Positions 1 to 64,000 of a stretch of 64,000 nucleotides of DNA are shown here, piece after piece. The stretch's first letter is position 1, and every line of letters starts with the position of its first letter. The position numbers were made by a program, and so were the translations under genes. The DNA comes from Oleomonas cavernae (lineage in GTDB: Bacteria; Pseudomonadota; Alphaproteobacteria; Zavarziniales; Zavarziniaceae). The notes under the pieces were generated by a model, which worked only from the letters and a program-made list of their open reading frames with translations, ran no database searches and was not told the DNA's origin. The DNA lies in NCBI RefSeq assembly GCF_003590945.1, contig NZ_QYUK01000011.1, positions 3,752,909-3,816,908 of the forward strand, read 5' to 3'.

Positions 1-3000
1 CATCGAGAATGTTCGCGCCAGCGTCGCCGGTGATGCTGTTGTCCAGGGAATTGCCGGTGGCGTCGACGACGGCAGCGCTGATGATCACTAGATTCTCGAT
101 GTACTGGCCGCCGAGACTGAAGGTAATTGACGTCCGTACGGTATCCAGACCCTCCCCAGTGACCTCGTTCACGACATCACCTGTCGAGTCGACAATGAAG
201 GTATCGTCACCGAGTCCGCCACTCATGGTGTCGGCACCTGCGCCACCGTCCAGCGTGTCGGTCCCGGCGGCCCCAACTAGTGTGTCGTCGCCGCTTCCAC
301 CACTTAGGAAATTAGCCCCGGCGCCGCCGGTAATGATATTGGCCAAGGAATTTCCAGTACCGTTGACCGCTGCGCCGCTGGCAAGCACCAAGTTCTCGAT
401 GTACTGGCCGCCGAGACTGAAGGTAACCGAGCTCTGTACAGTGTCGATCCCCTCGCCATTGGCATCGTTTGCCACGTCTCCCGTCGAGTCGACAACATAG
501 GTATCATTGCCCGTGCCACCGCTCATGGTATCGGCACCTGTGCCACCATCGAGCGTGTCATTCCCGGCGCCCCCGACCAGCGTGTCGTTCCCGCTCATGC
601 CACTGAGGATGTTTGCCCCATCTCCACCGGTGATACTGTTGACCAGAGTATTGCCGGTTCCGTCCACCGCCGCGCTGCCGGTAATCACCAGGTTCTCGAA
701 TGGGCTGCCCAGGGTGTGCGTCACCGAGGTTCGAACCGTGTCGATGCCGCCGCCGCCGGATTCGTTCAGCGTGTCGCCCACCGAGTCCACTATGTAGATG
801 TCGTCGCCCAACCCACCCCGGAGGGTATCGTCTCCGGCGCCGCCGTTCACAGTGTCGTTACCGTCGCCGCCCTCGACCGTGTCGTTGCCGGCACCTGCTT
901 CGAGATTGTCATCGCCCGCAAGGCCATAGAGCTGGTTGACGCCGATGCTGCCGATGATTGTATTGGCCGCGCTGTTGCCTGTTCCGTCGACGGCGGACGC
1001 GCTGGTGATCCCCAGGTTCTCAAACCCGTTTTCCAGCGTAAAGGTCACCGATGTCTGCACTGTGTCGATGCCACCGCCACCGGACTCGGTCGTCGTGTCA
1101 CTAATCGAGTCCACGATGTAAGTGTCGTCGCCGAAGCCGCCCCGCAGCATATCGCTGCCAATGCCACCATTGACGACATCGTTGCCGTCGCCACCCTCAA
1201 CCGTATCGTTACCGGCACCGCCGTCAAGTGTGTTGGCGTTTCCATCTCCTCGGAGGGTATCGTCATAGATTCCACCAGCGAGGTTCTCCACGCTGTTGTA
1301 GGTGTCCCCTACTGCATCGCCAAGATTGGCGCTGCTCTGGCCCAGATCAGCGAGTACGACTGTCAAGGTGTCGAGATAGGATGCTGTATCGCTTCCAGTT
1401 CCGCCAATCAGAATGTCTACGCCTTGGCCACCGATTAGAACATCGTCGCCAGTGCCCCCATCGAGACGATCGTTTCCGCCGCGTCCTTGAATGACATCAT
1501 TCCCATCGTTGCCGTATAGCTTATTCGCCGCGCCGTCTCCATTCAATGCATCGGCATATCCGCTGCCGGTGAGATTCTCCACACTGGCGTACGTGTCACC
1601 AAGTGCATCACCAATATTGAGACTCGCCTGAAGGAGATCAGCCACAACGCTACTCGTAGCATCCACATAGCTCGCTGTGTCGCTGCCTGAAAGGCCGCCA
1701 TTTAACGAGTCGGCACCGCTCCCGCCGATCAGCACGTCGTGTCCGTCACCACCATCCATGGTGTCCGACCCGCCTCGTCCCTGGAGAGTATCATTGCCCC
1801 CGCCGCCGAACAGAGTATTACTGAGGCCATTGCCCCGAAGGTCGTCAGCAAAACCGCCGCCGACTAGATGTTCGATCGAGTCGAAGTTATCCCCTAGTGC
1901 TTCGCCGGCATTGGCCGCATTCTGTGCTAGATCAGCCACGGCCCCCGTCATAGAATCTGCGTACGATGCCGTGTCTCTTCCGATCCCGCCAAAGAATGAG
2001 TCAACTCCCGCACCGCCGGCTAAAGTATCGTCGCCTTCGCCGCCCGACAGGCTATCGTTTCCGCCACCACCAAAGAGAACGTTAGCGCCGCTATCGCCGC
2101 TCAGTGTGTCGCTGTAGTTGGTACCATCCAAATTCTCCACGCCGATAAAAGTGTCGCCAAGTGCTTCGCGCAGACCGTGACCGTCACCGCTCGTACCCAG
2201 GTCAGCTATGACCCCGGCGATCGCCAGTGCATAGGACACTTTGTCGATCCCGGCGCCACCGTTGAGAACGTCGGCGCCGGATCCGCCATACATGACGTCG
2301 TTTCCGACGCCTCCCTCCAACACATCGTCTCCGCTGCCCCCTGTCAGGATATCGTCGCCTCCTGCGCCTTCCAGCCGATTGCTTTTCTTATCGCCGCCCA
2401 AGGTGTCGCTGAACGAACTCCCCTGAAGATTTTCGATCCCGGTAAGGTTATCGCCGCTCGCACCGCCCTGACCAAATATTCCGCTGCTTGCCATTAGGTC
2501 AATCAAAATGCCTGCAGAAGTGTCGCTGTAACTTGCTGTATCGATACCCGTGCCGCCGGAAATCAGGTCAGCCCCAGCACCGCCCAGCAATAGGTCATCC
2601 CCGTCACCGCCTGAAAGTGAGTCCGCCCCGCCTTCCCCTGAAATAATGTCATCGCCATCTTGGCCATTGAGCAAATCGTTGCCGTCATTGCCTGCAATCC
2701 GATCGCTACCCGCGTCGCCATCAAGAGCGTTGCCGAGGCCGTCACCGGTGAGATCGTCCGAATAGGCGGTCCCCTCAATATTCTCGATCCCTTGAAGATG
2801 GCTGATGCCACCGCCTCCCGATCGGGCCTCACCGGTCACCAAGTTGGCCATCACCTGGGCAGGGCTATTAGCAAATGAAACCGTATCTGTCCCGGCGCCG
2901 CCATCAAGCACATCATCGCCGGCACTGACTATAATCAGGTCGTTTCCGCTTCCTCCTGAAAGGGCATTGTGTTGCTGATCGCCGGTCAATGTATCGGCAA

Positions 3001-6000
3001 AGGCTGTACCGATTAGGTTGCGCACATGGACGTAGGCATCGAACTCTCGCGGAGTCACCGAGCTAAGGTTCAACTCGAGCCCTTGGCTGTTGCCGGAGAA
3101 ATCGGCGGTCTCTACGCCAATAAGATTGTCGTAGAGCGACAACCTTTCAAGCGAAAGCCCTTCCAAAGTAATGTGGCCGGAACCGGCAGCGCCGGAGAGC
3201 GCGTAAGCGATATCGATATCGCTCTGGACAACAGAAACCTTCACAATCCGGTCGGTCGATAGGATGATCAAGCGATCGCCGACTGTCCCGCTTTCGAAAT
3301 TCTGAAGCAGCGTGTTATTTGGACTATTCCAATCGCCAAAGACGAATAGATCGTCTCCCGTGCCACTCGCCAAGTGATGGTTGACAGTACCCGCAGCAAT
3401 CAACAGTTCGCCAACTTCCCCGGTCGACACCAGGTCAGAAGCTGTCACATACCCTGTTGTGCTATATCCCAATATTGCGCCGAGTGCGTCCAGCGCTGCG
3501 ACAAACTCCGCATCGATGCGAGTGGCTACCTGCACGGCAGCCACTTGTGCTGCCTTCAACGCATTGAACTGCAGATTGTCAGTTTCTGTGAGAAGAGCGT
3601 ATGTGGGCGGTGGTGGTGGTGGCGGGGGAGACGGATTAACGAGCCTAGCACCCTCTGAGGTATTGGTCGCTGGACTCCCCAATATAATGCCGTCCAGGCG
3701 CTCCTGATTGACCGATAGCACAGCGGCAGCGGCAGATCGAGAATCTGCAACTGCCTTGTAACCTACGATGGTGTTTGCAAGGGCTGACCCGAAGGCAAGA
3801 GCGTCGGCCGCCGCGCGATCAGCGCCCGGGCCACCAAATATTGCGTGAGTGGCATTAGCTACCACGGCAGATTCGAGGGCACCCTGGCGAGCGTCGGCCG
3901 CATCCGCCACCAGCCCTGCCAGGCTTGCGGACGCGTCTGCAAAATCGGCGACCTCGCCGAGCGCCTCGATGGCGTCTGCCATCGCATGTTCATCGCCGAC
4001 GAACCTATAGTAGGTAGTCCCATCGCTATTCGTCTGAGAATACGATAGATAAAAAGTTGTTGGCACGAGCGTGGTAATCTCACCAATTAATGTAGTGGCA
4101 TCGCGATCAGACAAAACACCATAGAACGATCCCTTTTTTATCGAGAGCCAAACCTTTTGACTCGGATCTGCATTTACGGTGTACAAATAAGCACGAAAAC
4201 CATCTGACCCATAAGGATAAGGGATCGGTTTATCATGTAGCGCTAGGTTTTCAGCCAAATCTATCGCTTTGGCGAGCTCGCTAATTTCCGTCAGAGTTTG
4301 AGTGTGCGACAAGTCCATTTCATTTGAGATTCGCGATGAAGCCCCGTCATCAAGGTATTGTTGTGTATTCAGAGCGATATTCGGCACTTCCTCCGCCGAA
4401 GGCAATTCGCCGGCTCTAGTGGTAAAGAATCCGGTAATCGAGATGCTGGATGGCATTGTCGTCGCGGTAGTTGGATCGAAATTCGGATTAGCATCTTGAT
4501 AAGCGTCGAGGGCGCCAATTACCCGATCGATGGCGGGCGAATCCAGTCTCATTCCATTGGCCAGCGTTACGGATTGCAGCCGATGGTGACTTGACGCGAA
4601 CCAGCCTTCGATAGTCACCGAGTCGAATTGACCAATGACTTGAATTTTAAGTGAATCGCCGTCCCGGCTGAGCCAAAGCTTATCCGGCACGATACCGTCA
4701 CCGAGTGACAGTGTCCCGCTAGGACCTGCGGTGACAACATTCCCGTTCAGTATCGACAGGTGCCCATCGCCAATATGGAACACATATGTATCGTTACCAC
4801 CACCGCCGACAATTTGATCCCGGCCGCCATGCCCATCCAGGATATTGTTCCTGCCGTCACCGTACAGCCTGTCATTTCCAACTGTGCCAACAAGGTTTTC
4901 GATATCGTAGATCACACCACCAAGACTATCGGTCCCCTGAAGGAGGTCGACCGTGACGCCTATGGCATTCCATTGGTAGGTCACAGTATCGATGCCACCA
5001 TTGCCATCAATCAGATCGCTGCCGCCATGTCCCCAAATCATGTCGCCGCCAAGGCCCCCAATCAGCGAATTCGTGTACTTGTCGCCGATCAGCGTGTCGC
5101 CGTGGTTAGACGCCACAAGGTTGCGGACATGTACCTGGCCGTCGAAGAAGAGGGGCGCCCCCTGAAGGCTGCGTAAACCAGCGAAGGCTGTATCGGCGAA
5201 CGAAGCAGTTTCTACTCCGACTATATTGCTCACGAGATCCAGGTCATCGGGCGACAGAGCCGCCATATCGACGATGGTATCACCAAAGACAATCCGCGTG
5301 CCGCCTGTACTATTTTCTGCAATCGATATCTCATTACCGCCATTGAGAAAAACCAACTGATCTTCCTGTGCCCCAGCCGAAAAACTCGAAATCGTAACGT
5401 GGTCAGACCAGGATCCTACATAGAAGTCGTCTTCACCGGCTCCGCCCACGAGGGTTTGGTTGCCCTGTCCGGCGATCAGCAGCTCGAATTTGCCCGTGGA
5501 AGCAACGGTTTCTCCGGGAAGCCCAATCGCGACACGCTCATAGTTACCAGCCTCGGCGACGGCCGACAAGATCGGCCTCAGACTCTCCATAAGTTTGGCA
5601 AATACCAGCGCGCCATCCGCCAGCCCTGCGAATGAAGCTTCGGCGATGGCTGCGTCGGCTGAAGACCAGTAGGTGAGTCCACCGGCAAGATGCTTTGTGG
5701 CCTCGTGATTGACCGGAACAAGGTATGACAAGGAGCTATTTGCCACGGAGATGGATCGTCCGGCATCTGCCGCCGCGGTGTAACTACTCACATAAGAAGC
5801 GATTGCGTCGCCCCAGGCGGTGGTGGCCTGCTGCGCACTCAAGGCCGCTGATGCCGCTTCCGCTCCTAGCACCAAATTCGCGGTAACGGCGTCATGCTGT
5901 GCATCCGCGATCGCGTTCGCGCCCTGTGCAATTGCCGCCGCCGCCGCGTGCGCCAAACTAACAGCTGAGGCGATTTTTTCGAGGGCAAGCAATACATCTT

Positions 6001-6985
6001 GAGCACCGGAACTTTGAAAGACATAGCCTCGGCTGTCCGCGCTGGTGAAGCCAGGAGCAGAGTAACTGCCAGCGGTACCAAATACCGTAATCTTACTGCT
6101 GTCGGGCGCGTACCCTCCAATCCCAGAGGAATACCCGGAGATGACCTGCCGACGCTGGACCATATGCTCATGAATCGCGTCAACTTCTGTCGTGAAGGCC
6201 GTCGGCAACGTGCCCAGTTGAATAGACGCCGCTTCCGCCTTGCCCGCCGCCGCCGCCGGCAGTCCCTCTGCAACAAGCTCGGCGAAGAGGAGCGCAGCAA
6301 CCTGCATGCCCGTCGAGGTTTGCAACGATCCGCTGTTGCTCGTCAATCCGATATCGACAATGTCGTGTCGCGTCCCATCAACGAGAGTGTAGCCGGCAGT
6401 GGATAGAACGGCGTTGCCATTGATGATTTGATCAACACGCACGTCGCGCAGATCAATCGATTCGATATTGAGCTCAGCCAAACTGAAGAGTTCGTCTGCC
6501 GCAGATTGGCCGTTGCCGTCGCGATCAATCCAAACCTTTACCTCGTCAAAATAGCGATTACCAGAATCGGGATCAGTCAATGAGGTAGACCTGCTGAAGA
6601 TCGTCGCCCCACCACGCGCAAGTGTCGCCAATGCCTGGAAGCCGTTCTGCTGTTGGTTTGGTGGGCCGCCTGTTACCGAAAAGTGAGGTCCGAACCATTC
6701 GGTTGAGTCGTCAATCGTACCGCTACCGTCCCTATCAAGGACCAGAATGCCGTCATCAGCACCGACCCAACTCACAAGCGACCTATTACCTGTGCCATTC
6801 AGGTCAAAATATGCGGTGGATTCCGGCGTTGGTATCAGGCTGATACCCTGTCCGTTAAGGTCCAGAATCAGAGGGGGACTAAACCCCCCATAACCGATAA
6901 CATTTACTGTTATTATACTTGGGAAATCATGAACAAACCGTATGGCATTGCTTATATAGCCCACACTACTGTGATACGCTGCCCC
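1..6985 (-). CDS. Giant RTX (hemolysin-type calcium-binding repeat) exoprotein, main part; runs off the left edge
   Basis: About 2,300 residues are read without a stop from near 6985 down to base 1. The segment opens with a PLILDLNG-type motif and Asp-rich D-x-D-x-D/G loops (about 6870-6550), typical of the region before RTX repeats in large alphaproteobacterial exoproteins. Ala-rich helical stretches follow (about 6300-5600 and 4100-3500), each followed by blocks of nonapeptides of the GGxGxDxLxGGxG type (about 5100-4740 and 3000-1). Between nonapeptides the blocks carry DTVSYA-, GIENLxGS- and YIVDS-type linkers. RTX proteins bind calcium outside the cell and normally leave by a type I system; the C-terminal signal would lie beyond base 1. 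No convincing start codon or ribosome site exists for this frame, and it joins the 6952-7512 segment if one G is added to the four-G run at 6985-6982 (C on the + strand). I read it as the C-terminal part of one gene that starts at 8795. Confidence 0.9.
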
Positions 6986-7526
6986 AACACCGAGAGCGCC
7001 GCGGTGAGCTCAGGGAGGAGACCAGAAAGTTGTATGTCGGCCCATTTAGTCGGAATGCTCCCAAGATATAGACGCTGGACCAAGTAGCCTAAGAGTAGTG
7101 AGTTTCCCTCCAGGCGCACCGCTGAGTCCACCAGGGCCACTACATCGGCGCCCAAGCCATCGGTCATAAATGTATTGATCTTCTCAAACTTGGTCGTAAG
7201 TTCGGCCAAGACTTCAGCGCTGCTATCCGATGCACTGCTGCTTCCAGCTTCTGAATAGAAATCCTTCATCCATTGAGGAATGTTCGAGCCGCTGAAGGTT
7301 TCTCCCATAAATCTTACGGCAGTCAGGTCGTACTCGCCGTTGGCAGAATTGAGTACGGTATCGAACGATAAAGAACCATCGGCCTTTTCGGCACGCGAGG
7401 AGATTTGCCCATTTGTTATGGTCCACGCCTGATTCCAGCCCGCCTCCGTCGGTCGCGTAATTGTGATTGACTGGCTGTCGACCGAAAGCATGCTGCCAAT
7501 TGGAGCGATCAAGACATCCCCCCCCC
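6952..7526 (-). CDS. Middle segment of the lipase-RTX exoprotein, separated by apparent frameshifts
   Basis: This is an open frame of about 186 residues with no recognisable domain. It has a beta-rich first half and a helical second half ending near LPELTAALSVLG. It starts in the nine-G run that ends the upstream lipase frame (7526-7518) and has no ribosome site of its own. Adding one G there gives a continuous GGGDVLIAPIGSML reading. It ends at a TAA at 6954-6952, but adding one G at 6985-6982 carries the protein on as LGAAYHSSVGYISNA into the RTX frame. Both shifts have the same sign, one base missing. I therefore treat it as a linker between the lipase-like domain and the RTX region rather than as a separate gene. 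Real phase variation at the nine-G run remains possible. Confidence 0.6.
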
Positions 7527-8795
7527 AAGGCTCACTCCGAAGCTACCGTCGTCATTAAAGGTGATGGTGCGGCTCAGCCCTTCAGGCCCGGCTCCAAGTG
7601 TTGCACGCAATTTTCCGTCTGGAGTAACCCCTAAAGTTGCGGCATTGCCAGTAAAGACGAAATCAAAGCCACCCTCCAAACTTATGGTTACCGGCGACGT
7701 GGGATCGAAAATGACACCAGATTCCCATGATATACTGCCGTGTTGGACAAGTTGGCCATTCTTGTAAACCTTAATAACGTTCATTCCATCAGGGTTGTAG
7801 GTTTCCTCTACAGTGACGCCGATTTGCCCCGTTGTCGCCGGCAAGGGGCGAGAAATCACCAGAGTTCCATCGGCTCCAATAGCAAAGCTAGCATCCTGGT
7901 AGTATGCCGCCATATACACGATCAACGAGCCTAATGATGTTATATGGGGGGTTTCGCCAGGTTCCCGCCCAGAATAGTACTCGACGAAACGCTCGGGGTT
8001 ATGCCAATATTTGCTGCCGACATAATCGATCGCTGTGGTTACCGCTACGCCCGATCCGTTACCATCGGCCATCATGTACCAGTAATTGTTATTATTAATT
8101 AATAACTCCCAGTACGATGGACTCTCTCGACTAATCGCTAAGTAATCTGGTTCGCCTCCGACGGAGGGTAGTTCGATTTGCCTTCCAATAGAGGATCCTC
8201 CGGCAATAGGATTTGTACCGGTTATATGGTCGGCGGAAAAGAAAACATTCTCATAGTGCTGATCCAGCCATGCTATTTCGTTCGGCGGGAAGCGCTGGCT
8301 CAGTGTTTTATCGGCATTGATCGAAGCATAGGTCTCGACATACACATCAGCACCAGGGTGATCTTGTCGGTACCTCAAGGCGGCTTCTTGTGCCAGCCCA
8401 CCGCCAAGGGACTGTCCCGTGAATTTGTCAATTTTATTGTAACCTCCGACCAAATACTGATTATTCCGTAACCATTCATCTGCGTTACGTGTAATATCAG
8501 TAGCCGTGTCAAATGCCGGCACGTCTTCTTGGCCATCCATTATCTGTATGTCTGTGTGACCATCTGTAAGTTTATCGCCGAGCGTCGAGTTTTCGCCCGT
8601 TATTTCAGATCCTCGAAATACCATTATGGTCTTTACGATTTCTCCCTGCGTATTCTTCACGCCCACAAGAACACCTAAAGTGTTCGTTTCTATATTTGTC
8701 TCGGAGTAAAGCTTTACAAAGCTTTGACCAGCTGGAAGAGGGTCGAGCTCAGAGTATACCCAGGAACTAAGAGAGGCAGTATCAAGACCGGACAT
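7509..8795 (-). CDS. Lipase-like N-terminal part of the RTX exoprotein
   Basis: This 428-residue frame starts at an ATG preceded by AGGAGAG at a good distance. It resembles class 3 lipase-like alpha/beta hydrolases found at the front of RTX proteins. An FRGSE motif lies at residues 60-64, and a nucleophile elbow GQSLG at 127-131 gives Ser129 as the likely nucleophile, followed by LAQEAALRYR. An Asp/His pair to complete the triad is plausible further on but I cannot assign it. Residues 300-420 are beta-rich and end in a Gly run encoded by nine Gs, where the frame terminates prematurely. There is no N-terminal signal peptide, consistent with type I secretion through a C-terminal signal. The gene begins 18 bases after the beta-propeller gene, so the two probably share a transcript. 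Esterase or phospholipase activity is inferred. Confidence 0.75.
   Translation of the reverse strand: MSGLDTASLSSWVYSELDPLPAGQSFVKLYSETNIETNTLGVLVGVKNTQGEIVKTIMVFRGSEITGENSTLGDKLTDGHTDIQIMDGQEDVPAFDTATDITRNADEWLRNNQYLVGGYNKIDKFTGQSLGGGLAQEAALRYRQDHPGADVYVETYASINADKTLSQRFPPNEIAWLDQHYENVFFSADHITGTNPIAGGSSIGRQIELPSVGGEPDYLAISRESPSYWELLINNNNYWYMMADGNGSGVAVTTAIDYVGSKYWHNPERFVEYYSGREPGETPHITSLGSLIVYMAAYYQDASFAIGADGTLVISRPLPATTGQIGVTVEETYNPDGMNVIKVYKNGQLVQHGSISWESGVIFDPTSPVTISLEGGFDFVFTGNAATLGVTPDGKLRATLGAGPEGLSRTITFNDDGSFGVSLGGGMS
7518..7526 (-). repeat. Nine-base G tract (C on the + strand) at a frame junction
   Basis: A run of nine identical bases lies exactly where the lipase-like frame stops and the next frame begins. 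Ten Gs would fuse the two frames. Such tracts are slippage-prone in replication (phase variation) and are also the commonest site of sequencing or assembly error. Confidence 0.8.
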
Positions 8796-8813
8796 GCGAT
8801 TTCTCTCCTGCGC

Positions 8814-9983
8814 TCAAGTTTTTATGCAATAGATGGCGATGCGCTTTGCGAAACCTGCGGCAAGGCAATCGCCCCGTAGGGAGAACGCCACGGTGACCGC
8901 CATCATTGACCTGCTTCCTTCGACGATGGTTTGAACGACAGTGGCCGTGCGGATATCGATCAGGAGCACGCGGTCGACTGCAGCGACGGCGAGCAGTGGC
9001 AACTTTGGATGAACCGCGAAGTAATTCCCGGCGAGGAGTTTGATGTTTATTTCTCCCCGCTTAGTCAGGGAGGGAACATCGAAGATCTTGATCTTATGAT
9101 ACTCTTCTGCTTCGAGTTGCTCGCGGGTAAGAGTATGATCCGAGCCGTTACTTGTGCTGTGTATGCCCGCAACGAGATACTGGTCGTCAGAGGTCAGGGC
9201 GATCGCGGAAACAGTCGCCGGAAATGCCCGCACTTTGCCGCTACATGTCGCGGCCTGTACATCGCACAATTGGATTGTGAAATAGGAACCGATGGCCAAT
9301 GTTTTCCCGGTTCGGGACAGGGCAAGGGATGTCTCACCGCCCGTTCCATACAGTTCAAACTTCGACCGGACAGACAAAGTCTGCATGTCGATCGACGAGA
9401 AATAGTGGGAATATCCAGATGGTTGAGCCAGGCCAGTGAGGCCATCTGCGCTTAACGCGAGCTCCGCTGCGCTGTTTCGATAGCTCTCGATGACGGGAGG
9501 AAGTGGACCAGGGATCGCGCCGGTAATCTCAAGGGTGTCACCATCGCGGATGGAGAACATATCGGTGTCGGGGCTAGGTAACTCGTCGATGGACTGGCGG
9601 GGGCGGAGAACCGCGTCTCCGCCCGCCGAATAGGCGATGACATGACTGACGGGGCCTTTGGCGAAAATATCGGCGACTATCGTACCGGTGGCGGTATCCA
9701 TGACAGCAGTAGCGTTGGAGCCATTATGAACAACGGCAATGCGCCGACCATCGGGGCGCCAAGCGAGGCCGACGACCACCGCGTCGAAATTATTCGATTC
9801 GACCACCTTCTCCAGCGGCTGCGACCACAGCCGCATCGCCGCTGCCGGGTCTGCTGGCAAGGGCGGGCGGCCTACAGCACCCTGCGGTCCGGTGGGGGCC
9901 TGCCATTGCACGAGAGCCGTTGTCAATGCAGCCACGAGTATAAGCGATACCGCCACCAAGCCCCACCACTTACGCCTTGTCAT
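8814..9983 (-). CDS. Membrane-anchored WD40-like beta-propeller protein
   Basis: The protein has 389 residues from the ATG at 9983, chosen because GGGAG lies seven bases upstream and MTRRKWWG begins an N-terminal anchor; an earlier in-frame start at 10028 has no such site. Residues about 5-26 form one hydrophobic segment, placing the rest in the periplasm. The remainder is a series of weak WD40/YVTN-type blades, with phrases such as LAWRPDGRRIAVVHNG, LALSRTGKTLAIGSY, LTSDDQYLVAGIH and VAFSLRGDCLAAGF. This architecture suggests a protein-binding scaffold with no catalytic residues. It ends 18 bases before the lipase/RTX gene on the same strand, so it may assist secretion or activity of that exoprotein; this is inference from position alone. 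Confidence 0.75.
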   Translation of the reverse strand: MTRRKWWGLVAVSLILVAALTTALVQWQAPTGPQGAVGRPPLPADPAAAMRLWSQPLEKVVESNNFDAVVVGLAWRPDGRRIAVVHNGSNATAVMDTATGTIVADIFAKGPVSHVIAYSAGGDAVLRPRQSIDELPSPDTDMFSIRDGDTLEITGAIPGPLPPVIESYRNSAAELALSADGLTGLAQPSGYSHYFSSIDMQTLSVRSKFELYGTGGETSLALSRTGKTLAIGSYFTIQLCDVQAATCSGKVRAFPATVSAIALTSDDQYLVAGIHSTSNGSDHTLTREQLEAEEYHKIKIFDVPSLTKRGEINIKLLAGNYFAVHPKLPLLAVAAVDRVLLIDIRTATVVQTIVEGSRSMMAVTVAFSLRGDCLAAGFAKRIAIYCIKT

Positions 9984-10344
9984 GACAATGCTCCCGAGGC
10001 AATCCACCGCCAAAGCTCTAAGCCCCACACACAGATGGCCAATTCAACCGATCCTTGGACCGGCCTCCACTAAAGTACTTATGAGCGATGAGAGGCTCCG
10101 CTTCTTTGTATTCCCGAGATAACTCATTCGACCTACAAACCTATATTCGGGTATGTCACAATGCTCTGAGGTTTGGCGCCGTCCCTGGCAAAAATAGCTG
10201 CCAAATTGTCAGAGACAACACCATCGAATGGCGCTGCCTGATGGGCGGTACCAAGAAATCCACTTTTTGAGTGTATAGAAGTCCAAGGAACGATCAATCG
10301 TTGAATTGTTACGGTATTATTACACTTCGTAGATCGACGAATTT
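9984..10344. other. Intergenic stretch without a recognisable gene
   Basis: No credible coding frame was seen. The stretch lies between the promoter side of the minus-strand beta-propeller gene and a plus-strand transposase remnant, so it probably holds the promoter for the propeller/lipase/RTX transcript. I could not pick a confident -35/-10 pair. Confidence 0.4.
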
Positions 10345-10570
10345 TTGCTCGCGACCAGGCGTCTGGATAGCGGCATCCCCTGCGCCTGGGTGCTCGCTGA
10401 AGCGCTCTACGGCAGCGACTATCGGTTCCGGAATATGCTCGAAGATCGTCGTCAGCCCTACGTGCTGGCAATCCGCTCCGACCATACCCTTCGTCTGCTC
10501 ACTGAGCAGGGATTGCTGCAAACCGATCCCAAGGAGATGGACAATCCTCAAGGCCGGCACTCTCAACGCA
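10345..10570 (+). pseudogene. IS701-type DDE transposase remnant
   Basis: A stretch of about 70 residues (LDSGIPCAWVLAEALYGSD, then YRFRNMLEDRRQPYVLAIR) resembles the central DDE region of IS701-family transposases, where a VPFAWVxADxxYG motif is followed by RLRxMLExRxxPYVLA. No start codon, N-terminal part or C-terminal DDE residues are present, and no terminal repeats are visible. It is a fragment left by a decayed insertion. Confidence 0.6.
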
Positions 10571-10774
10571 ATCAGGAAACGGCGGCACTGACCGGGACAC
10601 TGGGCCTGTCAGCGCTTCCCGGACGACAGCGCAAATGCAGTTTTGTGCTGTAATAAATCGCCTTATTGATCAAAATGAGTTCGCAATTTTGATCTGTCGA
10701 GTAGGCAGGCTTTACATTGTACTTTGCTGATCTGACGACCTGACGAACGTGCTTCAACCGCTTCAAGGAACACC

Positions 10775-11422
10775 ATGAATTCGGACCAAATCGCTCTCCC
10801 CTCGGCCGACAGCGACGTGGCGTCGGCGGGCAAAAGCCAATCGGCGTCGACTGTCCTCGCCGCGCGACTGGCCGCGGCCTATTGCGAGGGCAATCGCATC
10901 GCGGCGGCAGACCTGCCCGCCATGATCGTTGCCGTACACAAGACGCTCGCCGGCCTTGGTGCGGCGCCTCAGGCCACGATCGAGGCGCGAGCACCGGCCG
11001 TGCCACCGAGGAAGTCGGTCACAGACGACCACCTCGTTTGCCTGGAGGATGGCTTGAAGTTCAAGTCGCTGAAGCGCCACCTGCGCGTCAGTCATGACTT
11101 GACCCCAGCCGCCTATCGGCAGAAGTGGGGCCTGGAAGAGAGCTACCCGATGGTCGCGCCGGCCTACGCCAAGTACCGCTCCGACCAGGCTCTCGCCCTC
11201 GGCCTTGGGCGCAAGGCAGAGGTTGCACCGCCCCCACCCGCGGCGAAGGCCAAGCCTGGACCAGCCCAGTCGAAAGCATCGAAAAAGCCAGCCGGGCAAA
11301 GCGCCAAGGCGCCGCCTACGCCGACCAAACGAAGTGCGGAGCCGACCTCGTCCCCTGCCGAGTCGAAAGCGCTGCCGCCGATCCGCTACCCTGCAAATCG
11401 GTTTGCAAAGAAGGCGACCTAA
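10775..11422 (+). CDS. MucR/Ros-family zinc-finger transcriptional regulator with extended C-terminus
   Basis: The product has 215 residues, with AAGGA seven bases before the ATG. The central part (about 80-150) matches the Ros/MucR domain: DDHLVCLEDGLKFKSLKRHL then HDLTPAAYRQKWGL and YPMVAPAYA. The zinc ligands would be Cys89, Asp92, His102 and His107, the Cys/Asp variant common in this family. Ros/MucR proteins are H-NS-like regulators of AT-rich promoters in alphaproteobacteria. Usual length is about 140-150 residues; here an unusual tail of about 60 residues rich in Ala, Pro, Lys and Ser follows, suggesting an additional DNA-contacting or disordered extension. It stands alone between transposase remnants, so its targets cannot be inferred. 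Confidence 0.9.
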   Translation: MNSDQIALPSADSDVASAGKSQSASTVLAARLAAAYCEGNRIAAADLPAMIVAVHKTLAGLGAAPQATIEARAPAVPPRKSVTDDHLVCLEDGLKFKSLKRHLRVSHDLTPAAYRQKWGLEESYPMVAPAYAKYRSDQALALGLGRKAEVAPPPPAAKAKPGPAQSKASKKPAGQSAKAPPTPTKRSAEPTSSPAESKALPPIRYPANRFAKKAT

Positions 11423-11527
11423 GAAGTTATAGATGCCCGTGTTCTGGATCCGCTTCGTGCCGCTCATTGCGAGTCGCGAAAGCAGCCGCATCGGGGTCAT
11501 GTGTAATTCGGTATGTGCTACCCTCGC

Positions 11528-11561
11528 GCTTCAGTGCGTTTACAGACAAACGCACTGAAGC
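11528..11561. repeat. Perfect 14-bp inverted repeat with 6-base loop
   Basis: GCTTCAGTGCGTTT at 11528-11541 is exactly mirrored at 11548-11561 with ACAGAC between. It lies about 105 bases after the MucR-like gene and just before the IS481 remnant. No T run follows, so it is not a standard rho-independent terminator. It could be a transcription-stalling hairpin, a REP-like element or part of an insertion end. Confidence 0.7.
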
Positions 11562-11589
11562 ACGTTAGGAGAAAGCCGAGGGCTCTCTA

Positions 11590-11995
11590 CTTGCAGTCGT
11601 CGGACCGCAGTTCGGTGCAAGCGAGACGACTGTCGTCATCGACGGCAACATGCAAATGGTCCCAGCCAATGCCGCGATTTACGCGCCATGCCAGTGTAGT
11701 GGCTGACGTCATCGATACGGACAAGATTCTTGGTGTCGATGTAGATCAATTCGCCCGATCGCTCACGCTAGTAGCGCACGAGCGCTGGCGGCGAGACGCG
11801 ACAATCGTCGCCTCGGTCCGCCACCTCGTGACGCCGTGGGCTGTGGCGCGGCCGCGGCGAGCGACCGGCCACGCCCGGCTCGCCCTCGGCAGCGAAGCGA
11901 TGGCGCCATTTGCGCACGATACGTTTGCGCACGGTACGGGCGGTGACGCCCTGGCCCCCGCCCAACCGTCCGTTAAGCTTTTGTCCATCCACGAC
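11590..11995 (-). pseudogene. IS481-type transposase remnant, multiply frameshifted
   Basis: Read on the minus strand, pieces in different frames line up in order with IS481-family transposases. The helix-turn-helix piece contains KWRHRFAAEGEPGVAGRSPR, followed by RTEATIVASRRQRS. Then comes a DDE-domain start with IYIDTKNLVRID, then WDHLHVAVDDDSRLACTEL. At least two frame changes and the missing C-terminal half show it is dead. No terminal repeats could be assigned. Confidence 0.65.
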
Positions 11996-12045
11996 ACCTA
12001 GTGAGACCCAGCGCATCCTATCACCAGCAGGTGACCGGTCTCGGC

Positions 12046-14280
12046 TTATCTGCTGGCACAAGGCCGTCCGATTGGCGCAGGGTCTCCGGAAAGCCGATAG
12101 CTAATGGAACAGGCGATGCAGCTGTTAGCCAAGACGACGCCATTAATGCCTTGGATCAACCCCGCTTGAGCTCGCGGCGTTCCGTCCGGCGATTCGGGTA
12201 GCGTGATCACCGGCCCATGCACGCAGGACGCAGCATCACCAATCTGCACCGATATCATCTGCTGGGAAATTCTAGCCAACTGCCAAGTCAGCGGCAGGGG
12301 AAGCGCCGCATTTAAGCTGACAATCGGAGACGGTGAGGAAAAATGACCTTCCGTACCTACGGTTATTCCGTGCGCCGGGTTCAGAAGCATCCGGATACGG
12401 TGGGTCGCCATGTTAGCCCTTGTGACCCTCGAGGACAGCAGGGCTCGCACCGGCGACAACAGGTCGCCAAATCCCTCGACAGCACCTGGCTGCAAAATAC
12501 CTTCCGAAGTGAGCGTGATCAAGTGGACTTCGAATGGAGGCAGTCGCCCTCCCGGGAGTTCCCCACTCAACTGCTGAACTTGCTGAAGTTCCATAACAAG
12601 ATCGAATGCTGTTTCGTCACCAGAATTGTCTATGTAGCCGCCATCGACCAACCGGAACTCCGTCTTGCTGGTGATGAAGCGGGCCGCCGGCATAATCCAA
12701 GGGAAGCGGGCGCTTAAGCCCAACGCGGTGCTGAATCGGATATCCTCGTCTGCGCCCAACGCCTCCCATCCGTCGTCGATGAATTCGCCGTCCACATAGT
12801 GTGTGTAGCGCGTCCTTTGATGAAGAGTGCCGGCCTGCAGCGGACTGTCGATAGACATGAAGGGAGTTACGACCACGCGCATCCCATTCTCGACCTGGGT
12901 CGTGTTCGCCAAGACAGCCGGCGCAACACCATCCGGCCGCCAAAAGTCCAAGTATGGCTTTGCCAGCGGATTGTCGGTATCCGGCAGAACCTCGCTCCAT
13001 GCTCGCTCGAGTCCGGTGTCGAAGATCTCGGCCCTGTCGCCCCGCCAAATCGACATGGGAATAAATGCGCGCGGCAGATCACCGAAAAGCATCGACGCCA
13101 TCACCGGTGCGAGGAAATCGCGATCGATGATCTGTCTTGTTTTCAGCTCGAACGAGCCTGGCGCCAACGTGCCAAAGGCACATTCCGTCCAACGCCCGTT
13201 GGTAGCGAATGACTTCGCCAGCGCTGCAAAGACGCCCGCTCCTACCGAACCACCCGAAACCGAACTGATCGCGAAGATATGCTGTGAGAAGCTTGGGCAG
13301 CGATCTTGCATTCGAGCAAGGAACGTGGCGGTAAAATCGGCGGCGTAGTGGCCACCGCCCGAAGCAGAGATGATAAATATCGGGTAGGGCCGACCTGTGC
13401 TTAGAAAATGATCCAGGTCTCCGCGAGCCGGAAGCCAAGCCAAGAGCGCCCCAGCGGTGGGCACGATACCGATAGCATCCCGGGGCCGTGGCACTTTTGG
13501 CGGAATGTGATTGTCGCTGACGTTCCACCACGCGAAGCACCCCGCAACAATGACGATGACGGAAAGCGCCGGGATGTTCCGACGGTCGCGCAATCGAATG
13601 AGGATGCTTAGGAACCCACCTGCAAGCAGCAAAAAGAAAAGTACCACGGCCACAGTGCCCAGTAGGGTGGGAAGCCAATACGGAACGAGGGCAAACGCAA
13701 CCCAGCAGGCAACGCCGAGAACGCATATTGGCGCTGCGAGCCGGCCAAAGCGGGGATGGAACGATTGACCGACCTGAAGGAAAATGATCGCGACCATTAC
13801 CCCAAGTAGTGCCATTGCCAGCCCGGCCGACTTGAGGATTGAGGGAAGGTCGGATGCCGTACTAAACAATGCGCCAAAAGACCCATCAAGTGCGCCGACG
13901 GATTGCCCCATGCCGGCGACCATTGTCCGTGCACCGGCCAGGAATAGCCCGACGGCCGCACCGAGAATGGGCAGCGAAGCGATCCCAGCTACCATCGCGG
14001 ATCTGAAGCGGCTGTCAGATTGGATCAGGGCCAATCCCAACAGCGCCAATCCGGACGTCAAACTCAAGAGGGCCACAACTGCGAAGATCAGTGGGCCGAG
14101 TTGGTCCTTCGCATCCAAGGCCATAATTCGAAAAATCTCATGAACCTGCTCGGGAAGCGACAACGCCGCTGCGGAAACAATAGAAACCAGCAACGGTGCC
14201 CTGGCTTCATGCAACAGCTTAAGGCAGCCCAAGAGGCTATCCCTCAATTGGCGAAGTGCCGTTTCAAATCGGGCGTTCAT
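12046..14280 (-). CDS. Polytopic membrane protein with C-terminal patatin-like phospholipase domain
   Basis: The product has 744 residues from the ATG at 14280, preceded by AGGAGG; a second ATG at 14292 lies directly on that site and is less likely. Residues about 30-260 contain roughly six hydrophobic segments. The C-terminal part is patatin-like: a glycine-rich oxyanion loop in SASGGGHYAA (about 305-315), nucleophile elbow SSVSGGS with Ser near 342, and the Asp of LVDGGYIDNSG near 546. Patatin enzymes use this Ser-Asp dyad to release acyl chains from phospholipids; the first Gly of the usual GxSxG is Ser here. The catalytic domain follows the membrane block, so a membrane-tethered lipase is likely. 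A second, lipoprotein patatin is encoded just upstream on the same strand, separated by an IS630 remnant. Confidence 0.85.
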   Translation of the reverse strand: MNARFETALRQLRDSLLGCLKLLHEARAPLLVSIVSAAALSLPEQVHEIFRIMALDAKDQLGPLIFAVVALLSLTSGLALLGLALIQSDSRFRSAMVAGIASLPILGAAVGLFLAGARTMVAGMGQSVGALDGSFGALFSTASDLPSILKSAGLAMALLGVMVAIIFLQVGQSFHPRFGRLAAPICVLGVACWVAFALVPYWLPTLLGTVAVVLFFLLLAGGFLSILIRLRDRRNIPALSVIVIVAGCFAWWNVSDNHIPPKVPRPRDAIGIVPTAGALLAWLPARGDLDHFLSTGRPYPIFIISASGGGHYAADFTATFLARMQDRCPSFSQHIFAISSVSGGSVGAGVFAALAKSFATNGRWTECAFGTLAPGSFELKTRQIIDRDFLAPVMASMLFGDLPRAFIPMSIWRGDRAEIFDTGLERAWSEVLPDTDNPLAKPYLDFWRPDGVAPAVLANTTQVENGMRVVVTPFMSIDSPLQAGTLHQRTRYTHYVDGEFIDDGWEALGADEDIRFSTALGLSARFPWIMPAARFITSKTEFRLVDGGYIDNSGDETAFDLVMELQQVQQLSGELPGGRLPPFEVHLITLTSEGILQPGAVEGFGDLLSPVRALLSSRVTRANMATHRIRMLLNPAHGITVGTEGHFSSPSPIVSLNAALPLPLTWQLARISQQMISVQIGDAASCVHGPVITLPESPDGTPRAQAGLIQGINGVVLANSCIACSISYRLSGDPAPIGRPCASR

Positions 14281-14410
14281 GCTTAGCGTCATCCTCCTCT
14301 TTTTTGTTCATGACCAAGCAGTGGAGAATGAATTTTGCGTCGACGGCACTAGGATCTTCGATTGTCGCCCCTCTCGATTCGCCTCGAAGGGCGGCCCTTC
14401 CAACGACAGA

Positions 14411-14674
14411 TCACGCACAGCAATCCCCGGGTCGTGTGCGGCCGGTGCCCCCCGATCTGCCCGCGGGCGCCACATCCCCCGTCTCCCGGAAGCGGCGAAC
14501 CCAGTTGATCGCCGTGCTGATCGCGACCCCGAACCGCGCCGCTGCGTGATGGCACGGCAGCCCTTCCTTGAACACTGCGGCGGCCACCCGCTTCGAATAG
14601 GTTTTCGGCGTCCAGGGCTGGCCTCCACCTCCAGCCCATGCCTTGAATCTTCCCGACCGATTGGGGAATCCCAT
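14411..14674 (-). pseudogene. IS630-type transposase N-terminal remnant
   Basis: The minus strand encodes YSKRVAAAVFKEGLPCHHAA then ARFGVAISTAINWVRRFRET, a clear match to the N-terminal helix-turn-helix of IS630-family transposases (AAARFGVSxSTAxRWxxRxRETG). The usual GGxRP follow-on appears in a shifted frame (GGHRPH). The DDE catalytic domain is absent, so this is a truncated copy between the two patatin genes. Confidence 0.7.
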
Positions 14675-14766
14675 GGTTCAAACCAAGCTAGTCACGATCT
14701 AGCCAGATATCGCTTTCCTTTGTCGATTGCTCCGCGCCCAGGGATGCATTTGGCACGGTGTGGGAT

Positions 14767-16296
14767 CTACCAATGTTCTGGCAAGTTCGCACAGGCGTCC
14801 GCGGTATGGTTTGCTGCGCTGGAAGTGACGTTTGCGCCCAGCATGGCGGCGACCTTCGGCAAGTTCGCGTTGTCCAGGAACAAGGCGCGTCCCATGGCGA
14901 GTGTCGCGTCGATCTGCCCAGCGGTTAGGGTCCAACTGGTCGGGATGCTCTGCATCTTGCGGCGGCAGGACGGATCGGGAATCGCATCCAGTTCGACCGT
15001 AAGGAATTCCGCATTTTCCGCAAGCCTCTGCATATTTTCCGTGGCGCTCTTCAGGATTGCCGCCTTTGTCCAGTTGTTTGCCACTAGCGCTTCTCGATAG
15101 GCGGCCTCCATCTTGCGGGCGTCTGCGGCCCAGCTTTCCTTGAACAACGCGCGCAGCCGCTCCGCTGCGCCGAAGCTCGCCCGGTCGATCGACGAATTGA
15201 TAGATGCCAGCAGCATGGAAATGACGCCCGGCGTATTTGGGGCATTGTCCAGGTCCGACGGCTTGAAGGAACGGGCGTTGATCACAACGAACACGATCTT
15301 CTTCAATTCGCCGTTCTGGAGCTTTGTAAGTAAGGCCGGGGAAACATCAGTCGTCGTCAGCAGCCTGTAAGGCTCGGCGATACCAAGGTTGTCAGCAATT
15401 CCGCCGTCGAGCAGGTGGATATAGCCCTTGTCGCCCTCCGCATAGGTGGCGGCCGTCCTGCCCAGTGCCACGCGGGAGGGATTCTGATCCCACTTCGTTT
15501 CTTGGGCCTTGACCAGCCATTGGGGATAGGGAACGGCAGCGCAATGGGGCGTATCCGGCACAGAATAGTTCTTCAGAGTGACGGGGGACAGCGCGACCGG
15601 AAAGGCGGCGGATGCCGCCACTGCCGTCGCAATTCCCATGGGCCGCAGGTCACTACACAGAAGATCCATCGTATATTGCGTGAAGGGAAAGGGGATCCCT
15701 TCGACCATGTCCGCAGCATTGAGGATCAGATACGGCGGCTGGCGATTCTGCAGGAAATAGTCGAATGTCGCGCCATCGAACAGCGTCCGATTCAGATAGT
15801 CGATCAATACGTCGATCCGTTCCCGTTCCGGCGACGCGAGAGCAAGAAGCGAGACGGGATTGAGGCCATTCAGGGCCAGGGCGCCCATTCCATCCTTGCG
15901 AACGAAGTCCCGCTCCAGCGTCGCCAGTCCGGCGCTGCCGTGCATGGCGAAATAGGCGGCGGCGACACTGCCGCCGGAGACAGACGAGACAATGTCGACC
16001 TGATCGGCGAATGTGTCGCCGGTCGCGGTGCGAATTTCTCCCATCGACCGCAGCACGGACAATGCCAGAGCCGTGGCGCGGGTTCCTCCACCCGAAGCCG
16101 TGACAATGACCAGAGTGTCCGGCATTTTATCGGCGGCGCGCGCGGCCCAATCGTACGTCGGTCGAGAATCCTGAATGGGCAAAGCTTCGTTGCGCACCGG
16201 GTAGGCGCAACCACCGACCCCGAGCAGCAGGGGGAGGACGCAACAAGCTAGCCTCGTGCCGACGCGTAGTCCTCGAGGGAGAAGGTGGCGCGTCAC
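14767..16296 (-). CDS. Patatin-like phospholipase lipoprotein
   Basis: The product has 509 residues. An N-terminal signal ending LLLGVGGC gives a plausible lipobox with Cys30, so the mature protein would be membrane-anchored outside the cytoplasm. The patatin core is complete: oxyanion loop TASGGGTRA (about 66-74), nucleophile elbow SSVSGGSV with Ser107, and LLDGGIADN with Asp297. These form the Ser-Asp dyad of patatin phospholipases. The C-terminal 200 residues are helical and lack a recognised domain. Its ATG overlaps the stop of a 75-residue upstream gene (ATGA), so the two are translationally coupled. Substrate is unknown; envelope phospholipids are the likeliest guess. Confidence 0.85.
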   Translation of the reverse strand: MTRHLLPRGLRVGTRLACCVLPLLLGVGGCAYPVRNEALPIQDSRPTYDWAARAADKMPDTLVIVTASGGGTRATALALSVLRSMGEIRTATGDTFADQVDIVSSVSGGSVAAAYFAMHGSAGLATLERDFVRKDGMGALALNGLNPVSLLALASPERERIDVLIDYLNRTLFDGATFDYFLQNRQPPYLILNAADMVEGIPFPFTQYTMDLLCSDLRPMGIATAVAASAAFPVALSPVTLKNYSVPDTPHCAAVPYPQWLVKAQETKWDQNPSRVALGRTAATYAEGDKGYIHLLDGGIADNLGIAEPYRLLTTTDVSPALLTKLQNGELKKIVFVVINARSFKPSDLDNAPNTPGVISMLLASINSSIDRASFGAAERLRALFKESWAADARKMEAAYREALVANNWTKAAILKSATENMQRLAENAEFLTVELDAIPDPSCRRKMQSIPTSWTLTAGQIDATLAMGRALFLDNANLPKVAAMLGANVTSSAANHTADACANLPEHW

Positions 16297-16520
16297 GGCA
16301 GGGGCTCCGGCGGGATGACCCGGGTGAGGCGGACGTCTATATCCTGGTTTCCGAGGATTGCCAGGCGATAATCGACCTGTCGCTTGCTGTTGACTGTTTC
16401 GAGCACATGGGGACCGTCCGGCAGAATCAACGCGACGGGAATCCGCCCAGCCTTCTCGCTATAGACGCCATCGATATAGAGGAGCCGGTTTCCAGGCGAT
16501 AGTATCGTCACGATCGGCAT
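16293..16520 (-). CDS. Small protein coupled to the patatin lipoprotein
   Basis: The product has 75 residues, starting MPIVTILSPGNRLLYIDGVY. I chose the ATG at 16520 because AGGAAGGGCGGGTGG precedes it. The stop overlaps the start of the patatin lipoprotein. The pattern (a YIDG strand, then IPVALILPDGPHVLE and more strands) is vaguely PEGA-like, a small surface beta-domain, but this is weak. No signal peptide or membrane segment is evident. Tight coupling suggests it modulates or partners the phospholipase, for instance as an immunity- or chaperone-type protein; that is speculation. Confidence 0.6.
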   Translation of the reverse strand: MPIVTILSPGNRLLYIDGVYSEKAGRIPVALILPDGPHVLETVNSKRQVDYRLAILGNQDIDVRLTRVIPPEPLP

Positions 16521-16735
16521 AGCCACCCGCCCTTCCTGATGGTCTGTGAAAAGAAGTCGGTGCCCCGTGAGAAGCGGTTCAGGTCGACGGCGGCCCGAGC
16601 CCCGATCCGCTGCCCCTCCTCCACCGGGTGCCATCTCGCATGATGACGTGACGACAAATCAAATACAACTTTTCAATGTGCTAAAAACGGAAACCGCCCA
16701 GATACCTTTCAATAAACGGCTACCAGGGTCCGGCC

Positions 16736-17257
16736 ATGCCCGGGGGAAAGCCTTCCAGACCCAGCGAAGGCCGGTCGGCGGCGGACATCGTCGAGGCCAT
16801 CCGCAGGGCGAGGTCCGCGGCGCAGGCGGAACAGCACGGTCTGTCGATGGCCTACCTGATACGGGAGTTCGGCGGCGATGCGCTCGCCTCATGGCGTGCA
16901 ACCGTGCTCGAGGTGGGGCACGTCGTCGTTTTGTTTGCGCTTTTGCCGAACAGCCGTATCGCTCATGCCTCGATGTTACAGTACCGACCGGTCATCACTA
17001 CGGCTAAGACTGGAACGACAGGCGGCTCAACTCGTCACTCGTTCGTCAAGCCCATCGTGGCAATTGCCGTGCGGGGACCGTTAAAGGAATCGATCAACCG
17101 GGTCGCCAGGCAGGAGTTGATCATTTACCACCATCCTCTGACCGGATCTTGGCCAGAGCACGCACGAACGCGCGAACGGCGTTGCGCTGCTTTGGTGGCA
17201 GACTGGCAATCTCGACGGCAAGCTCCTGGGCATGCCGATAGACGCCAGCTAAAGTGA
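16736..17257 (+). CDS. Doubtful hypothetical protein
   Basis: The frame is 173 residues long with no recognised domain. The first 60 residues (AADIVEAIRRARSAAQAEQH) look like a charged helix and could be real coding, but no good ribosome site precedes the ATG. The second half overlaps the XRE-regulator remnant on the other strand and has poor composition. It may be a degraded gene whose 3' half has been replaced. Confidence 0.2.
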   Translation: MPGGKPSRPSEGRSAADIVEAIRRARSAAQAEQHGLSMAYLIREFGGDALASWRATVLEVGHVVVLFALLPNSRIAHASMLQYRPVITTAKTGTTGGSTRHSFVKPIVAIAVRGPLKESINRVARQELIIYHHPLTGSWPEHARTRERRCAALVADWQSRRQAPGHADRRQLK

Positions 17258-17430
17258 GGCCCCTCATCCCCTCCTCGTCTTGGGTCAACTCCACGGGCGA
17301 AACGCCCAGCATCCCAGCAATGCGCAACAGGCGAGCGTATGCCAGTCGGTTTGCTCCTGACTCGTACTTCTGAATCTGCTGAAAGGAAAGGTCGAGCGCC
17401 TGCGCCAGTGTAAATCGGCGCCATGACGGG
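17121..17430 (-). pseudogene. XRE-family helix-turn-helix regulator, 5'-truncated
   Basis: The minus strand encodes RRFTLAQALDLSFQQIQKYE followed by SGANRLAYARLLRIAGMLGV, the second half of an XRE/Cro-type HTH in the alphaproteobacterial style (SFQQIQKYExGxNRI). A helical tail ending KIRSEDGGK follows. The first helix of the domain and any proper start are missing upstream of about 17430, where an unrelated sequence begins. It is a remnant in the decayed 10-18 kb segment. Confidence 0.6.
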
Positions 17431-17592
17431 ACCCTGGGGCAATATCGGTATAAGTAACTGATACCTATGGGAAAACTGTTGCGGAGATGGGGTCCCGGTC
17501 AGCGCCGATCGGGACCCCCGCCTACGACGTGAAAGCGTTTTCACATCAATAGCTTATGGGATGCTCGGCATGGGGGCATACTTCCGAGCCGA

Positions 17593-17703
17593 ATGACATT
17601 CGCCCGCATGCGCTACTTCAGCATGGCGCGCAACCGCGTCGCTCTCGTCCTGGCGGCCTTCGCCTACAACCTGAGGCGCTGCCACGCCCTCAGTGTGTCC
17701 TGA
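17593..17703 (+). pseudogene. IS5-family transposase C-terminal remnant
   Basis: The short frame MTFARMRYFSMARNRVALVL followed by AAFAYNLRRCHALS resembles the very C-terminus of IS5/IS1182-type transposases (xMRYxGLARNxxxxxLxAxAYNLRR). Nothing of the catalytic domain remains. Confidence 0.55.
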
Positions 17704-18188
17704 GCACACCGACAGGCCCCTGTCAGGGGCCGCGACAGCCTTCAAACGCCAAGCCAAGCCGACAAAAAACCGGCCCCCAAGCCCGCCCCAACACTCAACG
17801 CCGCCAAATCACCGTCCCGCGCGAAGGTCTCCATGTGAGGTACTTTGATATCGACCACGTCAGTTCCCGCCATTGTGGGATTCGGTGCGTTCGCGCCGAG
17901 CCCTTCATCAAGTCAGTCGACCAAGCGGGTGGAGATCCAGAATGCTCGCTTCTTGAGTCGCCACCATTTGGGCCTTTTCGATCATCCACTTAGGCGATGG
18001 CCGTGATGGAAGCCCGAAACCGGATATAGGCTCGGTCGACTACAATCCGCGCGCCAAGCCCTCAGGGCTTCTATCGAGCACCATCTTTCAGCGAATCAAA
18101 CTTGATGATATTGCCAAATAGATGCATGGTTTCCATATTTCAACTGCTGCGGCACAGACGGCAGATCAGATTGGAAGGAGGGACAAGA
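17704..18188. other. Decayed region, no intact gene
   Basis: Apart from the DIK-PHM remnant at 17742-17873 I see no supported gene. The sequence joins the IS5 remnant to the phospholipase D gene, whose promoter probably lies in the AT-richer last 100 bases. Confidence 0.4.
17742..17873 (-). pseudogene. Short remnant sharing an N-terminal DIK-PHM leader with the caspase-like gene at 26857
   Basis: A 43-codon frame reads MAGTDVVDIKVPHMETFARD and soon becomes low-complexity. Its VVDIKVPHM matches the start of the caspase-like protein at 26857 (MIDIKAPHM), and in both cases a GGxGGGAA-like ribosome site precedes the GTG. It is most likely the 5' end of a lost paralogue. Confidence 0.35.
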
Positions 18189-19876
18189 ATGAGAAGGCGG
18201 GTGACCAAAGAGGGAATTACAATAAATGCGGTGGCTGGATGCCATGTTGTACTGCTGGGATTCAATATTACTCAGGCTAAACGAGCCGGCCTGCGTGGTT
18301 TCGCAATTCGCCGAACCGACCCTACAGAGCAAGAAGTTTATTGGATGAAAGGAGTGAAAACCTTCCGCTCTGTCGAGGCCCACCCTGCCGCCGGCGAGCA
18401 ATTTTCGAGCCTCCATCACCCGTTTCAATCGTTTCAGTGGGCGGACTATTCTGCCAAGCCGGACCGCGACTACAGCTATGAAATTGTCCCGATGTATGGC
18501 GAGCCAGGCACGCTCACCAAGGGCAAGTCCGTCACCGTGACCGTTCACACCGAACCGGTGGAGGCCGTCGATCACAGCGTTTTCTTCAATCGTGGCTCCG
18601 TCGCCACCCAGGAATATGCCCGCCGTTTCCAGAACAAGTGGCCCGGGATCGCCGGTCCGGGGCCTATGAATGGCTGTCGCGCGGATTGCTCGAAGGCGTA
18701 ATCGCCTTCATTACCCGCGCTGAAGACGATTCGTGGGGATTGAAGGGAGCTTTCTACGAATTCCAGTGGCCGGCGGTTCTTGAGGCACTGCGGGCCGCCA
18801 AGGGACGCGGCGCGGACGTCGAAATCGTGTTCGACGATATCGAGAACGCCAGCGGACCCAGGGCAAAAAATGAAGCTGCCATCAAGGCCGCAAAGATCAA
18901 GGGGCTCTGTGTTCCGCGCCGGAACGGCACGTTGATGCACAACAAATTCCTGGTCTTGACCAAGGATGGTCGGGCCAAGGCCTTGCTCTTCGGCTCCACC
19001 AACCTGACGGAAAACGGCATCTTCGGGCATGCCAATTGCGTCCACATCGTCGAGGATGCCGACGTCGCAAAAAAGTATCTTCAGTATTTCGAGATGCTGC
19101 GAGGCGACCCGGAACCGGCCGCGGACAAATCCGACTACAAGCTGAAGACAGTTGACCTGTCACCGGCGCCGCTTCCCCTTGCCGCAAACAGCATGAATCC
19201 GGTGTTCTCGCCGCGCACCGATGTGAGCGCTCTCGAGTGGTATGCAAAACTGGCAGGCGAAGCCGGCCGAGGCTTGTTCATGACTTTCGCCTTCGGCATG
19301 AACTCGCTCTTCCGAACGGTCTTTGCCCGGGATGACGACGTGCTCCGAATGGCGCTGATGGAGAAGGAGTGGACCGGCAGGAACAAGGAGGCGCAGATCG
19401 CGGCTATTCGCGAACTGCAACGCCGCCCGAATGTCGTGATCGCCATTGGCAATCACATCCCGCTGACCGGCTTCGACCAATGGCTCGCCGAAATCGAACG
19501 TATCATAAAGCACGTCAACATCCATTGGGTTCACACCAAGTTCATGCTGATTGACCCACTGTCGGACGAACCGATCGTCGTCACCGGTTCAGCCAACTTC
19601 AGCGATGCAAGCACCAAGACCAATGACGAAAACATGCTCGTCATCAATGGCAGTCAGCGCGTCGCGGACATCTACTTGGGTGAGTTTTTCCGGCTGCATT
19701 CGCACTATGCCTTCCGCCAGGCGGTGAGTATCTTCCTGAGCAACAATCCAGACAAGACCCCGGAGGATTTCGCCCAACGATTCCTCACCGAGGATGGGGA
19801 CTGGACAATCGACTATTTTACACCAAACGACCGGAACGGCCGATACGCTCGCCGGAAATACTTCTCTGGATCCTAA
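18189..19876 (+). pseudogene. Phospholipase D-like protein with two HKD motifs, interrupted by one apparent -1 frameshift
   Basis: The gene starts at an ATG with GGAGGG upstream (MRRRVTKEGITIN). The first frame, about 150 codons, is a beta-sandwich-like domain ending NRGSVATQEYARRFQNKWP. The frame then shifts and continues as AYEWLSRGLLEGVIAF to the stop at 19876. Adding one G to the CCCGGG at 18642 or the GGGG at 18659-18662 restores a single reading frame of about 562 codons. The phospholipase D/nuclease signature occurs twice: HNKFLVL with GSTN (about 18938-19003), and HTKFMLID with GSANFSD (about 19532-19600). Both copies keep His, Lys and the Gly-Ser step, so the active site would be complete. 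Members cut phosphodiester bonds in lipids or DNA; the substrate here is unknown. It may be intact if the missing base is a sequencing artefact. Confidence 0.8.
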
Positions 19877-20144
19877 CCTTTCGTTGGATAGAAGTAAGTC
19901 CTGAGCTCAGCGTTTTGCCGCGTCACGTTTCACAAAGACTCCAGGCGAAAGGTGAACAGCGGCGAGGGCTGCAGTTAGAAGATTGCCACCCCTTCAGAGA
20001 ACGCCCACCTTCCAGTGACTATGGGCAAAATGAAACCCTATAAGGGAACGGCCGTGAGATTGGTTATGGCGGGGCAGCAGGGGCATCAGCTAATTACTTG
20101 AAAGCGCGTATCGCTACAGCGAACAGCGCTTGTGAGGCATTATA

Positions 20145-20378
20145 ATGAGTCAAATTAAACGCCTTCCGCTTATCACCCGCCTCCTCGTGACCGTCAATTC
20201 CACTACGCCTGAATTCTCTGCTGAGGATGGCGCAGAAGATGGCGATCCTCCACATCGAATTGCTTCTGGAATGGTCTTCGCGTGGGCGTGCCCGTCTAGT
20301 GTCGGCGATTTAGAGCTACCAAAGTTCAGCGGAAATTTTCATTTGCGCATTCGAGGAAAACACGATGAACGGCATTAA
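20145..20378 (+). CDS. Small hypothetical protein upstream of DUF2252
   Basis: The product has 77 residues, preceded by a good GAGG site eight bases from the ATG, and overlaps the DUF2252 start by 14 bases. It has no recognised domain; the middle is acidic (AEDGAEDGD). The ribosome site and overlap argue for expression, but its composition gives no further support. It could be a leader gene coupling translation of the next one. Confidence 0.45.
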   Translation: MSQIKRLPLITRLLVTVNSTTPEFSAEDGAEDGDPPHRIASGMVFAWACPSSVGDLELPKFSGNFHLRIRGKHDERH

Positions 20379-21429
20379 CGCTTCCACTAAAATCTATGAA
20401 AACTGGCTTCAGCGAGAAATCGGTGATGATTTTTTTGCGGATGATCTAGAGGTAAAACACAAAAAGATGCGGGCTAGCCCGTTCTCATTTCTTCGTGCCA
20501 CGTATTGGCGTTGGGCTGAAATTATTTTCGAAATTTGCCCAGATCTTACGGGAGCACCGAGGGTCCTTGCGATCGGCGACATCCATCTGGAAAATTTCGG
20601 AACTTGGCGCGATATCGACGGCCGGCTGATATGGGGCGTCAACGATTTCGACGATGCTGCCGTGATGCCTTACCCTCTGGATCTCATTCGTCTAGCCTGC
20701 AGCACATTCCTTATCCGACGAGATAGCAACCCATCAACACACGATATTTGCCATGCGATCCACAAGGGTTACACCGAAGGCCTCGCCAACCCATCTCCTG
20801 TGGTGTTGGAACGCGACTATGATTGGCTGCGCAGAATACTCCTGTTGTCGGAACGCGAGCGGACCAAGTTCTGGGAGAAGATTGCTCGCTTAGTCCCCAT
20901 GGCAGCTCCGGCGCCTTACGAGCATGCACTCCATGCAGCAATGCCCGAGCCGGATCGACCTTTGACGATCTTCCCGCGGAGCGCCGGTACAGGCAGCCTC
21001 GGGCGCCCTCGCTTTTTGGCCAGTTGCGATTGGCGCGGCGGCCCCGTGTTACGAGAAGCTAAGGCACTGGTAGTCTCGGGATGGTCAATTCGTCATGCGC
21101 CCGCCGACAAAACCATACGCGCCGGTGAAATCGCTACCGGCAGGTTTCGTGCGCCAGACCCGCACCTTCGTTTGGCGGACCGTATCGTTGTCCGCCGTCT
21201 CTCGCCTAACAGTCGCAAGATTGAAGTGAAGGATGCCGCCGATGAATTGCTGTCCCTCCAGATGCTAGAGTTAATGGGACGCGAAATCGCAAACTGCCAT
21301 GCGGATGATCCGAGCCGCCTTAGCCAGCTCAGGGAAGACGTAGCAGGCCGCAAAAATGGGTGGTTGCACACGCCCGCGAAGATCGCCGCGGAGAGAATAG
21401 TGCACGATCAGGCGGAGTACGTTGCGTGA
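20365..21429 (+). CDS. DUF2252 family protein
   Basis: The product has 354 residues with GAGGAAAA before the ATG. It carries the DUF2252 hallmarks: MRASPFSFLRATYWRW near 35-50, GDIHLENFG at 71-79 and VNDFDDA at 92-98, resembling the catalytic GDxHxxN and DFD elements of aminoglycoside-phosphotransferase-like kinases. The family is widespread and functionally unknown; kinase-fold membership is inferred from these motifs. Members are often about 400 residues or more, so this is a shorter version. It follows the small gene at 20145 closely and precedes a DUF2278 gene on the same strand. Confidence 0.85.
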   Translation: MNGINASTKIYENWLQREIGDDFFADDLEVKHKKMRASPFSFLRATYWRWAEIIFEICPDLTGAPRVLAIGDIHLENFGTWRDIDGRLIWGVNDFDDAAVMPYPLDLIRLACSTFLIRRDSNPSTHDICHAIHKGYTEGLANPSPVVLERDYDWLRRILLLSERERTKFWEKIARLVPMAAPAPYEHALHAAMPEPDRPLTIFPRSAGTGSLGRPRFLASCDWRGGPVLREAKALVVSGWSIRHAPADKTIRAGEIATGRFRAPDPHLRLADRIVVRRLSPNSRKIEVKDAADELLSLQMLELMGREIANCHADDPSRLSQLREDVAGRKNGWLHTPAKIAAERIVHDQAEYVA

Positions 21430-21504
21430 CGCACATGGGCGGAATGTAACGTTAGGATGATCTTGTATTCTTAGCCCTCGATCTCAGCTCGGAGGAAGTC
21501 GAAC

Positions 21505-22552
21505 ATGCCGTTGAAAAGCTATGCGGTGCTTAAAGGACGCCCGATCAGCAACCGCCTCGCATCGGGTGCAAGCCCACACTATCAGGTTCTTGTTTCAGAA
21601 AACGGTACACTGCATCGCATTGCCGTAAATGTCCGCTCGCAGGACGGCAGCGAGGTCGAGTTTCTCGTTAGGTCGCGGTTCGAGCACCCAATTACGGAAA
21701 GTCTCGCAGCGCTGCCTGAAGGGTTACACCCGATCGTCAGCCGCCCGGGGGAATAGCGTTGGACTTCATTCGCGGCAACCTCATGCAACCGTGGGAGTTG
21801 AAACCGCTTCCGCTGTCAGCGGCGGGCCCAGACAACGATCTCAACGAGAAGATCGATGCCTATGTGCAACGTGCGATGTCAGACGAAGAATCCATGATTT
21901 ACGCCTTCGGCGAAACCTGGGGGCCCGAACACGACAAAGCGGACAGGTATTTCGGGTTCAAGCCCGGTCGGGGCATTCATGACATCCACTTCAATCAAGG
22001 AAATCCGCCCGGACCTTTCGCAGGCCAGAATGCCCCTTATCAGGACGGGGGCTGATTCTGGAATTTCCTAAGGATGGGCAATGGGTAGCGATATTTCTGA
22101 AGTTCCAGACGCAAGCTTGGCATTCGAGTGATGCTGACGGATCGACCATTATCCGCGCCGATAGCGACTTCCCCGCAGCGCCGCACACACCTGTCAACCG
22201 CGACCACATCCCTCCGCTCGACGTGCCAGATGGACTTATTCGCATCATTGCGGCTTATGTGAACGACGTGAAGACGCCGGAGCGAGAAACCGTCACTCTG
22301 CTTAATACCGCTGATATCCCGATCGACCTTGCCGGCTGGACAATCAAGGACAAGCAGAAGAATAGCTTGCCACTCAGTGGTTCGATAGCCGCGGGTACAA
22401 CGAAGATAATCGAGATTGATACACCGGTTACTTTATCCAACAAAGGCGGGATTATCACGCTATTAAACGCCCAGGGCGTCAAGGTACATGGTGTTTCCTA
22501 TACCAAAGAGGAGGCAAGGCAGCCTGGTCGGACGATTCCCTTCCAGAACTGA
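21505..22552 (+). pseudogene. DUF2278 protein with C-terminal lamin-tail domain, interrupted by two apparent -1 frameshifts
   Basis: It starts at an ATG preceded by GGAGGAAG. The first frame (MPLKSYAVLKGRPISNRLAS) is the canonical DUF2278 opening and stops at 21756. The second frame resumes as IALDFIRGNLMQPWEL and stops at 22055 after NAPYQDGG. The third gives LILEFPKDGQWVAIFLKFQT and ends with a lamin-tail domain (GLIRIIAAYVND, then LLNTADIPIDLAGWTIKD). Each break falls in a five-G run, 21747-21751 and 22047-22051, and one extra G at each yields an uninterrupted protein of about 349 residues. DUF2278/lamin-tail proteins are uncharacterised; lamin-tail domains in bacteria accompany secreted nucleases. 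The full continuity of family motifs suggests the gene is functional in the organism. Confidence 0.85.
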
Positions 22553-22593
22553 TCAACTGCTCCCGTCGCGACCATCATGATGCTGGCTAAAAT

Positions 22594-22623
22594 CGCGTAA
22601 CCGCGATGAGTTGCGGTTACGCG
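22594..22623. terminator. Hairpin between convergent genes
   Basis: A perfect 11-bp stem, CGCGTAACCGC at 22594-22604 and its complement at 22613-22623, encloses an 8-base loop. It lies between the convergent DUF2278 and GH19-like genes. Read on the minus strand the stem is followed by ATTTT, a weak terminator signature; on the plus strand there is no T run. Confidence 0.5.
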
Positions 22624-22835
22624 AGATAGCGGCACTAATTGGCTCGCCCTATTCAATTGGTTGCGAAAGCGTAGCCCGAGGGGAATCAAGCAATTACATC
22701 ATCGCGTCCGCTTAGATCGCATCACTGTAGGATCCAGCACATTTCACGCTGGCGCTCAGGGGTAAGCGCCCGGTGTGTATCGCCACATTGGACAACGTTA
22801 TCGTTGGACCACAGTCCGAAAAACACGCCGGCCGG

Positions 22836-24275
22836 TTACTTCGAACTCACCCAGACCTCAAGCACACCAGGGTTGATAATGGGCGTGAAAACGGTTGTCA
22901 TTGGTCGCTCGGATAGCTTTTGGGCTTCGACAAGTCGTGCGAGGGCCGCTGCGGCAGTTGCATCGGTCGCTCGACCGTATCGGACCTCCGCCAGGCCGGC
23001 AGCCGCCGCGGTACGCTCTCCGCCGCTTCCTGCGCCCTGTACGCCCCACCCGGCGTCCGCCCACTTCTTCATCATTGCTTTCACATTCTCTCGCTCGATC
23101 AGGCCCGCGAACTGCACAAACACTCGATACGACGCCGGATCGACAGGTAGAGACGCCACCATCCGATTGTAAATTTCTCCTGCCGGCCCCACCCGAGCAA
23201 GGTCACCGGTGATGATCCGGTGAACGACCTCGAATTTCCCAGCCGAAAGGGCAGTGACTATCTCTTCTTTCCGTTCCATGAACAGGGCTACCGCAATTCG
23301 AGCCGCGGTTTCAGGCCTTGCTGCATCGTCCGGCGAAACCAACAACGCGTTCCCCAATCCCAGCAGTTCACCCATGCGCTGATAGGCGGCCTTCCCTGTA
23401 ATGAAAATATACCCGCGGCCCCTGAAGCGTACGCCGTCGCCCGGCTCGATGTTTCCGGCGATGCCCTCATAGCTGCGGCCCGCGATTTCGCGCTCCGTGA
23501 GCGAGTTGAACCACACCGTCGAATGAGCACATTCAGCGACGATCGCGAGTCCCAGCCCAACATCGTCCACGCCGAATTCCCTGAATGCCGCAAGCAGATA
23601 GGGCAGATGCATCCTGATCCGTTCCGCTGCAGAGGGTTCCAGGTGCGCAACAAATTCCACGGAGATTGTATTGATGACAGCAGCTACCGCGCTTGCCTGT
23701 GCCGGAGTTAGTTCCCGAGACAACCCACCAAGCGCCGCAAGCTTTTCCCGGTTGATCTCAGCTTCCTGCTCCGCGAGGCCAGTCAGGAAAGCGCGCCGGT
23801 CAGCAATCTTCGTTTCAAGGTCGACAATCTTGGTGTGGAACACACCAGCATCATCCGTCCGGCCCTCCCGGACAGCCTTGTCCTTCAATTCCACAGCCTC
23901 ACTCAGTTCGGCCTGGAGTTTTGCTATCTCGTCAGTCGTCGAACCTTTTTCGCGCGCGATCTTCTCCGAAACCTTCCAGTGCTCGGCCATCCGCGCGGAA
24001 AATAGCATTTCGTCGTCGTGCTTTTTCTTTGCCCACACACTAAGCGGGTGTTCCGGCAACTCTGAGATCGCGTCCCAGAGCATGAGGCGGGTCGGCTGCG
24101 TTGTATCCTTCTCAATCAGCATCTTCAGGAATTCGGTGGCAATCTTGCTCTGCTGTTCGATCCGCGCCAGGCTTTCGGCGCGGCGTTTATCGATCCAGGT
24201 CGTCAGCGCCTGACCGGTCGTGATGATCAAACCCAGCAGTGTGACCCACGCGGTTATCTTGGTGGTGTCGCTCAT
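22836..24275 (-). CDS. Membrane-anchored GH19 (chitinase/lysozyme-like) glycoside hydrolase
   Basis: The product has 479 residues from the ATG at 24275 (MSDTTKITAWVTLLGLI), with AGGA just upstream; a longer in-frame reading to 24422 lacks support. One membrane segment spans residues 10-27. A long charged helical region follows (about 30-185) rich in Glu, Lys and Ala, likely coiled coil. The C-terminal 270 residues look GH19-like: AIVAECAHST with a candidate catalytic Glu near 248, then FRGRGYIFITG near 284-294, the FRGRGxIQLTG motif of GH19 enzymes. GH19 enzymes cleave chitin or peptidoglycan; with a membrane anchor and coiled coil, cell-wall remodelling or a secreted-effector role is plausible. 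The C-terminal helical tail is unassigned. Confidence 0.75.
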   Translation of the reverse strand: MSDTTKITAWVTLLGLIITTGQALTTWIDKRRAESLARIEQQSKIATEFLKMLIEKDTTQPTRLMLWDAISELPEHPLSVWAKKKHDDEMLFSARMAEHWKVSEKIAREKGSTTDEIAKLQAELSEAVELKDKAVREGRTDDAGVFHTKIVDLETKIADRRAFLTGLAEQEAEINREKLAALGGLSRELTPAQASAVAAVINTISVEFVAHLEPSAAERIRMHLPYLLAAFREFGVDDVGLGLAIVAECAHSTVWFNSLTEREIAGRSYEGIAGNIEPGDGVRFRGRGYIFITGKAAYQRMGELLGLGNALLVSPDDAARPETAARIAVALFMERKEEIVTALSAGKFEVVHRIITGDLARVGPAGEIYNRMVASLPVDPASYRVFVQFAGLIERENVKAMMKKWADAGWGVQGAGSGGERTAAAAGLAEVRYGRATDATAAAALARLVEAQKLSERPMTTVFTPIINPGVLEVWVSSK

Positions 24276-25086
24276 GGTCCTGCCTAGCGGCCCCCTTGGT
24301 TCATTCCAATAGCGGACAAGCTGCTCATCCAACGGTGGTTGGTTTCGCGGGCACACGGGGACCACATACCTACCGCAGCGTTTCCGGAAAAAAGCCCCGC
24401 AACACCCCCACTTCCCGTGCATCCTATCTTTGCATGCAACTACTGCACAGTAAAGAAGGAGGTGGCCCCCGATTGCCTTCCGCTCAGATCAGGCCTCCGA
24501 AACCCTCTATCGGTCAAAATCTCGAGCACTGGAGAGCACCAGCACTCTCGCCCTCCAAAGCTGGTTTGAACCCGTGGGGCTTACGGGAAGGCACAAAGAC
24601 GTGCGGGAACCTGACGGGGGACAACGGCTCACACACTTGGCAGAAGCTCGATAGATTTGCTCAGCATCGCAACAGCCCGCGCCCGAATCCTTGGTGAAGA
24701 TCGCTTTGGCAGCATCAGAAACCGATCAGATATCAGGGCAAGCTTTTCGAAACATAGCTTCTTTTTTGTAACTCGTGCCTTCCCGCAGCGACAGAGAAAA
24801 AACGCGGCGTCAACACATCATCAAGTTCGCCAACCCGAGCAAGGTGACTGCGAGATACTCAAGCCTGAACTCTTTGACGTTGTGTGTCGCTTCGATTCGA
24901 TCCCGGGCAGATGAGCCGTTGTCGACGCGGCAAAGGCATCGCGGCGAACGCCATGTTCCACCGCTTGAGCCAGTAGGCTGCCAAGTTGCGTGCTGTTCTT
25001 GACGTTCAGGGTATTTCAACTCAATCGCACTGAGCGAAACGCGGCTCGTTAACCAGTTTTGAACCAAGCCGAGCGACCATGCCGGC
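24276..25086. other. About 800 bases without a recognisable gene
   Basis: No frame here has a ribosome site together with family resemblance. The stretch contains AT-rich patches near 24740-24780 and a minus-strand reading around 24815-24925 that faintly recalls the tail of IS5-like transposases, too weak to call. It separates two divergent genes and probably carries both promoters. Confidence 0.4.
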
Positions 25087-25698
25087 ATGCGGGAACGTGA
25101 ATCGGCATTTTCGATTTTGGCCAGCGTGCGGCGGCGCCGGCGGCGCCAGCGGCTGGCTACGTGGTTTCGTCGCTGGTGGCCGGCATTCGCATTCGGCATC
25201 CCCTTAGGCGTGGCTGCCGGCCTGGTGTTGGTCGATCCCGCACCCATGTTGGCAGTCTTCGAACCCGGCCCGCCTACACCGCCTGGTGCCGTGGTCGGGC
25301 GGGCGTCCGTCGTCGATGGCGACACGATCGAGATCCACGGCGAGCGGATCAGGATGTTCGGCATCGATGCCCCCGAAAGCGGGCAGCTCTGCCAGGACGC
25401 CAAGGGCAGCGACTACCGTTGCAGTCAGCAGGCCGCCAACCACCTAGATGGCCTGATCGGCTGGTCTACGGTCTCTTGCGAGGGAAGTGAGCGGGATCGA
25501 TACGGCCGGTTGATCGCGACTTGCACGGCCCGTGGGCAAGACCTCAGCGAGAAGATGGTCCGCGACGGCTGGGCGATGGCCTTCACGCGGTACTCATCAC
25601 GCTATGTCGGCGCCGAGGCTGCCGCGAAGGCGGCCGGCAACGGGATCTGGACCGGCAGCTTCACGCCGCCTTGGGAATGGCGCGAAGCCCACAGGTAG
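25087..25698 (+). CDS. Membrane-anchored thermonuclease (SNase-like) family protein
   Basis: The product has 203 residues. An Arg-rich cytoplasmic start (RRRRRRQR) is followed by one hydrophobic segment (about 32-50), so the catalytic part faces the periplasm. The SNase-like domain covers about 68-195: VVDGDTIEI, then RIRMFGIDAPES and ERDRYGRL. By family comparison Arg89, Glu97 and Arg141 correspond to the catalytic Arg-Glu-Arg of staphylococcal nuclease, with Asp77 and Asp79 positioned for calcium. It probably degrades extracellular or periplasmic DNA/RNA. The gene is convergent with the small operon at 25727-26857. Confidence 0.88.
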   Translation: MRERESAFSILASVRRRRRRQRLATWFRRWWPAFAFGIPLGVAAGLVLVDPAPMLAVFEPGPPTPPGAVVGRASVVDGDTIEIHGERIRMFGIDAPESGQLCQDAKGSDYRCSQQAANHLDGLIGWSTVSCEGSERDRYGRLIATCTARGQDLSEKMVRDGWAMAFTRYSSRYVGAEAAAKAAGNGIWTGSFTPPWEWREAHR

Positions 25699-25726
25699 CG
25701 CGCATCGAGCCGCGGCCTGGCTGCCG

Positions 25727-25966
25727 TCACCCGTTCCCGACGCGATCGCCGGCGAGGGTCGCCGCGGAAACGCTCAGCTGCTCGGCAACCTCGGCAAAAC
25801 GCGCCCGGACATAGAATGCCCGCCCCGCGGTCTTGAGCAGGATCACCGTAACGTGCTCGTCGTGCCCATGCTGATGGAAGCCGGCGACCTCGCCAGCCTC
25901 GACCGCGATCGGCCCGGCCTCCTCCTCGCCGTTGACGTCCCAGAGGGTGAAGGTGACGAAGGTCAT
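25727..25966 (-). CDS. Small hypothetical protein, third gene of the caspase-like operon
   Basis: The product has 79 residues from MTFVTFTLWDVNG; AGGGG lies upstream of the ATG. The protein has an His-rich turn (GFHQHGHDEHV) and ends with a VRARFAEVAEQL helix faintly like FlbD-type small proteins. It begins 44 bases after the 78-residue gene on the same strand. No function can be assigned. Confidence 0.55.
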   Translation of the reverse strand: MTFVTFTLWDVNGEEEAGPIAVEAGEVAGFHQHGHDEHVTVILLKTAGRAFYVRARFAEVAEQLSVSAATLAGDRVGNG

Positions 25967-26009
25967 ATGGTATTCCCCTGCAGCGATGTTGCCCTGAGGC
26001 ATTTGCCGC

Positions 26010-26246
26010 TCATGGCCGCGACGGCCACCGGTCGCTGGCGTCCAAGCCGATCCGCCGGCCATCCCGCTTGGCGACGGCGGCCCGCACCGCGGCCCAGAAC
26101 CGAAAGGCTTCCCGCCCCCTCGCCTCGCGGAACGCGGCCAGCGCCGCCGAATAGGCAAACTGCCCATGCTCCTCGACCAATTGTGCCACCTCTGCCTGGA
26201 CGGCGGACCGGAAAGCCCGGCGGCGGCGGAGGTAGCCGAAGATCAT
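26010..26246 (-). CDS. Small helical hypothetical protein, second gene of the caspase-like operon
   Basis: The product has 78 residues, starting MIFGYLRRRRAFRSAVQAEV. Its ATG overlaps the stop of the caspase-like gene (ATGA). It is predicted nearly all-helical and rich in Ala and Arg, without membrane segments. Translational coupling suggests a stoichiometric partner of the upstream protein, possibly a regulator or inhibitor; this is inference from gene order. Confidence 0.6.
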   Translation of the reverse strand: MIFGYLRRRRAFRSAVQAEVAQLVEEHGQFAYSAALAAFREARGREAFRFWAAVRAAVAKRDGRRIGLDASDRWPSRP

Positions 26247-26857
26247 TCGCTGTTCGGGTTGACGGCGGTGAGCGCCTTGGGGTCGGCATTGTAAACCGAC
26301 GGGTAGCGCTTGGACCAGTTGGCCGCCCCGCCGTCGGGCGGGTATGACAGCACCAGGCCCTCGAACTGGTCGAGCTTGCCGAAGGGGCATGGCGTGGTCC
26401 GGCTGTAGGCGTTGGACGATTGCAGCTCGGTGCCCGCGACCACGTAGGCGCCGGTCTCCTTCGCCAGACGGCGCAGGAAGGTGTCTCCGTTGCCGGTGAA
26501 GCCCAGGGCCTTGATGAAGGCGCCATCGCCCTGCGACGCGGTGTCGGGGCCGACGATGCGCCCGACCAAGCAGGCCCTGACCCAAATCTTCTCGACCAAC
26601 CCCTTCCAGCTCGCGAACAGCCCGAGGTCGCTCGTGCTCACCCCTTTGCCTAACTGCAGATAGGCCGGCGCCCCGTGGCAGGAGATGACGAGTTCCTTCA
26701 GCTTGCCGCCGGGGGCGCCCTTGGCGACCTGGGCGGTCCAGCCGACGATCTTCTCGACGTTCTCGTCCTTCGAGACCTCCCAGGTATTCCACATTTGCAC
26801 GCGGACCGGCGCCCGCTCGTCGTTCAAGCCCATGTGGGGCGCTTTGATGTCGATCAC
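26243..26857 (-). CDS. Caspase-like (CHAT/DUF4347-type) His-Cys protein
   Basis: The product has 204 residues from a GTG preceded by an excellent GGAGGG site. The body has the strand order of caspase-fold proteins. A strand ends in LVISCHGAPAYLQLG (His61-Gly62), then DLGLFASWKGLVEKIWVRAC with Cys96 at the end of the next strand, then a helix and VVAGT. His-Gly followed about 35 residues later by a Cys after a hydrophobic strand is the catalytic pattern of CHAT, gingipain and DUF4347 proteins. Residues 1-9 (MIDIKAPHM) form a leader also seen in a remnant at 17873. The gene leads a three-gene operon divergent from hxsD (197 bases apart). Protease activity is inferred; a carbohydrate- or NAD-linked role cannot be excluded. 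Confidence 0.65.
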   Translation of the reverse strand: MIDIKAPHMGLNDERAPVRVQMWNTWEVSKDENVEKIVGWTAQVAKGAPGGKLKELVISCHGAPAYLQLGKGVSTSDLGLFASWKGLVEKIWVRACLVGRIVGPDTASQGDGAFIKALGFTGNGDTFLRRLAKETGAYVVAGTELQSSNAYSRTTPCPFGKLDQFEGLVLSYPPDGGAANWSKRYPSVYNADPKALTAVNPNSE

Positions 26858-27053
26858 CGTTTCCCTCCCCCGAGGAAGAAGCGACAGCAAAATACCACGC
26901 TTTCAGCTTGCCGCCGTGACCGTTGATACAAACCGGTCCCGCCCGCCCACAAGGCTTGTCACGGGCTTCCTCTCCAACGCCAGCAGAGGCTTGCAGCCTC
27001 CGATTTTAGAGCACATGCTGTGGTTGTGAGGGCGCTACAGGGGCGGCGAGCAA

Positions 27054-27428
27054 ATGTTGGGTTGCGAATTCATCGACACCAACGGTGATGATGTCTCTGT
27101 CATCGCTGCGGAAGACCTTGTCCGCGTTGATATCAAGGTCCATTCCCTCTCCGTCATAAGGCGAGCCTGCTATTCACTAGCGGCCGACTGTTGGTTCTGG
27201 ATCCGGGACGACGATGACAATCATGTCGTTGTCGAGATCGCTCGGCGCCAAGCTGACAGCGACCTGCTTTTAGTCAGGCGGCGGTTGGGTCAGGCCCTAA
27301 TCGACTTCGGCATCCGGCAACGCATCGAGGATGCTTCCGCCGAGGTACGATCGGTGTTGATTTCGGCCGCGTTGGCAGAGGCCCGGGGTTCGCGGCGCGC
27401 GATGTCGGACGAGGACCAAACACCGTGA
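27054..27428 (+). CDS. hxsD: HxsD, His-Xaa-Ser system small protein
   Basis: The product has 124 residues. It carries the HxsD pattern: conversion from a beta-strand start (DLVRVDIKVHSLSVIRRACY) to SLAADCWFWIR, an acidic turn, then a C-terminal helix with LGQALIDFGIRQRIED and SVLISAALAEA. HxsD accompanies HxsB and HxsC in every complete His-Xaa-Ser locus and has no known catalytic activity; it may present the precursor to the maturases, as RiPP recognition proteins do. The stop overlaps the GTG start of hxsB. It leads the operon, with its promoter in the 197 bases shared with the caspase-like gene. Confidence 0.85.
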   Translation: MLGCEFIDTNGDDVSVIAAEDLVRVDIKVHSLSVIRRACYSLAADCWFWIRDDDDNHVVVEIARRQADSDLLLVRRRLGQALIDFGIRQRIEDASAEVRSVLISAALAEARGSRRAMSDEDQTP

Positions 27429-28933
27429 CATCTGGGCGTCCAATCTTTGATGACCTCAGCGCGTTTTCCCCGCGGGGCCCGTATCAGTTGGCGCCTTTGC
27501 GCTTCGATGTCCTGCCGGACGCCAGTGACAGGGTGATTCTGACGTCGGAAGCAGGCGATTTCCTGATCACGGATCGAGATGCCCTCGGTCAACTGGTTGA
27601 TGGCCGCTTGGATTTGGAGAACGAGCTTGCTGAGGCCCTGGTGGCGCGGCAAATGCTCTTCGTCGGCGATGCCGCCTCCCAGGCCGTATCCGCGGTACGA
27701 TATCGCAGCCGTAAGTCATTTATCCGGGGCGGACCGTCACTGCACCTTTTCGTGGTCACATTGCGGTGTGACCACTCGTGCCCTTACTGCCAAGTCTCTC
27801 GACAAGCCGATGGTGCCGATCGTCGATTCGACATGACCCAGGAGACGGCCGCTGGCGCGATCGACCTGTTGTTCTCGTCACCCAGCCCAAATCTGACTGT
27901 CGAGTTTCAGGGCGGAGAACCGCTGCTCAATTTCGACATGATCCGCTGGATCACGGAGAAAATCGCCACACGCAACCTCATTGAGAAGCGCGAGATTACG
28001 TTCGCGATCACCACAACACTGCATCATGCCGACGACGGCATGCTGGCTTTCATGCGGGAACACAAGTTTGAGGTCTCAACCTCCCTCGATGGGCCAGCCG
28101 AGCTTCACAATCTCAACCGCCCCCTCAAATCAGGCGATAGCTATGCCAGAACGACCGACGGCATCGAGCGAGCAAGAGCGGTTTTAGGGCCCGACAAGAT
28201 ATCGGCCCTGGTCACGCTGACGACGGAAAGCCTGAAGGCGCCCGAAGCGATCATCGACAGCCACCTTACCCTCGGCTTCCGATCGATCTTCCTTCGGCCG
28301 CTGAGCCCATTCGGCTTCGCCATCAAGGCAAAGCGCCGAATCGGCTATCAGGTGGACCAGTTTCTCGAATTTTATGGGCGAGCAATCGCCTACATGATCA
28401 AACTCAACGGCCGCGGCATTGAGGTCAGCGAGGCCTATGCTTCAATGCTCCTCGCTAAGATCATGACGCCTTACGCCCAAGGATACGTAGATTTGCGCTC
28501 GCCGTCGGGCGCTGGCCTGGGAGCGCTGGTCTACAACTACGATGGCTTCGTCTATCCCTCGGACGAGGCGCGGATGCTTGCAGAGATGGGGGACCGGAGC
28601 CTGGCCCTTTGCCGCGCCACCGACTCCTACGCCGCGCTCATGGCTTCGGCGCCGATGCAGATGCTTCTCCTCTCTGGGGTAGCAGAAAGCCTGCCCGGCT
28701 GCAGCGACTGCGCCTACCTTCCCTATTGCGGTGCTGACCCGATCCATGAATTGGCGACGCAAGGAGACCCAGTCGGGCATCGGGCGTTCAGCGATCACTG
28801 CCGGCGCCACATGGGCATATTCCGGCTGCTCTTCCGATACCTCGCCTCCGGCGACCACGAGGTGCTCGGCATTCTCCGCCGTTGGGCAACCCAATACATG
28901 GGCATCGAGCCCGGTCAGGCAGCGCCCCGATGA
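27425..28933 (+). CDS. hxsB: HxsB, His-Xaa-Ser system radical SAM maturase
   Basis: The product has 502 residues from a GTG overlapping the hxsD stop. An N-terminal beta domain (1-100) comes before the radical SAM core. Cys115, Cys119 and Cys122 in LRCDHSCPYC bind the 4Fe-4S cluster, and FQGGEPLLNF is the SAM-contacting GGEP motif. The C-terminal part has Cys residues in GCSDCAYLPYCGADP plus a later DHCRRH, a SPASM-like region expected to bind auxiliary iron-sulfur clusters, as in peptide-modifying maturases. HxsB is the first of a paired set of radical SAM enzymes thought to modify the His-Xaa-Ser protein HxsA. The chemistry of the modification is not established to my knowledge. Confidence 0.93.
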   Translation: MTSGRPIFDDLSAFSPRGPYQLAPLRFDVLPDASDRVILTSEAGDFLITDRDALGQLVDGRLDLENELAEALVARQMLFVGDAASQAVSAVRYRSRKSFIRGGPSLHLFVVTLRCDHSCPYCQVSRQADGADRRFDMTQETAAGAIDLLFSSPSPNLTVEFQGGEPLLNFDMIRWITEKIATRNLIEKREITFAITTTLHHADDGMLAFMREHKFEVSTSLDGPAELHNLNRPLKSGDSYARTTDGIERARAVLGPDKISALVTLTTESLKAPEAIIDSHLTLGFRSIFLRPLSPFGFAIKAKRRIGYQVDQFLEFYGRAIAYMIKLNGRGIEVSEAYASMLLAKIMTPYAQGYVDLRSPSGAGLGALVYNYDGFVYPSDEARMLAEMGDRSLALCRATDSYAALMASAPMQMLLLSGVAESLPGCSDCAYLPYCGADPIHELATQGDPVGHRAFSDHCRRHMGIFRLLFRYLASGDHEVLGILRRWATQYMGIEPGQAAPR

Positions 28934-30111
28934 ATTTGCCCTTGCATGGTTTCGGTGCGGTTGCCGGCGGCTGGCCAAACCTCCCGCTGAAGGCTTTGTC
29001 CCTGCGCGAGGCCCTCGCCCTCGAGTATCCGCTGCAAAGGGTAGCAGTCCTGGTGGGGCCTCACGAGAATGTCGCCGACACTACCCTTCGTGCGATCGGC
29101 GCTGCGGCCGTTGTCAGGGGTGAACCGGAGGTCGAAACAGGCCTGCCGACCCTTTCCCGCCTATCAGCAGACGGCCTGCTGAATTCAGGCGATGTATTTC
29201 GCGTCCGGCCCGACAATGGGCGCGTCAGCGTCCTCTATCGGCGCGGCGCCAATGCCAACTCGCTGCTGGTGACCGAGCGCTGCAACAGTCCGTGCCTCAT
29301 GTGCAGCCAGCCGCCGCGACCGGAGGATGACGGGTGGTTGATCGGTGAGCTGCGCGACATCATTCCCCTGATCGATCAGGATTTGCCCTCCCTTGGCCTA
29401 ACGGGCGGCGAGCCGACCTTGCTCGGTGAACGGTTGGCCGAACTGCTTGCCCTTGCGAGGCAGTGGCTCCCCAACACGGGCATTCATATACTATCCAACG
29501 GGCGGACTTTCTCAGATCCGCGCGCCTGTGAAAGTTTCGACGGCACGCAGCAACAGGTAACTTGGGGAATTCCACTCTATGGGGCCGTACCTTGGCGCCA
29601 CGATCACATCGTCCAAGCCCGAGGTGCATTCGATCAGACCATCAGCGGCTTGCTCAATCTTGCAGAGCGTGGTCATGCCGTCGAGATCAGGGTCGTACTT
29701 CATCGGCTGACCGCCGATCACCTCTTCGAGATAGCTGGCTTCATCCAGCGTTGCCTGCCCTTTGCGATCCATGTCGCGTTCATGGGGCTTGAGCCCATGG
29801 GCTACGCAAAGATGAACCGAGAACTCCTCTGGATCGACCCAATTGACCTAGCGCCGGCACTCACCGAGGCGATCGAACACCTCGATATCCATGGGATCCG
29901 TGCCTCGATCTACAACCTGCCACTTTGCCTGCTCCCTGCCGGCTTACGCCGCTTCGCGCGACAAAGCATTAGCGACTGGAAGAATGTATTTGATGCTGCT
30001 TGTTCCGACTGCGTCGCCCGTGCGCATTGCTGCGGTTTCTTTGCCTCAACCGGACCTGCTTGGCGTAGCCGTGGCCTCAAGCCGTTGTCGATCGAGGAGT
30101 TCGTTCGATGA
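28930..30111 (+). CDS. hxsC: HxsC, His-Xaa-Ser system radical SAM maturase
   Basis: The product has 393 residues; its ATG overlaps the hxsB stop (ATGA). The radical SAM cluster ligands are Cys118, Cys122 and Cys125 in TERCNSPCLMCSQPPRP, the characteristic HxsC motif, followed by LGLTGGEPTLL. The C-terminal end has SDCVARAHCCGFFAS with further Cys residues. An N-terminal domain of about 110 residues is unassigned. With HxsB it forms the paired maturase set; whether the two act on the same residues or sequentially is unknown. It is translationally coupled to hxsA. Confidence 0.93.
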   Translation: MNLPLHGFGAVAGGWPNLPLKALSLREALALEYPLQRVAVLVGPHENVADTTLRAIGAAAVVRGEPEVETGLPTLSRLSADGLLNSGDVFRVRPDNGRVSVLYRRGANANSLLVTERCNSPCLMCSQPPRPEDDGWLIGELRDIIPLIDQDLPSLGLTGGEPTLLGERLAELLALARQWLPNTGIHILSNGRTFSDPRACESFDGTQQQVTWGIPLYGAVPWRHDHIVQARGAFDQTISGLLNLAERGHAVEIRVVLHRLTADHLFEIAGFIQRCLPFAIHVAFMGLEPMGYAKMNRELLWIDPIDLAPALTEAIEHLDIHGIRASIYNLPLCLLPAGLRRFARQSISDWKNVFDAACSDCVARAHCCGFFASTGPAWRSRGLKPLSIEEFVR

Positions 30112-30716
30112 AACGACGCGATTGGTTGCAGTATCTGAAGCGGATCATCAATTGGACTGTTCCGACGGCGACGCTGGCGTCGAGCATTTGGACCCCAGCC
30201 GCAGCTGTGGGAACCATCGCAGTGCCGACGCTGGAGGACAACAGAGATAGACGGGATCCGCTGTCACTGACGGTCCCGCACCGTGTAGACGGGCCGGAGC
30301 TCTATGCCCGGCACTCAAGCCATCGCAGCCACCGAAGCCATAGTAGTCATAGCAGCCACAGCTCGCATTACTCATCGAGCGGAGGGGGATACTACACGCC
30401 GTCGCCCCTTCCTCCGCCCACATATTCCCCACCGCCACCTCCAACCTATTCACCGCCAACATCGAAAGGTACCCCCACGCCGCTGACGCCTACACCGCGG
30501 GATACAACTCCTCGGGCAGGACAAGTGGATGCTACGATTATGACGATGAGGGTTCAGGTTGAGTTGACACGCCTGGGATACTATTTTGGCAAGATTGACG
30601 GTATCGTGGGCACCGAGCTTCGGATTTCGCTTCGAAATTTTCAGCGGCATGAGGGACTTGCTGTCAGCGGTGCCATCGACAACGCGACGTTGAGTAGGCT
30701 CGGCCTGTCCAATTGA
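30108..30716 (+). CDS. hxsA: HxsA, secreted His-Xaa-Ser repeat protein with peptidoglycan-binding domain
   Basis: The product has 202 residues; its ATG overlaps the hxsC stop. Residues 1-33 resemble a secretion signal (two Arg early, then a hydrophobic stretch ending TPAAA). Residues 69-89 are seven consecutive His-Xaa-Ser triplets (nt 30312-30374), the presumed target of the radical SAM maturases. A Pro/Thr/Tyr-rich linker follows, with SPPPPPTYSPP. Residues about 140-202 form a PG_binding_1 domain (VQVELTRLGYYFGKIDG, then LRNFQRHEGLAVSG). The protein would therefore be modified in the cytoplasm, exported and held on peptidoglycan. Function is unknown; the His/Ser array could bind metal or carry a crosslink. 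Confidence 0.93.
   Translation: MKRRDWLQYLKRIINWTVPTATLASSIWTPAAAVGTIAVPTLEDNRDRRDPLSLTVPHRVDGPELYARHSSHRSHRSHSSHSSHSSHYSSSGGGYYTPSPLPPPTYSPPPPPTYSPPTSKGTPTPLTPTPRDTTPRAGQVDATIMTMRVQVELTRLGYYFGKIDGIVGTELRISLRNFQRHEGLAVSGAIDNATLSRLGLSN
30312..30374 (+). repeat. Seven tandem His-Xaa-Ser codon triplets in hxsA
   Basis: Seven 9-base units encode His-x-Ser, the second position being Ser, Arg or Tyr. His alternates between CAC and CAT and Ser among TCA, TCG, AGC and AGT, so the repeat is kept at protein level rather than being a recent DNA duplication. Confidence 0.9.
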
Positions 30717-30926
30717 GCGCAAACGAGCAATACAAGAGAATGAACTGATTACCTCAGGGCATTTCTAGAAAAGTCGCTGATACGCTAAGAGGTACAAACC
30801 ACCAAAATTCGGTGTTCAGGGTATGGTAGAATTTCACTCAGCGCAATTCCCCGAGAATACTCTAGCGGCTACCACGCTGCTTTCTCTTGTGGCAACCTGC
30901 GACCGTGCGGAGTCGGAAGATACGCC

Positions 30927-31235
30927 ATGGGCATTGATTCAGAATCCGATCGATACCGCTTCAAAATGCTGAGCCGGCTGGAAGACGAAAATCGCCTACC
31001 GACGCCACCTGAGGTTGTTGCGGCACAGCGGACGATAGAGAGGTATCAGCGGGCACAGGTTGAGAGGCGTGACCAGTTGGAGCGCCTGAGTTTTGATCTT
31101 CCACATCAATTTGCTTGTCCACAGTGTTTTTGGCGCGATGGTCGGACCACACAACTCTTAGCGGTCCCTGCAGGTACAAAGTCGGAGCGACTTGAATGCA
31201 TGACTTGTGGCTTCCCTTCCGAAATGCCGCGCTAG
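30927..31235 (+). CDS. Small zinc-ribbon-like hypothetical protein
   Basis: The product has 102 residues, with GGAAG seven bases before the ATG. A charged helix (about 15-55) is followed by two CxxC-type pairs, CPQC and CMTC, about 34 residues apart, consistent with a zinc ribbon. No membrane segment is present. It lies 210 bases after hxsA on the same strand and may or may not belong to the Hxs operon. The hydrophilic helix plus ribbon suggests nucleic-acid or protein binding; the function is unknown. Confidence 0.6.
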   Translation: MGIDSESDRYRFKMLSRLEDENRLPTPPEVVAAQRTIERYQRAQVERRDQLERLSFDLPHQFACPQCFWRDGRTTQLLAVPAGTKSERLECMTCGFPSEMPR

Positions 31236-31291
31236 GCGGGCCGGGTGGGCGGATAAACCTGCCGGTCACCCTCTCGGCATCGGGGTTGCGA

Positions 31292-33157
31292 TCAAAATTG
31301 AAAGGCGAGTGAAAACTCGACATTGTCCATTTGCTGGCCGAGACCGATGATGCCTTGCTCCGGGTCCGCCTCGAAATGCGTGACCTCGATACGCGGGCGC
31401 CAATTGTCGCCGAAGTAGTTGAAGTCCACGCGCTGCCGCACACCCCATGCCTGATTCTGGAAGTCATACAGGCCCAAAGTCTCGACCGCGAGCTTGCCGT
31501 CATCGAAATTGTGGCTGAGGAGAAGGGTCGCGTAGTTCTGGACCGGGTGAAGCTTGGCACCATAGGCGGCATAGGGGGCCTGGAACAGCAGATCCTCGCC
31601 GTTCGGCGTGATGACGGTGAACAGCTGGACACTGGTGAAGACACTCGTGTCCTGCCCCTCCCAGAAGGGCAGCCACAGGAAATAGTCGGCACCGATCATG
31701 AAGGAGATCTGGTCTCGCTTTGTCACGCTGCGTGGCGGATCGACGATCAGCGCAGCGCTCCCTTCCACTTCGTTGCCGAACATCGTGACGGTGCGCGATC
31801 GATTGAAGGGCTTGTCGAATTCATAGCTGAACTCGGCGCGTAACACCGGCGTGATCTCCTTCGGCCCCATCGGCAACTCGGCCATGTCGCGGGTATAGCT
31901 GGCGCCGACCAGTTTGCGGCGATAGCGATAGTCCAGATCGAATTGCACATTGACGGAGCAAAGAGGACCGGCACCGCCGGGGCAGCCCAAAATCGCCTGG
32001 GCTCCTTCGGCCGTTGGACTGCCGGAACCAAGATAGGGAATGTAGGCACCCTGGACGACGGCCTCGGTGATCTCGCTGCCGAGCGGAACCGTTACCATTG
32101 CATTCCCGCCGTCGTTCAGGGCATTGCCGACAACGACGGTGGCCCCTGCCAACTTGATAATTGGCAGTTCCTGATAGGCATAGAGTGCGTTGAGCGTCGC
32201 TTCGCCCCCTAAAACCTCGAACTTGAAGCGCGCACCGAGTGTCGGTTCTTCAAAGCCGAACCGATCGGGCTCCCGATCCGTCAGATGCGCCCCCACGAAC
32301 GGGATCCCGGCACCCGATGCCTTGTCCGCCAGGAGGGGAAACGGCAGACCATACAGGCCGCCCGAGGTGGCATCGTCGGGCGTCGGGTTGTTGATGATGA
32401 ACCGGTCGCGATGGTACTCCGGCATATAGATAAGCTCGAGCTTGGGCGCACGGATGCCCACCGCCTCAAAGGCGTCGCCCAGGCCCAACCTGGCGAGATC
32501 GATATCGCCTGCCACCATCCAGCTCGCGATACGGCTCTCATCAGGGTCACCGAGAATAAATTTCTGTCGCAGATCCTGTGCATGCAGCACGTCGAGCAGG
32601 CGGATACCGTCGGACTGGCCCCATGCCCTGACGAACTTGCCGACTTTCAGGGCGTACAGGTTTTCCGGGTCGGTGAACTTGACGGCCGCCTCGTGAATCA
32701 CCTCGTCGTTGAAGTCGGAGAGGAATCGGTTCTGGCTGTCGCTGCTGCCGAATGGATCGTGAGCAGGGCTGGGCAACGGACCGGCGGGCCGGCCAGCGCC
32801 CCGCTCGTTGAGGTGATAGGCAAACCTGTCGGTAAAACCGGGCGAGGCATAATCCTGAAGGCCAGGTGCGGTCAGATCACCCCCCAGATCCGAATACCAA
32901 TCGCCGCGCAGCCAAAAATCCCCGGTCACCGTGACATTGTCATGCGGCCGCCAGCTGGTGCTGAGCTCGACCAGATAATTCATCTGTCCGATTTCGGCGC
33001 CGCCGCCAACCTGGCTCTTGTCATAGGCGACGGCCACCCCCTGCTTCACGCGGCCCCCGACGGTAAAGTCATCGCCGATGGTGACCTCGGCCCGCGCGCA
33101 AGGTGATAGCCCCGCGATCAGCGCCAGGGCACTCGTGGCCACGAACAACTTTTTCAT
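31292..33157 (-). CDS. DUF1302 family outer-membrane-type protein
   Basis: The product has 621 residues from MKKLFVATSALALIAG, with a signal peptide ending near PCARA. The start at 33157 is preferred over in-frame 33184 because it begins the signal. DUF1302 features include GGRVKQG near the start, NVTVTGDFWLRGDWY, and GKFVRAWGQSDGIRLLDVL, with repeated beta strands ending in a terminal Phe, typical of outer-membrane beta-barrels. These proteins occur with DUF1329 in bacteria degrading hydrocarbons, sterols or aromatics and are thought to take up hydrophobic substrate. A paralogue sits at 52689-54587. It has its own promoter region (33158-33380) and follows the paa operon terminator. Confidence 0.85.
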   Translation of the reverse strand: MKKLFVATSALALIAGLSPCARAEVTIGDDFTVGGRVKQGVAVAYDKSQVGGGAEIGQMNYLVELSTSWRPHDNVTVTGDFWLRGDWYSDLGGDLTAPGLQDYASPGFTDRFAYHLNERGAGRPAGPLPSPAHDPFGSSDSQNRFLSDFNDEVIHEAAVKFTDPENLYALKVGKFVRAWGQSDGIRLLDVLHAQDLRQKFILGDPDESRIASWMVAGDIDLARLGLGDAFEAVGIRAPKLELIYMPEYHRDRFIINNPTPDDATSGGLYGLPFPLLADKASGAGIPFVGAHLTDREPDRFGFEEPTLGARFKFEVLGGEATLNALYAYQELPIIKLAGATVVVGNALNDGGNAMVTVPLGSEITEAVVQGAYIPYLGSGSPTAEGAQAILGCPGGAGPLCSVNVQFDLDYRYRRKLVGASYTRDMAELPMGPKEITPVLRAEFSYEFDKPFNRSRTVTMFGNEVEGSAALIVDPPRSVTKRDQISFMIGADYFLWLPFWEGQDTSVFTSVQLFTVITPNGEDLLFQAPYAAYGAKLHPVQNYATLLLSHNFDDGKLAVETLGLYDFQNQAWGVRQRVDFNYFGDNWRPRIEVTHFEADPEQGIIGLGQQMDNVEFSLAFQF

Positions 33158-33383
33158 CGTTTCCCCCAATTTTAACGCGATCACAACACGACACCTGAAT
33201 GCCAGTGTAATCGATTGGATATCAGCAGCCTGACATCATTTCATTCGGGATCAGTTACGCCCACATCGGACGCATTTTCAACGAAACAGAATGGTTAATG
33301 CTGCCGAAATTTGTCTTATGCTGCTGGGGAATAGATAGAACCTGTAGCGGTCCTGAGAACTCTTGCGTGCCTTTGGGCGAAGC

Positions 33384-33429
33384 AAAAAAATGCCCGTGCA
33401 AGCGAAGATAATTTTCGCTTGCACGGGCA
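33384..33429 (-). terminator. Strong rho-independent terminator of the paa operon
   Basis: On the minus strand a perfect 16-bp stem (33429-33414 with 33406-33391, 7-base loop) is followed by seven Ts. It lies 56 bases after the paaJ stop and ends the paaZ-to-paaJ transcript. Confidence 0.93.
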
Positions 33430-33484
33430 GTTGAACACCGGTCGAGGAGAGTGGAGTAACCGGTGCGAATACGTGCTTGCCGGA

Positions 33485-34690
33485 CTAGGGCCGTTCCAGC
33501 ACCATGGCGATACCCTGACCGACGCCGATGCACATGGTGCACAGGGCCCGCCGGGCATCGCGCAGGCCCAGTTCGATCGCGGCGGTCAGCGCGAGACGGG
33601 CACCGCTCATGCCCAGGGGATGGCCCAGCGCGATGGCACCGCCATTGGGGTTGACGTGGTCGGCATCGTCCGGCAGGCCCAGTTCACGCAGCACGGCCAG
33701 GCCCTGGGCCGCGAAGGCCTCGTTCAGCTCGACCACGTCGATCTCGCCGATGCCAAGCTTGAGCCGCTGCAGCAATTTCTGCGAGGCGGGCGCCGGGCCG
33801 ATCCCCATGACGCGGGGCGGCACGCCGGCCGTGGCGGCGCCCAGGATCCGGGCCCGGGGGGTGAGGCCATATTTTACGATCGCCTCGGCCGAGGCGATGA
33901 TCACGGCCGCGGCCCCGTCATTGACGCCAGATGCATTACCAGCCGTTACACTGCCGCCGTCGCGGAACGGCGTGCCCAGCTTGGCCAGTCCTTCAAGGGT
34001 CGTATTACGCCTGGGATGCTCGTCATCCTTGACGACGATCGAGGCCCCCTTCTTGCCGGGCAGCGTGACGGGAACAATCTCGGCAGCAAAACGGCCGGAT
34101 TCGATCGCGGCCACGGCGCGCTGCTGTGACCGCAAGGCAAAGACGTCCTGATCGGCACGGTTGACCTGGTAATCGGCCGCGACATTCTCGGCCGTCTCGG
34201 GCATCGAATCGATGCCGTACTGGCGTTGCAGCAGCTTGTTGACGAAGCGCCAGCCGATGGTGGTGTCATAGACCGCGTTGTCGCGGGAAAACGCGCTGGC
34301 AGCCTTGGGCATCACGAAGGGTGCCCGGCTCATGCTCTCGACCCCGCCGGCGACGAAGAGTTCGCCGTCCCCGGCCTTCACCGCCCGCGCGGCCATGGCA
34401 ATCGCATCGAGGCCCGAACCGCACAATCGGTTGACCGTGGTGCCCGAGACCTTCTCGCCCAGGCCGCCCAGCAGGACGGCCATGCGCGCCACATTGCGGT
34501 TGTCTTCGCCCGCCTGGTTGGCGCAGCCCAGGATGACATCGTCGACCGCGTCCCAGTCGACGCGGGGATTGCGTTCGACCAGGGCCTTGAGCGGCAGGGC
34601 TGCCAGGTCATCTGCCCGCACCCCGGACAGGGCACCGGCATAGCGGCCGATCGGGGTACGAATACCGTCGCAGAGAAAGGCATCAGTCAT
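33485..34690 (-). CDS. paaJ: 3-oxoadipyl-CoA thiolase
   Basis: The product has 401 residues from MTDAFLCDGIRTPIGRY; an in-frame TTG at 34702 is less likely. It is a thiolase of the PaaJ/PcaF type: NRLCGSGLDAIAMAAR holds the acyl-accepting Cys, and the C-terminal motifs NPNGGAIALGHPLG and CTMCIGVGQG supply the His and second Cys. In the Paa route it cleaves 3-oxoadipyl-CoA to succinyl-CoA and acetyl-CoA, the last beta-oxidation step. It may also act on the ring-cleavage C8 intermediate, as in E. coli. It is the last gene of the operon, eight bases after paaI. Confidence 0.93.
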   Translation of the reverse strand: MTDAFLCDGIRTPIGRYAGALSGVRADDLAALPLKALVERNPRVDWDAVDDVILGCANQAGEDNRNVARMAVLLGGLGEKVSGTTVNRLCGSGLDAIAMAARAVKAGDGELFVAGGVESMSRAPFVMPKAASAFSRDNAVYDTTIGWRFVNKLLQRQYGIDSMPETAENVAADYQVNRADQDVFALRSQQRAVAAIESGRFAAEIVPVTLPGKKGASIVVKDDEHPRRNTTLEGLAKLGTPFRDGGSVTAGNASGVNDGAAAVIIASAEAIVKYGLTPRARILGAATAGVPPRVMGIGPAPASQKLLQRLKLGIGEIDVVELNEAFAAQGLAVLRELGLPDDADHVNPNGGAIALGHPLGMSGARLALTAAIELGLRDARRALCTMCIGVGQGIAMVLERP

Positions 34691-34698
34691 GGCGGCGA

Positions 34699-35127
34699 TC
34701 AACTTTCTGGCAGAACACTGGATTTCAGGGCAGCGGACTGGCCGCGAAAACTCGCCACCGTCCGGCCGTCGCCGGCAGTGACGGACACGTCGTAAATGCC
34801 ATTGCGCCCGGCCGAGGCGATTTCCGTCGCCGTCGCGACGAGGCGTTCGCCCAGGCGCGCCGGCGTCAGGTAGGTAATCGTGCAGCTTTGCCCTACGGTC
34901 GCGACATTGCGGGCATTGCAGGCAAAGGCGAAGGCGCTGTCGGCCAGGGTGAAGATCATCCCGCCGTGAACGGTGCCGTGGCCGTTGACCATCCGCTCGC
35001 CCGCCACCATCGCGACCACGGCCCGGCCCGGGCCCATGGCCTCGATCTCCAGGCCCAGGGACTGCGAGGCCGCATCCTGTGCCAGCATCGCCTGGGCGCA
35101 GGCCCAGGCCAGGGCCGTCGGCTCCAC
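34699..35127 (-). CDS. paaI: PaaI-type hydroxyphenylacetyl-CoA thioesterase
   Basis: The product has 142 residues. It is a hot-dog fold thioesterase with the family signature NGHGTVHGGMIFTLADSAFA; the Asp of LAD and the HGG turn are the catalytic elements. PaaI hydrolyses stalled or wrong CoA esters such as hydroxyphenylacetyl-CoA and frees CoA. It sits between paaG and paaJ with almost no spacing, confirming its place in the operon. Confidence 0.93.
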   Translation of the reverse strand: MEPTALAWACAQAMLAQDAASQSLGLEIEAMGPGRAVVAMVAGERMVNGHGTVHGGMIFTLADSAFAFACNARNVATVGQSCTITYLTPARLGERLVATATEIASAGRNGIYDVSVTAGDGRTVASFRGQSAALKSSVLPES

Positions 35128-35129
35128 GG

Positions 35130-35924
35130 CTAGCGGCCCTGGAACCGGGCCGGGCGCTTGTTCAGGAAGGCATTGACGCCTTCGCGATAGTCCGCCGTCC
35201 GGCCCAGGCGCTGCTGCTCGTCGCGTTCAAGATCCAACTGTTCGTCGAGCGTATTGGTCGAGGACACCAGCAAGGCCTGCTTGATCGCCGCCAGGGCCGC
35301 GGTGGGCTGCTTCGCCAGGTGGCGGCCCAGGGTTGCCGCTTCGTCCAGCAACTTGTCGTCGTCGACCACTTTCCAGATCAGGCCCCAGGCCAGGGCGGTT
35401 TCCGCCGGCAGCACGTCGCCCAGCAGGGCGAGGCCGGCAGCGCGGGCCTGGCCCACCAGCCGCGGCAAGATCCAGGTGCCGCCGCAATCGGGCAGCAGCC
35501 CGACCCGGCAGAAGGCTTGCGAGAACTTGGCCGAGCGCCCTGCGATCACGATATCCGCCGCCAGCGCGATATTGGCCCCCGCCCCCGCCGCGATCCCATT
35601 GACCGCGGCAATGATGGGCAGGGGCAGCCGGCGCAACCGGCGCAGCAGGGGATTGTAATAGGTGCTGATGGTCGCCCCCAGGTCCGGCGGCGCCTCGCCC
35701 GGGGCGGTCGCCCGGTCGGACAGATCCTGGCCCGCGCAAAAGCCGCGGCCCGCACCGGTCAGGACCACGCTGCGGATCGTGGCGTCGCCTTCGATCGTAT
35801 CGAGGTGAGCGGCCAGGACCTCGTGCATCGCGACATTGAAGGAATTGATCTTGTCGGGGCGGTTCAGGGTCAGCGTAGCCACGCCATCTGCCCTGTCCAA
35901 CAGGACCGGTTGCTCTTGCGCCAT
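35130..35924 (-). CDS. paaG: 1,2-epoxyphenylacetyl-CoA isomerase
   Basis: The product has 264 residues from MAQEQPVLLDRADGVATLTL; GGGGAGGGAAC lies upstream of this ATG. It is a crotonase-fold enzyme: GRGFCAGQDLSD and NGIAAGAGANIALAADIV form the oxyanion hole, and FSQAFCRVGLLPDCGGTWIL carries the catalytic Asp. It rearranges the ring-1,2-epoxide of phenylacetyl-CoA to the oxepin, and in beta-oxidation shifts the double bond of dehydroadipyl-CoA. The PDCGG rather than PEGG motif and the operon position mark it as PaaG rather than a hydratase. Confidence 0.92.
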   Translation of the reverse strand: MAQEQPVLLDRADGVATLTLNRPDKINSFNVAMHEVLAAHLDTIEGDATIRSVVLTGAGRGFCAGQDLSDRATAPGEAPPDLGATISTYYNPLLRRLRRLPLPIIAAVNGIAAGAGANIALAADIVIAGRSAKFSQAFCRVGLLPDCGGTWILPRLVGQARAAGLALLGDVLPAETALAWGLIWKVVDDDKLLDEAATLGRHLAKQPTAALAAIKQALLVSSTNTLDEQLDLERDEQQRLGRTADYREGVNAFLNKRPARFQGR

Positions 35925-35946
35925 GATCGTTCCCTCCCCAGGGATT

Positions 35947-37011
35947 TTAGTGTTGATGATCGAAGTCGACGACGACGCGGTCACCGGCCGGGTAGCTCTG
36001 ACAGGTCAGGATGTAACCCCTGGCGATTTCATAGTCTTCCAGCCCGAAGTGGACATCCATGTCGACCTCGCCTTCGACGACATGGGCACGGCAGGTCGAA
36101 CAGACCCCGCCCTTGCACGAATAGGGCAGCTCGACCCCCTGGCGCAGGGCCGCGTCGAGGATGGTCTCCCCTCCCCTGTCGATTTCAAATTCCCGCGCGC
36201 GGCCGTCAATGATCGCCGTCGCGTGAATGCCCGGGCCGGCTTGCACGGGGCGCGGGGCGCGCACCGGCTGGTCCGTCCCGAACAGTTCCGCCTTGATGCT
36301 GGTGCGCGGGATGCCGTGTTCTTCCAACACGGTCAATACCGAGCGGGTCATCGCCTCGGGACCGCAGACGAAGACCCCGTCCACATCGCCCACCGGGATC
36401 CAGCGGGCAAACAGCTCGGCACATTTGTCGGCGTCGATGCGGCCGTTGAACAGGTCGATGTCCTGCTGCTCCCGGCTCATGATGTAGATCAGGTTGAGTC
36501 GCTCCAGGTAGAGATCCTTGAGATCGCCGAGTTCCTGGCCGAACAGCACGCTGGAAGAGGAACGGTTGCCATAGACCAGTGTGAAGCGGCTGCCCGGCTC
36601 GGCAGCCAGCGTGGTCTTCATGATCGACAGAATCGGCGTGATGCCGCTGCCGGCCGCGAGAGCCAGATAGTGCCGCCGGGCAGCCGGCTCCAGGGGCATG
36701 TGGAAACGGCCCTCGGGCGGTGCCACATCAAGAAAAGCACCCGGCTTGAGCATTTCCTGCGCCCAGCTCGAAAACACGCCGTCGGCCACGCGCTTGATGG
36801 CGACCCGCAGCTGGCTGTCCTGCACGCCGGAGCAGATCGAATAGCTGCGCCGAACCCCCTCGCCGCCGATGGTGGTTCGCAGCGTCAAATACTGACCCTG
36901 AATGAACCGGTAGTCGGCGGCCAGCCCCTCCGGCACGTCGAAGGTGACAACGACCGCATCCCGCGTTTCCCGCTGGATGTCCTTGACCTTCAGTTGGTGG
37001 AACTGGCTCAT
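35947..37011 (-). CDS. paaE: Phenylacetyl-CoA epoxidase reductase subunit
   Basis: The product has 354 residues from MSQFHQLKVKDI; longer readings upstream overlap paaD out of frame and are rejected. The N-terminal half is an FAD domain (YSICSG), then an NAD(P)H domain (LALAAGSGITPILSIMK, later GPEAMTRSVL). The C-terminal plant-type ferredoxin domain has CKGGVCSTC and a later Cys in ILTCQSYP that bind 2Fe-2S. PaaE passes electrons from NADPH to the PaaABCD oxygenase complex that epoxidises phenylacetyl-CoA. Confidence 0.95.
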   Translation of the reverse strand: MSQFHQLKVKDIQRETRDAVVVTFDVPEGLAADYRFIQGQYLTLRTTIGGEGVRRSYSICSGVQDSQLRVAIKRVADGVFSSWAQEMLKPGAFLDVAPPEGRFHMPLEPAARRHYLALAAGSGITPILSIMKTTLAAEPGSRFTLVYGNRSSSSVLFGQELGDLKDLYLERLNLIYIMSREQQDIDLFNGRIDADKCAELFARWIPVGDVDGVFVCGPEAMTRSVLTVLEEHGIPRTSIKAELFGTDQPVRAPRPVQAGPGIHATAIIDGRAREFEIDRGGETILDAALRQGVELPYSCKGGVCSTCRAHVVEGEVDMDVHFGLEDYEIARGYILTCQSYPAGDRVVVDFDHQH

Positions 37012-37018
37012 CTTGTTC

Positions 37019-37492
37019 TCAATGACATTTGAAGTGGTCGAAGGGTTCCAGGCAGGCCTCGCAACGATAGAGCGCCTTGCAGGGCGTCGAGCCGAACCGG
37101 CTGAGCAAGGCTGTCCTGGACGAGCCGCAGCGCGGGCAGGCGATCGCCGGGGGCAACGGGCAGCCCACCGCGCTCGGCGGTGCAATGCCGTAGTGCAGCA
37201 GGGCTTCGCGACCGCGTGGGGTCAGCCAGTCCGTGGTCCAGGCCGGGGCCAGGCTGGTCTCGACCGACACTTGGTCGACGCCATGGCTGACCAGGGCCTC
37301 GCGCACATCGCGGGCGATCACCTCGGTGGCCGGACAGCCGGAATAGGTCGGCGTGATCGTCACTTTGATCGTCTCGCCCCTGGTTTCGACGGCGCGGACA
37401 ATGCCAAGATCGACGACGGACACGACCGGAATTTCCGGGTCCATCACCTCGTCCAGCCATTGCCAGACCTGCGCTGTCGACACCGCGGTCAC
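37019..37492 (-). CDS. paaD: Phenylacetate degradation protein PaaD (Fe-S assembly, DUF59/MIP18-type)
   Basis: The product has 157 residues. The N-terminal half is a DUF59 domain (LDEVMDPEIPVVSVVDLGIV, then TPTYSGCPATEVI with its conserved Cys). The C-terminal half is a zinc-ribbon-like element with CPRCGS and CEACL. PaaD is needed for maturation of the epoxidase, probably in iron insertion or Fe-S handling. It overlaps the end of paaC. Confidence 0.93.
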   Translation of the reverse strand: MTAVSTAQVWQWLDEVMDPEIPVVSVVDLGIVRAVETRGETIKVTITPTYSGCPATEVIARDVREALVSHGVDQVSVETSLAPAWTTDWLTPRGREALLHYGIAPPSAVGCPLPPAIACPRCGSSRTALLSRFGSTPCKALYRCEACLEPFDHFKCH

Positions 37493-38235
37493 CAGCGTGC
37501 TCCCGGGAAACTACGCGGGATGTGCTGCATCTCGGCCAGGAGATAGCCCATGTGCTCGCTGTGTTCGCCGCGCCGACCGCCGCTGCGCATCCAGGCATCG
37601 GCCGGGACGGGCAAGGTCGCCTTGGCGAGAACCGCGCCTACCGTGCCCTGCCAGGCGGCCCGCAGGCCACGGGGATCGCAGGCGACCCCGGTTGCGGCCA
37701 GTTCCAGATCGACCGCATCGGCCTCGAACATCTCGCCCGTGAAGGACCAAAGGCGGCCCAGGGCGCGCTGTATCCGGTCGCGGCTATAGGCCGTGCCGTC
37801 CCCTAAGCGAACAATCCAGGCCGAACTGTGCGAGAGGTGATAACGCGCCTCCTTGAGCGACTTGGCGGCGATCGCCGCGATCCGCGGCTCGGTCGAGGCG
37901 CACAGGGCGGTCAGCAATTCGTTGTGCCAGGCGTCAAACAGAAACTGGCGCGCCATGGTATCGGCGAAGTCGCCATTGGGCTGCTCGACCAGCAGGAGAT
38001 TGCGGAATGCCCGCTCGTCGCGCAGGAAGGCCAGGGTGTCTTCGTCACGGCCGGCACCTTCAACCTCGGCCGCCAGCGACAGCCACAGCCGCGCCTGGCC
38101 GATCAGGTCCAGCGCGATATTGGCGGTGGCGATGTCTTCTTCCAGCACCGGGCCGTGACCGGTCAGGGCGCCAAGCTGCTGCCCTAGAACCAAGGTATTG
38201 TCGCCCAGCCGCAGCAGATATTCGAAAAGTGCCAT
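37489..38235 (-). CDS. paaC: Phenylacetyl-CoA epoxidase structural subunit
   Basis: The product has 248 residues, a ferritin-like helical protein beginning MALFEYLLRLGDNTLVLGQQ with DIALDLIGQARLW-type segments (here IATANIALDLIGQARLWLSL). PaaC pairs with PaaA to stabilise the oxygenase but lacks a full diiron site. The ATG is ten bases after the paaB stop, and its end overlaps paaD. Confidence 0.94.
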   Translation of the reverse strand: MALFEYLLRLGDNTLVLGQQLGALTGHGPVLEEDIATANIALDLIGQARLWLSLAAEVEGAGRDEDTLAFLRDERAFRNLLLVEQPNGDFADTMARQFLFDAWHNELLTALCASTEPRIAAIAAKSLKEARYHLSHSSAWIVRLGDGTAYSRDRIQRALGRLWSFTGEMFEADAVDLELAATGVACDPRGLRAAWQGTVGAVLAKATLPVPADAWMRSGGRRGEHSEHMGYLLAEMQHIPRSFPGARW

Positions 38236-38244
38236 AATCTGCCC

Positions 38245-38529
38245 CTACATATGCTTCACGCCATTGGGCAGGTTATAGAAGGTCGGATGGCGATAGACCT
38301 TGGAGCGGGCAGGATCGAACAGGGCGTCCTTGTCGCCCGGCTGGCTGGCCACGATGTCGGCGGCCTTCACCACCCAGATGCTCATGCCCTCGTTACGCCG
38401 GGTGTAGACGTCGCGGGCATTGCCCAGCGCCATTTCGGCATCGACGGCGCGCAGGCTGCCGACATGCTTGTGGGCCAGGCCATGGCTGCTGCGAATGAAC
38501 ACTTCCCAAAGGGGCCACTCGGTCATCAC
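38245..38529 (-). CDS. paaB: Phenylacetyl-CoA epoxidase subunit B
   Basis: The product has 94 residues, starting [20 protein letters not shown], with the family [20 protein letters not shown] and a C-terminal [10 protein letters not shown]. PaaB is a small alpha/beta protein bridging PaaAC heterodimers in the oxygenase. Its start overlaps the paaA stop. Confidence 0.95.
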
Positions 38530-39506
38530 GCTGCATTCCTCTGCTTCATGGCATGGGCCATGGCCGCCTCGCGCACCCAGGCGCCCTTTTCCCAGGCCTC
38601 CACCCGCGTGGCCAGACGTTCACGGTTACAGGGACCGTCACCCTTGACCACCCGGTAGAACTCGTCCCAGTCGATCGGGCCGATCTCGTGGTGGCCGGTT
38701 TCCGCATTCAGGGACAGCGCCGGATCGGGAATGGTCAGCCCGATCAGGTCGGCCTGCGGCACCGTCTGGTCGATGAATTTCTGGCGCAGGTCGTCATTGC
38801 CGTGGAGCTTGATCTTCCAGGCGGCGGATTGCGCGCCGTGGACGGACTCGCCGTCGGGCGGCCCGAACATCATCACCGCCGGCCACCACCAGCGGTTCAG
38901 CGCGTCCTGCGCCATCCGCTTCTGGGCCTGCGTCCCCGCGGCCAGCTTGGCCATGATGTCGAAACCCTGGCGCTGGTGGAAACTCTCCTCCTTGCAGACG
39001 CGCACCATGGCGCGGCCATAGGGACCGTAGGAGCAGCGGCACAACGGGATCTGGTTAATGATCGCCGCCCCGTCCACCAGCCAGCCGATGGCGCCGATAT
39101 CGGCCCAGGTCAGGGTGGGATAGTTGAAGATGCTGGAATACTTGGCCTTGCCGCTGTGCAGCGCCTCGATCAGGTCATCACGCGACACGCCCAGCGTTTC
39201 TGCCGCGGCATAGAGGTAGAGACCGTGCCCGCCCTCATCCTGCACCTTGGCCAACAAGGTCGCCTTGCGTTGCAGGGAAGGCGCCCTCGTGATCCAGTTG
39301 CCTTCTGGCAGCATGCCGACGATTTCCGAATGGGCGTGCTGGGAAATCTGCCGCACCAGGGTCTTGCGATAGGTCTCGGGCATCCAGTCCTGGGGCTCGA
39401 TCCGGACGCCGGCATCGATCCGCTCCTGGAAGGCGCGCTCGTCGCCCTCGAGTTCCTGCGCGGTGCGCAACCGCTCGACGCCGGTATCGACCATCTGTGC
39501 GTACAT
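38526..39506 (-). CDS. paaA: Phenylacetyl-CoA epoxidase catalytic subunit
   Basis: The product has 326 residues, a ferritin-like diiron oxygenase: [24 protein letters not shown] and [12 protein letters not shown] supply the Glu/His ligands. It epoxidises the ring of phenylacetyl-CoA at C1-C2 using oxygen and electrons from PaaE. It starts one base after the paaZ stop. Confidence 0.96.
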
Positions 39507-39507
39507 G

Positions 39508-41544
39508 TCAGGCCGCCTTTTCCGTCAGGGCATTGAGGGTCAGCAACTCGTAGGTGGCCACGGTCTCGGCATTCTGGTTGGTCACCTCGACGTCCCAGCG
39601 GACCTCGCCATACTGGGCATTGCGCGGCGCCTTCTGCTTCACGGTCAGGCGGACGCTGATCGAGTCGCCGGGCGAAACCGGCTTGAGGAAGCGCAGCGAA
39701 TCCAGGCCGTAGTTGGCCAGGACCGGGCCCGGCGCCGGTTCGACGAACAGGCCGGCAGCGAAGGACAGGATCAGGTAGCCGTGGGCCACCCGGCCGGGGA
39801 AGAAAGGATTGGCCTTGGCCGCCGCCTCGTCCATGTGAGCGTAGAAATTGTCGCCGGTGAAGCCGGCGAAGTGCTCGATATCCTCGAGCGTGATCGTGCG
39901 CGAAGCGGTTTGCAGCGTTTCGCCCAGGTCGATGACATCGAAGGCCCGGCGGAATGGATGCTCGTTGGCGGTTACCTGCGCGGCGCCCTTGCTCCAGGCA
40001 CCGGTCAGCCTGGCCAGCAGATTGGGCGATCCCTGCAGCGCGGTCCGCTGCATATAGGCACCCAGGCCGCGCACCCCGCCCAGTTCCTCGCCGCCACCGG
40101 CACGCCCGGGGCCGCCGTGGACCAGCCCTGGCATGGGCGAACCATGCCCGGTCGACTCGCCCGCACTGTCCCGGTCCACCAGGTGCAGGCGGCCGTGGTA
40201 GGGGGCGAGGCCGAAAGCCAGCTCGGCGGCGACCTCGACGTCATAGGTATAGATCGAGGCGACCAGACTGCCCTCGCCACGCCGGGCCAATTCGACCGCG
40301 TGGTCCAGGCCGCCATAGCCGATGATGGTGGCGGCGGGCCCGAAGGCTTCCACACTGTGGATCGCCGCCGCCTGGTCAGGACGGGTGGCGCGCAACAGCA
40401 CCGGGCCGAGGTAACCGCCCTTGGCAGCATCGGCCCCCACCGGCGAGATCGCCTCGGGGTTGCCGAAAACACGCTCGGTCTCCGGCGCCAGTTCCGCCAG
40501 CCGTTCCAGCACGTCCAGGCGCTGGCGCAGGCTGACCAGCGGCCCCATGGTCACCCCGTCCGCGCGCGGATCGCCGACGACGACCCGGGCCAGTTTCTCC
40601 GACAGGGCCTGGCCGGTCGCCTCGACCAGGGCATCGGGCACCAGGATGCGCCGCACGGCCGTGCACTTCTGGCCGGCCTTGACGGTCATCTCGCGCGCAA
40701 CCTCTTTCACGAAGAGATCGAATTCAGGGGTTCCAGGCTGGGCATCGGGGCCCAGCACCGCGGCGTTGAGCGAATCCCGCTCGGCCACGAAGCGGGTGGC
40801 ATTGACCGACACCGCGGGGTGGTCCCGCAGCAGCCGCGAGGTCCCGATCGAACCGGTGAACGAGACCACGTCCTGGCCGGTCACATGATCCAGCAGATCG
40901 CCCAGGTTGCCGCAGATCAGTTGGACCGCCCCTTCCGGCAGGATGCCAGCGGCGACAATCAGGCGGAACATGGCGTGGGTGAGATAGGCCGTCTGGGTGG
41001 CCGGCTTGACGATACAGGGCACGCCCGCCAGCAGGGCGGGAGCGAGTTTTTCCAGCATGCCCCAGCAGGGGAAATTATAGGCGTTAACATGGACAGCGAT
41101 GCCGTTCAGGCTGGTCAGGACATGGCGCCCGATGAAGCTGCCCCCCTTGGACAGGGACACCGGCGCCCCGTCGATCAGGATGCGGTCATTGGGCAGCTCG
41201 CGCCGGCCGAAACTGGAATAGGCAAAGAGCGTGGCGATACCGCCATCGATATCGATCTGCGCGTCACGCTTCGTCGCACCCGTATGGAACGACAGGTCGT
41301 AGAGCGAAGCCTTGTGCTCGGTCAGATACTGGGCCAGGCGTTTCAGCAGATCCGCGCGCTGATGGAAGGTCAGCTTGCGCAGCGTCGGGCCGCCGACCTT
41401 GCGTGCGTGCTTGGAAACGGCGGCGAAATCGACGTCGCGGCTGCTGGCAAGAGCTACCGTCGACCCGTCGATCGCGCTGCGAATTTCGGCGGCATCGCCC
41501 GGCGGCTCGATCCAGTGCTCCGCGGCATAGCTAGCAAGCTTCAT
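39508..41544 (-). CDS. paaZ: Bifunctional oxepin-CoA hydrolase / 3-oxo-5,6-dehydrosuberyl-CoA semialdehyde dehydrogenase
   Basis: The product has 678 residues with GGAGGACGAA before the ATG. Residues about 1-530 are an aldehyde dehydrogenase: the Glu in [14 protein letters not shown] is the general base, and [11 protein letters not shown] carries the nucleophilic Cys. Residues about 535-678 are a MaoC-type hot-dog hydratase ([19 protein letters not shown], then [16 protein letters not shown]). The hydratase opens the oxepin ring of 2-oxepin-CoA and the dehydrogenase oxidises the resulting aldehyde. It is the first gene of the paa operon; a PaaR-like palindrome lies 30-43 bases upstream. Confidence 0.95.
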
Positions 41545-41573
41545 TTCGTCCTCCCAATTGCCGTCAATTATTA

Positions 41574-41587
41574 ATCAAACGATCGGT
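41574..41587 (-). promoter_or_regulatory. PaaR-like operator in the paaZ/paaF intergenic region
   Basis: On the minus strand ACCGATCGTTTGAT, flanked by AT-rich TAAT/AATTA, matches the ACCGATCGTTCGGT palindrome found near paaK in 11 of 14 positions. It lies 30 bases upstream of the paaZ ATG, where a repressor would block transcription. Confidence 0.65.
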
Positions 41588-41618
41588 CAGTCAATTATTA
41601 TTTTTGCCGGCGGGATTG

Positions 41619-42395
41619 CTAGCGACCGGCCCACCGTGGCGAGCGCTTCTCCTTGAAGGCCGCGATGCCCTCAGCCTTGTCGCTGGATCCCAGAACCAGG
41701 GCAAAGGCCTGCCGCTCCAGGGTGTGATGCGTGGCGTGCGGCAACTCCAACGCCGCTTTGACGCTCATCTTTGCCTGCAGCAACGCCAGCGGTGCCCGCC
41801 CGCTGATCTTCACGGCAAAAGCAAGTGCGGCAGCCAAGACCTCCGATGCAGGGACCACTTCGTTCACAAGCCCTGCGGCCCGCGCCTCGGCCGCGTCGAT
41901 CGGCTCGCCCAGGAGGACCATCCGCATTGCGCGGGCACGGCCGATCAGACGGGGAAGCGTCGCGGTTCCGCCAGCGCCGGGAATGATGCCCAGCGACGTT
42001 TCAGGTTGTCCGAACTGAGCGTCGGTCGCCGCAACGACCAGGTCGCAACACATGAGGAGTTCGTTGCCGGCCCCCAGGCACCATCCGTTGACCGCCCCGA
42101 CGATCGGCTTTCGAACCGACCGAATGGTGGCCCAGGCAGCAATTCGCGGGTCGGCGAGACCGCCCGCGGCATCCTTGGCTGCCAGCTCATCGATGTCAGC
42201 CCCGGCCGCGAAGACCTTTGGCCCGCCCGTGATCACACAGCAATGGATATCCGCCGCCGCATCAGCCGCCTCCAACGCAGCAGCCAAGGCCACAAGGAGA
42301 GGTGTCGCCAGAGCATTGCGCCGATCGGGCCGGTTCAATTGGAGCAGCCTCACACCGGGTGCCGGATCGCTATGGATGAGGAAATCCTCGGACAT
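41619..42395 (-). CDS. paaF: 2,3-dehydroadipyl-CoA hydratase (enoyl-CoA hydratase)
   Basis: The product has 258 residues from MSEDFLIHSDPAPGVRLLQL; an upstream in-frame start at 42413 lacks a better site. It is a crotonase-fold hydratase: KVFAAGADIDELA, NGWCLGAGNELLMCCDL, and FGQPETSLGIIPGAGGT with the catalytic Glu. It hydrates 2,3-dehydroadipyl-CoA to 3-hydroxyadipyl-CoA, ahead of paaH. It is divergent from paaH (88 bases apart) and upstream of paaZ on the same strand. Confidence 0.88.
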   Translation of the reverse strand: MSEDFLIHSDPAPGVRLLQLNRPDRRNALATPLLVALAAALEAADAAADIHCCVITGGPKVFAAGADIDELAAKDAAGGLADPRIAAWATIRSVRKPIVGAVNGWCLGAGNELLMCCDLVVAATDAQFGQPETSLGIIPGAGGTATLPRLIGRARAMRMVLLGEPIDAAEARAAGLVNEVVPASEVLAAALAFAVKISGRAPLALLQAKMSVKAALELPHATHHTLERQAFALVLGSSDKAEGIAAFKEKRSPRWAGR

Positions 42396-42445
42396 TGGAA
42401 ACCCCTGGCACAAAGCCCTGTCTTGCCGGCTACTGTCGTTTATTA

Positions 42446-42459
42446 TATGAACGACCGGT
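42446..42459 (-). promoter_or_regulatory. PaaR-like operator between divergent paaF and paaH
   Basis: ACCGGTCGTTCATA on the minus strand, flanked by ATTAAT, resembles the other palindromes in the window. The core GACCGGTC is perfectly symmetric. It sits centrally between the two divergent starts and could control both. Confidence 0.6.
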
Positions 42460-42483
42460 CTATTAATTCAAGGGGCAGAAAAA

Positions 42484-43953
42484 ATGAAGCAGCGGGTCGG
42501 AGTCGCCGGTGCGGGAACGATGGGCGCCGGCATCGCGCAAACAGCCGCGCAAGCCGGCTACCTGGTCATCGTTTTTGATATCGACCAAGGCTCGCTCGGC
42601 CGGGGCCGCGCCATGGTGGCGAAAAGCCTCGCCAGCCTGGTGGCCAAGGGGCACCTGTCGGCGGAACAATCCGCTGAAGTCGAGGGCAGGATCGGGTGGT
42701 CGACCGAGGTCAATGCCCTGCGCTCTGCCGACATCGTCATCGAGGCAGTCATTGAGGACCCGCGGGTAAAGCGAAGCCTGTTCGCCGCGATCGAGATGAC
42801 CGTCACCGATCATTGCATTGTCGCGACGAACACCTCCTCGCTCTCGGTCTCCAAGCTGGCGCAGGACCTGCGGTTGCCCGCCAGGTTTGCGGGCTTGCAC
42901 TTCTTCAATCCAGTCCCCGCGATGCGCCTCGTCGAGGTGATCGCCGGGACCAGCACCGATCCTGCGGTCATCGATCAGCTTTCCAATCTGGTCCGCGACT
43001 GGGGTAAGGTCGCGGTGACGGCGCGTGACGTCCCTGGGTTCATCGTGAACCGGGTTGCTCGCCCTTACTATGGGGAAGGCTTCCGCGCATTGGGCGAGGC
43101 GGCGGCCGAGGCGCCCACCATCGACGCGGCCCTGGAAGGCAGCGGCGGCTTTCGCATGGGGCCGCTCGCGCTCGCCGATCTCATCGGACAGGACATCAAC
43201 TACGCGGTCGCCTCCAGTATTTTCGAGGCCTATGGCGGGCAGACCCGATTCCGCCCCGAAACGGCGCAAGCCTCGCTGGTCGAGCTCGGGCATTTCGGGC
43301 GCAAGACCGGGTTGGGCGTCTACGATTACGCGGCCCCCCGCCCGCGACCGGCCAATCAGGATCCGGCCATCGAGGTCACGGGTATCGGCGTTTCGAATGA
43401 CCCCGGTCTGGCGGACTTGCTCATTCGAGCCATCCCCGCAAAGGTGCCGCTAGAGGTCCGGGACGATTTGCCGGCAGGCGCCCTCTCGATCGACGGCACC
43501 CTGATCTTGATGACCGATGGCCGCACAGCAGCCAGGAGAGCCGAGGCCGTCGGACGCCCCGTTGTCCTGTTCGACCTGTGCCGGGATTTCGGCGCCAGCA
43601 GCAACCTCGTATTCGCGGCCTCGCCTGACTCGTCGGACCAGGACTTGGCAAGGGCAAGCAGCCTTGCCCGCCTGACAGGCAAGGCAGCGCTCGTCATCAA
43701 GGACAGGCCCGGCATGCTGGTCCTGCGAACCTGGTCCCAATTGGCGAACGCCGCGGCGGATGCCTTGGCAGATCAAGTCGCGCACCGCGAAGGGATCGAC
43801 CAGGCGATGCAGTACGGGACCAACTATCCCGAAGGGCCCCTCGCCCTGGCCGCGCGCATTGGCCCGGCCTTTGTGTCGCAGGCCCTCGCCTACATTGCCG
43901 CGGAAACGGGAGACAGCAGGTACTCGCCATCGCCAGCAATCGCCGGCCTGTGA
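42484..43953 (+). CDS. paaH: 3-hydroxyadipyl-CoA dehydrogenase
   Basis: The product has 489 residues, of the long two-domain PaaH type. GAGTMGAGIAQTAAQAGYLV is the NAD-binding loop, and NTSSLSVSKLA with GLHFFNPVPAMRLVEVI holds the catalytic His. A first C-terminal domain (GFIVNRVARPYYGEGFRALG) is followed by a second (KDRPGMLVLRTWSQLANAAA). It oxidises 3-hydroxyadipyl-CoA to the 3-oxo form for PaaJ. It is the only plus-strand gene of the core pathway besides paaK. Confidence 0.92.
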   Translation: MKQRVGVAGAGTMGAGIAQTAAQAGYLVIVFDIDQGSLGRGRAMVAKSLASLVAKGHLSAEQSAEVEGRIGWSTEVNALRSADIVIEAVIEDPRVKRSLFAAIEMTVTDHCIVATNTSSLSVSKLAQDLRLPARFAGLHFFNPVPAMRLVEVIAGTSTDPAVIDQLSNLVRDWGKVAVTARDVPGFIVNRVARPYYGEGFRALGEAAAEAPTIDAALEGSGGFRMGPLALADLIGQDINYAVASSIFEAYGGQTRFRPETAQASLVELGHFGRKTGLGVYDYAAPRPRPANQDPAIEVTGIGVSNDPGLADLLIRAIPAKVPLEVRDDLPAGALSIDGTLILMTDGRTAARRAEAVGRPVVLFDLCRDFGASSNLVFAASPDSSDQDLARASSLARLTGKAALVIKDRPGMLVLRTWSQLANAAADALADQVAHREGIDQAMQYGTNYPEGPLALAARIGPAFVSQALAYIAAETGDSRYSPSPAIAGL

Positions 43954-43992
43954 GTCCGACACGGGCAAGGTTGCCATCGAATCGGAAAAACT

Positions 43993-44031
43993 CCGGCCCA
44001 GAACCGCGCATCCCGACGGGTTCTGGGCCGG
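43993..44031. terminator. Bidirectional-type hairpin between paaH and styC
   Basis: A perfect 13-bp stem (43993-44005 with 44019-44031, 13-base loop) lies between convergent genes. The minus-strand side is followed by a short T run (GGAGTTTTT), giving a terminator for the sty operon; the plus side lacks one. Confidence 0.75.
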
Positions 44032-44066
44032 CTGACATGGTGTGCCTTAGGGGAAGATCACCAATG

Positions 44067-44612
44067 TCAGTCGCGTCGGCTGAAGATACGCCAAGCCATG
44101 TAGAGGGTGGCCCCCATGCTGGCCACGCCGAAGGCATAGGCCGGCGCCAGCGCGATGAAACTCGCGATGCTGCCCGGGCCGAAAACATTGCTGCCGAAGG
44201 TCAGGCCGCGATTGTCCGAGAAATTGGCGAAGAAGTAGAAAATCGTGTTGGCCCAGCCGGCCCCCACCATGATCACCGCGAGCCAGTTCTGCAGCTTCCG
44301 GCCGAACCCCAGATGCGGCAGGATAAGCGCGACGGTAATGACCATCAGGGCATTCATCGGCGTGCCGCGGTGCGCCTTGGCCCAGCCCTCGGCCGTGCCG
44401 GGAATGTCGAAGGCCGTAACCGTGCCGGGGATGAACTCGAAGCCACCCATCAGCTTCATCCACAGGCCGAGGCCGGCGACCAGGCTCATGAACAGGATCA
44501 GCACGCCATGAGCGATCATGACGGACTGCAGGCGCGTGAAGGTGCCGCTGCGGGCGGGAGCCGCGCTCTGCGTTTCCACTTTTGCGGCTTCGAAAATTTC
44601 AGCTTGTGCCAT
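44067..44612 (-). CDS. styC: Styrene oxide isomerase
   Basis: The product has 181 residues and four hydrophobic segments. It matches StyC closely: LGLWMKLMGGFEFIPG, then EGWAKAHRGTPMNALMV, GWANTIFYFF and NRGLTFGSNVFGPG. Residues reported for this membrane haem enzyme (His58, Asn64, Asn99, Tyr103 in Pseudomonas SOI, as I recall) correspond to His81, Asn87, Asn122 and Tyr126 here. It isomerises styrene oxide to phenylacetaldehyde by Meinwald rearrangement. It has an extra soluble N-terminus of about 25 residues. It is the last gene of styA-ethD-styB-styC, 53 bases after styB. Confidence 0.92.
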   Translation of the reverse strand: MAQAEIFEAAKVETQSAAPARSGTFTRLQSVMIAHGVLILFMSLVAGLGLWMKLMGGFEFIPGTVTAFDIPGTAEGWAKAHRGTPMNALMVITVALILPHLGFGRKLQNWLAVIMVGAGWANTIFYFFANFSDNRGLTFGSNVFGPGSIASFIALAPAYAFGVASMGATLYMAWRIFSRRD

Positions 44613-44665
44613 TCTGCTTCCTCCGATTGTGCGGCGACCGCTTGGCGATGCCGTCGTTCTTGCGA

Positions 44666-45172
44666 TCAGCTATCCGCCCCGGGACTGAAATACTGGCTCG
44701 AATAGAACAGCAGGGGCTTGCCGCTCACGAAATCGCAATTCATAACCTGCGCCACGAACAAGGTATGGTCATGGACCTGGATGCGGCTGGTTACCTCGCA
44801 CTCGAACCAGGCGAGGCAATCGCGCAAGGTCGGCACCCGGTGGCGAAACACGAAAGCGGGGGATTCCTCACCGCGGGAGCCGGCGAAATAGGCTGAATGC
44901 TGCTGCTGCGCATGGGTGAGAACACTGACCCCGAACCAACCACCGGTGCTGATCAGCCGGTGCATGCGCCCCGCCTTCAAGGAGACCAGGATAGACGGCG
45001 GCGACAGGCTGATCGAGGTGAAACTGTTTACGGTCATGCCGTGCGGCGAGTCACCGTTGTCATCACTGCACGTAACAACAGCAATTCCGGTGGCAAAACA
45101 GGAGACCGTCTTTCGGAAGTGGACCGGGTCCACCCCGTCCATCGCTGGCGTTGCCTCGGGCACTGACATCAC
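44666..45172 (-). CDS. styB: Styrene monooxygenase flavin reductase component
   Basis: The product has 168 residues with the flavin-reductase-like fold: RKTVSCFATGIAVVTCSDDN, GMTVNSFTSISLSPPSILVS and GVSVLTHAQQQHSAYFAG. StyB reduces FAD with NADH and hands it to StyA. Its ATG overlaps the stop of the EthD-like gene (ATGA). Confidence 0.92.
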   Translation of the reverse strand: MMSVPEATPAMDGVDPVHFRKTVSCFATGIAVVTCSDDNGDSPHGMTVNSFTSISLSPPSILVSLKAGRMHRLISTGGWFGVSVLTHAQQQHSAYFAGSRGEESPAFVFRHRVPTLRDCLAWFECEVTSRIQVHDHTLFVAQVMNCDFVSGKPLLFYSSQYFSPGADS

Positions 45173-45474
45173 GCACCTCCATCGAGACCGAAATGCAGCA
45201 TGGTGGCGCCGGCGGGCGAATAGTTCGGCACGTCCCGGGCGACTTTCTTCCCGGCTTCGGACTTGAGCGCCAGGAACATCGCCGCCGCACTGTCGAAGAC
45301 CCCTTCCCAGATCAGGAAGACACTGTCGCCGGGCGACAGCATCTCCGGCCGGTAGTAGTGGTTCGAACGCAAGCCCGGCAGATCGAGCGCCAACGGCAGG
45401 TGACGCTCGACGTAGTAGGTCATGAACGCGGCCGCATCCGCCGGCTTGGGATAGAGGACCAGCAGCTTATGCAT
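45169..45474 (-). CDS. EthD-like protein inside the sty operon
   Basis: The product has 101 residues from [20 protein letters not shown]; the ATG overlaps the end of styA. It is a small ferredoxin-fold (dimeric alpha/beta barrel) EthD protein, with [20 protein letters not shown] and a [18 protein letters not shown] strand-helix. EthD proteins accompany oxygenases and some act as small decyclases or scaffolds. Its insertion between styA and styB, overlapping both, indicates a role in styrene oxidation or aldehyde handling that standard styABCD operons do not include. Confidence 0.85.
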
Positions 45475-46747
45475 TTGCGCGGACCAGTTGAGGCTGGCTG
45501 CCCCGCAACGGCGCAGCGCCGTTCTGGGCACACCAGGCGCGCATCCGCTCCGGGCTGGCAAAGCAATCCCACTGGCGTTCGGGATAGTTGAAGTTGTCGG
45601 TGAACCTGTCGGCGAGCGGACGCTTCTGGCTCACCTCGCCGATATACTCGAGCAGCGAGGGCGTGCCCGCCTGCAGGTTCTGCATCATGTAGTTGGTCCA
45701 GCGGGTGGCGCCCAGGACGCGATCCTGGCGCCGAAGGTCGACATGCTCGATGAAGCGATCGTCGAACACCTCGTGCTTGACGATTTCTTCGCCCAGGATG
45801 AACGCTGCATAGGAAGCCATGTTGGCCCCCTGGCCAAGCACCGGATCGACGACGGCATGCACGTCGCCCAGGGCGACGACCAGCTTTCCGTCGTCGAGGC
45901 GCACATGGCTGTTGCGCACGGTCGGGGTTACACCGCCTTGCAGGATGTCGAGCGGGCCGTTGGCGAGATCGAATTCCTTCTCGTCGATGCGTTCGGCGCA
46001 GGTCGGATAGTGCTTGCGAAGCTTCTCGAGCAACTGGTCCAGAAAGGCGCGAGGGTTCTCGTCGTACTTGATCTTGGACAGAACCTCGAGATCGCCGCCG
46101 AAATGATTCTCGATGACGAGCGCGTTGACCAGGCCGCCGAAGGACCAGGTCGGGATCTCGATCATCTCGCCGGCACCGGGCGAGAAATACATTGTGACGG
46201 CCCGGGTGGGCGTCGGCCCGATGCCCTTGAAGAGGCCGACGCAGAGCGCGCGCTGGGGCTGACCGAAGGGGGAATGCGCCGGCTGATGCTTGAACATCTG
46301 ACCGAACGGGCCCTTGCCGGTGCAAACCACCAGCACATCGAATTTCTGGGCCAGCGTCGCCACGTCGTCGTGCCGGATCTCGGTGACCCGCAGATCACCG
46401 CCGCGATTGACGAAATCCTCCATCAGCTTGGGCTGGTAGATGCGATAGTCGACCGCGCGCGAGGGCTCTTCGAGATCACCATAGAACGTCAGCGGTTGCG
46501 GGCCGCCGATATAGTAATAGTGCCCGAAATAGCCGTATTCGTTCGAGGGCCAATGATCGACGCCAAGCTCGACTTCGCGTCGCACCGTCACGCTGTGATG
46601 AGCGACGGTGTTGAGCAGCCTCATGCCTTTGTATTCGTCGATCTGGCGGTCGGTAAAGATTGTCGCCTCGACACCATGCTTCTGCAGATACAGTGCAAGA
46701 TGGAGGCCGGCGGTCCCGGCACCAACGATTCCGACCTTTTTTGTCAT
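45467..46747 (-). CDS. styA: Styrene monooxygenase oxygenase component
   Basis: The product has 426 residues: [20 protein letters not shown] is the FAD-binding GxGxxG fold, and the StyA-type body includes [30 protein letters not shown] and [16 protein letters not shown], the latter near the flavin. StyA uses reduced FAD from StyB to epoxidise styrene to (S)-styrene oxide. It leads a four-gene operon divergent from the LysR gene. Confidence 0.95.
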
Positions 46748-46854
46748 TTGCTTCCTCCCGACGGAGCTGGTTGTGACAATTAGTTTGCCGAATGGCTATT
46801 CAATCCGGAACAGTCGATATAGATTAAAATATATTCTTGATCGGAATGAGTGCC
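46748..46854. promoter_or_regulatory. Divergent promoter region of styA and the LysR gene
   Basis: A 107-base AT-rich gap separates the divergent starts. It holds an interrupted dyad (ATTAGTTTGCC-GAATGGCTAT) of T-N11-A character suited to a LysR regulator, and an AT-rich patch near 46817-46835 in front of the LysR gene. Confidence 0.4.
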
Positions 46855-47757
46855 ATGAACGAGATCCAGGTCCTCACCGCCTTTGTCCGCGCCCTGGAAG
46901 TGGGCAGCTTCTCGGCCGTCGGCCGGGAAATCGGCATCTCTCAGTCAACCGTGAGCAAGCAAATCGCCATGCTCGAGGCCAGCCTCGGGGTGCAGTTGTT
47001 CGCCAGGACGACGCGGCGCCTGAATCCTACCCCCGAAGCCCTGCAGCTTCACGAACATGTGCGTCAGCTTCTCGATGCCCTTGAAACCATCAAGTCCAAC
47101 AGCCGCACCCGTGAAGCGGCCCCCCAAGGCATGCTGCGCCTCACGGCCCCGACCAGCTTCGGGCGCGAGCGCATCATCCCGCTGCTCCCGGAATTCCTTG
47201 GTCAATACCCGCGCATCACGGTCGATGTCGTGCTCACCGACCGGGTTGTCGACCTGATTGAAGAGGGTTTCGAGCTGGCCATTCGCGCCGGCAATTTGCC
47301 GTCCAGCAGCATGATCGCCCGGTCGCTGGGCCTGATCGAGCGGATCGTCGTCGGCACGCCGGCGTATTTCTCCAAGCACGGCACACCCGAGACCCCCGCC
47401 GAGTTGGTCAGCCACAATGCCCTGATCTATACCGCGACGGCGACGCCAACCCGGTGGGAATTTGAATCCGAGCATGGCCGGCAGGTCGTCGAGGTGGATG
47501 GCACCATTCGCAGCAACGACCTTGATTCACTCTACGACCTGGTATTGACCGGTGCCGGAATTGCCGCCGTTCCCGACTGGCTCGCGGCGGCCGACATCGC
47601 TGCCGGCCGCCTGCGGTCCGTTTTGGCGGACTACTACCTGATCCCGCTGTCGGTCAACATCGTCTACTCACAGACACGCTTCCTCACGCACCGTGCGCGC
47701 TGCTTCATCGACTTCACGACGCAGGCCCTGAAACGCAGCCGTTCGTCTATCGCCTGA
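46855..47757 (+). CDS. LysR-family regulator divergent from styA
   Basis: The product has 300 residues from MNEIQVLTAFVRALEVGSFS; the ATG at 46855 aligns with the family start. The winged HTH (SAVGREIGISQSTVSKQIAM) is followed by a linker and a co-inducer domain of the CrgA-like subgroup (GMLRLTAPTSFGRERIIPLL, AIRAGNLPSSSMIARSLGLI, GAGIAAVPDWLAAADIAAGR). Known sty operons are usually driven by the StyS/StyR two-component system, which is not in this window; the divergent arrangement makes this LysR protein the likely sty regulator here. Confidence 0.88.
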   Translation: MNEIQVLTAFVRALEVGSFSAVGREIGISQSTVSKQIAMLEASLGVQLFARTTRRLNPTPEALQLHEHVRQLLDALETIKSNSRTREAAPQGMLRLTAPTSFGRERIIPLLPEFLGQYPRITVDVVLTDRVVDLIEEGFELAIRAGNLPSSSMIARSLGLIERIVVGTPAYFSKHGTPETPAELVSHNALIYTATATPTRWEFESEHGRQVVEVDGTIRSNDLDSLYDLVLTGAGIAAVPDWLAAADIAAGRLRSVLADYYLIPLSVNIVYSQTRFLTHRARCFIDFTTQALKRSRSSIA

Positions 47758-47765
47758 TCGCCGGC

Positions 47766-49273
47766 CTAGAGAGCGACAGTAACGGTCTTGGTTTCCGTGT
47801 AGGCGTCCAGCGCCGCCTGGCCGTTCTCCCGCCCGGTGCCGCTGAACTTCACGCCACCCCACGGCAACCGCGCATCGATGGCCGCCCAGCAGTTCACCCA
47901 GACCGCCCCGGCGCGCAGCCTGGCGGCCATCCGGTGCGAACGGCCGACGTCGCTCGTCCATACCGCCGCCGCCAATCCGTAATTGGAGTCGTTGGCCAGG
48001 CGGACGGCATCGTCCTCGTCCTCGAAGCCGATCACCACGCCGACCGGGCCAAAGATTTCCTCCTGCGCGATACGCATCCCGTTGTTGCCGCGGAACACCG
48101 TGGGCCGAACGAAATAGCCGCGGCTGTCGTCCGACTTGCCGCCGGCGAGCAGTTCGGCCTGATCCTGGGCGGCGACGTCAAAATAGCTGGTGACGCGATC
48201 GAACTGGGCCTTGCTGGCAAGCGACCCCATCTGGGTATCGCCGTCCAGCGGATCGCCGAGCTTGATCGAGGTAGCGATCGCAGCGAGCTGCTCGGCGATT
48301 TGGTCGACGATCGAGTTGTGCGCAAGTATACGGGTTCCGGCCGCGCAGACTTCACCTTGGTTGAAGAACAGCCCCATCGCGATCCCGCGGACGGCAGCGG
48401 TCAGGTCCGCATCGGGAAAGACGATCTGCGGGGTCTTCCCGCCCAGTTCCAGGGATACCCGCTTGAAGGTATCGGCGGCACTGCGGGCGATGGCCCGGCC
48501 GGCATCGGGGCCGCCGGTGAAGGTGATCTTCGACACGCCGGGATGGCGCACCAGCGCGGCGCCCACCGTCTCGCCCGTACCGGTCACGACATTCAACACG
48601 CCCCCGGAAAGCCGGCTTCAATTGCCAGGGACGCCAGATAGAGCGCGGAAAGCGGCGTTTCCTCGGCCGGCTTCAGGACGATCGTGCAGCCGGCCGCCAG
48701 GGCCGGCGCGATCTTCCACAGCGTAATCATGAAGGGGGTATTCCAGGGCACGATCGCTCCCACCACGCCGACCGGCTCGCGCACGGTGTAGGAATGGGTC
48801 GGCTGGCCGAAGTAGCCGCCGGTGGGAATGCAGGCACCGGCGATCTTGTCTGCCCAGCCGGCAAAATAGCGCAAGGTATCCACGGCGTTGGGCAGGTCGA
48901 GAATCTGGGTCTCGGTAAACGGGCGGCCGATGCTGATGGCATCCATCTTCCCGATCAGGGCCGCATCCCGCTCCACCAGGTCGGCGAGCTTCTGCATGAG
49001 CTTGCCCCGGGCTGCACCCGACAGGCGCGACCACTCCCCGCCCTCCAGTTGCCTTCTCGCCGCGGCAACCGCGGCTTCCACATCGGCGTCGCTCGAGTCG
49101 GGAACCGACGCAAACGCGCTTTTGCGCGCAGGATTGATCACGGAGAGACGACGGTTCGCCGTTCCGCCGACCCATTTCCCGTCGATGAAATTGTCGAACG
49201 TCCCGTCATTGCCCGCGAGGCGAGCGATGTCTTGCTGAAAAGCCTCGTACTTGCTGACGACGTCGCTGATCAT
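47766..49273 (-). pseudogene. styD: Phenylacetaldehyde dehydrogenase, interrupted by one apparent -1 frameshift
   Basis: It starts at MISDVVSKYEAFQQDIARLA with GGGAAGGGACG upstream. The first frame reads through VVGAIVPWNTPFMITLWKIA to ASLAIEAGFPG, where a five-G run (48605-48601) puts it out of frame. The second continues as VLNVVTGTGETVGAALV to the stop. One extra G gives a normal NAD aldehyde dehydrogenase of about 502 residues. Catalytic Glu lies in LELGGKTPQIV and Cys in NQGEVCAAGTRI. It would oxidise phenylacetaldehyde from StyC to phenylacetate for PaaK. Because everything else about the gene is normal and its loss would block the pathway, I suspect a sequencing artefact. Confidence 0.85.
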
Positions 49274-49407
49274 TTTCGTCCCTTCCCTGTTTGCACCGAC
49301 CCGCGGGGCCATGCGCTCAGCGTTTCCCGGGGTGTAATTTTTGGCATTCCGCGCCTGATGAAGCCGAAACACTGGTTCACCGGTAAATCCATCGCAGGCT
49401 ATTTATG

Positions 49408-49421
49408 ACCGTCCGATCGGT
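49408..49421. promoter_or_regulatory. PaaR-like operator upstream of styD
   Basis: ACCGTCCGATCGGT is a near-perfect palindrome, flanked by AT-rich sequence, 135 bases upstream of the styD start and in the region shared with paaK. Confidence 0.65.
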
Positions 49422-49492
49422 CAAAGTATTTACGTGCTCGATTCAATACAGCCGCGACTGACTGTTATTCCATCGCCACTCGCTTTAACTTG

Positions 49493-49506
49493 ACCGATCG
49501 TTCGGT
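49493..49506. promoter_or_regulatory. PaaR-like operator upstream of paaK
   Basis: ACCGATCGTTCGGT followed by TAAT matches the best-known PaaR-type consensus, with perfect outer half-sites. It lies about 190 bases before paaK. Confidence 0.75.
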
Positions 49507-49692
49507 TAATAAATATGAGTGCGAAAGATGGGATTGGACGCTCTGGCCCCTCGTCGGGTCGATGAAACCGTGGACCGCTTGCCGCATTCGTTGCAGGCTG
49601 ACGGATAGGAAGCGCTCCTCCATCTCGTGCACGGATTACGGTCGAACGACCAGAAGCGCACACCATTGGGCAGAGACAAGGGGAGGAATAAA

Positions 49693-51018
49693 ATGTCGGA
49701 GGCACTAGCGCGTCGAGCCGATGGCGGCGGCTTGCACGCGATCGAAACCGCCAGCAGAGACGAAATCGCTGCATTGCAGCTCAAGCGTATGAAATGGTCG
49801 CTGGCGCACGCCTACAGCAATGTCCCGCATTACAAAACCGCCTTCGATCAGAAGGGGGTCCATCCCGACGATCTCAAGTCGCTCGACGATCTGTCGAAGT
49901 TCCCCTTCGCGACCAAGGAGAACTATCGCCAGAATTATCCCTTCGGCCTGTTCGCTGTTCCCCGCTCGGAAATCGTCAGGGTCCATGCCTCCAGCGGGAC
50001 CACCGGCAAGCCCACCGTCGTCGGCTATACGGCGAACGATATCTCGCTGTGGGCCGACTGCGTTGCCCGCTCCGTCTATGCCGCCGGCGGGCGCAAAGGC
50101 GACATCGTTCACATCGCCTATGGCTACGGCCTGTTTACCGGCGGCATGGGTGCCCACTACGGCGCCGAACGGCTGGGCTGCACCGTGATCCCGATGTCGG
50201 GCGGCCAGACCGAGAAGCAGATACAACTCATCTCGGACTTCCAGCCCAGCATCATCATGGTTACACCCAGCTACATGCTCGCCCTCCTCGAGGAAATGGA
50301 GCGGCGCGGCATCGACCCCCGGGAGACCAGCCTGAGGATCGGGATCTTCGGGGCGGAACCGTGGACCGAGGAAATGCGGACCCAGCTCGAAGAACGAGCC
50401 GGCATTGATGCGGTCGACATCTACGGCCTGTCGGAAATCATCGGGCCGGGCGTGGGCAATGAATGCGTCGAGACCAAGGACGGGATCCACATCTGGGAGG
50501 ATCACTTCTATCCCGAGATCATCGATCCGGTTACCGGTGAAGTGCTGCCCGACGGCGAGTTCGGCGAACTTGTGCTGACGTCGCTGACCAAGGAAGGCAT
50601 GCCGACCATCCGCTATCGGACCAAGGATCTCACCCGCCTGATGCCGGGCACCGCACGGTCGATGCGCCGCATCCAGAAGATCACCGGCCGCTGTGACGAC
50701 ATGATGATCATCAGGGGCGTCAACGTCTTCCCGTCCCAGATCGAAGAATTGATCCTGATGCAGCCGCAACTGGCGCCGCACTACCAGATCGTCCTGACGA
50801 AGAAGGGCCCCCTGGACGAGATGACCGTCCTGATCGAGGGGCGTGACAATGCCGGCGGCGATGTCAGCGGTGCCATTACCGCCCTGCGCCACGCCATCAA
50901 GACGCACGTCGGCGTCTCGGTTGACGTCAAGCTGATGCCCTGCGGCGAAATCGAGCGCTCGGTGGGTAAAGCCAAGCGGGTCATCGACAATCGCCAGCTC
51001 AGCCAAGCCACGCGCTGA
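49693..51018 (+). CDS. paaK: Phenylacetate-CoA ligase
   Basis: The product has 441 residues from MSEALARRADGG, with GGGGAGGAAT upstream. It is an adenylate-forming ligase of the PaaK type: HASSGTTGKPTVVGYT binds ATP, DIYGLSEIIGPGVGNECVE and YRTKDLTRL hold later core motifs, and a C-terminal domain has GRCDDMMIIRGVNVFPSQIE. It activates phenylacetate to phenylacetyl-CoA, feeding PaaABCE. It is monocistronic, with a terminator directly after. Confidence 0.95.
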   Translation: MSEALARRADGGGLHAIETASRDEIAALQLKRMKWSLAHAYSNVPHYKTAFDQKGVHPDDLKSLDDLSKFPFATKENYRQNYPFGLFAVPRSEIVRVHASSGTTGKPTVVGYTANDISLWADCVARSVYAAGGRKGDIVHIAYGYGLFTGGMGAHYGAERLGCTVIPMSGGQTEKQIQLISDFQPSIIMVTPSYMLALLEEMERRGIDPRETSLRIGIFGAEPWTEEMRTQLEERAGIDAVDIYGLSEIIGPGVGNECVETKDGIHIWEDHFYPEIIDPVTGEVLPDGEFGELVLTSLTKEGMPTIRYRTKDLTRLMPGTARSMRRIQKITGRCDDMMIIRGVNVFPSQIEELILMQPQLAPHYQIVLTKKGPLDEMTVLIEGRDNAGGDVSGAITALRHAIKTHVGVSVDVKLMPCGEIERSVGKAKRVIDNRQLSQATR

Positions 51019-51062
51019 AGTCTCGACGGACCGCGATCTGATTTCACCAGTCGGTTTGAGGA

Positions 51063-51100
51063 GAAACGGCCGCTACCCCAGGGCAGCGGCCGTTTCTTTT
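51063..51100 (+). terminator. Rho-independent terminator of paaK
   Basis: A 12-bp perfect stem (51063-51074 with 51085-51096, 10-base loop) followed by TTTT, 44 bases after the paaK stop. Confidence 0.92.
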
Positions 51101-51133
51101 GCGCAGGAAAAGCCTGCCCGCCCTGCCCTAGGC

Positions 51134-51176
51134 AAAAAAAGGGAGACAACCGCGCGGGGGTGCGCTGGTTGTCTCC
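51134..51176 (-). terminator. Rho-independent terminator of the DUF1302/DUF1329 genes
   Basis: On the minus strand a 10-bp stem (51176-51167 with 51151-51142) is followed by seven Ts. It ends the transcript from 58127 or 54587 to 51252, back to back with the paaK terminator. Confidence 0.9.
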
Positions 51177-51251
51177 TAGTTATCCCGGGGAGGGCCCAGG
51201 AGAGGCGGAAGAGACCGGTGAGGCCGCAGCCTCGCCGACTGCTGACGTTAC

Positions 51252-52664
51252 TTACTTGTAGTCGCGCAACTGATCGATATCGAACAGGCTGGGCGTGGGA
51301 TTGGTCTCGAGACCGGCCCAGCGCGAGTCCATCTCGAGCCAGGTGACCCGCTTGGAGATCACATTCCAGATCGGTACCTGACGCCAGGCGGCCTGGCCGT
51401 TCTGCGGCACCCAGTCGCGCGAGTCATACCAGACACGCATCAAGTTACCGCGGGCGTCAAAGAACTCGTTGGCCGCGGGATACATGAACTCCTTGTCGAG
51501 ATAGATGCGCCGCTTGCTGTAGATGTACTTGCCGGTCTTGTCGGTGATCTCCAGGATCCAGACCGGCCGCAGCTCGAGTTCCACCGTGTCGACGGCGCAA
51601 CTGCCGCTGCGCTTGGCCGCCTCGTAGAAGTGCCCGACATGGGGCATGCCCAGGGTCCAGCCCTCGCCGACGATCTTGTAGTCGAACTTGTTCAGATCGG
51701 TCTTCACCCAGTAGGCACGCCAGTCATCCCAGATCAGCTCCAGCCCGGCAGCAAGCGGATCCTGGCCGTCGGTGGCGGAGAGAATGCGCGTACGCTTCAA
51801 GGTCGGCACGAAGACCTTGAAATCGTCTTCCTTGTTGGCCGCGGCGAAACGCTTGCGCACACCCGACAGACCGCGCACGTCACGCGGATCGGTGAAGTAT
51901 ACGGCACCGCCTTCCACGACCCCATCCATGCCGCCGATGTCGCCGGTCGGCGTGATGTCCTGGCGGCCGTGCATCTTCTGCCACCACAGCTCGGCCTTGT
52001 ACTGCCGCTCGAGGCTGCCCGAGCTGTTGCACACATCCATGGTGATCGGGTTGAAGTTCAGGTTGTCGTTCGAGATGCCGTGGGCGACGAAAGACCAGGT
52101 CGCCTCCAGCCCGTTCTTCGGGTTGACGAAGGGCAGCGCGCCCTGGGTCGACAGGGCGTACTTCCCGTCAGGCGTAAGCAGGTTGCCGTCCGCGGTCGCA
52201 CTGAAGGTTACGCCGGCCTTGACCGCGGCCTCGGTCTGTTCGAGCGTGCCCTTGGTCATGTAATACGAGGTCGTCGGGACGATGATCGCCTGCTTCCAGC
52301 CGAACCAGCTCTGATCCTTGAACCGGTCCGCCAGCGCGCCGACCATATAGTCCTTCAGCCAGGGCATGGAATCGATGTTGCCGGCATTGATCACCAGGCC
52401 GGGCTTGAGTTCCGGCGGCAGCTTGGCGCTGGCCAGCAGGCCGGGCGCGTCGAAGCCCCGCAATGCGGCCCAGCGCTTGGCGACGGCGAGCGCTTCCGGC
52501 GAGCCGATGGCGTCCACCCATTTGGAGCGATCGACATCGGTATGCTCGGCCGCAAATTTCTTCCACGCGGCGACACCGTCTGCAGGGTCGGCCTTGGCGG
52601 CGATCGAGCCGGCCATGGCCAGACCGATGACGGCGAGACCGGTCGTCACATGCTTGAGTTTCAT
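51252..52664 (-). CDS. DUF1329 family protein
   Basis: The product has 470 residues with a signal peptide (MKLKHVTTGLAVIGLAMAGS). The DUF1329 core includes YKAELWWQKMHGRQDITPTG, a C-terminal EFMYPAANEFFDARGNLMRV and WLEMDSRWAGLETNPTPSLF. The family has a lipoprotein-localisation (LolA/LolB)-like barrel and occurs beside DUF1302 proteins in hydrocarbon degraders. It follows the DUF1302 gene closely, suggesting a periplasm-to-outer-membrane substrate or lipid relay. No enzyme activity is known. Confidence 0.88.
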   Translation of the reverse strand: MKLKHVTTGLAVIGLAMAGSIAAKADPADGVAAWKKFAAEHTDVDRSKWVDAIGSPEALAVAKRWAALRGFDAPGLLASAKLPPELKPGLVINAGNIDSMPWLKDYMVGALADRFKDQSWFGWKQAIIVPTTSYYMTKGTLEQTEAAVKAGVTFSATADGNLLTPDGKYALSTQGALPFVNPKNGLEATWSFVAHGISNDNLNFNPITMDVCNSSGSLERQYKAELWWQKMHGRQDITPTGDIGGMDGVVEGGAVYFTDPRDVRGLSGVRKRFAAANKEDDFKVFVPTLKRTRILSATDGQDPLAAGLELIWDDWRAYWVKTDLNKFDYKIVGEGWTLGMPHVGHFYEAAKRSGSCAVDTVELELRPVWILEITDKTGKYIYSKRRIYLDKEFMYPAANEFFDARGNLMRVWYDSRDWVPQNGQAAWRQVPIWNVISKRVTWLEMDSRWAGLETNPTPSLFDIDQLRDYK

Positions 52665-52688
52665 TGCTTTGTCCTCCCTTGGACTTCT

Positions 52689-54587
52689 TTAGAACTGATA
52701 GGTAAGCGAAAGCTCGACGGCATCGGCGTTGTCGTAGAGTCCGAACAACCCCTGTTCTGTTTTTCCTTCGTAATGAATCCACTCGAGGCGCGGCCGGATG
52801 CTGTCGCCGAAGTAATTGAAGTCGACACGCTGACGGTAGGCGAAGCCTTCATTCTGGAAGTCGTAGGCCGCCAGTCCCTCCAGGTAGAGGCGGCCGTCAT
52901 CCAGGCCCTTCCACCACAGGAAGGTGGCGTAGGTCTGGACCGGATGGACCTTCGACCCGAACGCCGCATAAGGCGACTGGAACATCAGATCCTTCGATTC
53001 GTCGGTGATGATGTTGAAGAGCTGGAAGCTCGTGAAGATGGAACTCTCCTGGTTCTCCCAGAAGGGCAGCCACAGGAAGTAGTCGAAGCCGACCATGACC
53101 GAGATCTGATCGCGGAAGGTGACACTCTCGTCCACGCTCGAGATCAACGCCGGCGAGCCATGGGCGTCCTGGCCGTTGCTGGTGGTCACGCGGTAGCGAT
53201 TGAACGGCTTGTCGAATTCATAGGATGCCTCCATGCGGAACACGGGGGCGACGTCCTTCGGCCCGAAGGCAAGCTCGACCATGTCCCGCGTGAAGGTCGC
53301 ACCGAGCAGCTTTTTCCTGTAGCGGTAGTCCAGATCGAAATTGGTCGTGACCGAGCAAAGCGGCCCGATAATGCCGAGCGAACAACCATAGGGATTGACC
53401 GGTGCCGGCAGCAAGGCGCCCAGAGGGCCGCTATTGAGGAACTGGACCGCCCGAAGGGCAGACAGGTAGCCGATGCCCCGCGCGTGCACCAGGTCTTCGA
53501 GCAGCGGCTGGCTGAGCGGCACCTGAAGCGCCTTCGTTCCGGGAAGGATGCCCTCGTTGGGGTCGTTGTTCGGGCTCCCGACGTAGAGCACCGAATCGCG
53601 CATCTTGATGATCGGCAGTTCCTGCCAGCCGTAATAGGCGTTGAGCGTCCCCTCGCCATGCAGTGCCTGGAACTTGAAGCGAGCAGCGACCGTCGCATCG
53701 GTCACGCTGAATTCGCGGGGCGTGACATCGTGCAGGTTGGCCGCGAAGAACGGGATGCCCTGGCCGGATTCGGGATCGATCAAGTAGGGGAACGGGAAAC
53801 CGTAGAGGCCGCCCGAGGTGGTGTCCGTCGGCGTCGGGTTGTTGATGATGAACTCATCCTTGTGGTGCTCGGGCATAAAGACCAACTCAAGGCCGGGCTT
53901 GGTCAGGCCGATCCATTCGAACGGCTTGCCGATGCCCATTTCATCGAAGTTCAAATCGACGGTGGCCATCCAGCTTGGAATACGGATCTCGTCGGAGTCG
54001 CCCAGCACCCCCTTCATCCGAAGGTCCTGGGCGTGCAGCACGTCGAGCAGGCGAATGCCGTCCGACTGGCCCCAGCCGCGGACGAACTTGCCGACCTTGA
54101 ACGCGAAGCGATTGTTGTCGTCCGTGATCTTTACTGCAAACTCGCGGATCATCTCGTCTTCGAAATCGTCGAGATAACGGTTCTGGTGATCGACGGTATT
54201 GCCGAACTGGTCCTGCGAGCCCCGCGCCCCGCCGCGGCGATTGATGTGATAACCGAACTGGTCACGGAAGCCGGGCGAATTGTAATCCTGAATGCCGCCC
54301 GCCAGGAGATCGCCGCCGGCGCTGTCGAACCAGTCGCCGCGCAGCCAGAAGTTACCGGTAAAGGCGACGTTCTTGCTGGGTTTCCAGCTGGTGTCGACCT
54401 CGGCGATATAGTTCATCTGGGCGATCTTGAACATGTCTTGCGTGATGTCGGCATAGCCGAACGAGATGCCCTGCTTGACGCGCCCGCCAACCGTGAAGTT
54501 GTCCAGATCGTAAGCGAAGGCACCAAGCGTGGCCCCGATTGCACCGCCAATGATGGTCGTTGCCAGAAATACCTTCCTGATGGTCAT
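52689..54587 (-). CDS. DUF1302 family outer-membrane-type protein, second copy
   Basis: The product has 632 residues with a signal peptide (MTIRKVFLATTIIGGAIGAT). It is a paralogue of the protein at 31292-33157, sharing GGRVKQG, NFWLRGDWF, GKFVRGWGQSDGIRLLDVLH, the FIINNPTP block and a C-terminal strand ending LSLTYQF. The strand pattern and terminal Phe suggest an outer-membrane barrel. It lies between the DUF1329 gene and the MMPL transporter; uptake of styrene-like or other hydrophobic substrate is the natural hypothesis. Confidence 0.87.
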   Translation of the reverse strand: MTIRKVFLATTIIGGAIGATLGAFAYDLDNFTVGGRVKQGISFGYADITQDMFKIAQMNYIAEVDTSWKPSKNVAFTGNFWLRGDWFDSAGGDLLAGGIQDYNSPGFRDQFGYHINRRGGARGSQDQFGNTVDHQNRYLDDFEDEMIREFAVKITDDNNRFAFKVGKFVRGWGQSDGIRLLDVLHAQDLRMKGVLGDSDEIRIPSWMATVDLNFDEMGIGKPFEWIGLTKPGLELVFMPEHHKDEFIINNPTPTDTTSGGLYGFPFPYLIDPESGQGIPFFAANLHDVTPREFSVTDATVAARFKFQALHGEGTLNAYYGWQELPIIKMRDSVLYVGSPNNDPNEGILPGTKALQVPLSQPLLEDLVHARGIGYLSALRAVQFLNSGPLGALLPAPVNPYGCSLGIIGPLCSVTTNFDLDYRYRKKLLGATFTRDMVELAFGPKDVAPVFRMEASYEFDKPFNRYRVTTSNGQDAHGSPALISSVDESVTFRDQISVMVGFDYFLWLPFWENQESSIFTSFQLFNIITDESKDLMFQSPYAAFGSKVHPVQTYATFLWWKGLDDGRLYLEGLAAYDFQNEGFAYRQRVDFNYFGDSIRPRLEWIHYEGKTEQGLFGLYDNADAVELSLTYQF

Positions 54588-54633
54588 GGTTCGCCCCCTT
54601 AGAATTTGTCTATTTGCTTGTTGCTGACCAGGG

Positions 54634-56985
54634 TTACTCCGCGGCCCGGCGCATCAACTGCACAGGCTCCTCGGGCTCGACCACTTGCCGGCGGATCACC
54701 AGTGATTTCGGCTTGAACAGAAGCACCATGCAGGGAACGAAAATCAGGGCGCCCAGCATGTTGAAGAACAGGACAACCGCGTGAAGCACGCCCATCTCGG
54801 CCTGGAACCGCAGTGCCGAGAAGAATGCCCACGGCATGACCGGGGCGATCATCGTGATGGCCGTAATCATCACGGCGTTGCCCGATGTTTTCAGGGCATG
54901 GTCGACCGCCACCTCATAGCTGTGACCTTCGACGAGCGACTCCCGTACCCGGTGCAGGATGTAGATCCCATAGTCCGCCGCCAGGCCGACGCCCAGAGCG
55001 GCCAGCGGCAGCGTGTTGATGTTGAGGCCGATGCCCATGAGGTACATGAAGCTGTCGGTCAGGAAGGTCGAGGTGAGCAGCGCGAAGGTCAGCACACCCG
55101 TCACCCAGATCGACCGGAAGGCCAGGAAGACGCTGAGCATGATCAGCACCACGATGGCGACCAGCACCGCATCCTTGGTGTCTTCGATCTCGCTGTTGAT
55201 TGCCTCGGCGATGCCCACCTGGCCACCCGCCACGCGCAGCGTTGCACCGCTGGGGAGAGGTGCCATGTCGGCGATGAATTTCCGCGCCAGCGTGGTGACG
55301 GACTTCACCGTCTGGCCGGTCTTGTCGTCGAGCGGGATGGCGATATTGCCGATTTCCCACTTCTCGTTGGTATAGGCCTTGAAGTCGCCGGGTTCGCCCT
55401 TGGAGCTGAACAGGTAGACGTTGAAGGCCACCTCATCGGTCGTCTGCGGGATCACCGCATAGGAAGGATCGCCTTCGTACAGCACCTGGTTCACGACCTC
55501 GACGACAGGCACCAGGCTCTGAGCGTGGCGCGCCTTGGGCTCGTTCTCCCAGATGTACCGGCTGAGGTTCTCTGCCGCGCGATAGACTTCCGGCTGGTTC
55601 ATCGTGTCCTCGGGACCATCGATGTACACTAGGAGGATGTCGGTCCCCACGGCCGAGAAGCGCTCGTTGATCAGGCCGTTGTCCTGGTTGTAGCGTGCGT
55701 CGGGCCAGAGGATCGGGCTGCCGACCGCGTCGCCGATGACCACGAATTGCGAACCATAGATGCCGCCCGCGAGACACAAGACCGTGATGCCGACGATGAC
55801 ACGGGGGTAGCGGTCGAATTTCGCCAGCCGCCACACGCCCTCGACCCAGCTCGTTCGCGCCCGGAACCGCTTCGGCCGCGGCATGAGGCACAGCAGCGAT
55901 GCCGTGAAGACCAAGGCGGGCGCAATGGCGAGCAGCCAGGCGCCGCAGATGACGCCCAGGGCCTGGAGGCTGGGCACGCCGATCATGACCAGGACGAAGA
56001 AGCCGCCGGCCGCCGCCACGATCGCGGTCAGGCTGGGCACGAAGACCTGGGCAAGCCCGCCTTCGACTGCTTCGCGCATCGACACGCCGGGGTTCAGGCG
56101 TTCGAAAACCCGAGACATGAACTGCACGCAGTGCGACAGCACGATCGCGAACACGAAGACCGGCAGAATGATCAGCAGCGGGTCGAGATTGAACCCCACC
56201 AGTGCCATCACCCCGGTGCCCCAGAGGGTGCCGATCGCGGCGGTCAGCATGGGGATCAGCACGCCGACCCAGGAGCGGAAGTAGAGGTACAGAATGATGC
56301 CGGAGAATATCAGCGAAATGCCGATCAGCAGGATGGTAGCGCCGAGGTCGTTGTCGATCGTGCCCAGCAGGACGGGTCGCCCGACCATGTGTAGCTTGAT
56401 GCCGTTGCCAGCCTCTTTTTGCCCCAGGGCCTCGACGAAATTGACCAGGGCCGCGTAATCGGTGTCGTCCTTGAAGTCGGCAATGATCATGCCGGCCCTC
56501 TCGTCGTCCGATACCAGCAGGCCGCGGTACTGGGCCTTCACCGCCGCTTCGAAGTTCGCCCAATCCGTGGGCGAACGGGGCAGATCGGGCCAGGCAATGG
56601 CATTGATGTCGATCCGGCCGGCCGAGCCCACGATCGCCTTGGTCTTGCGCAGGGTCAGCGCCTGCACCAGATGGCGCTGCACGGACGGGTGGAAGTAGAT
56701 CTCGTCGGCCACCCGCTTGTAGGCGGTCATGAATTTTTCGTTGTAGATGGTGCCTTCGGTATTCTCGACCATGATCAAGGTCGTGTTGGCACCGCCGAAC
56801 TGCGCCCCGAATTTGGCCATCAGTTCCACGTTGGGATGATGAATTGGCAGCATCGCCTCGAGCACGACCTTCAGCGACAGGCTCGAAAACGACATGTAGC
56901 CGAGGAAGGCGGTCAGCAGGAAGAAGCAGGACGCGATCAACGATGCGCGCCGACCCACGATTGAGGAAATTTTGTTGGCAATCAT
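54634..56985 (-). CDS. MMPL/RND-family transporter
   Basis: The product has 783 residues. The N-terminal half has one membrane segment (IASCFFLLTAFLGYMSFSSL) and a large periplasmic loop, then a block of segments (LLIGISLIFSGIILYLYFRS, VFVFAIVLSHCVQFMSRVFE). The second half repeats this with VLVAIVVLIMLSVFLAF and GVGLAADYGIYILHRVRES. It belongs to the RND superfamily of hydrophobe transporters, close to those paired with DUF1302/DUF1329 and YCF48 genes. Its ATG overlaps the stop of the YCF48-like gene. Likely moves lipid, sterol or hydrocarbon; direction unknown. Confidence 0.87.
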   Translation of the reverse strand: MIANKISSIVGRRASLIASCFFLLTAFLGYMSFSSLSLKVVLEAMLPIHHPNVELMAKFGAQFGGANTTLIMVENTEGTIYNEKFMTAYKRVADEIYFHPSVQRHLVQALTLRKTKAIVGSAGRIDINAIAWPDLPRSPTDWANFEAAVKAQYRGLLVSDDERAGMIIADFKDDTDYAALVNFVEALGQKEAGNGIKLHMVGRPVLLGTIDNDLGATILLIGISLIFSGIILYLYFRSWVGVLIPMLTAAIGTLWGTGVMALVGFNLDPLLIILPVFVFAIVLSHCVQFMSRVFERLNPGVSMREAVEGGLAQVFVPSLTAIVAAAGGFFVLVMIGVPSLQALGVICGAWLLAIAPALVFTASLLCLMPRPKRFRARTSWVEGVWRLAKFDRYPRVIVGITVLCLAGGIYGSQFVVIGDAVGSPILWPDARYNQDNGLINERFSAVGTDILLVYIDGPEDTMNQPEVYRAAENLSRYIWENEPKARHAQSLVPVVEVVNQVLYEGDPSYAVIPQTTDEVAFNVYLFSSKGEPGDFKAYTNEKWEIGNIAIPLDDKTGQTVKSVTTLARKFIADMAPLPSGATLRVAGGQVGIAEAINSEIEDTKDAVLVAIVVLIMLSVFLAFRSIWVTGVLTFALLTSTFLTDSFMYLMGIGLNINTLPLAALGVGLAADYGIYILHRVRESLVEGHSYEVAVDHALKTSGNAVMITAITMIAPVMPWAFFSALRFQAEMGVLHAVVLFFNMLGALIFVPCMVLLFKPKSLVIRRQVVEPEEPVQLMRRAAE

Positions 56986-58127
56986 TGGGTCACCCGATCG
57001 CTCGCGGTCGTGGTTTGGGCCGTAACCGGCCCGGTGGCTGCAGGGTTGAAGGTCCCGTTTGCGCGGTCTGCAACCAGAATTGCACCGCCCTGCCCGACCG
57101 CGATGGCCCGGCCGCTCGCGCCGATGGCGACCCCGCCAATCCAGGCGTAAGTCAGTGCAAAGGCTTCCGTGACTTTCGCCGGCAGGAACTGACCATTGCG
57201 GAGGGTCAGCAGCAAACCATTGCCGCCGATCAGCCCCTCCGTGCCATCCCGCGAAAGGGCGACCGAGAGGAGATGCTGGGTGGTCCCCAAGGGGACCAAG
57301 GTAGCCGACCAGCCGTCCGCTTCTGAATTGGCCAGTCGCACCAGCGTGCCATTGAGGCCGACGGCGTAGCCCGTGTTGCCGGCGACGGCGACGCCGAGAA
57401 ATGTCGGAAACTGTCCGGCGGAGATCACGGACCAGGTGGTTCCGCCATCATGGGTTTCGGCGATGACGCCAAATTCGCCCACGGTCAGCGCATGGGCCGC
57501 GTCGATGGCGGCCACGCCGCTGAGGCGAGGCTTGTCACGGCCGGTATAGTTGGCGAGTTCCTGCCGCGACCAGGTGGCACCGCCGTCGCCGGTCTTCAGG
57601 ATCACACCATCATGGCCGACCGCCCACCCGACCTGAGGCGTGGCGAAGGCGATGTCCCTGAGATAGAGGCCCGGCTCGTCATGCACGGTACGCCAACCGC
57701 GGGCATCGGCATCCGCCTCGAGGATCTTGCCGACATGGCTGACCGCAAAGACATGGTGATCCGATGTGGTCGCCACGCGGCGGAGCATATCTTCGGTACC
57801 GCTCGGCTCGGCGGCCCAGGTGGCTCCGCCGTCGACCGAGAGGCGGACTGCCCCGTGATAGCCGGTTGCGATTGCCGTCGATTGATCCAGCAGCACGACA
57901 CCAAAGAGCGGATCGGGATATAGCCTGGCCGGCGCTGCCCCATCGGCAATGGCAGTGCGAGAGGAAGCATGGGTGACCAGGATCGCGCAGGCCAAGGCCG
58001 TGGCCATGAGGAGACGTTTCGTCAGGGCGACACCGAAACCGGCGGCGCCTCGTTCGTCCTTCCTCCGGGCGGCCACGGAAAGGCCTGTATCGCCCAATAT
58101 CGGCTGCCGCAGCAGATCACGTTGCAT
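56982..58127 (-). CDS. YCF48-like beta-propeller (photosystem II stability factor-like) protein
   Basis: The product has 381 residues; an internal hydrophobic stretch (LLMATALACAILVTHASS, about 38-56) suggests export, and a start nearer to it is possible. The body repeats sialidase-like propeller blades with DGGATWAAEP, DGGATWSRQE, DGGTTWSVIS and GWAVGHDGVILK, the YCF48/BNR pattern. Such proteins partner RND transporters of the MMPL type in this gene neighbourhood. It overlaps the MMPL start (ATGA), so they are co-translated. Confidence 0.85.
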   Translation of the reverse strand: MQRDLLRQPILGDTGLSVAARRKDERGAAGFGVALTKRLLMATALACAILVTHASSRTAIADGAAPARLYPDPLFGVVLLDQSTAIATGYHGAVRLSVDGGATWAAEPSGTEDMLRRVATTSDHHVFAVSHVGKILEADADARGWRTVHDEPGLYLRDIAFATPQVGWAVGHDGVILKTGDGGATWSRQELANYTGRDKPRLSGVAAIDAAHALTVGEFGVIAETHDGGTTWSVISAGQFPTFLGVAVAGNTGYAVGLNGTLVRLANSEADGWSATLVPLGTTQHLLSVALSRDGTEGLIGGNGLLLTLRNGQFLPAKVTEAFALTYAWIGGVAIGASGRAIAVGQGGAILVADRANGTFNPAATGPVTAQTTTASDRVTQ

Positions 58128-58176
58128 TCCTGTGCGTCCCCACCAGATGCGGCGTCATGCACCGCTCATTTATTGA

Positions 58177-58190
58177 ACCGAACGCTCGGT
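58177..58190. promoter_or_regulatory. PaaR-like operator upstream of the YCF48/MMPL genes
   Basis: ACCGAACGCTCGGT followed by TAATTCAT is a near-perfect palindrome 50 bases upstream of the minus-strand YCF48 start, placing the transporter genes in the same regulon as paa. Confidence 0.7.
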
Positions 58191-58299
58191 TAATTCATAA
58201 TTGGGTGGCAGGCGGGACCTGCCGGTACTCGAACCGGCAGTACAGCGATCGCCTCGAAAATGAGGAAAAGCCTCTGCATGCCGCAACGGCAGTTTGTCG

Positions 58300-58313
58300 A
58301 CCGATCGTTCAAT
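58300..58313. promoter_or_regulatory. Weaker PaaR-like site in front of the TetR gene
   Basis: ACCGATCGTTCAAT keeps the left half-site and loses part of the right. It lies 175 bases before the TetR ATG and could mediate autoregulation. Confidence 0.5.
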
Positions 58314-58487
58314 CCGAAAGTATGAGAAATGAAAAAAGACATATGCTTTTTGGGAATGAATGACCCGGCGCGTGGAAAATCGCGATCGCGCAGGCGGTGC
58401 GATCGCCCTCTGGGGCTACAGCAACACTTTTTGATTGCACTCTATCTTCGAAACAATTTAGCGGCAGAAATGAAGGAATGAAAAGAA

Positions 58488-59141
58488 ATGGCAAGGCCAA
58501 GGTCGGATGACTATGACGAAAAGCGCCAAAATATCATTGACGAATCATCGAAATTGTTTGCGACGGTCGGATTTGGAACGGCCTCCATTTCGATGATTGC
58601 CAGCAAATGCGGGATCAGCAAAGCGCTCATCTACCATTATTATAAAGATAAGACGCAAATATTATTTGACATGCTCAAGAGCCATGTCGATGAATTAAAT
58701 CATCTTATTTCCGAAGCGCTGGAGAAAGAATTAAATCCAGAAGAAAAATTGAAATTCGTAACGTCACTTCTCATGGAAATTTACATGAGAACACGAGACA
58801 GACACATAGTATTGATGAACGAAATCCATTCCCTTGCGCCAGACGAACAAGAGTACCTGAAGAAATCTCAGAGCGAGGTGATTCATGGTTTCTCCGAGCT
58901 CATAGCCGACCTGCACGGGAGCAAATACCTCAAATCCGCGGGAACCAAGACGGCAGTCGGCATGATGCTGCTGGGCAGCCTGAACTGGACCTACACTTGG
59001 TTCCGGGAGGGCGGCGCCATTTCCGCCGAGCAATATGCCGAGGTGCTGAGCGAGATCTTCCTGAGCGGCATCCAGAGCAAGAAGCTGGCGCAGCTCACGC
59101 GAAATGGCTCGAAGGCGAGTGGTACTAAGACAAGTAGATAA
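58488..59141 (+). CDS. TetR-family regulator, candidate PaaR
   Basis: The product has 217 residues, with AAGGAATG-type sites upstream of the ATG. The N-terminal HTH is typical: IIDESSKLFATVGFGTASIS, then MIASKCGISKALIYHYYKDK. The helical C-terminal ligand domain would sense phenylacetyl-CoA if this is PaaR, the TetR-type repressor of paa genes in several bacteria; PaaX (GntR-like) is absent from the window. Location at the end of the island and six matching palindromes upstream of paa, sty and transporter genes support that role. The first 300 bases are clearly AT-richer than the neighbourhood, suggesting separate acquisition. Confidence 0.82.
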   Translation: MARPRSDDYDEKRQNIIDESSKLFATVGFGTASISMIASKCGISKALIYHYYKDKTQILFDMLKSHVDELNHLISEALEKELNPEEKLKFVTSLLMEIYMRTRDRHIVLMNEIHSLAPDEQEYLKKSQSEVIHGFSELIADLHGSKYLKSAGTKTAVGMMLLGSLNWTYTWFREGGAISAEQYAEVLSEIFLSGIQSKKLAQLTRNGSKASGTKTSR

Positions 59142-59466
59142 GCCGCTAAACGCTTATCGACTGCCTCTTTCAGATGGAAAGCGGAGCGCGCCGGCGACTT
59201 ACCTAGCGAATATCGAGCGGACTTAGCCCGATGTCAGCGCCCGCAGGAACGGCCATTGGCTCGCACCGACCCCTATGCGGAAGCCGGTTGTGAGTTCTCG
59301 ATAGCCATCAGATTGGCCAATCGCCGCTGAATGGGATTGGCGTGAGGCGGAAGCCGGGAGCAGTCGACGCTCTCCACCCGGCTGGTCATTGTCACGTTCC
59401 TGACACGCGCGTCTTCTCGATGTCACGTAAGATATTGAAATTACTATAATATCTATCCCTCGCCCG
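59142..59466. other. Intergenic stretch without a supported gene
   Basis: No credible gene was found. The last 60 bases are AT-rich and lead directly into the tRNA-Arg fragment with no tRNA 5' half, so this is likely the outer flank of an integration site. Confidence 0.4.
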
Positions 59467-59516
59467 CTGCCCTCCGAAGGCAGAGGCCGAAGGTTCGAAT
59501 CCTTTCGGATCCGCCA
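59467..59516 (+). tRNA. 3' half of a tRNA-Arg (CCG), likely attachment site
   Basis: CTGCC-CTCCGAA-GGCAG forms an anticodon arm with anticodon CCG. A T-arm with GGTTCGAATCC, the 3' acceptor strand CGGATCC, discriminator G and encoded CCA follow. The matching 5' acceptor GGATCCG and the D-arm are missing upstream, so this is not a functional tRNA but the 3' half usually duplicated by integrases. It abuts the abiEii stop codon. Confidence 0.75.
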
Positions 59517-60380
59517 CTACCAGCCGATGCCGAACCTCTCTTTGACTTCTGGCAGCCGTGCCCACGGCTCACCCGGCAGGCGGTCCACGAGCATGGTGAA
59601 GACGCGTCGGAACGAGTCAGCGGCGGAGGCTTGCGTCATCCGTTCGGCTGCTTCAGGTGGAAGGAGCGGCTTCATGTCGGTCAGGAACCGTGGATTGGCC
59701 AGTTTCGCGAGCATGCGCTCCTGCGCCTGTGCGCGGGTTATCGTCTGACCCGATAGGTCGAGATAGCGGCCGAACAATACGGCGATGCGATCGGTGTCCA
59801 GATTCTCGAACGTCTCCAGCGCATGGGCGAGATCATAGAGGTCACGCCCCTTGTCGCGCTGCAAGAGCGCCCGCAACTTCGTCGCCAGCATCTCTTCGCG
59901 GGAAAAGGTCGGGATCGCAGCTTCCCCGGTGAACCACGGATTCTCGACGCGCAGCAGCATGGCTTGCGGCGGATCGTAAGCCTCGATCTCGCGGGTATTG
60001 ATCTCGACCTTGAGCCGGATGGGGACGCCGCTGCTGTCTTCGGCCTCCACGCGGAATCGGAATTTGGGCGCGACCGGGCTCTGGTCGAACTGCGCCCGGC
60101 CGAGCCACGGCTCCAGAACTGCCCGCAGGCGGTCGAGTATCGGCCCGATGGGACCGGCCGACGTGCGAACGAGGTCGATGTCTTCCGAGTATCGCAGCGG
60201 CACGGGAAAATGCAGCTTGTTGAGGGCAGTGCCGCCGCGAAAGCGCAGCGCGTCGCGGAGGGCTTCGTCCGTGAAGATGTCGATGAGCGCGCGGCAGATA
60301 GTGAGGTCCTGCTCGACCTGCCGCAGGTCGGCCCACGGGACGACGTTGCCCCAGGCGACGATATTCTGCGCCGGGATCAT
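59517..60380 (-). CDS. abiEii: AbiEii/AbiGii-type nucleotidyltransferase toxin
   Basis: The product has 287 residues. The nucleotidyltransferase core is clear: FRGGTALNKLHFPVPLRYSE with Gly-Gly-Thr at 49-51, then DIDLVR giving Asp67 and Asp69, and later EINTREIEAYDPP and TFSREEMLATKLRALLQRDK-GRDLYDLAHAL. AbiEii enzymes act as type IV toxins; related MenT enzymes add nucleotides to tRNA 3' ends. The ATG overlaps the abiEi stop (ATGA). The stop codon lies directly next to a tRNA-Arg 3' fragment. Confidence 0.92.
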   Translation of the reverse strand: MIPAQNIVAWGNVVPWADLRQVEQDLTICRALIDIFTDEALRDALRFRGGTALNKLHFPVPLRYSEDIDLVRTSAGPIGPILDRLRAVLEPWLGRAQFDQSPVAPKFRFRVEAEDSSGVPIRLKVEINTREIEAYDPPQAMLLRVENPWFTGEAAIPTFSREEMLATKLRALLQRDKGRDLYDLAHALETFENLDTDRIAVLFGRYLDLSGQTITRAQAQERMLAKLANPRFLTDMKPLLPPEAAERMTQASAADSFRRVFTMLVDRLPGEPWARLPEVKERFGIGW

Positions 60381-61204
60381 TCATCGATCTCCGGCGCGCG
60401 GTGCACGATCACGCGCCAGCGTTCGTCGCGCTCCTGCTGCTCCGGTGCGAAATCCGGGGCCTGAGTCTCGCGCCGGTCGAGCGCCGTCCATGCCGCGCCG
60501 CCGCGAACGAGCAGTGCGGCACGCATCGGCTCTGCGCGGTCCCCGTGCCCGAGGCGGTCCAACAAATGGCCGAGCCGCTGCACCACCGGCCGTTCCACGG
60601 CGCCTGAAATCGCTGCGAGCTGCGCGGGATCGATCTTTTCGGCAAGGTCCGTGAGAACCGTCGCGACATTGTCGATCCCGCCCGCCGCCTGCGGGTAACG
60701 CAGGAGGTCGAGCGCCGTGAGCGCGGGCGACGATATCTTCATTGTGCCCGTATCCGTCTTCCGGTCTTCGACGCCCGCCGTCACGGCGGCCATGTCCTTG
60801 CGGTAATAGAAGATGATCAGATTGCGGCCAGCCCTGATTTTCGGCAGGCGCTTGGCGGCGACGACCTGGAACTCCATCACGGCCTGGTGGGTGGCGCCGT
60901 GAAGCTCTGCCGCCTTGAGCAACCCTACGTAGTAGGGCTGCTGTTCGTGGCGCATCAGGGCGTCAATATACCATGGCGGCGGCGGCGCGCCCCATGATGC
61001 GAACTGCGGGGGCACGGCGACGTAGAAGCCCTGCCGAGGGCTGAGCAGCACTTTCCGGTGCTGGAGGCGTTCGGCGGCGTCCAGGAACGCGCCCCGGCCG
61101 ACGCCGAGCACCTGCTCAGCCTCTTTGCTCGTAAAGACGACCCGGCCGGCGGACAGCAGGCCGGCGATATGCGCAGACAGGGCGGAACGCTGATCATAAA
61201 CCAT
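60377..61204 (-). CDS. abiEi: AbiEi-type antitoxin with winged HTH
   Basis: The product has 275 residues: an N-terminal winged helix (FTSKEAEQVLGVGRGAFLDA then LQHRKVLLSPRQGFYVAVPP) and the AbiEi body (YYVGLLKAAELHGATHQAVM, LIIFYYRKDMAAV, SPALTALDLLRYP). It counteracts AbiEii by repressing the operon, as in abortive-infection system AbiE. It overlaps abiEii by four bases. An inverted repeat 10-26 bases upstream is a candidate operator. Confidence 0.9.
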   Translation of the reverse strand: MVYDQRSALSAHIAGLLSAGRVVFTSKEAEQVLGVGRGAFLDAAERLQHRKVLLSPRQGFYVAVPPQFASWGAPPPPWYIDALMRHEQQPYYVGLLKAAELHGATHQAVMEFQVVAAKRLPKIRAGRNLIIFYYRKDMAAVTAGVEDRKTDTGTMKISSPALTALDLLRYPQAAGGIDNVATVLTDLAEKIDPAQLAAISGAVERPVVQRLGHLLDRLGHGDRAEPMRAALLVRGGAAWTALDRRETQAPDFAPEQQERDERWRVIVHRAPEIDE

Positions 61205-61213
61205 GTTTCATTA

Positions 61214-61230
61214 TCCGCTTTTAACGCGGA
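61214..61230. promoter_or_regulatory. Candidate AbiEi operator
   Basis: TCCGC at 61214-61218 and GCGGA at 61226-61230 form an inverted repeat with TTTTAAC between, in an AT-rich stretch directly before the antitoxin start. AbiEi-type antitoxins bind such repeats to repress their operon. Confidence 0.45.
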
Positions 61231-61313
61231 ATTTTCAACATGATTCTAGATTAAAACACAATCCATGCTGTGAAAGCCGCTCTATCCGCGGAAATCCAAA
61301 CACGATTCACAGA

Positions 61314-61357
61314 CTCCGACGGCGGAGGTCGAAGTTCGAATCCTTTCGGATCCGCCA
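61314..61357 (+). repeat. Second, diverged copy of the tRNA-Arg 3' half
   Basis: These 44 bases match the fragment at 59472-59516 with three substitutions and one missing G, in the same orientation, and include the intact GATCCGCCA end. Together the two copies flank the AbiE toxin-antitoxin pair as direct repeats. Confidence 0.8.
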
Positions 61358-61446
61358 AACCTGACTCATCGGAACCATCGGGAAATCGACCCTTGCCGGG
61401 TCGACCGTGGTGATCCGTTCCGCGCGGCCCGCCCCCGCGATCGGCG

Positions 61447-61917
61447 TCAGGGCTTCGAGAAGGCCTGACGGGCAATCAACACGAAGGCGATGATCGAGAC
61501 GATCACGAAGATCAGGGCCGGCGCCAGGCCGACGGCGGCAGCCCAGCCGCCCTCGCCGAAGCGATTGGGGCCGAAGGTCAGCGCGCGATTGGCACTGACC
61601 AGGGCCGCCCAATAGAACAGGGTGTTGGCCCATCCCGTCCCCACCAGCATCCACGACAGGCGGCCGGCCATCCGGTCCGGCACCTTCAGCACCGGCAGCA
61701 GGAGGGCGACGACGATGATCAGGATGGCGTTCAGCATGCCGCCGACATGGGCCCTGACCCAGCCGGCCGTCTCGCCGAACAGGGCCACAGGAACGATGCT
61801 GCCCGGCACCAGTTCCACGCCCCCCAGCAGGCTGATCAGGAGGCCGACGCCGGCCAGGAAGCCGACCAGCATGATCAGGGCCGCGTGGCCGATCATCTTG
61901 CGCTGAATATCGTTCAT
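61447..61917 (-). CDS. Second styrene-oxide-isomerase-like membrane protein
   Basis: The product has 156 residues with four hydrophobic segments and the same layout as StyC: LGGVELVPGS, AGWVRAHVGGMLNAILI, GWANTLFYWAALVSANRALT and GPNRFGEGG. The residues corresponding to the SOI active site are kept as His57, Asn63, Asn98 and Tyr102. It has no extra N-terminus. Overall identity to the window's own styC is modest, so the substrate likely differs. It follows an AlkB-like monooxygenase by 70 bases on the same strand, suggesting that an epoxide made by that enzyme is isomerised to an aldehyde. Confidence 0.78.
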   Translation of the reverse strand: MNDIQRKMIGHAALIMLVGFLAGVGLLISLLGGVELVPGSIVPVALFGETAGWVRAHVGGMLNAILIIVVALLLPVLKVPDRMAGRLSWMLVGTGWANTLFYWAALVSANRALTFGPNRFGEGGWAAAVGLAPALIFVIVSIIAFVLIARQAFSKP

Positions 61918-61987
61918 CGCTCTCTCCCGCCGCGCGGATGAAATGCGCCGGCGGACCCGGTGGCCCGCCGGCGTCGGGCAAGTAACC

Positions 61988-63109
61988 TCAGGCGTGCGAG
62001 GCGGTGATCGCCGGGCCGCTGGACGATGTCTCGCTCAGCCAGTCGGGCCAGCCGGCAGCCTTGTTCTGTTCGCGGGCGAGCTTGCGTTCCTCGGGTGTTG
62101 CGAACTCCAGGTCCCAGCGCTTCAGGGCCGGCTTGATGATGACGCCGTGCCACAGCGGCGGGATCAGGGCCGCGAGGAAGCAGACGAAGACGCTGGGCAT
62201 GCGGATCGCCGACCGATCGGGCACCAGCCTGTAATAGGGGGCGTAGGAGTCCAGGTGGTGGTCGGCGTGATTGGTGATCTCGAAGGCCACGAGACGCGAC
62301 ATGACACCCAGGTGATTCCAGACATGCCGGCGGGTGATCGGCGCACCTTCCACGCGGATCAGGCCATAGTGCTGGAAGTAGTTGAAGGACTCGACCCAGA
62401 CCCGCGCCGCCAGGACGGCGCCGATGCCGACCGCCAGTCCTTGCCAGCCGCCGACGACGAAGATCGCGGCCTGGAACAGGACCTGCGCGACGATCGCCTT
62501 GTACAGCCGGTGGCCGATCGACCAGCGGCCCTTGCCGCGCTTCTCCAGGGCGTCGCTCTCCACCCGCCAGGCATCCCGCGTGCTGGTGTAGAGCGCCCGG
62601 GCGGTGAAGCTGTAGAGGCCGACACCGCGCCTTGCCGTATCGCCGTCCTTGGGTGTTGCAACATCGATGTGATGGCCGATGACATGGGCGATCTCACGCG
62701 TGCAGTCCAGGTAGCAGACCTGCATGTAGCGGCCGAAGAAGCGCGGCAGCACGCCACGCTGATGATAGAGCTCGTGCGACGCCGGCACGAAGGGCACCAC
62801 CCCCATCCAGGCGCAGCCAGCGACGGCGCCGGCAATCTGCCAGCCGTTGAGCTCGCCCTGGCCGACCTGCCAGGCGCAGACCAGGTAGATCGCGGGCGAC
62901 AGCAAGGTCGACAGCCAGACCGGGACATTCGCCCAGAATTTGCTGGTCATCGTGCGCGGCGACATGTCGTCGGGCAGCAGCGAGTCGACGATCGCCAGCG
63001 CCGGGAAACTTGCGATGGCGACGAAGATCCAGTCGCCGCCGACGATGAACCCTGCCATGGCCGCGAGCTGGACCAGCACAGGGGTATAGTACATGAGATA
63101 TGATTTCAT
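61988..63109 (-). CDS. AlkB-like integral-membrane diiron monooxygenase
   Basis: The product has 373 residues with about six membrane segments. The His motifs of alkane-hydroxylase-type enzymes are all present: HELYHQ at 112-117, HVIGHH at 142-147, NYFQHYG at 243-249 and NHADHHLDSY at 280-289. These bind the diiron centre that inserts oxygen into alkanes, alkyl side chains or alkenes. The sequence could equally be XylM/terpene-type. A separate rubredoxin would be needed; none is visible in the window. The gene is followed by an SOI-like gene and is divergent from an aldehyde dehydrogenase. Confidence 0.88.
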   Translation of the reverse strand: MKSYLMYYTPVLVQLAAMAGFIVGGDWIFVAIASFPALAIVDSLLPDDMSPRTMTSKFWANVPVWLSTLLSPAIYLVCAWQVGQGELNGWQIAGAVAGCAWMGVVPFVPASHELYHQRGVLPRFFGRYMQVCYLDCTREIAHVIGHHIDVATPKDGDTARRGVGLYSFTARALYTSTRDAWRVESDALEKRGKGRWSIGHRLYKAIVAQVLFQAAIFVVGGWQGLAVGIGAVLAARVWVESFNYFQHYGLIRVEGAPITRRHVWNHLGVMSRLVAFEITNHADHHLDSYAPYYRLVPDRSAIRMPSVFVCFLAALIPPLWHGVIIKPALKRWDLEFATPEERKLAREQNKAAGWPDWLSETSSSGPAITASHA

Positions 63110-63417
63110 ATCGTAACCCTCCCTTGACGCGTCGCCTGGCTTTCCGCCCGGCCTCGCTCAAGGCTGGCGACGGGCGATCGACGCGATCTGCACTAATCAT
63201 GACCAACAGGCCCGCGATCCGCGCCAACCCTTAGGATGGGCGCCGGCAAAACCACCCGGAATGCCGGGAACGCAGCCGGTTTTCAGCACCCGGGCTGATG
63301 TAATGCGGTGCGCGGCAGGGGGCTATTTGTCCGGCGGCCAACCTTTCGTCGGTTATCCGGTGCCGGGGCATCTGGCTTGATTGACGGAGGATGCAAAAAA
63401 AATCGGGTGGAAGCACC
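63110..63417. other. Divergent intergenic region of alkB-like and aldehyde dehydrogenase genes
   Basis: About 310 bases with no supported gene. It should hold both promoters; no PaaR-like palindrome was found here. Confidence 0.5.
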
Positions 63418-64000
63418 ATGAGCCAGGAAGCCAGCCAAATGGATGTCGCCGTATTTTCGCCGGCCAAGGCACAATTGACGCGCCTGCTGAAAACCCAGAA
63501 GGCGGCGCATCTGGCCGCGGGCCCGCTCAGCGCCGACGAGCGCATCGCCTGGCTGGACCGGGTGATCGGGCTGATGGTCGATCACCAGGACGACATCGTC
63601 GAGGCCTTGGCTGCAGATTTCGGCAACCGCAGCCGCGAGGCGACCCTGGTCGCCGATGTCTTCGCCGTCATCGGCTCGCTGAAATACGCCAGGGAGAACC
63701 TGCGCGACTGGCTGGCCCCGCTCGGCTTCGAGACGCAGTTCCCCGATGCCGAGGCCCGCGTCGAATACCAGCCGCTGGGCGTCGTCGGCCTGATGAGCCC
63801 GTGGAATTTCCCCTTCAACCTGACCTTCGCGCCACTGGCCGGCATCATCGCCGCCGGCAATCGCTGCATCATCAAGCCGTCGGAATTCACCCCCGCCTCG
63901 TCCGCCCTGATCGCGCGCATGGTGGCCTCGGCCTTCGACGAGAGCGAGATCGCTGTTGTCACAGGCGATGCCGCGGTGGCCGCGCATTTCGCCGCCCTGC
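63418..64000 (+). CDS. Coniferyl-aldehyde-dehydrogenase-type aldehyde dehydrogenase, 3' end beyond window
   Basis: The first 194 residues are present, starting MSQEASQMDVAVFSPAKAQL with GGTGGAAG before the ATG; an in-frame ATG at 63391 directly after GGAGG is less likely. VVGLMSPWNFPFNLTFAPLA and AAGNRCIIKPSEFTPASSAL are the N-terminal NAD-binding motifs of the coniferyl aldehyde dehydrogenase subgroup. The catalytic Glu and Cys lie beyond base 64000. Divergent placement from the AlkB-like gene suggests it oxidises the aldehyde produced there. Confidence 0.85.
   Translation, partial: MSQEASQMDVAVFSPAKAQLTRLLKTQKAAHLAAGPLSADERIAWLDRVIGLMVDHQDDIVEALAADFGNRSREATLVADVFAVIGSLKYARENLRDWLAPLGFETQFPDAEARVEYQPLGVVGLMSPWNFPFNLTFAPLAGIIAAGNRCIIKPSEFTPASSALIARMVASAFDESEIAVVTGDAAVAAHFAAL

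Follow-up and report, generated by a model that had tools for sequence, protein, structure and literature searches.

The hxsDBCA cassette of Oleomonas cavernae, a probable protein-maturation system with paired radical SAM enzymes and a conserved His-Xaa-Ser array

Results

A complete Hxs operon

We find that four overlapping genes within a 64,000-nucleotide stretch of Oleomonas cavernae DNA (the window) form an ordinary, textbook copy of the Hxs system, known before, and that this copy is best explained, probably correctly, as a protein-maturation cassette. HxsB would bind the leader of HxsA through its own N-terminal RRE-like domain, and HxsB and HxsC, each carrying one auxiliary cluster besides the cluster that cleaves SAM, would jointly modify every His-Xaa-Ser triplet in the cytoplasm, with HxsD as a small partner absent from some lineages. 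A cross-link or oxidation of each triplet would precede export to the envelope through the host general pathway, where the C-terminal domain of HxsA would act as anchor; we infer the substrate role of HxsA, its cytoplasmic modification and its export from the features described below. Hxs belongs to the widespread radical SAM systems that lack an assigned product, and comparison of about 100 relatives narrows its possible mechanism.

Families were assigned by NCBIfam equivalog cut-offs, which all four Oleomonas proteins exceed (Table 1). Each of the three junctions is a 4-bp stop/start overlap (GTGA, ATGA and ATGA, in gene order), with the ATG at 28930 preferred as the hxsC start over the TTG at 28882 of the mechanical ORF list; promoter and terminator scans gave scores at about the level of shuffled sequence. 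An earlier, sequence-only reading had placed hxsDBCA at 27054-30716 on the plus strand, overlapping head to tail, and was right on both points. We count it in favour of a maturation role that all four curated models are passed within a single, translationally coupled operon.

Table 1 Features of the Oleomonas hxs locus (positions within the window)
Feature	Position	Strand	Description	Model score or conservation
hxsD	27054-27428	+	124 aa, small accessory protein	TIGR03976: 51.9 bits, cut-off 50
hxsB	27425-28933	+	502 aa, radical SAM maturase, GTG start	TIGR03978: 565.8 bits, cut-off 370
HxsB RRE-like domain	27491-27718	+	residues 23-98, beta-beta-beta-alpha-alpha-alpha	secondary structure of predicted model
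HxsB CxxxCxxC	27767-27790	+	residues 115-122, radical SAM [4Fe-4S] site	invariant 44/44
HxsB Cys 426, 429, 435, 459	28700-28801	+	predicted auxiliary Fe-S site	invariant 44/44
hxsC	28930-30111	+	393 aa, second radical SAM maturase	TIGR03977: 365.9 bits, cut-off 267.9
HxsC CxxxCxxC	29281-29304	+	residues 118-125, within CNxxCLMCSQPP	invariant 100/100
HxsC Cys 333, 358, 361, 367	29926-30030	+	SIS(D)WK between; predicted second auxiliary Fe-S site	invariant 100/100
hxsA	30108-30716	+	202 aa, putative substrate protein	TIGR03979: 135.3 bits, cut-off 121.65
HxsA leader	30108-30311	+	residues 1-68: basic start, weakly hydrophobic stretch, AAA motif at about residue 32, linker	
HxsA His-Xaa-Ser array	30312-30374	+	residues 69-89, 7 contiguous triplets, HSSHRSHRSHSSHSSHSSHYS	
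HxsA PG_binding_1	30552-30701	+	residues 149-198, C-terminal	PF01471: 45 bits, cut-off 23

The system was reportedly named by Haft and Basu and has since been represented by the NCBI models TIGR03979, TIGR03978, TIGR03977 and TIGR03976; hence uncharacterised, rather than little noticed, is the fitting word for what the earlier reading called little described. A search of the searchable literature found no experiments on any Hxs protein, product chemistry included. The Oleomonas copy has the same four genes, repeat and order as those of other Proteobacteria; it differs from other copies in the long end branch of its HxsC and in a weaker signal-like start of HxsA, and nothing sets it apart.

Paired maturases and the small partner

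Among the homologous loci, HxsC is accompanied by HxsB in every one of the 81 that extend far enough to show it. The CxxxCxxC motifs previously read in each are confirmed, and four further C-terminal Cys of HxsC are invariant as well. The predicted fold of HxsB matches CteB, the SCIFF maturase (Z 33.3, N-terminus included), and anSMEcpe (Z 31.5), which are also its best sequence matches, and TigE superposes too. The CteB superposition (1-448) begins at model residue 23 and that of TigE at residue 16; the RRE-like domain, of beta3-alpha3 topology, is common to HxsB and CteB and superposes with both CteB and TigE. CteB forms thioethers from Cys; the HxS array makes no demand for Cys, which is absent from the motif.

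In profile alignment to 4k37, the four C-terminal Cys of HxsB align with the anSMEcpe positions that we take to be Aux II-type ligands, while the presumed Aux I positions, present in anSMEcpe, are lost (YPC to YPS). A SPASM-like tail had been proposed for HxsB; a C-terminal Cys site is indeed there, and the tail is incomplete because the Aux II-type set alone is retained.

This comparison bears on a rival chemistry, in which the two enzymes would oxidise the array Ser as anaerobic sulfatase maturases do, and the resulting formylglycine, aminomalonate or similar carbonyl would react with a neighbouring His or a partner surface. Two observations fit such a product: anSMEcpe ranks second for HxsB among solved folds and again among sequence relatives, and the array Ser is never replaced. 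We nevertheless consider it rather unlikely, as the anSME Aux I ligands are lost and HxsB reaches only 52.7 of the 349.45 bits of the anaerobic sulfatase maturase model, and as oxidation of Ser leaves the equal invariance of His and the constant second radical SAM enzyme unexplained.

HxsD has a predicted beta-beta-alpha-beta-beta-long alpha topology (AlphaFold2 pLDDT 90), which differs from the beta3-alpha3 winged helix of PqqD-like stand-alone RREs, and a Foldseek search of the PDB returned no match at E<=0.001. Kinship with KH-, ferredoxin- or aIF2-like folds was set aside, with the best rows at Z 6-8, below significance, as was a profile match to 2dg7 (0.0014) that the fold does not support. 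HMM search did not find hxsD in 13 of 81 loci, and the role of HxsD is therefore not universal; in Caulobacterales and Roseomonas, a search of all upstream frames did not find it either.

A conserved array between a leader and a variable C-terminal domain

Seven uninterrupted His-Xaa-Ser triplets, as first read, are present in HxsA, and 20,000 shuffles of its own composition never gave more than two in a row. The 70 distinct arrays that we compared have 4-8 triplets each; their His and Ser are invariant in more than 400 triplets without exception (no Ser to Thr, Ala, Cys or Gly), and the variable middle residue is exclusively S, R, Y, A, V, G, H or C. Pairwise codon differences among 29 Pseudomonas-type HxsA were 880 synonymous and 0 other at array His, 955 and 0 at array Ser, 838 and 176 at X, and 4336 and 3760 in the 40 codons upstream; the zero counts are partly row selection because the arrays were chosen by pattern, and none was broken among the Pseudomonas loci with displayed arrays. 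The array Ser are encoded by all six Ser codons, and protein-level selection, not DNA repeat copying, therefore keeps the array.

Almost all homologues that are well called have the first triplet of the array at residue 51-87, and this near-fixed distance from the start codon is leader-like. The secretion-type N-terminus proposed earlier is weak in Oleomonas, where the best 12-residue hydropathy of 1.04 falls in the bottom three of 87 HxsA (mean 1.92); the Ala-x-Ala motif downstream of it stands. We count this weak signal-like start against the maturation reading.

The PG_binding_1 domain of the Oleomonas protein is confirmed (Table 1). Such a domain is found in 28 of 44 sampled HxsA, and absence from most homologues, named beforehand as an outcome that would speak against the sequence-only reading, is thus not what we see. 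It occurs mainly in one maturase clade; elsewhere HxsA carries TonB_C, PEGA or no domain, and most HxsA of the Actinobacteria/Myxococcota/Planctomycetota/Bacteroidota clade lack the PG-binding domain. By family, these C-terminal domains are envelope types. Display on the cell wall, as once suggested, fits the Oleomonas copy; the PG-binding domain is lineage-bound and does not define the family.

Envelope domains on HxsA are also what one would expect if the unmodified His array were an envelope metal or acid-base ligand and the maturases acted on something else, and His-rich periplasmic arrays often bind metal. We judge this very improbable, since an exceptionless Ser at +2 is unexpected for a His-rich metal site and hxsA lies within the maturase operon across phyla. 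Equally improbable to us is a precursor from whose array an antimicrobial or signal peptide is cut and released: the layout is RiPP-like, with leader, core and an RRE-like maturase, but in most Proteobacteria the array lies in the middle of the protein, with the leader before it and the anchor after it, and the cassette has no recurring protease, transporter or immunity gene dedicated to it.

Overall, the original proposal of a complete Hxs system, in which paired radical SAM maturases have HxsA as their target, is supported by the family models, the operon structure, HxsB/HxsC co-occurrence and His/Ser invariance.

Candidate chemistry of the His-Xaa-Ser triplet

Within the maturation reading, the likeliest product class would be a linkage of His to Ser within each triplet, bonding an imidazole carbon to Ser C-beta or the Ser oxygen to a carbon of His; the array would thereby become a rigid chain of small rings. 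Such a His-Ser cross-link is a guess, which we hold tentatively and at less than even confidence. HaaB and ScaB form a bond between His C2 and the C-beta of residue i+2, and YhhB links His C2 with the C-beta of an Arg (PMC11002830). These are radical SAM enzymes acting on a His and a partner two residues on (PMC11002830), as the Hxs maturases would. His-x-Ser matches in spacing the aromatic-x-x motif in which triceptide maturases set a C-C link; each of the three is a single maturase, whereas Hxs has two.

A further precedent is the bicyclostreptin system HghA/B/C/D, in which the two maturases HghB and HghC join a Ser oxygen to His C-beta; like Hxs, it comprises a pair of radical SAM enzymes together with a small protein and a precursor (PMC11002830). 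The Hgh reaction joins Ser and His, the residues of which the Hxs array is made, but at a single His-Gly-His site rather than in an array, and an envelope anchor is absent from the description of Hgh (PMC11002830). HghD is an RRE; HxsD is predicted to be otherwise, the RRE-like domain lying inside HxsB. These precedents at the right spacing (HaaB, ScaB, YhhB and HghB/HghC; PMC11002830) we count in favour.

Against the cyclophane-forming triceptide models, HxsB scores 50.2 bits for YhhB (cut-off 445), 35.8 for GrrM/OscB (310) and 33.3 for FxsB (370), all below cut-off. Scores so far under the cyclophane-family cut-offs, together with the missing anSME Aux I ligands, are counted against. The list of invariant Cys, the RRE-like domain of HxsB, the near-fixed leader and variation confined to X make the chemistry testable by co-expression and mass spectrometry.

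Mobile elements and neighbouring genes

The cassette is carried by 425 plasmid records, of which 341 are conjugative and some come from Klebsiella, and is also present in P2-like prophages of E. coli beside ogr, in ssrA (tmRNA) islands with KwaB-like or ABC-three-component genes (E. coli among the hosts) and in Leptospira phage LE1. With copies in E. coli prophages and on Klebsiella plasmids, the system is therefore testable in laboratory E. coli.

Gabija, Septu, type IV restriction, AriA-like, PifA-like or RT genes lie within about 10 kb of hxs in 6 of 19 genomes, a small sample in which the second half of the regions was scanned for chosen proteins only, while control regions gave two models only, mad3 and mad8; QatD and AbiE lie near hxs on plasmids. 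This nearness is suggestive only. Together with the mobile elements, it would suit a matured HxsA that acts as a defence or exclusion factor, or as competitive mobile-element cargo, guarding the host envelope against phage or conjugating elements. We regard that role as unlikely: islands gather unrelated cargo, hxs loci are syntenic in many Pseudomonas, and no PADLOC model applies except a weak 22.8-bit viperin match of HxsC through the common radical SAM core. Still more doubtful is the full composite, in which an obligate HxsB/HxsC pair with one auxiliary cluster each makes a string of His-Ser rings on interchangeable envelope anchors, as mobile cargo that excludes phage or plasmids.

An all-against-all comparison for recurring extra genes beside the cassette returned only Pseudomonas synteny and prophage genes, with no transporter or protease recurring across genera. 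Oleomonas HxsC had no match among genome contigs when used alone as query; an alignment of seven recovered 418 relatives. In enterobacterial islands, DUF6119 recurs adjoining hxs.

The window carries an ordinary member of a named family

The four hxs genes lie where the sequence-only reading had placed them, joined by three 4-bp stop/start overlaps, and each scores above the curated threshold of its NCBIfam equivalog in the His-Xaa-Ser (Hxs) system. Hxs is already a named family in NCBIfam, and a passage of PMC9062424 names Haft and Basu as the source of the motif and of HxsB and HxsC as its predicted maturases; a full-text literature search, with subscription journals mostly outside its reach, returned no functional study. 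The window copy is an ordinary family member, and the useful outcome is a comparative anatomy of the Hxs system.

Features of the window at and around the hxs operon
Feature	Position	Strand	Remark
Patatin-like protein	12046-14292	-	GGG and GxSGG motifs by eye
Patatin-like protein, adjacent	14767-16296	-	GGG and GxSGG motifs by eye
PLD-like protein	18638-19876		
DUF2278-LTD gene	21759-22552		Putative; DUF2278 match begins at profile position 92; Lamin Tail Domain in separate ORF
SNase-family nuclease	25087-25698		1.4 kb upstream of hxsD
hxsD	27054-27428	+	NCBIfam equivalog cut-off passed
hxsB	27425-28933	+	GTG start; NCBIfam equivalog cut-off passed
hxsC	28930-30111	+	NCBIfam equivalog cut-off passed
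hxsA	30108-30716	+	NCBIfam equivalog cut-off passed
Near-identical segment	31269-41414		99.6% identical to end of another contig, same genome

The His-Xaa-Ser array is invariant in His and Ser

The seven uninterrupted triplets first read in HxsA are all perfect (HSSHRSHRSHSSHSSHSSHYS), and none of 20,000 shufflings of the protein produced more than two consecutive triplets. Across 70 distinct arrays there are 4-8 triplets, most commonly six, with S, R, Y, A, V or G (once H, once C) in the middle position and Ser never replaced by T, A, C or G. His and Ser are conserved without exception, and all six Ser codons are in use. In Pseudomonas-type HxsA, His and Ser codon differences are synonymous only, a result favoured by the picking of rows by array pattern, and the stretch upstream of the array varies freely. 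The array is nearly always preceded by G, A, Q or R and followed by G or S; its start falls between residues 51 and 87 in almost every HxsA, and the leader is near-constant in length. A single maturase set lies near two hxsA genes in a Mycobacterium (L080 3798-4073 and 12210-12497) and in a Labilithrix (L081 3665-3913 and 6996-7538).

Architecture of HxsB, HxsC and HxsD

An alignment of 44 homologues reveals seven invariant Cys in HxsB (115/119/122 and 426/429/435/459). The second set aligns with the CxxCx5C...C set of anSMEcpe (4k37), which binds Aux II, and HxsB has lost the Cys residues of the second auxiliary site, with GxVYPC of anSME replaced by GxVYPSDE or GxVYASDE; the SPASM-like tail initially described is therefore half a SPASM domain. 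In HxsC, which is always found together with HxsB, Cys 118/122/125 and 333/358/361/367 and an SIS(D)WK motif are kept in 100 of 100 homologues. From these invariant sets, two clusters are predicted in each enzyme.

The predicted HxsB structure (pLDDT 89) aligns with CteB across residues 23-475 (Z 33.3, 389 residues, 3.5 Å), with anSMEcpe (Z 31.5) and, starting at residue 16, with TigE (Z 25.1). Residues 25-96 of the model follow the beta3-alpha3 order seen in an RRE, so HxsB itself probably binds the leader. The HxsD model (pLDDT 90), a beta-beta-alpha-beta-beta fold plus one 50-residue helix, is unlike an RRE and found no significant match among solved structures. HxsD is highly divergent, with few invariant residues (Asp84, Arg88), and its gene was not found in 13 of 81 loci, mostly in Caulobacterales and Roseomonas relatives; it seems to serve as an accessory protein instead of a recognition element. 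A sphingomonad and a rhizobium have short forms, 72-75 aa long, in which the C-terminal motif of HxsD can be recognized by eye.

Candidate chemistry

HxsA would undergo modification of every triplet while still in the cytoplasm; export would then fall to the host's general machinery, as neither a transporter nor a protease was found to accompany the hxs cassette. In other systems, HaaB, ScaB and YhhB join His C2 to C-beta at i+2, and HghC, one of a radical SAM pair, joins Ser oxygen to His C-beta (PMC11002830); given these links, a His-Ser link in the array is the most economical guess, tentative enough that it may well prove wrong. Its main rival is Ser oxidation, as in anSME.

Domain exchange, distribution and mobility

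HxsA of the window does carry the PG_binding_1 domain (residues 149-198) originally recognized in it, and so do 28 of 44 sampled proteins; this C-terminal part is exchangeable, with TonB_C or PEGA in others and many lacking a domain. A tree of 71 HxsC places order D-B-C-A in Proteobacteria; A-D-B-C, with short HxsA, is found chiefly in a clade that includes Actinobacteria, Myxococcota, Planctomycetota and Bacteroidota. The order changes three times in total, although the order read at two loci, L069 and L071, is doubtful. The PG-binding domain thus belongs for the most part to the proteobacterial branch and does not define the system.

hxsC is absent from all three congeners searched (G042, G169, G266) and present in ~2% of the class sample and ~4% of the phylum sample. 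Among 425 hxs plasmid records, 327 are from Klebsiella and 341 are conjugative. Of 5426 complete E. coli genomes, 150 have the cassette, with copies in P2-like prophages next to ogr and also in ssrA islands; Leptospira phage LE1 has it too. Insertion sequences break some E. coli copies: an IS3-family element splits hxsC in prophage L134 (4654-7102), and IS2, ISVsa5, ISSen4 or IS3 lies inside others. A DUF6119 (TIGR04141-like) gene repeatedly sits just downstream of hxsA in enterobacterial islands (L141 11084-12694, L142 11155-12756, L133 10467-12110; two members matched DUF6119, loci assigned from position).

Of 19 genomes, six have strong matches to defence genes within ~10 kb of hxs (a type IV restriction enzyme, a type II-A RT, Gabija GajA, Septu PtuA with PDC-S65, and AriA-like and PifA-like genes); the control half-set matched only the mad3 and mad8 models. 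With a small control and uneven scans, this proximity is a lead only.

Other features near the locus

Two further hxs loci have a nuclease of the SNase kind close by: L117 (9348-9884), on a Nostoc plasmid, and, judged by eye, L024 (3323-4150), in a Caulobacter. The DUF2278 and Lamin Tail Domain ORFs look like the pieces of one broken or frameshifted DUF2278-LTD gene. The near-identical segment, whose match breaks ~550 bp downstream of hxsA, represents either a 10-kb duplication of recent origin or a strain variant captured in the assembly; on the other contig (G000:C16), the same DUF1302 gene comes after type II secretion-like genes.
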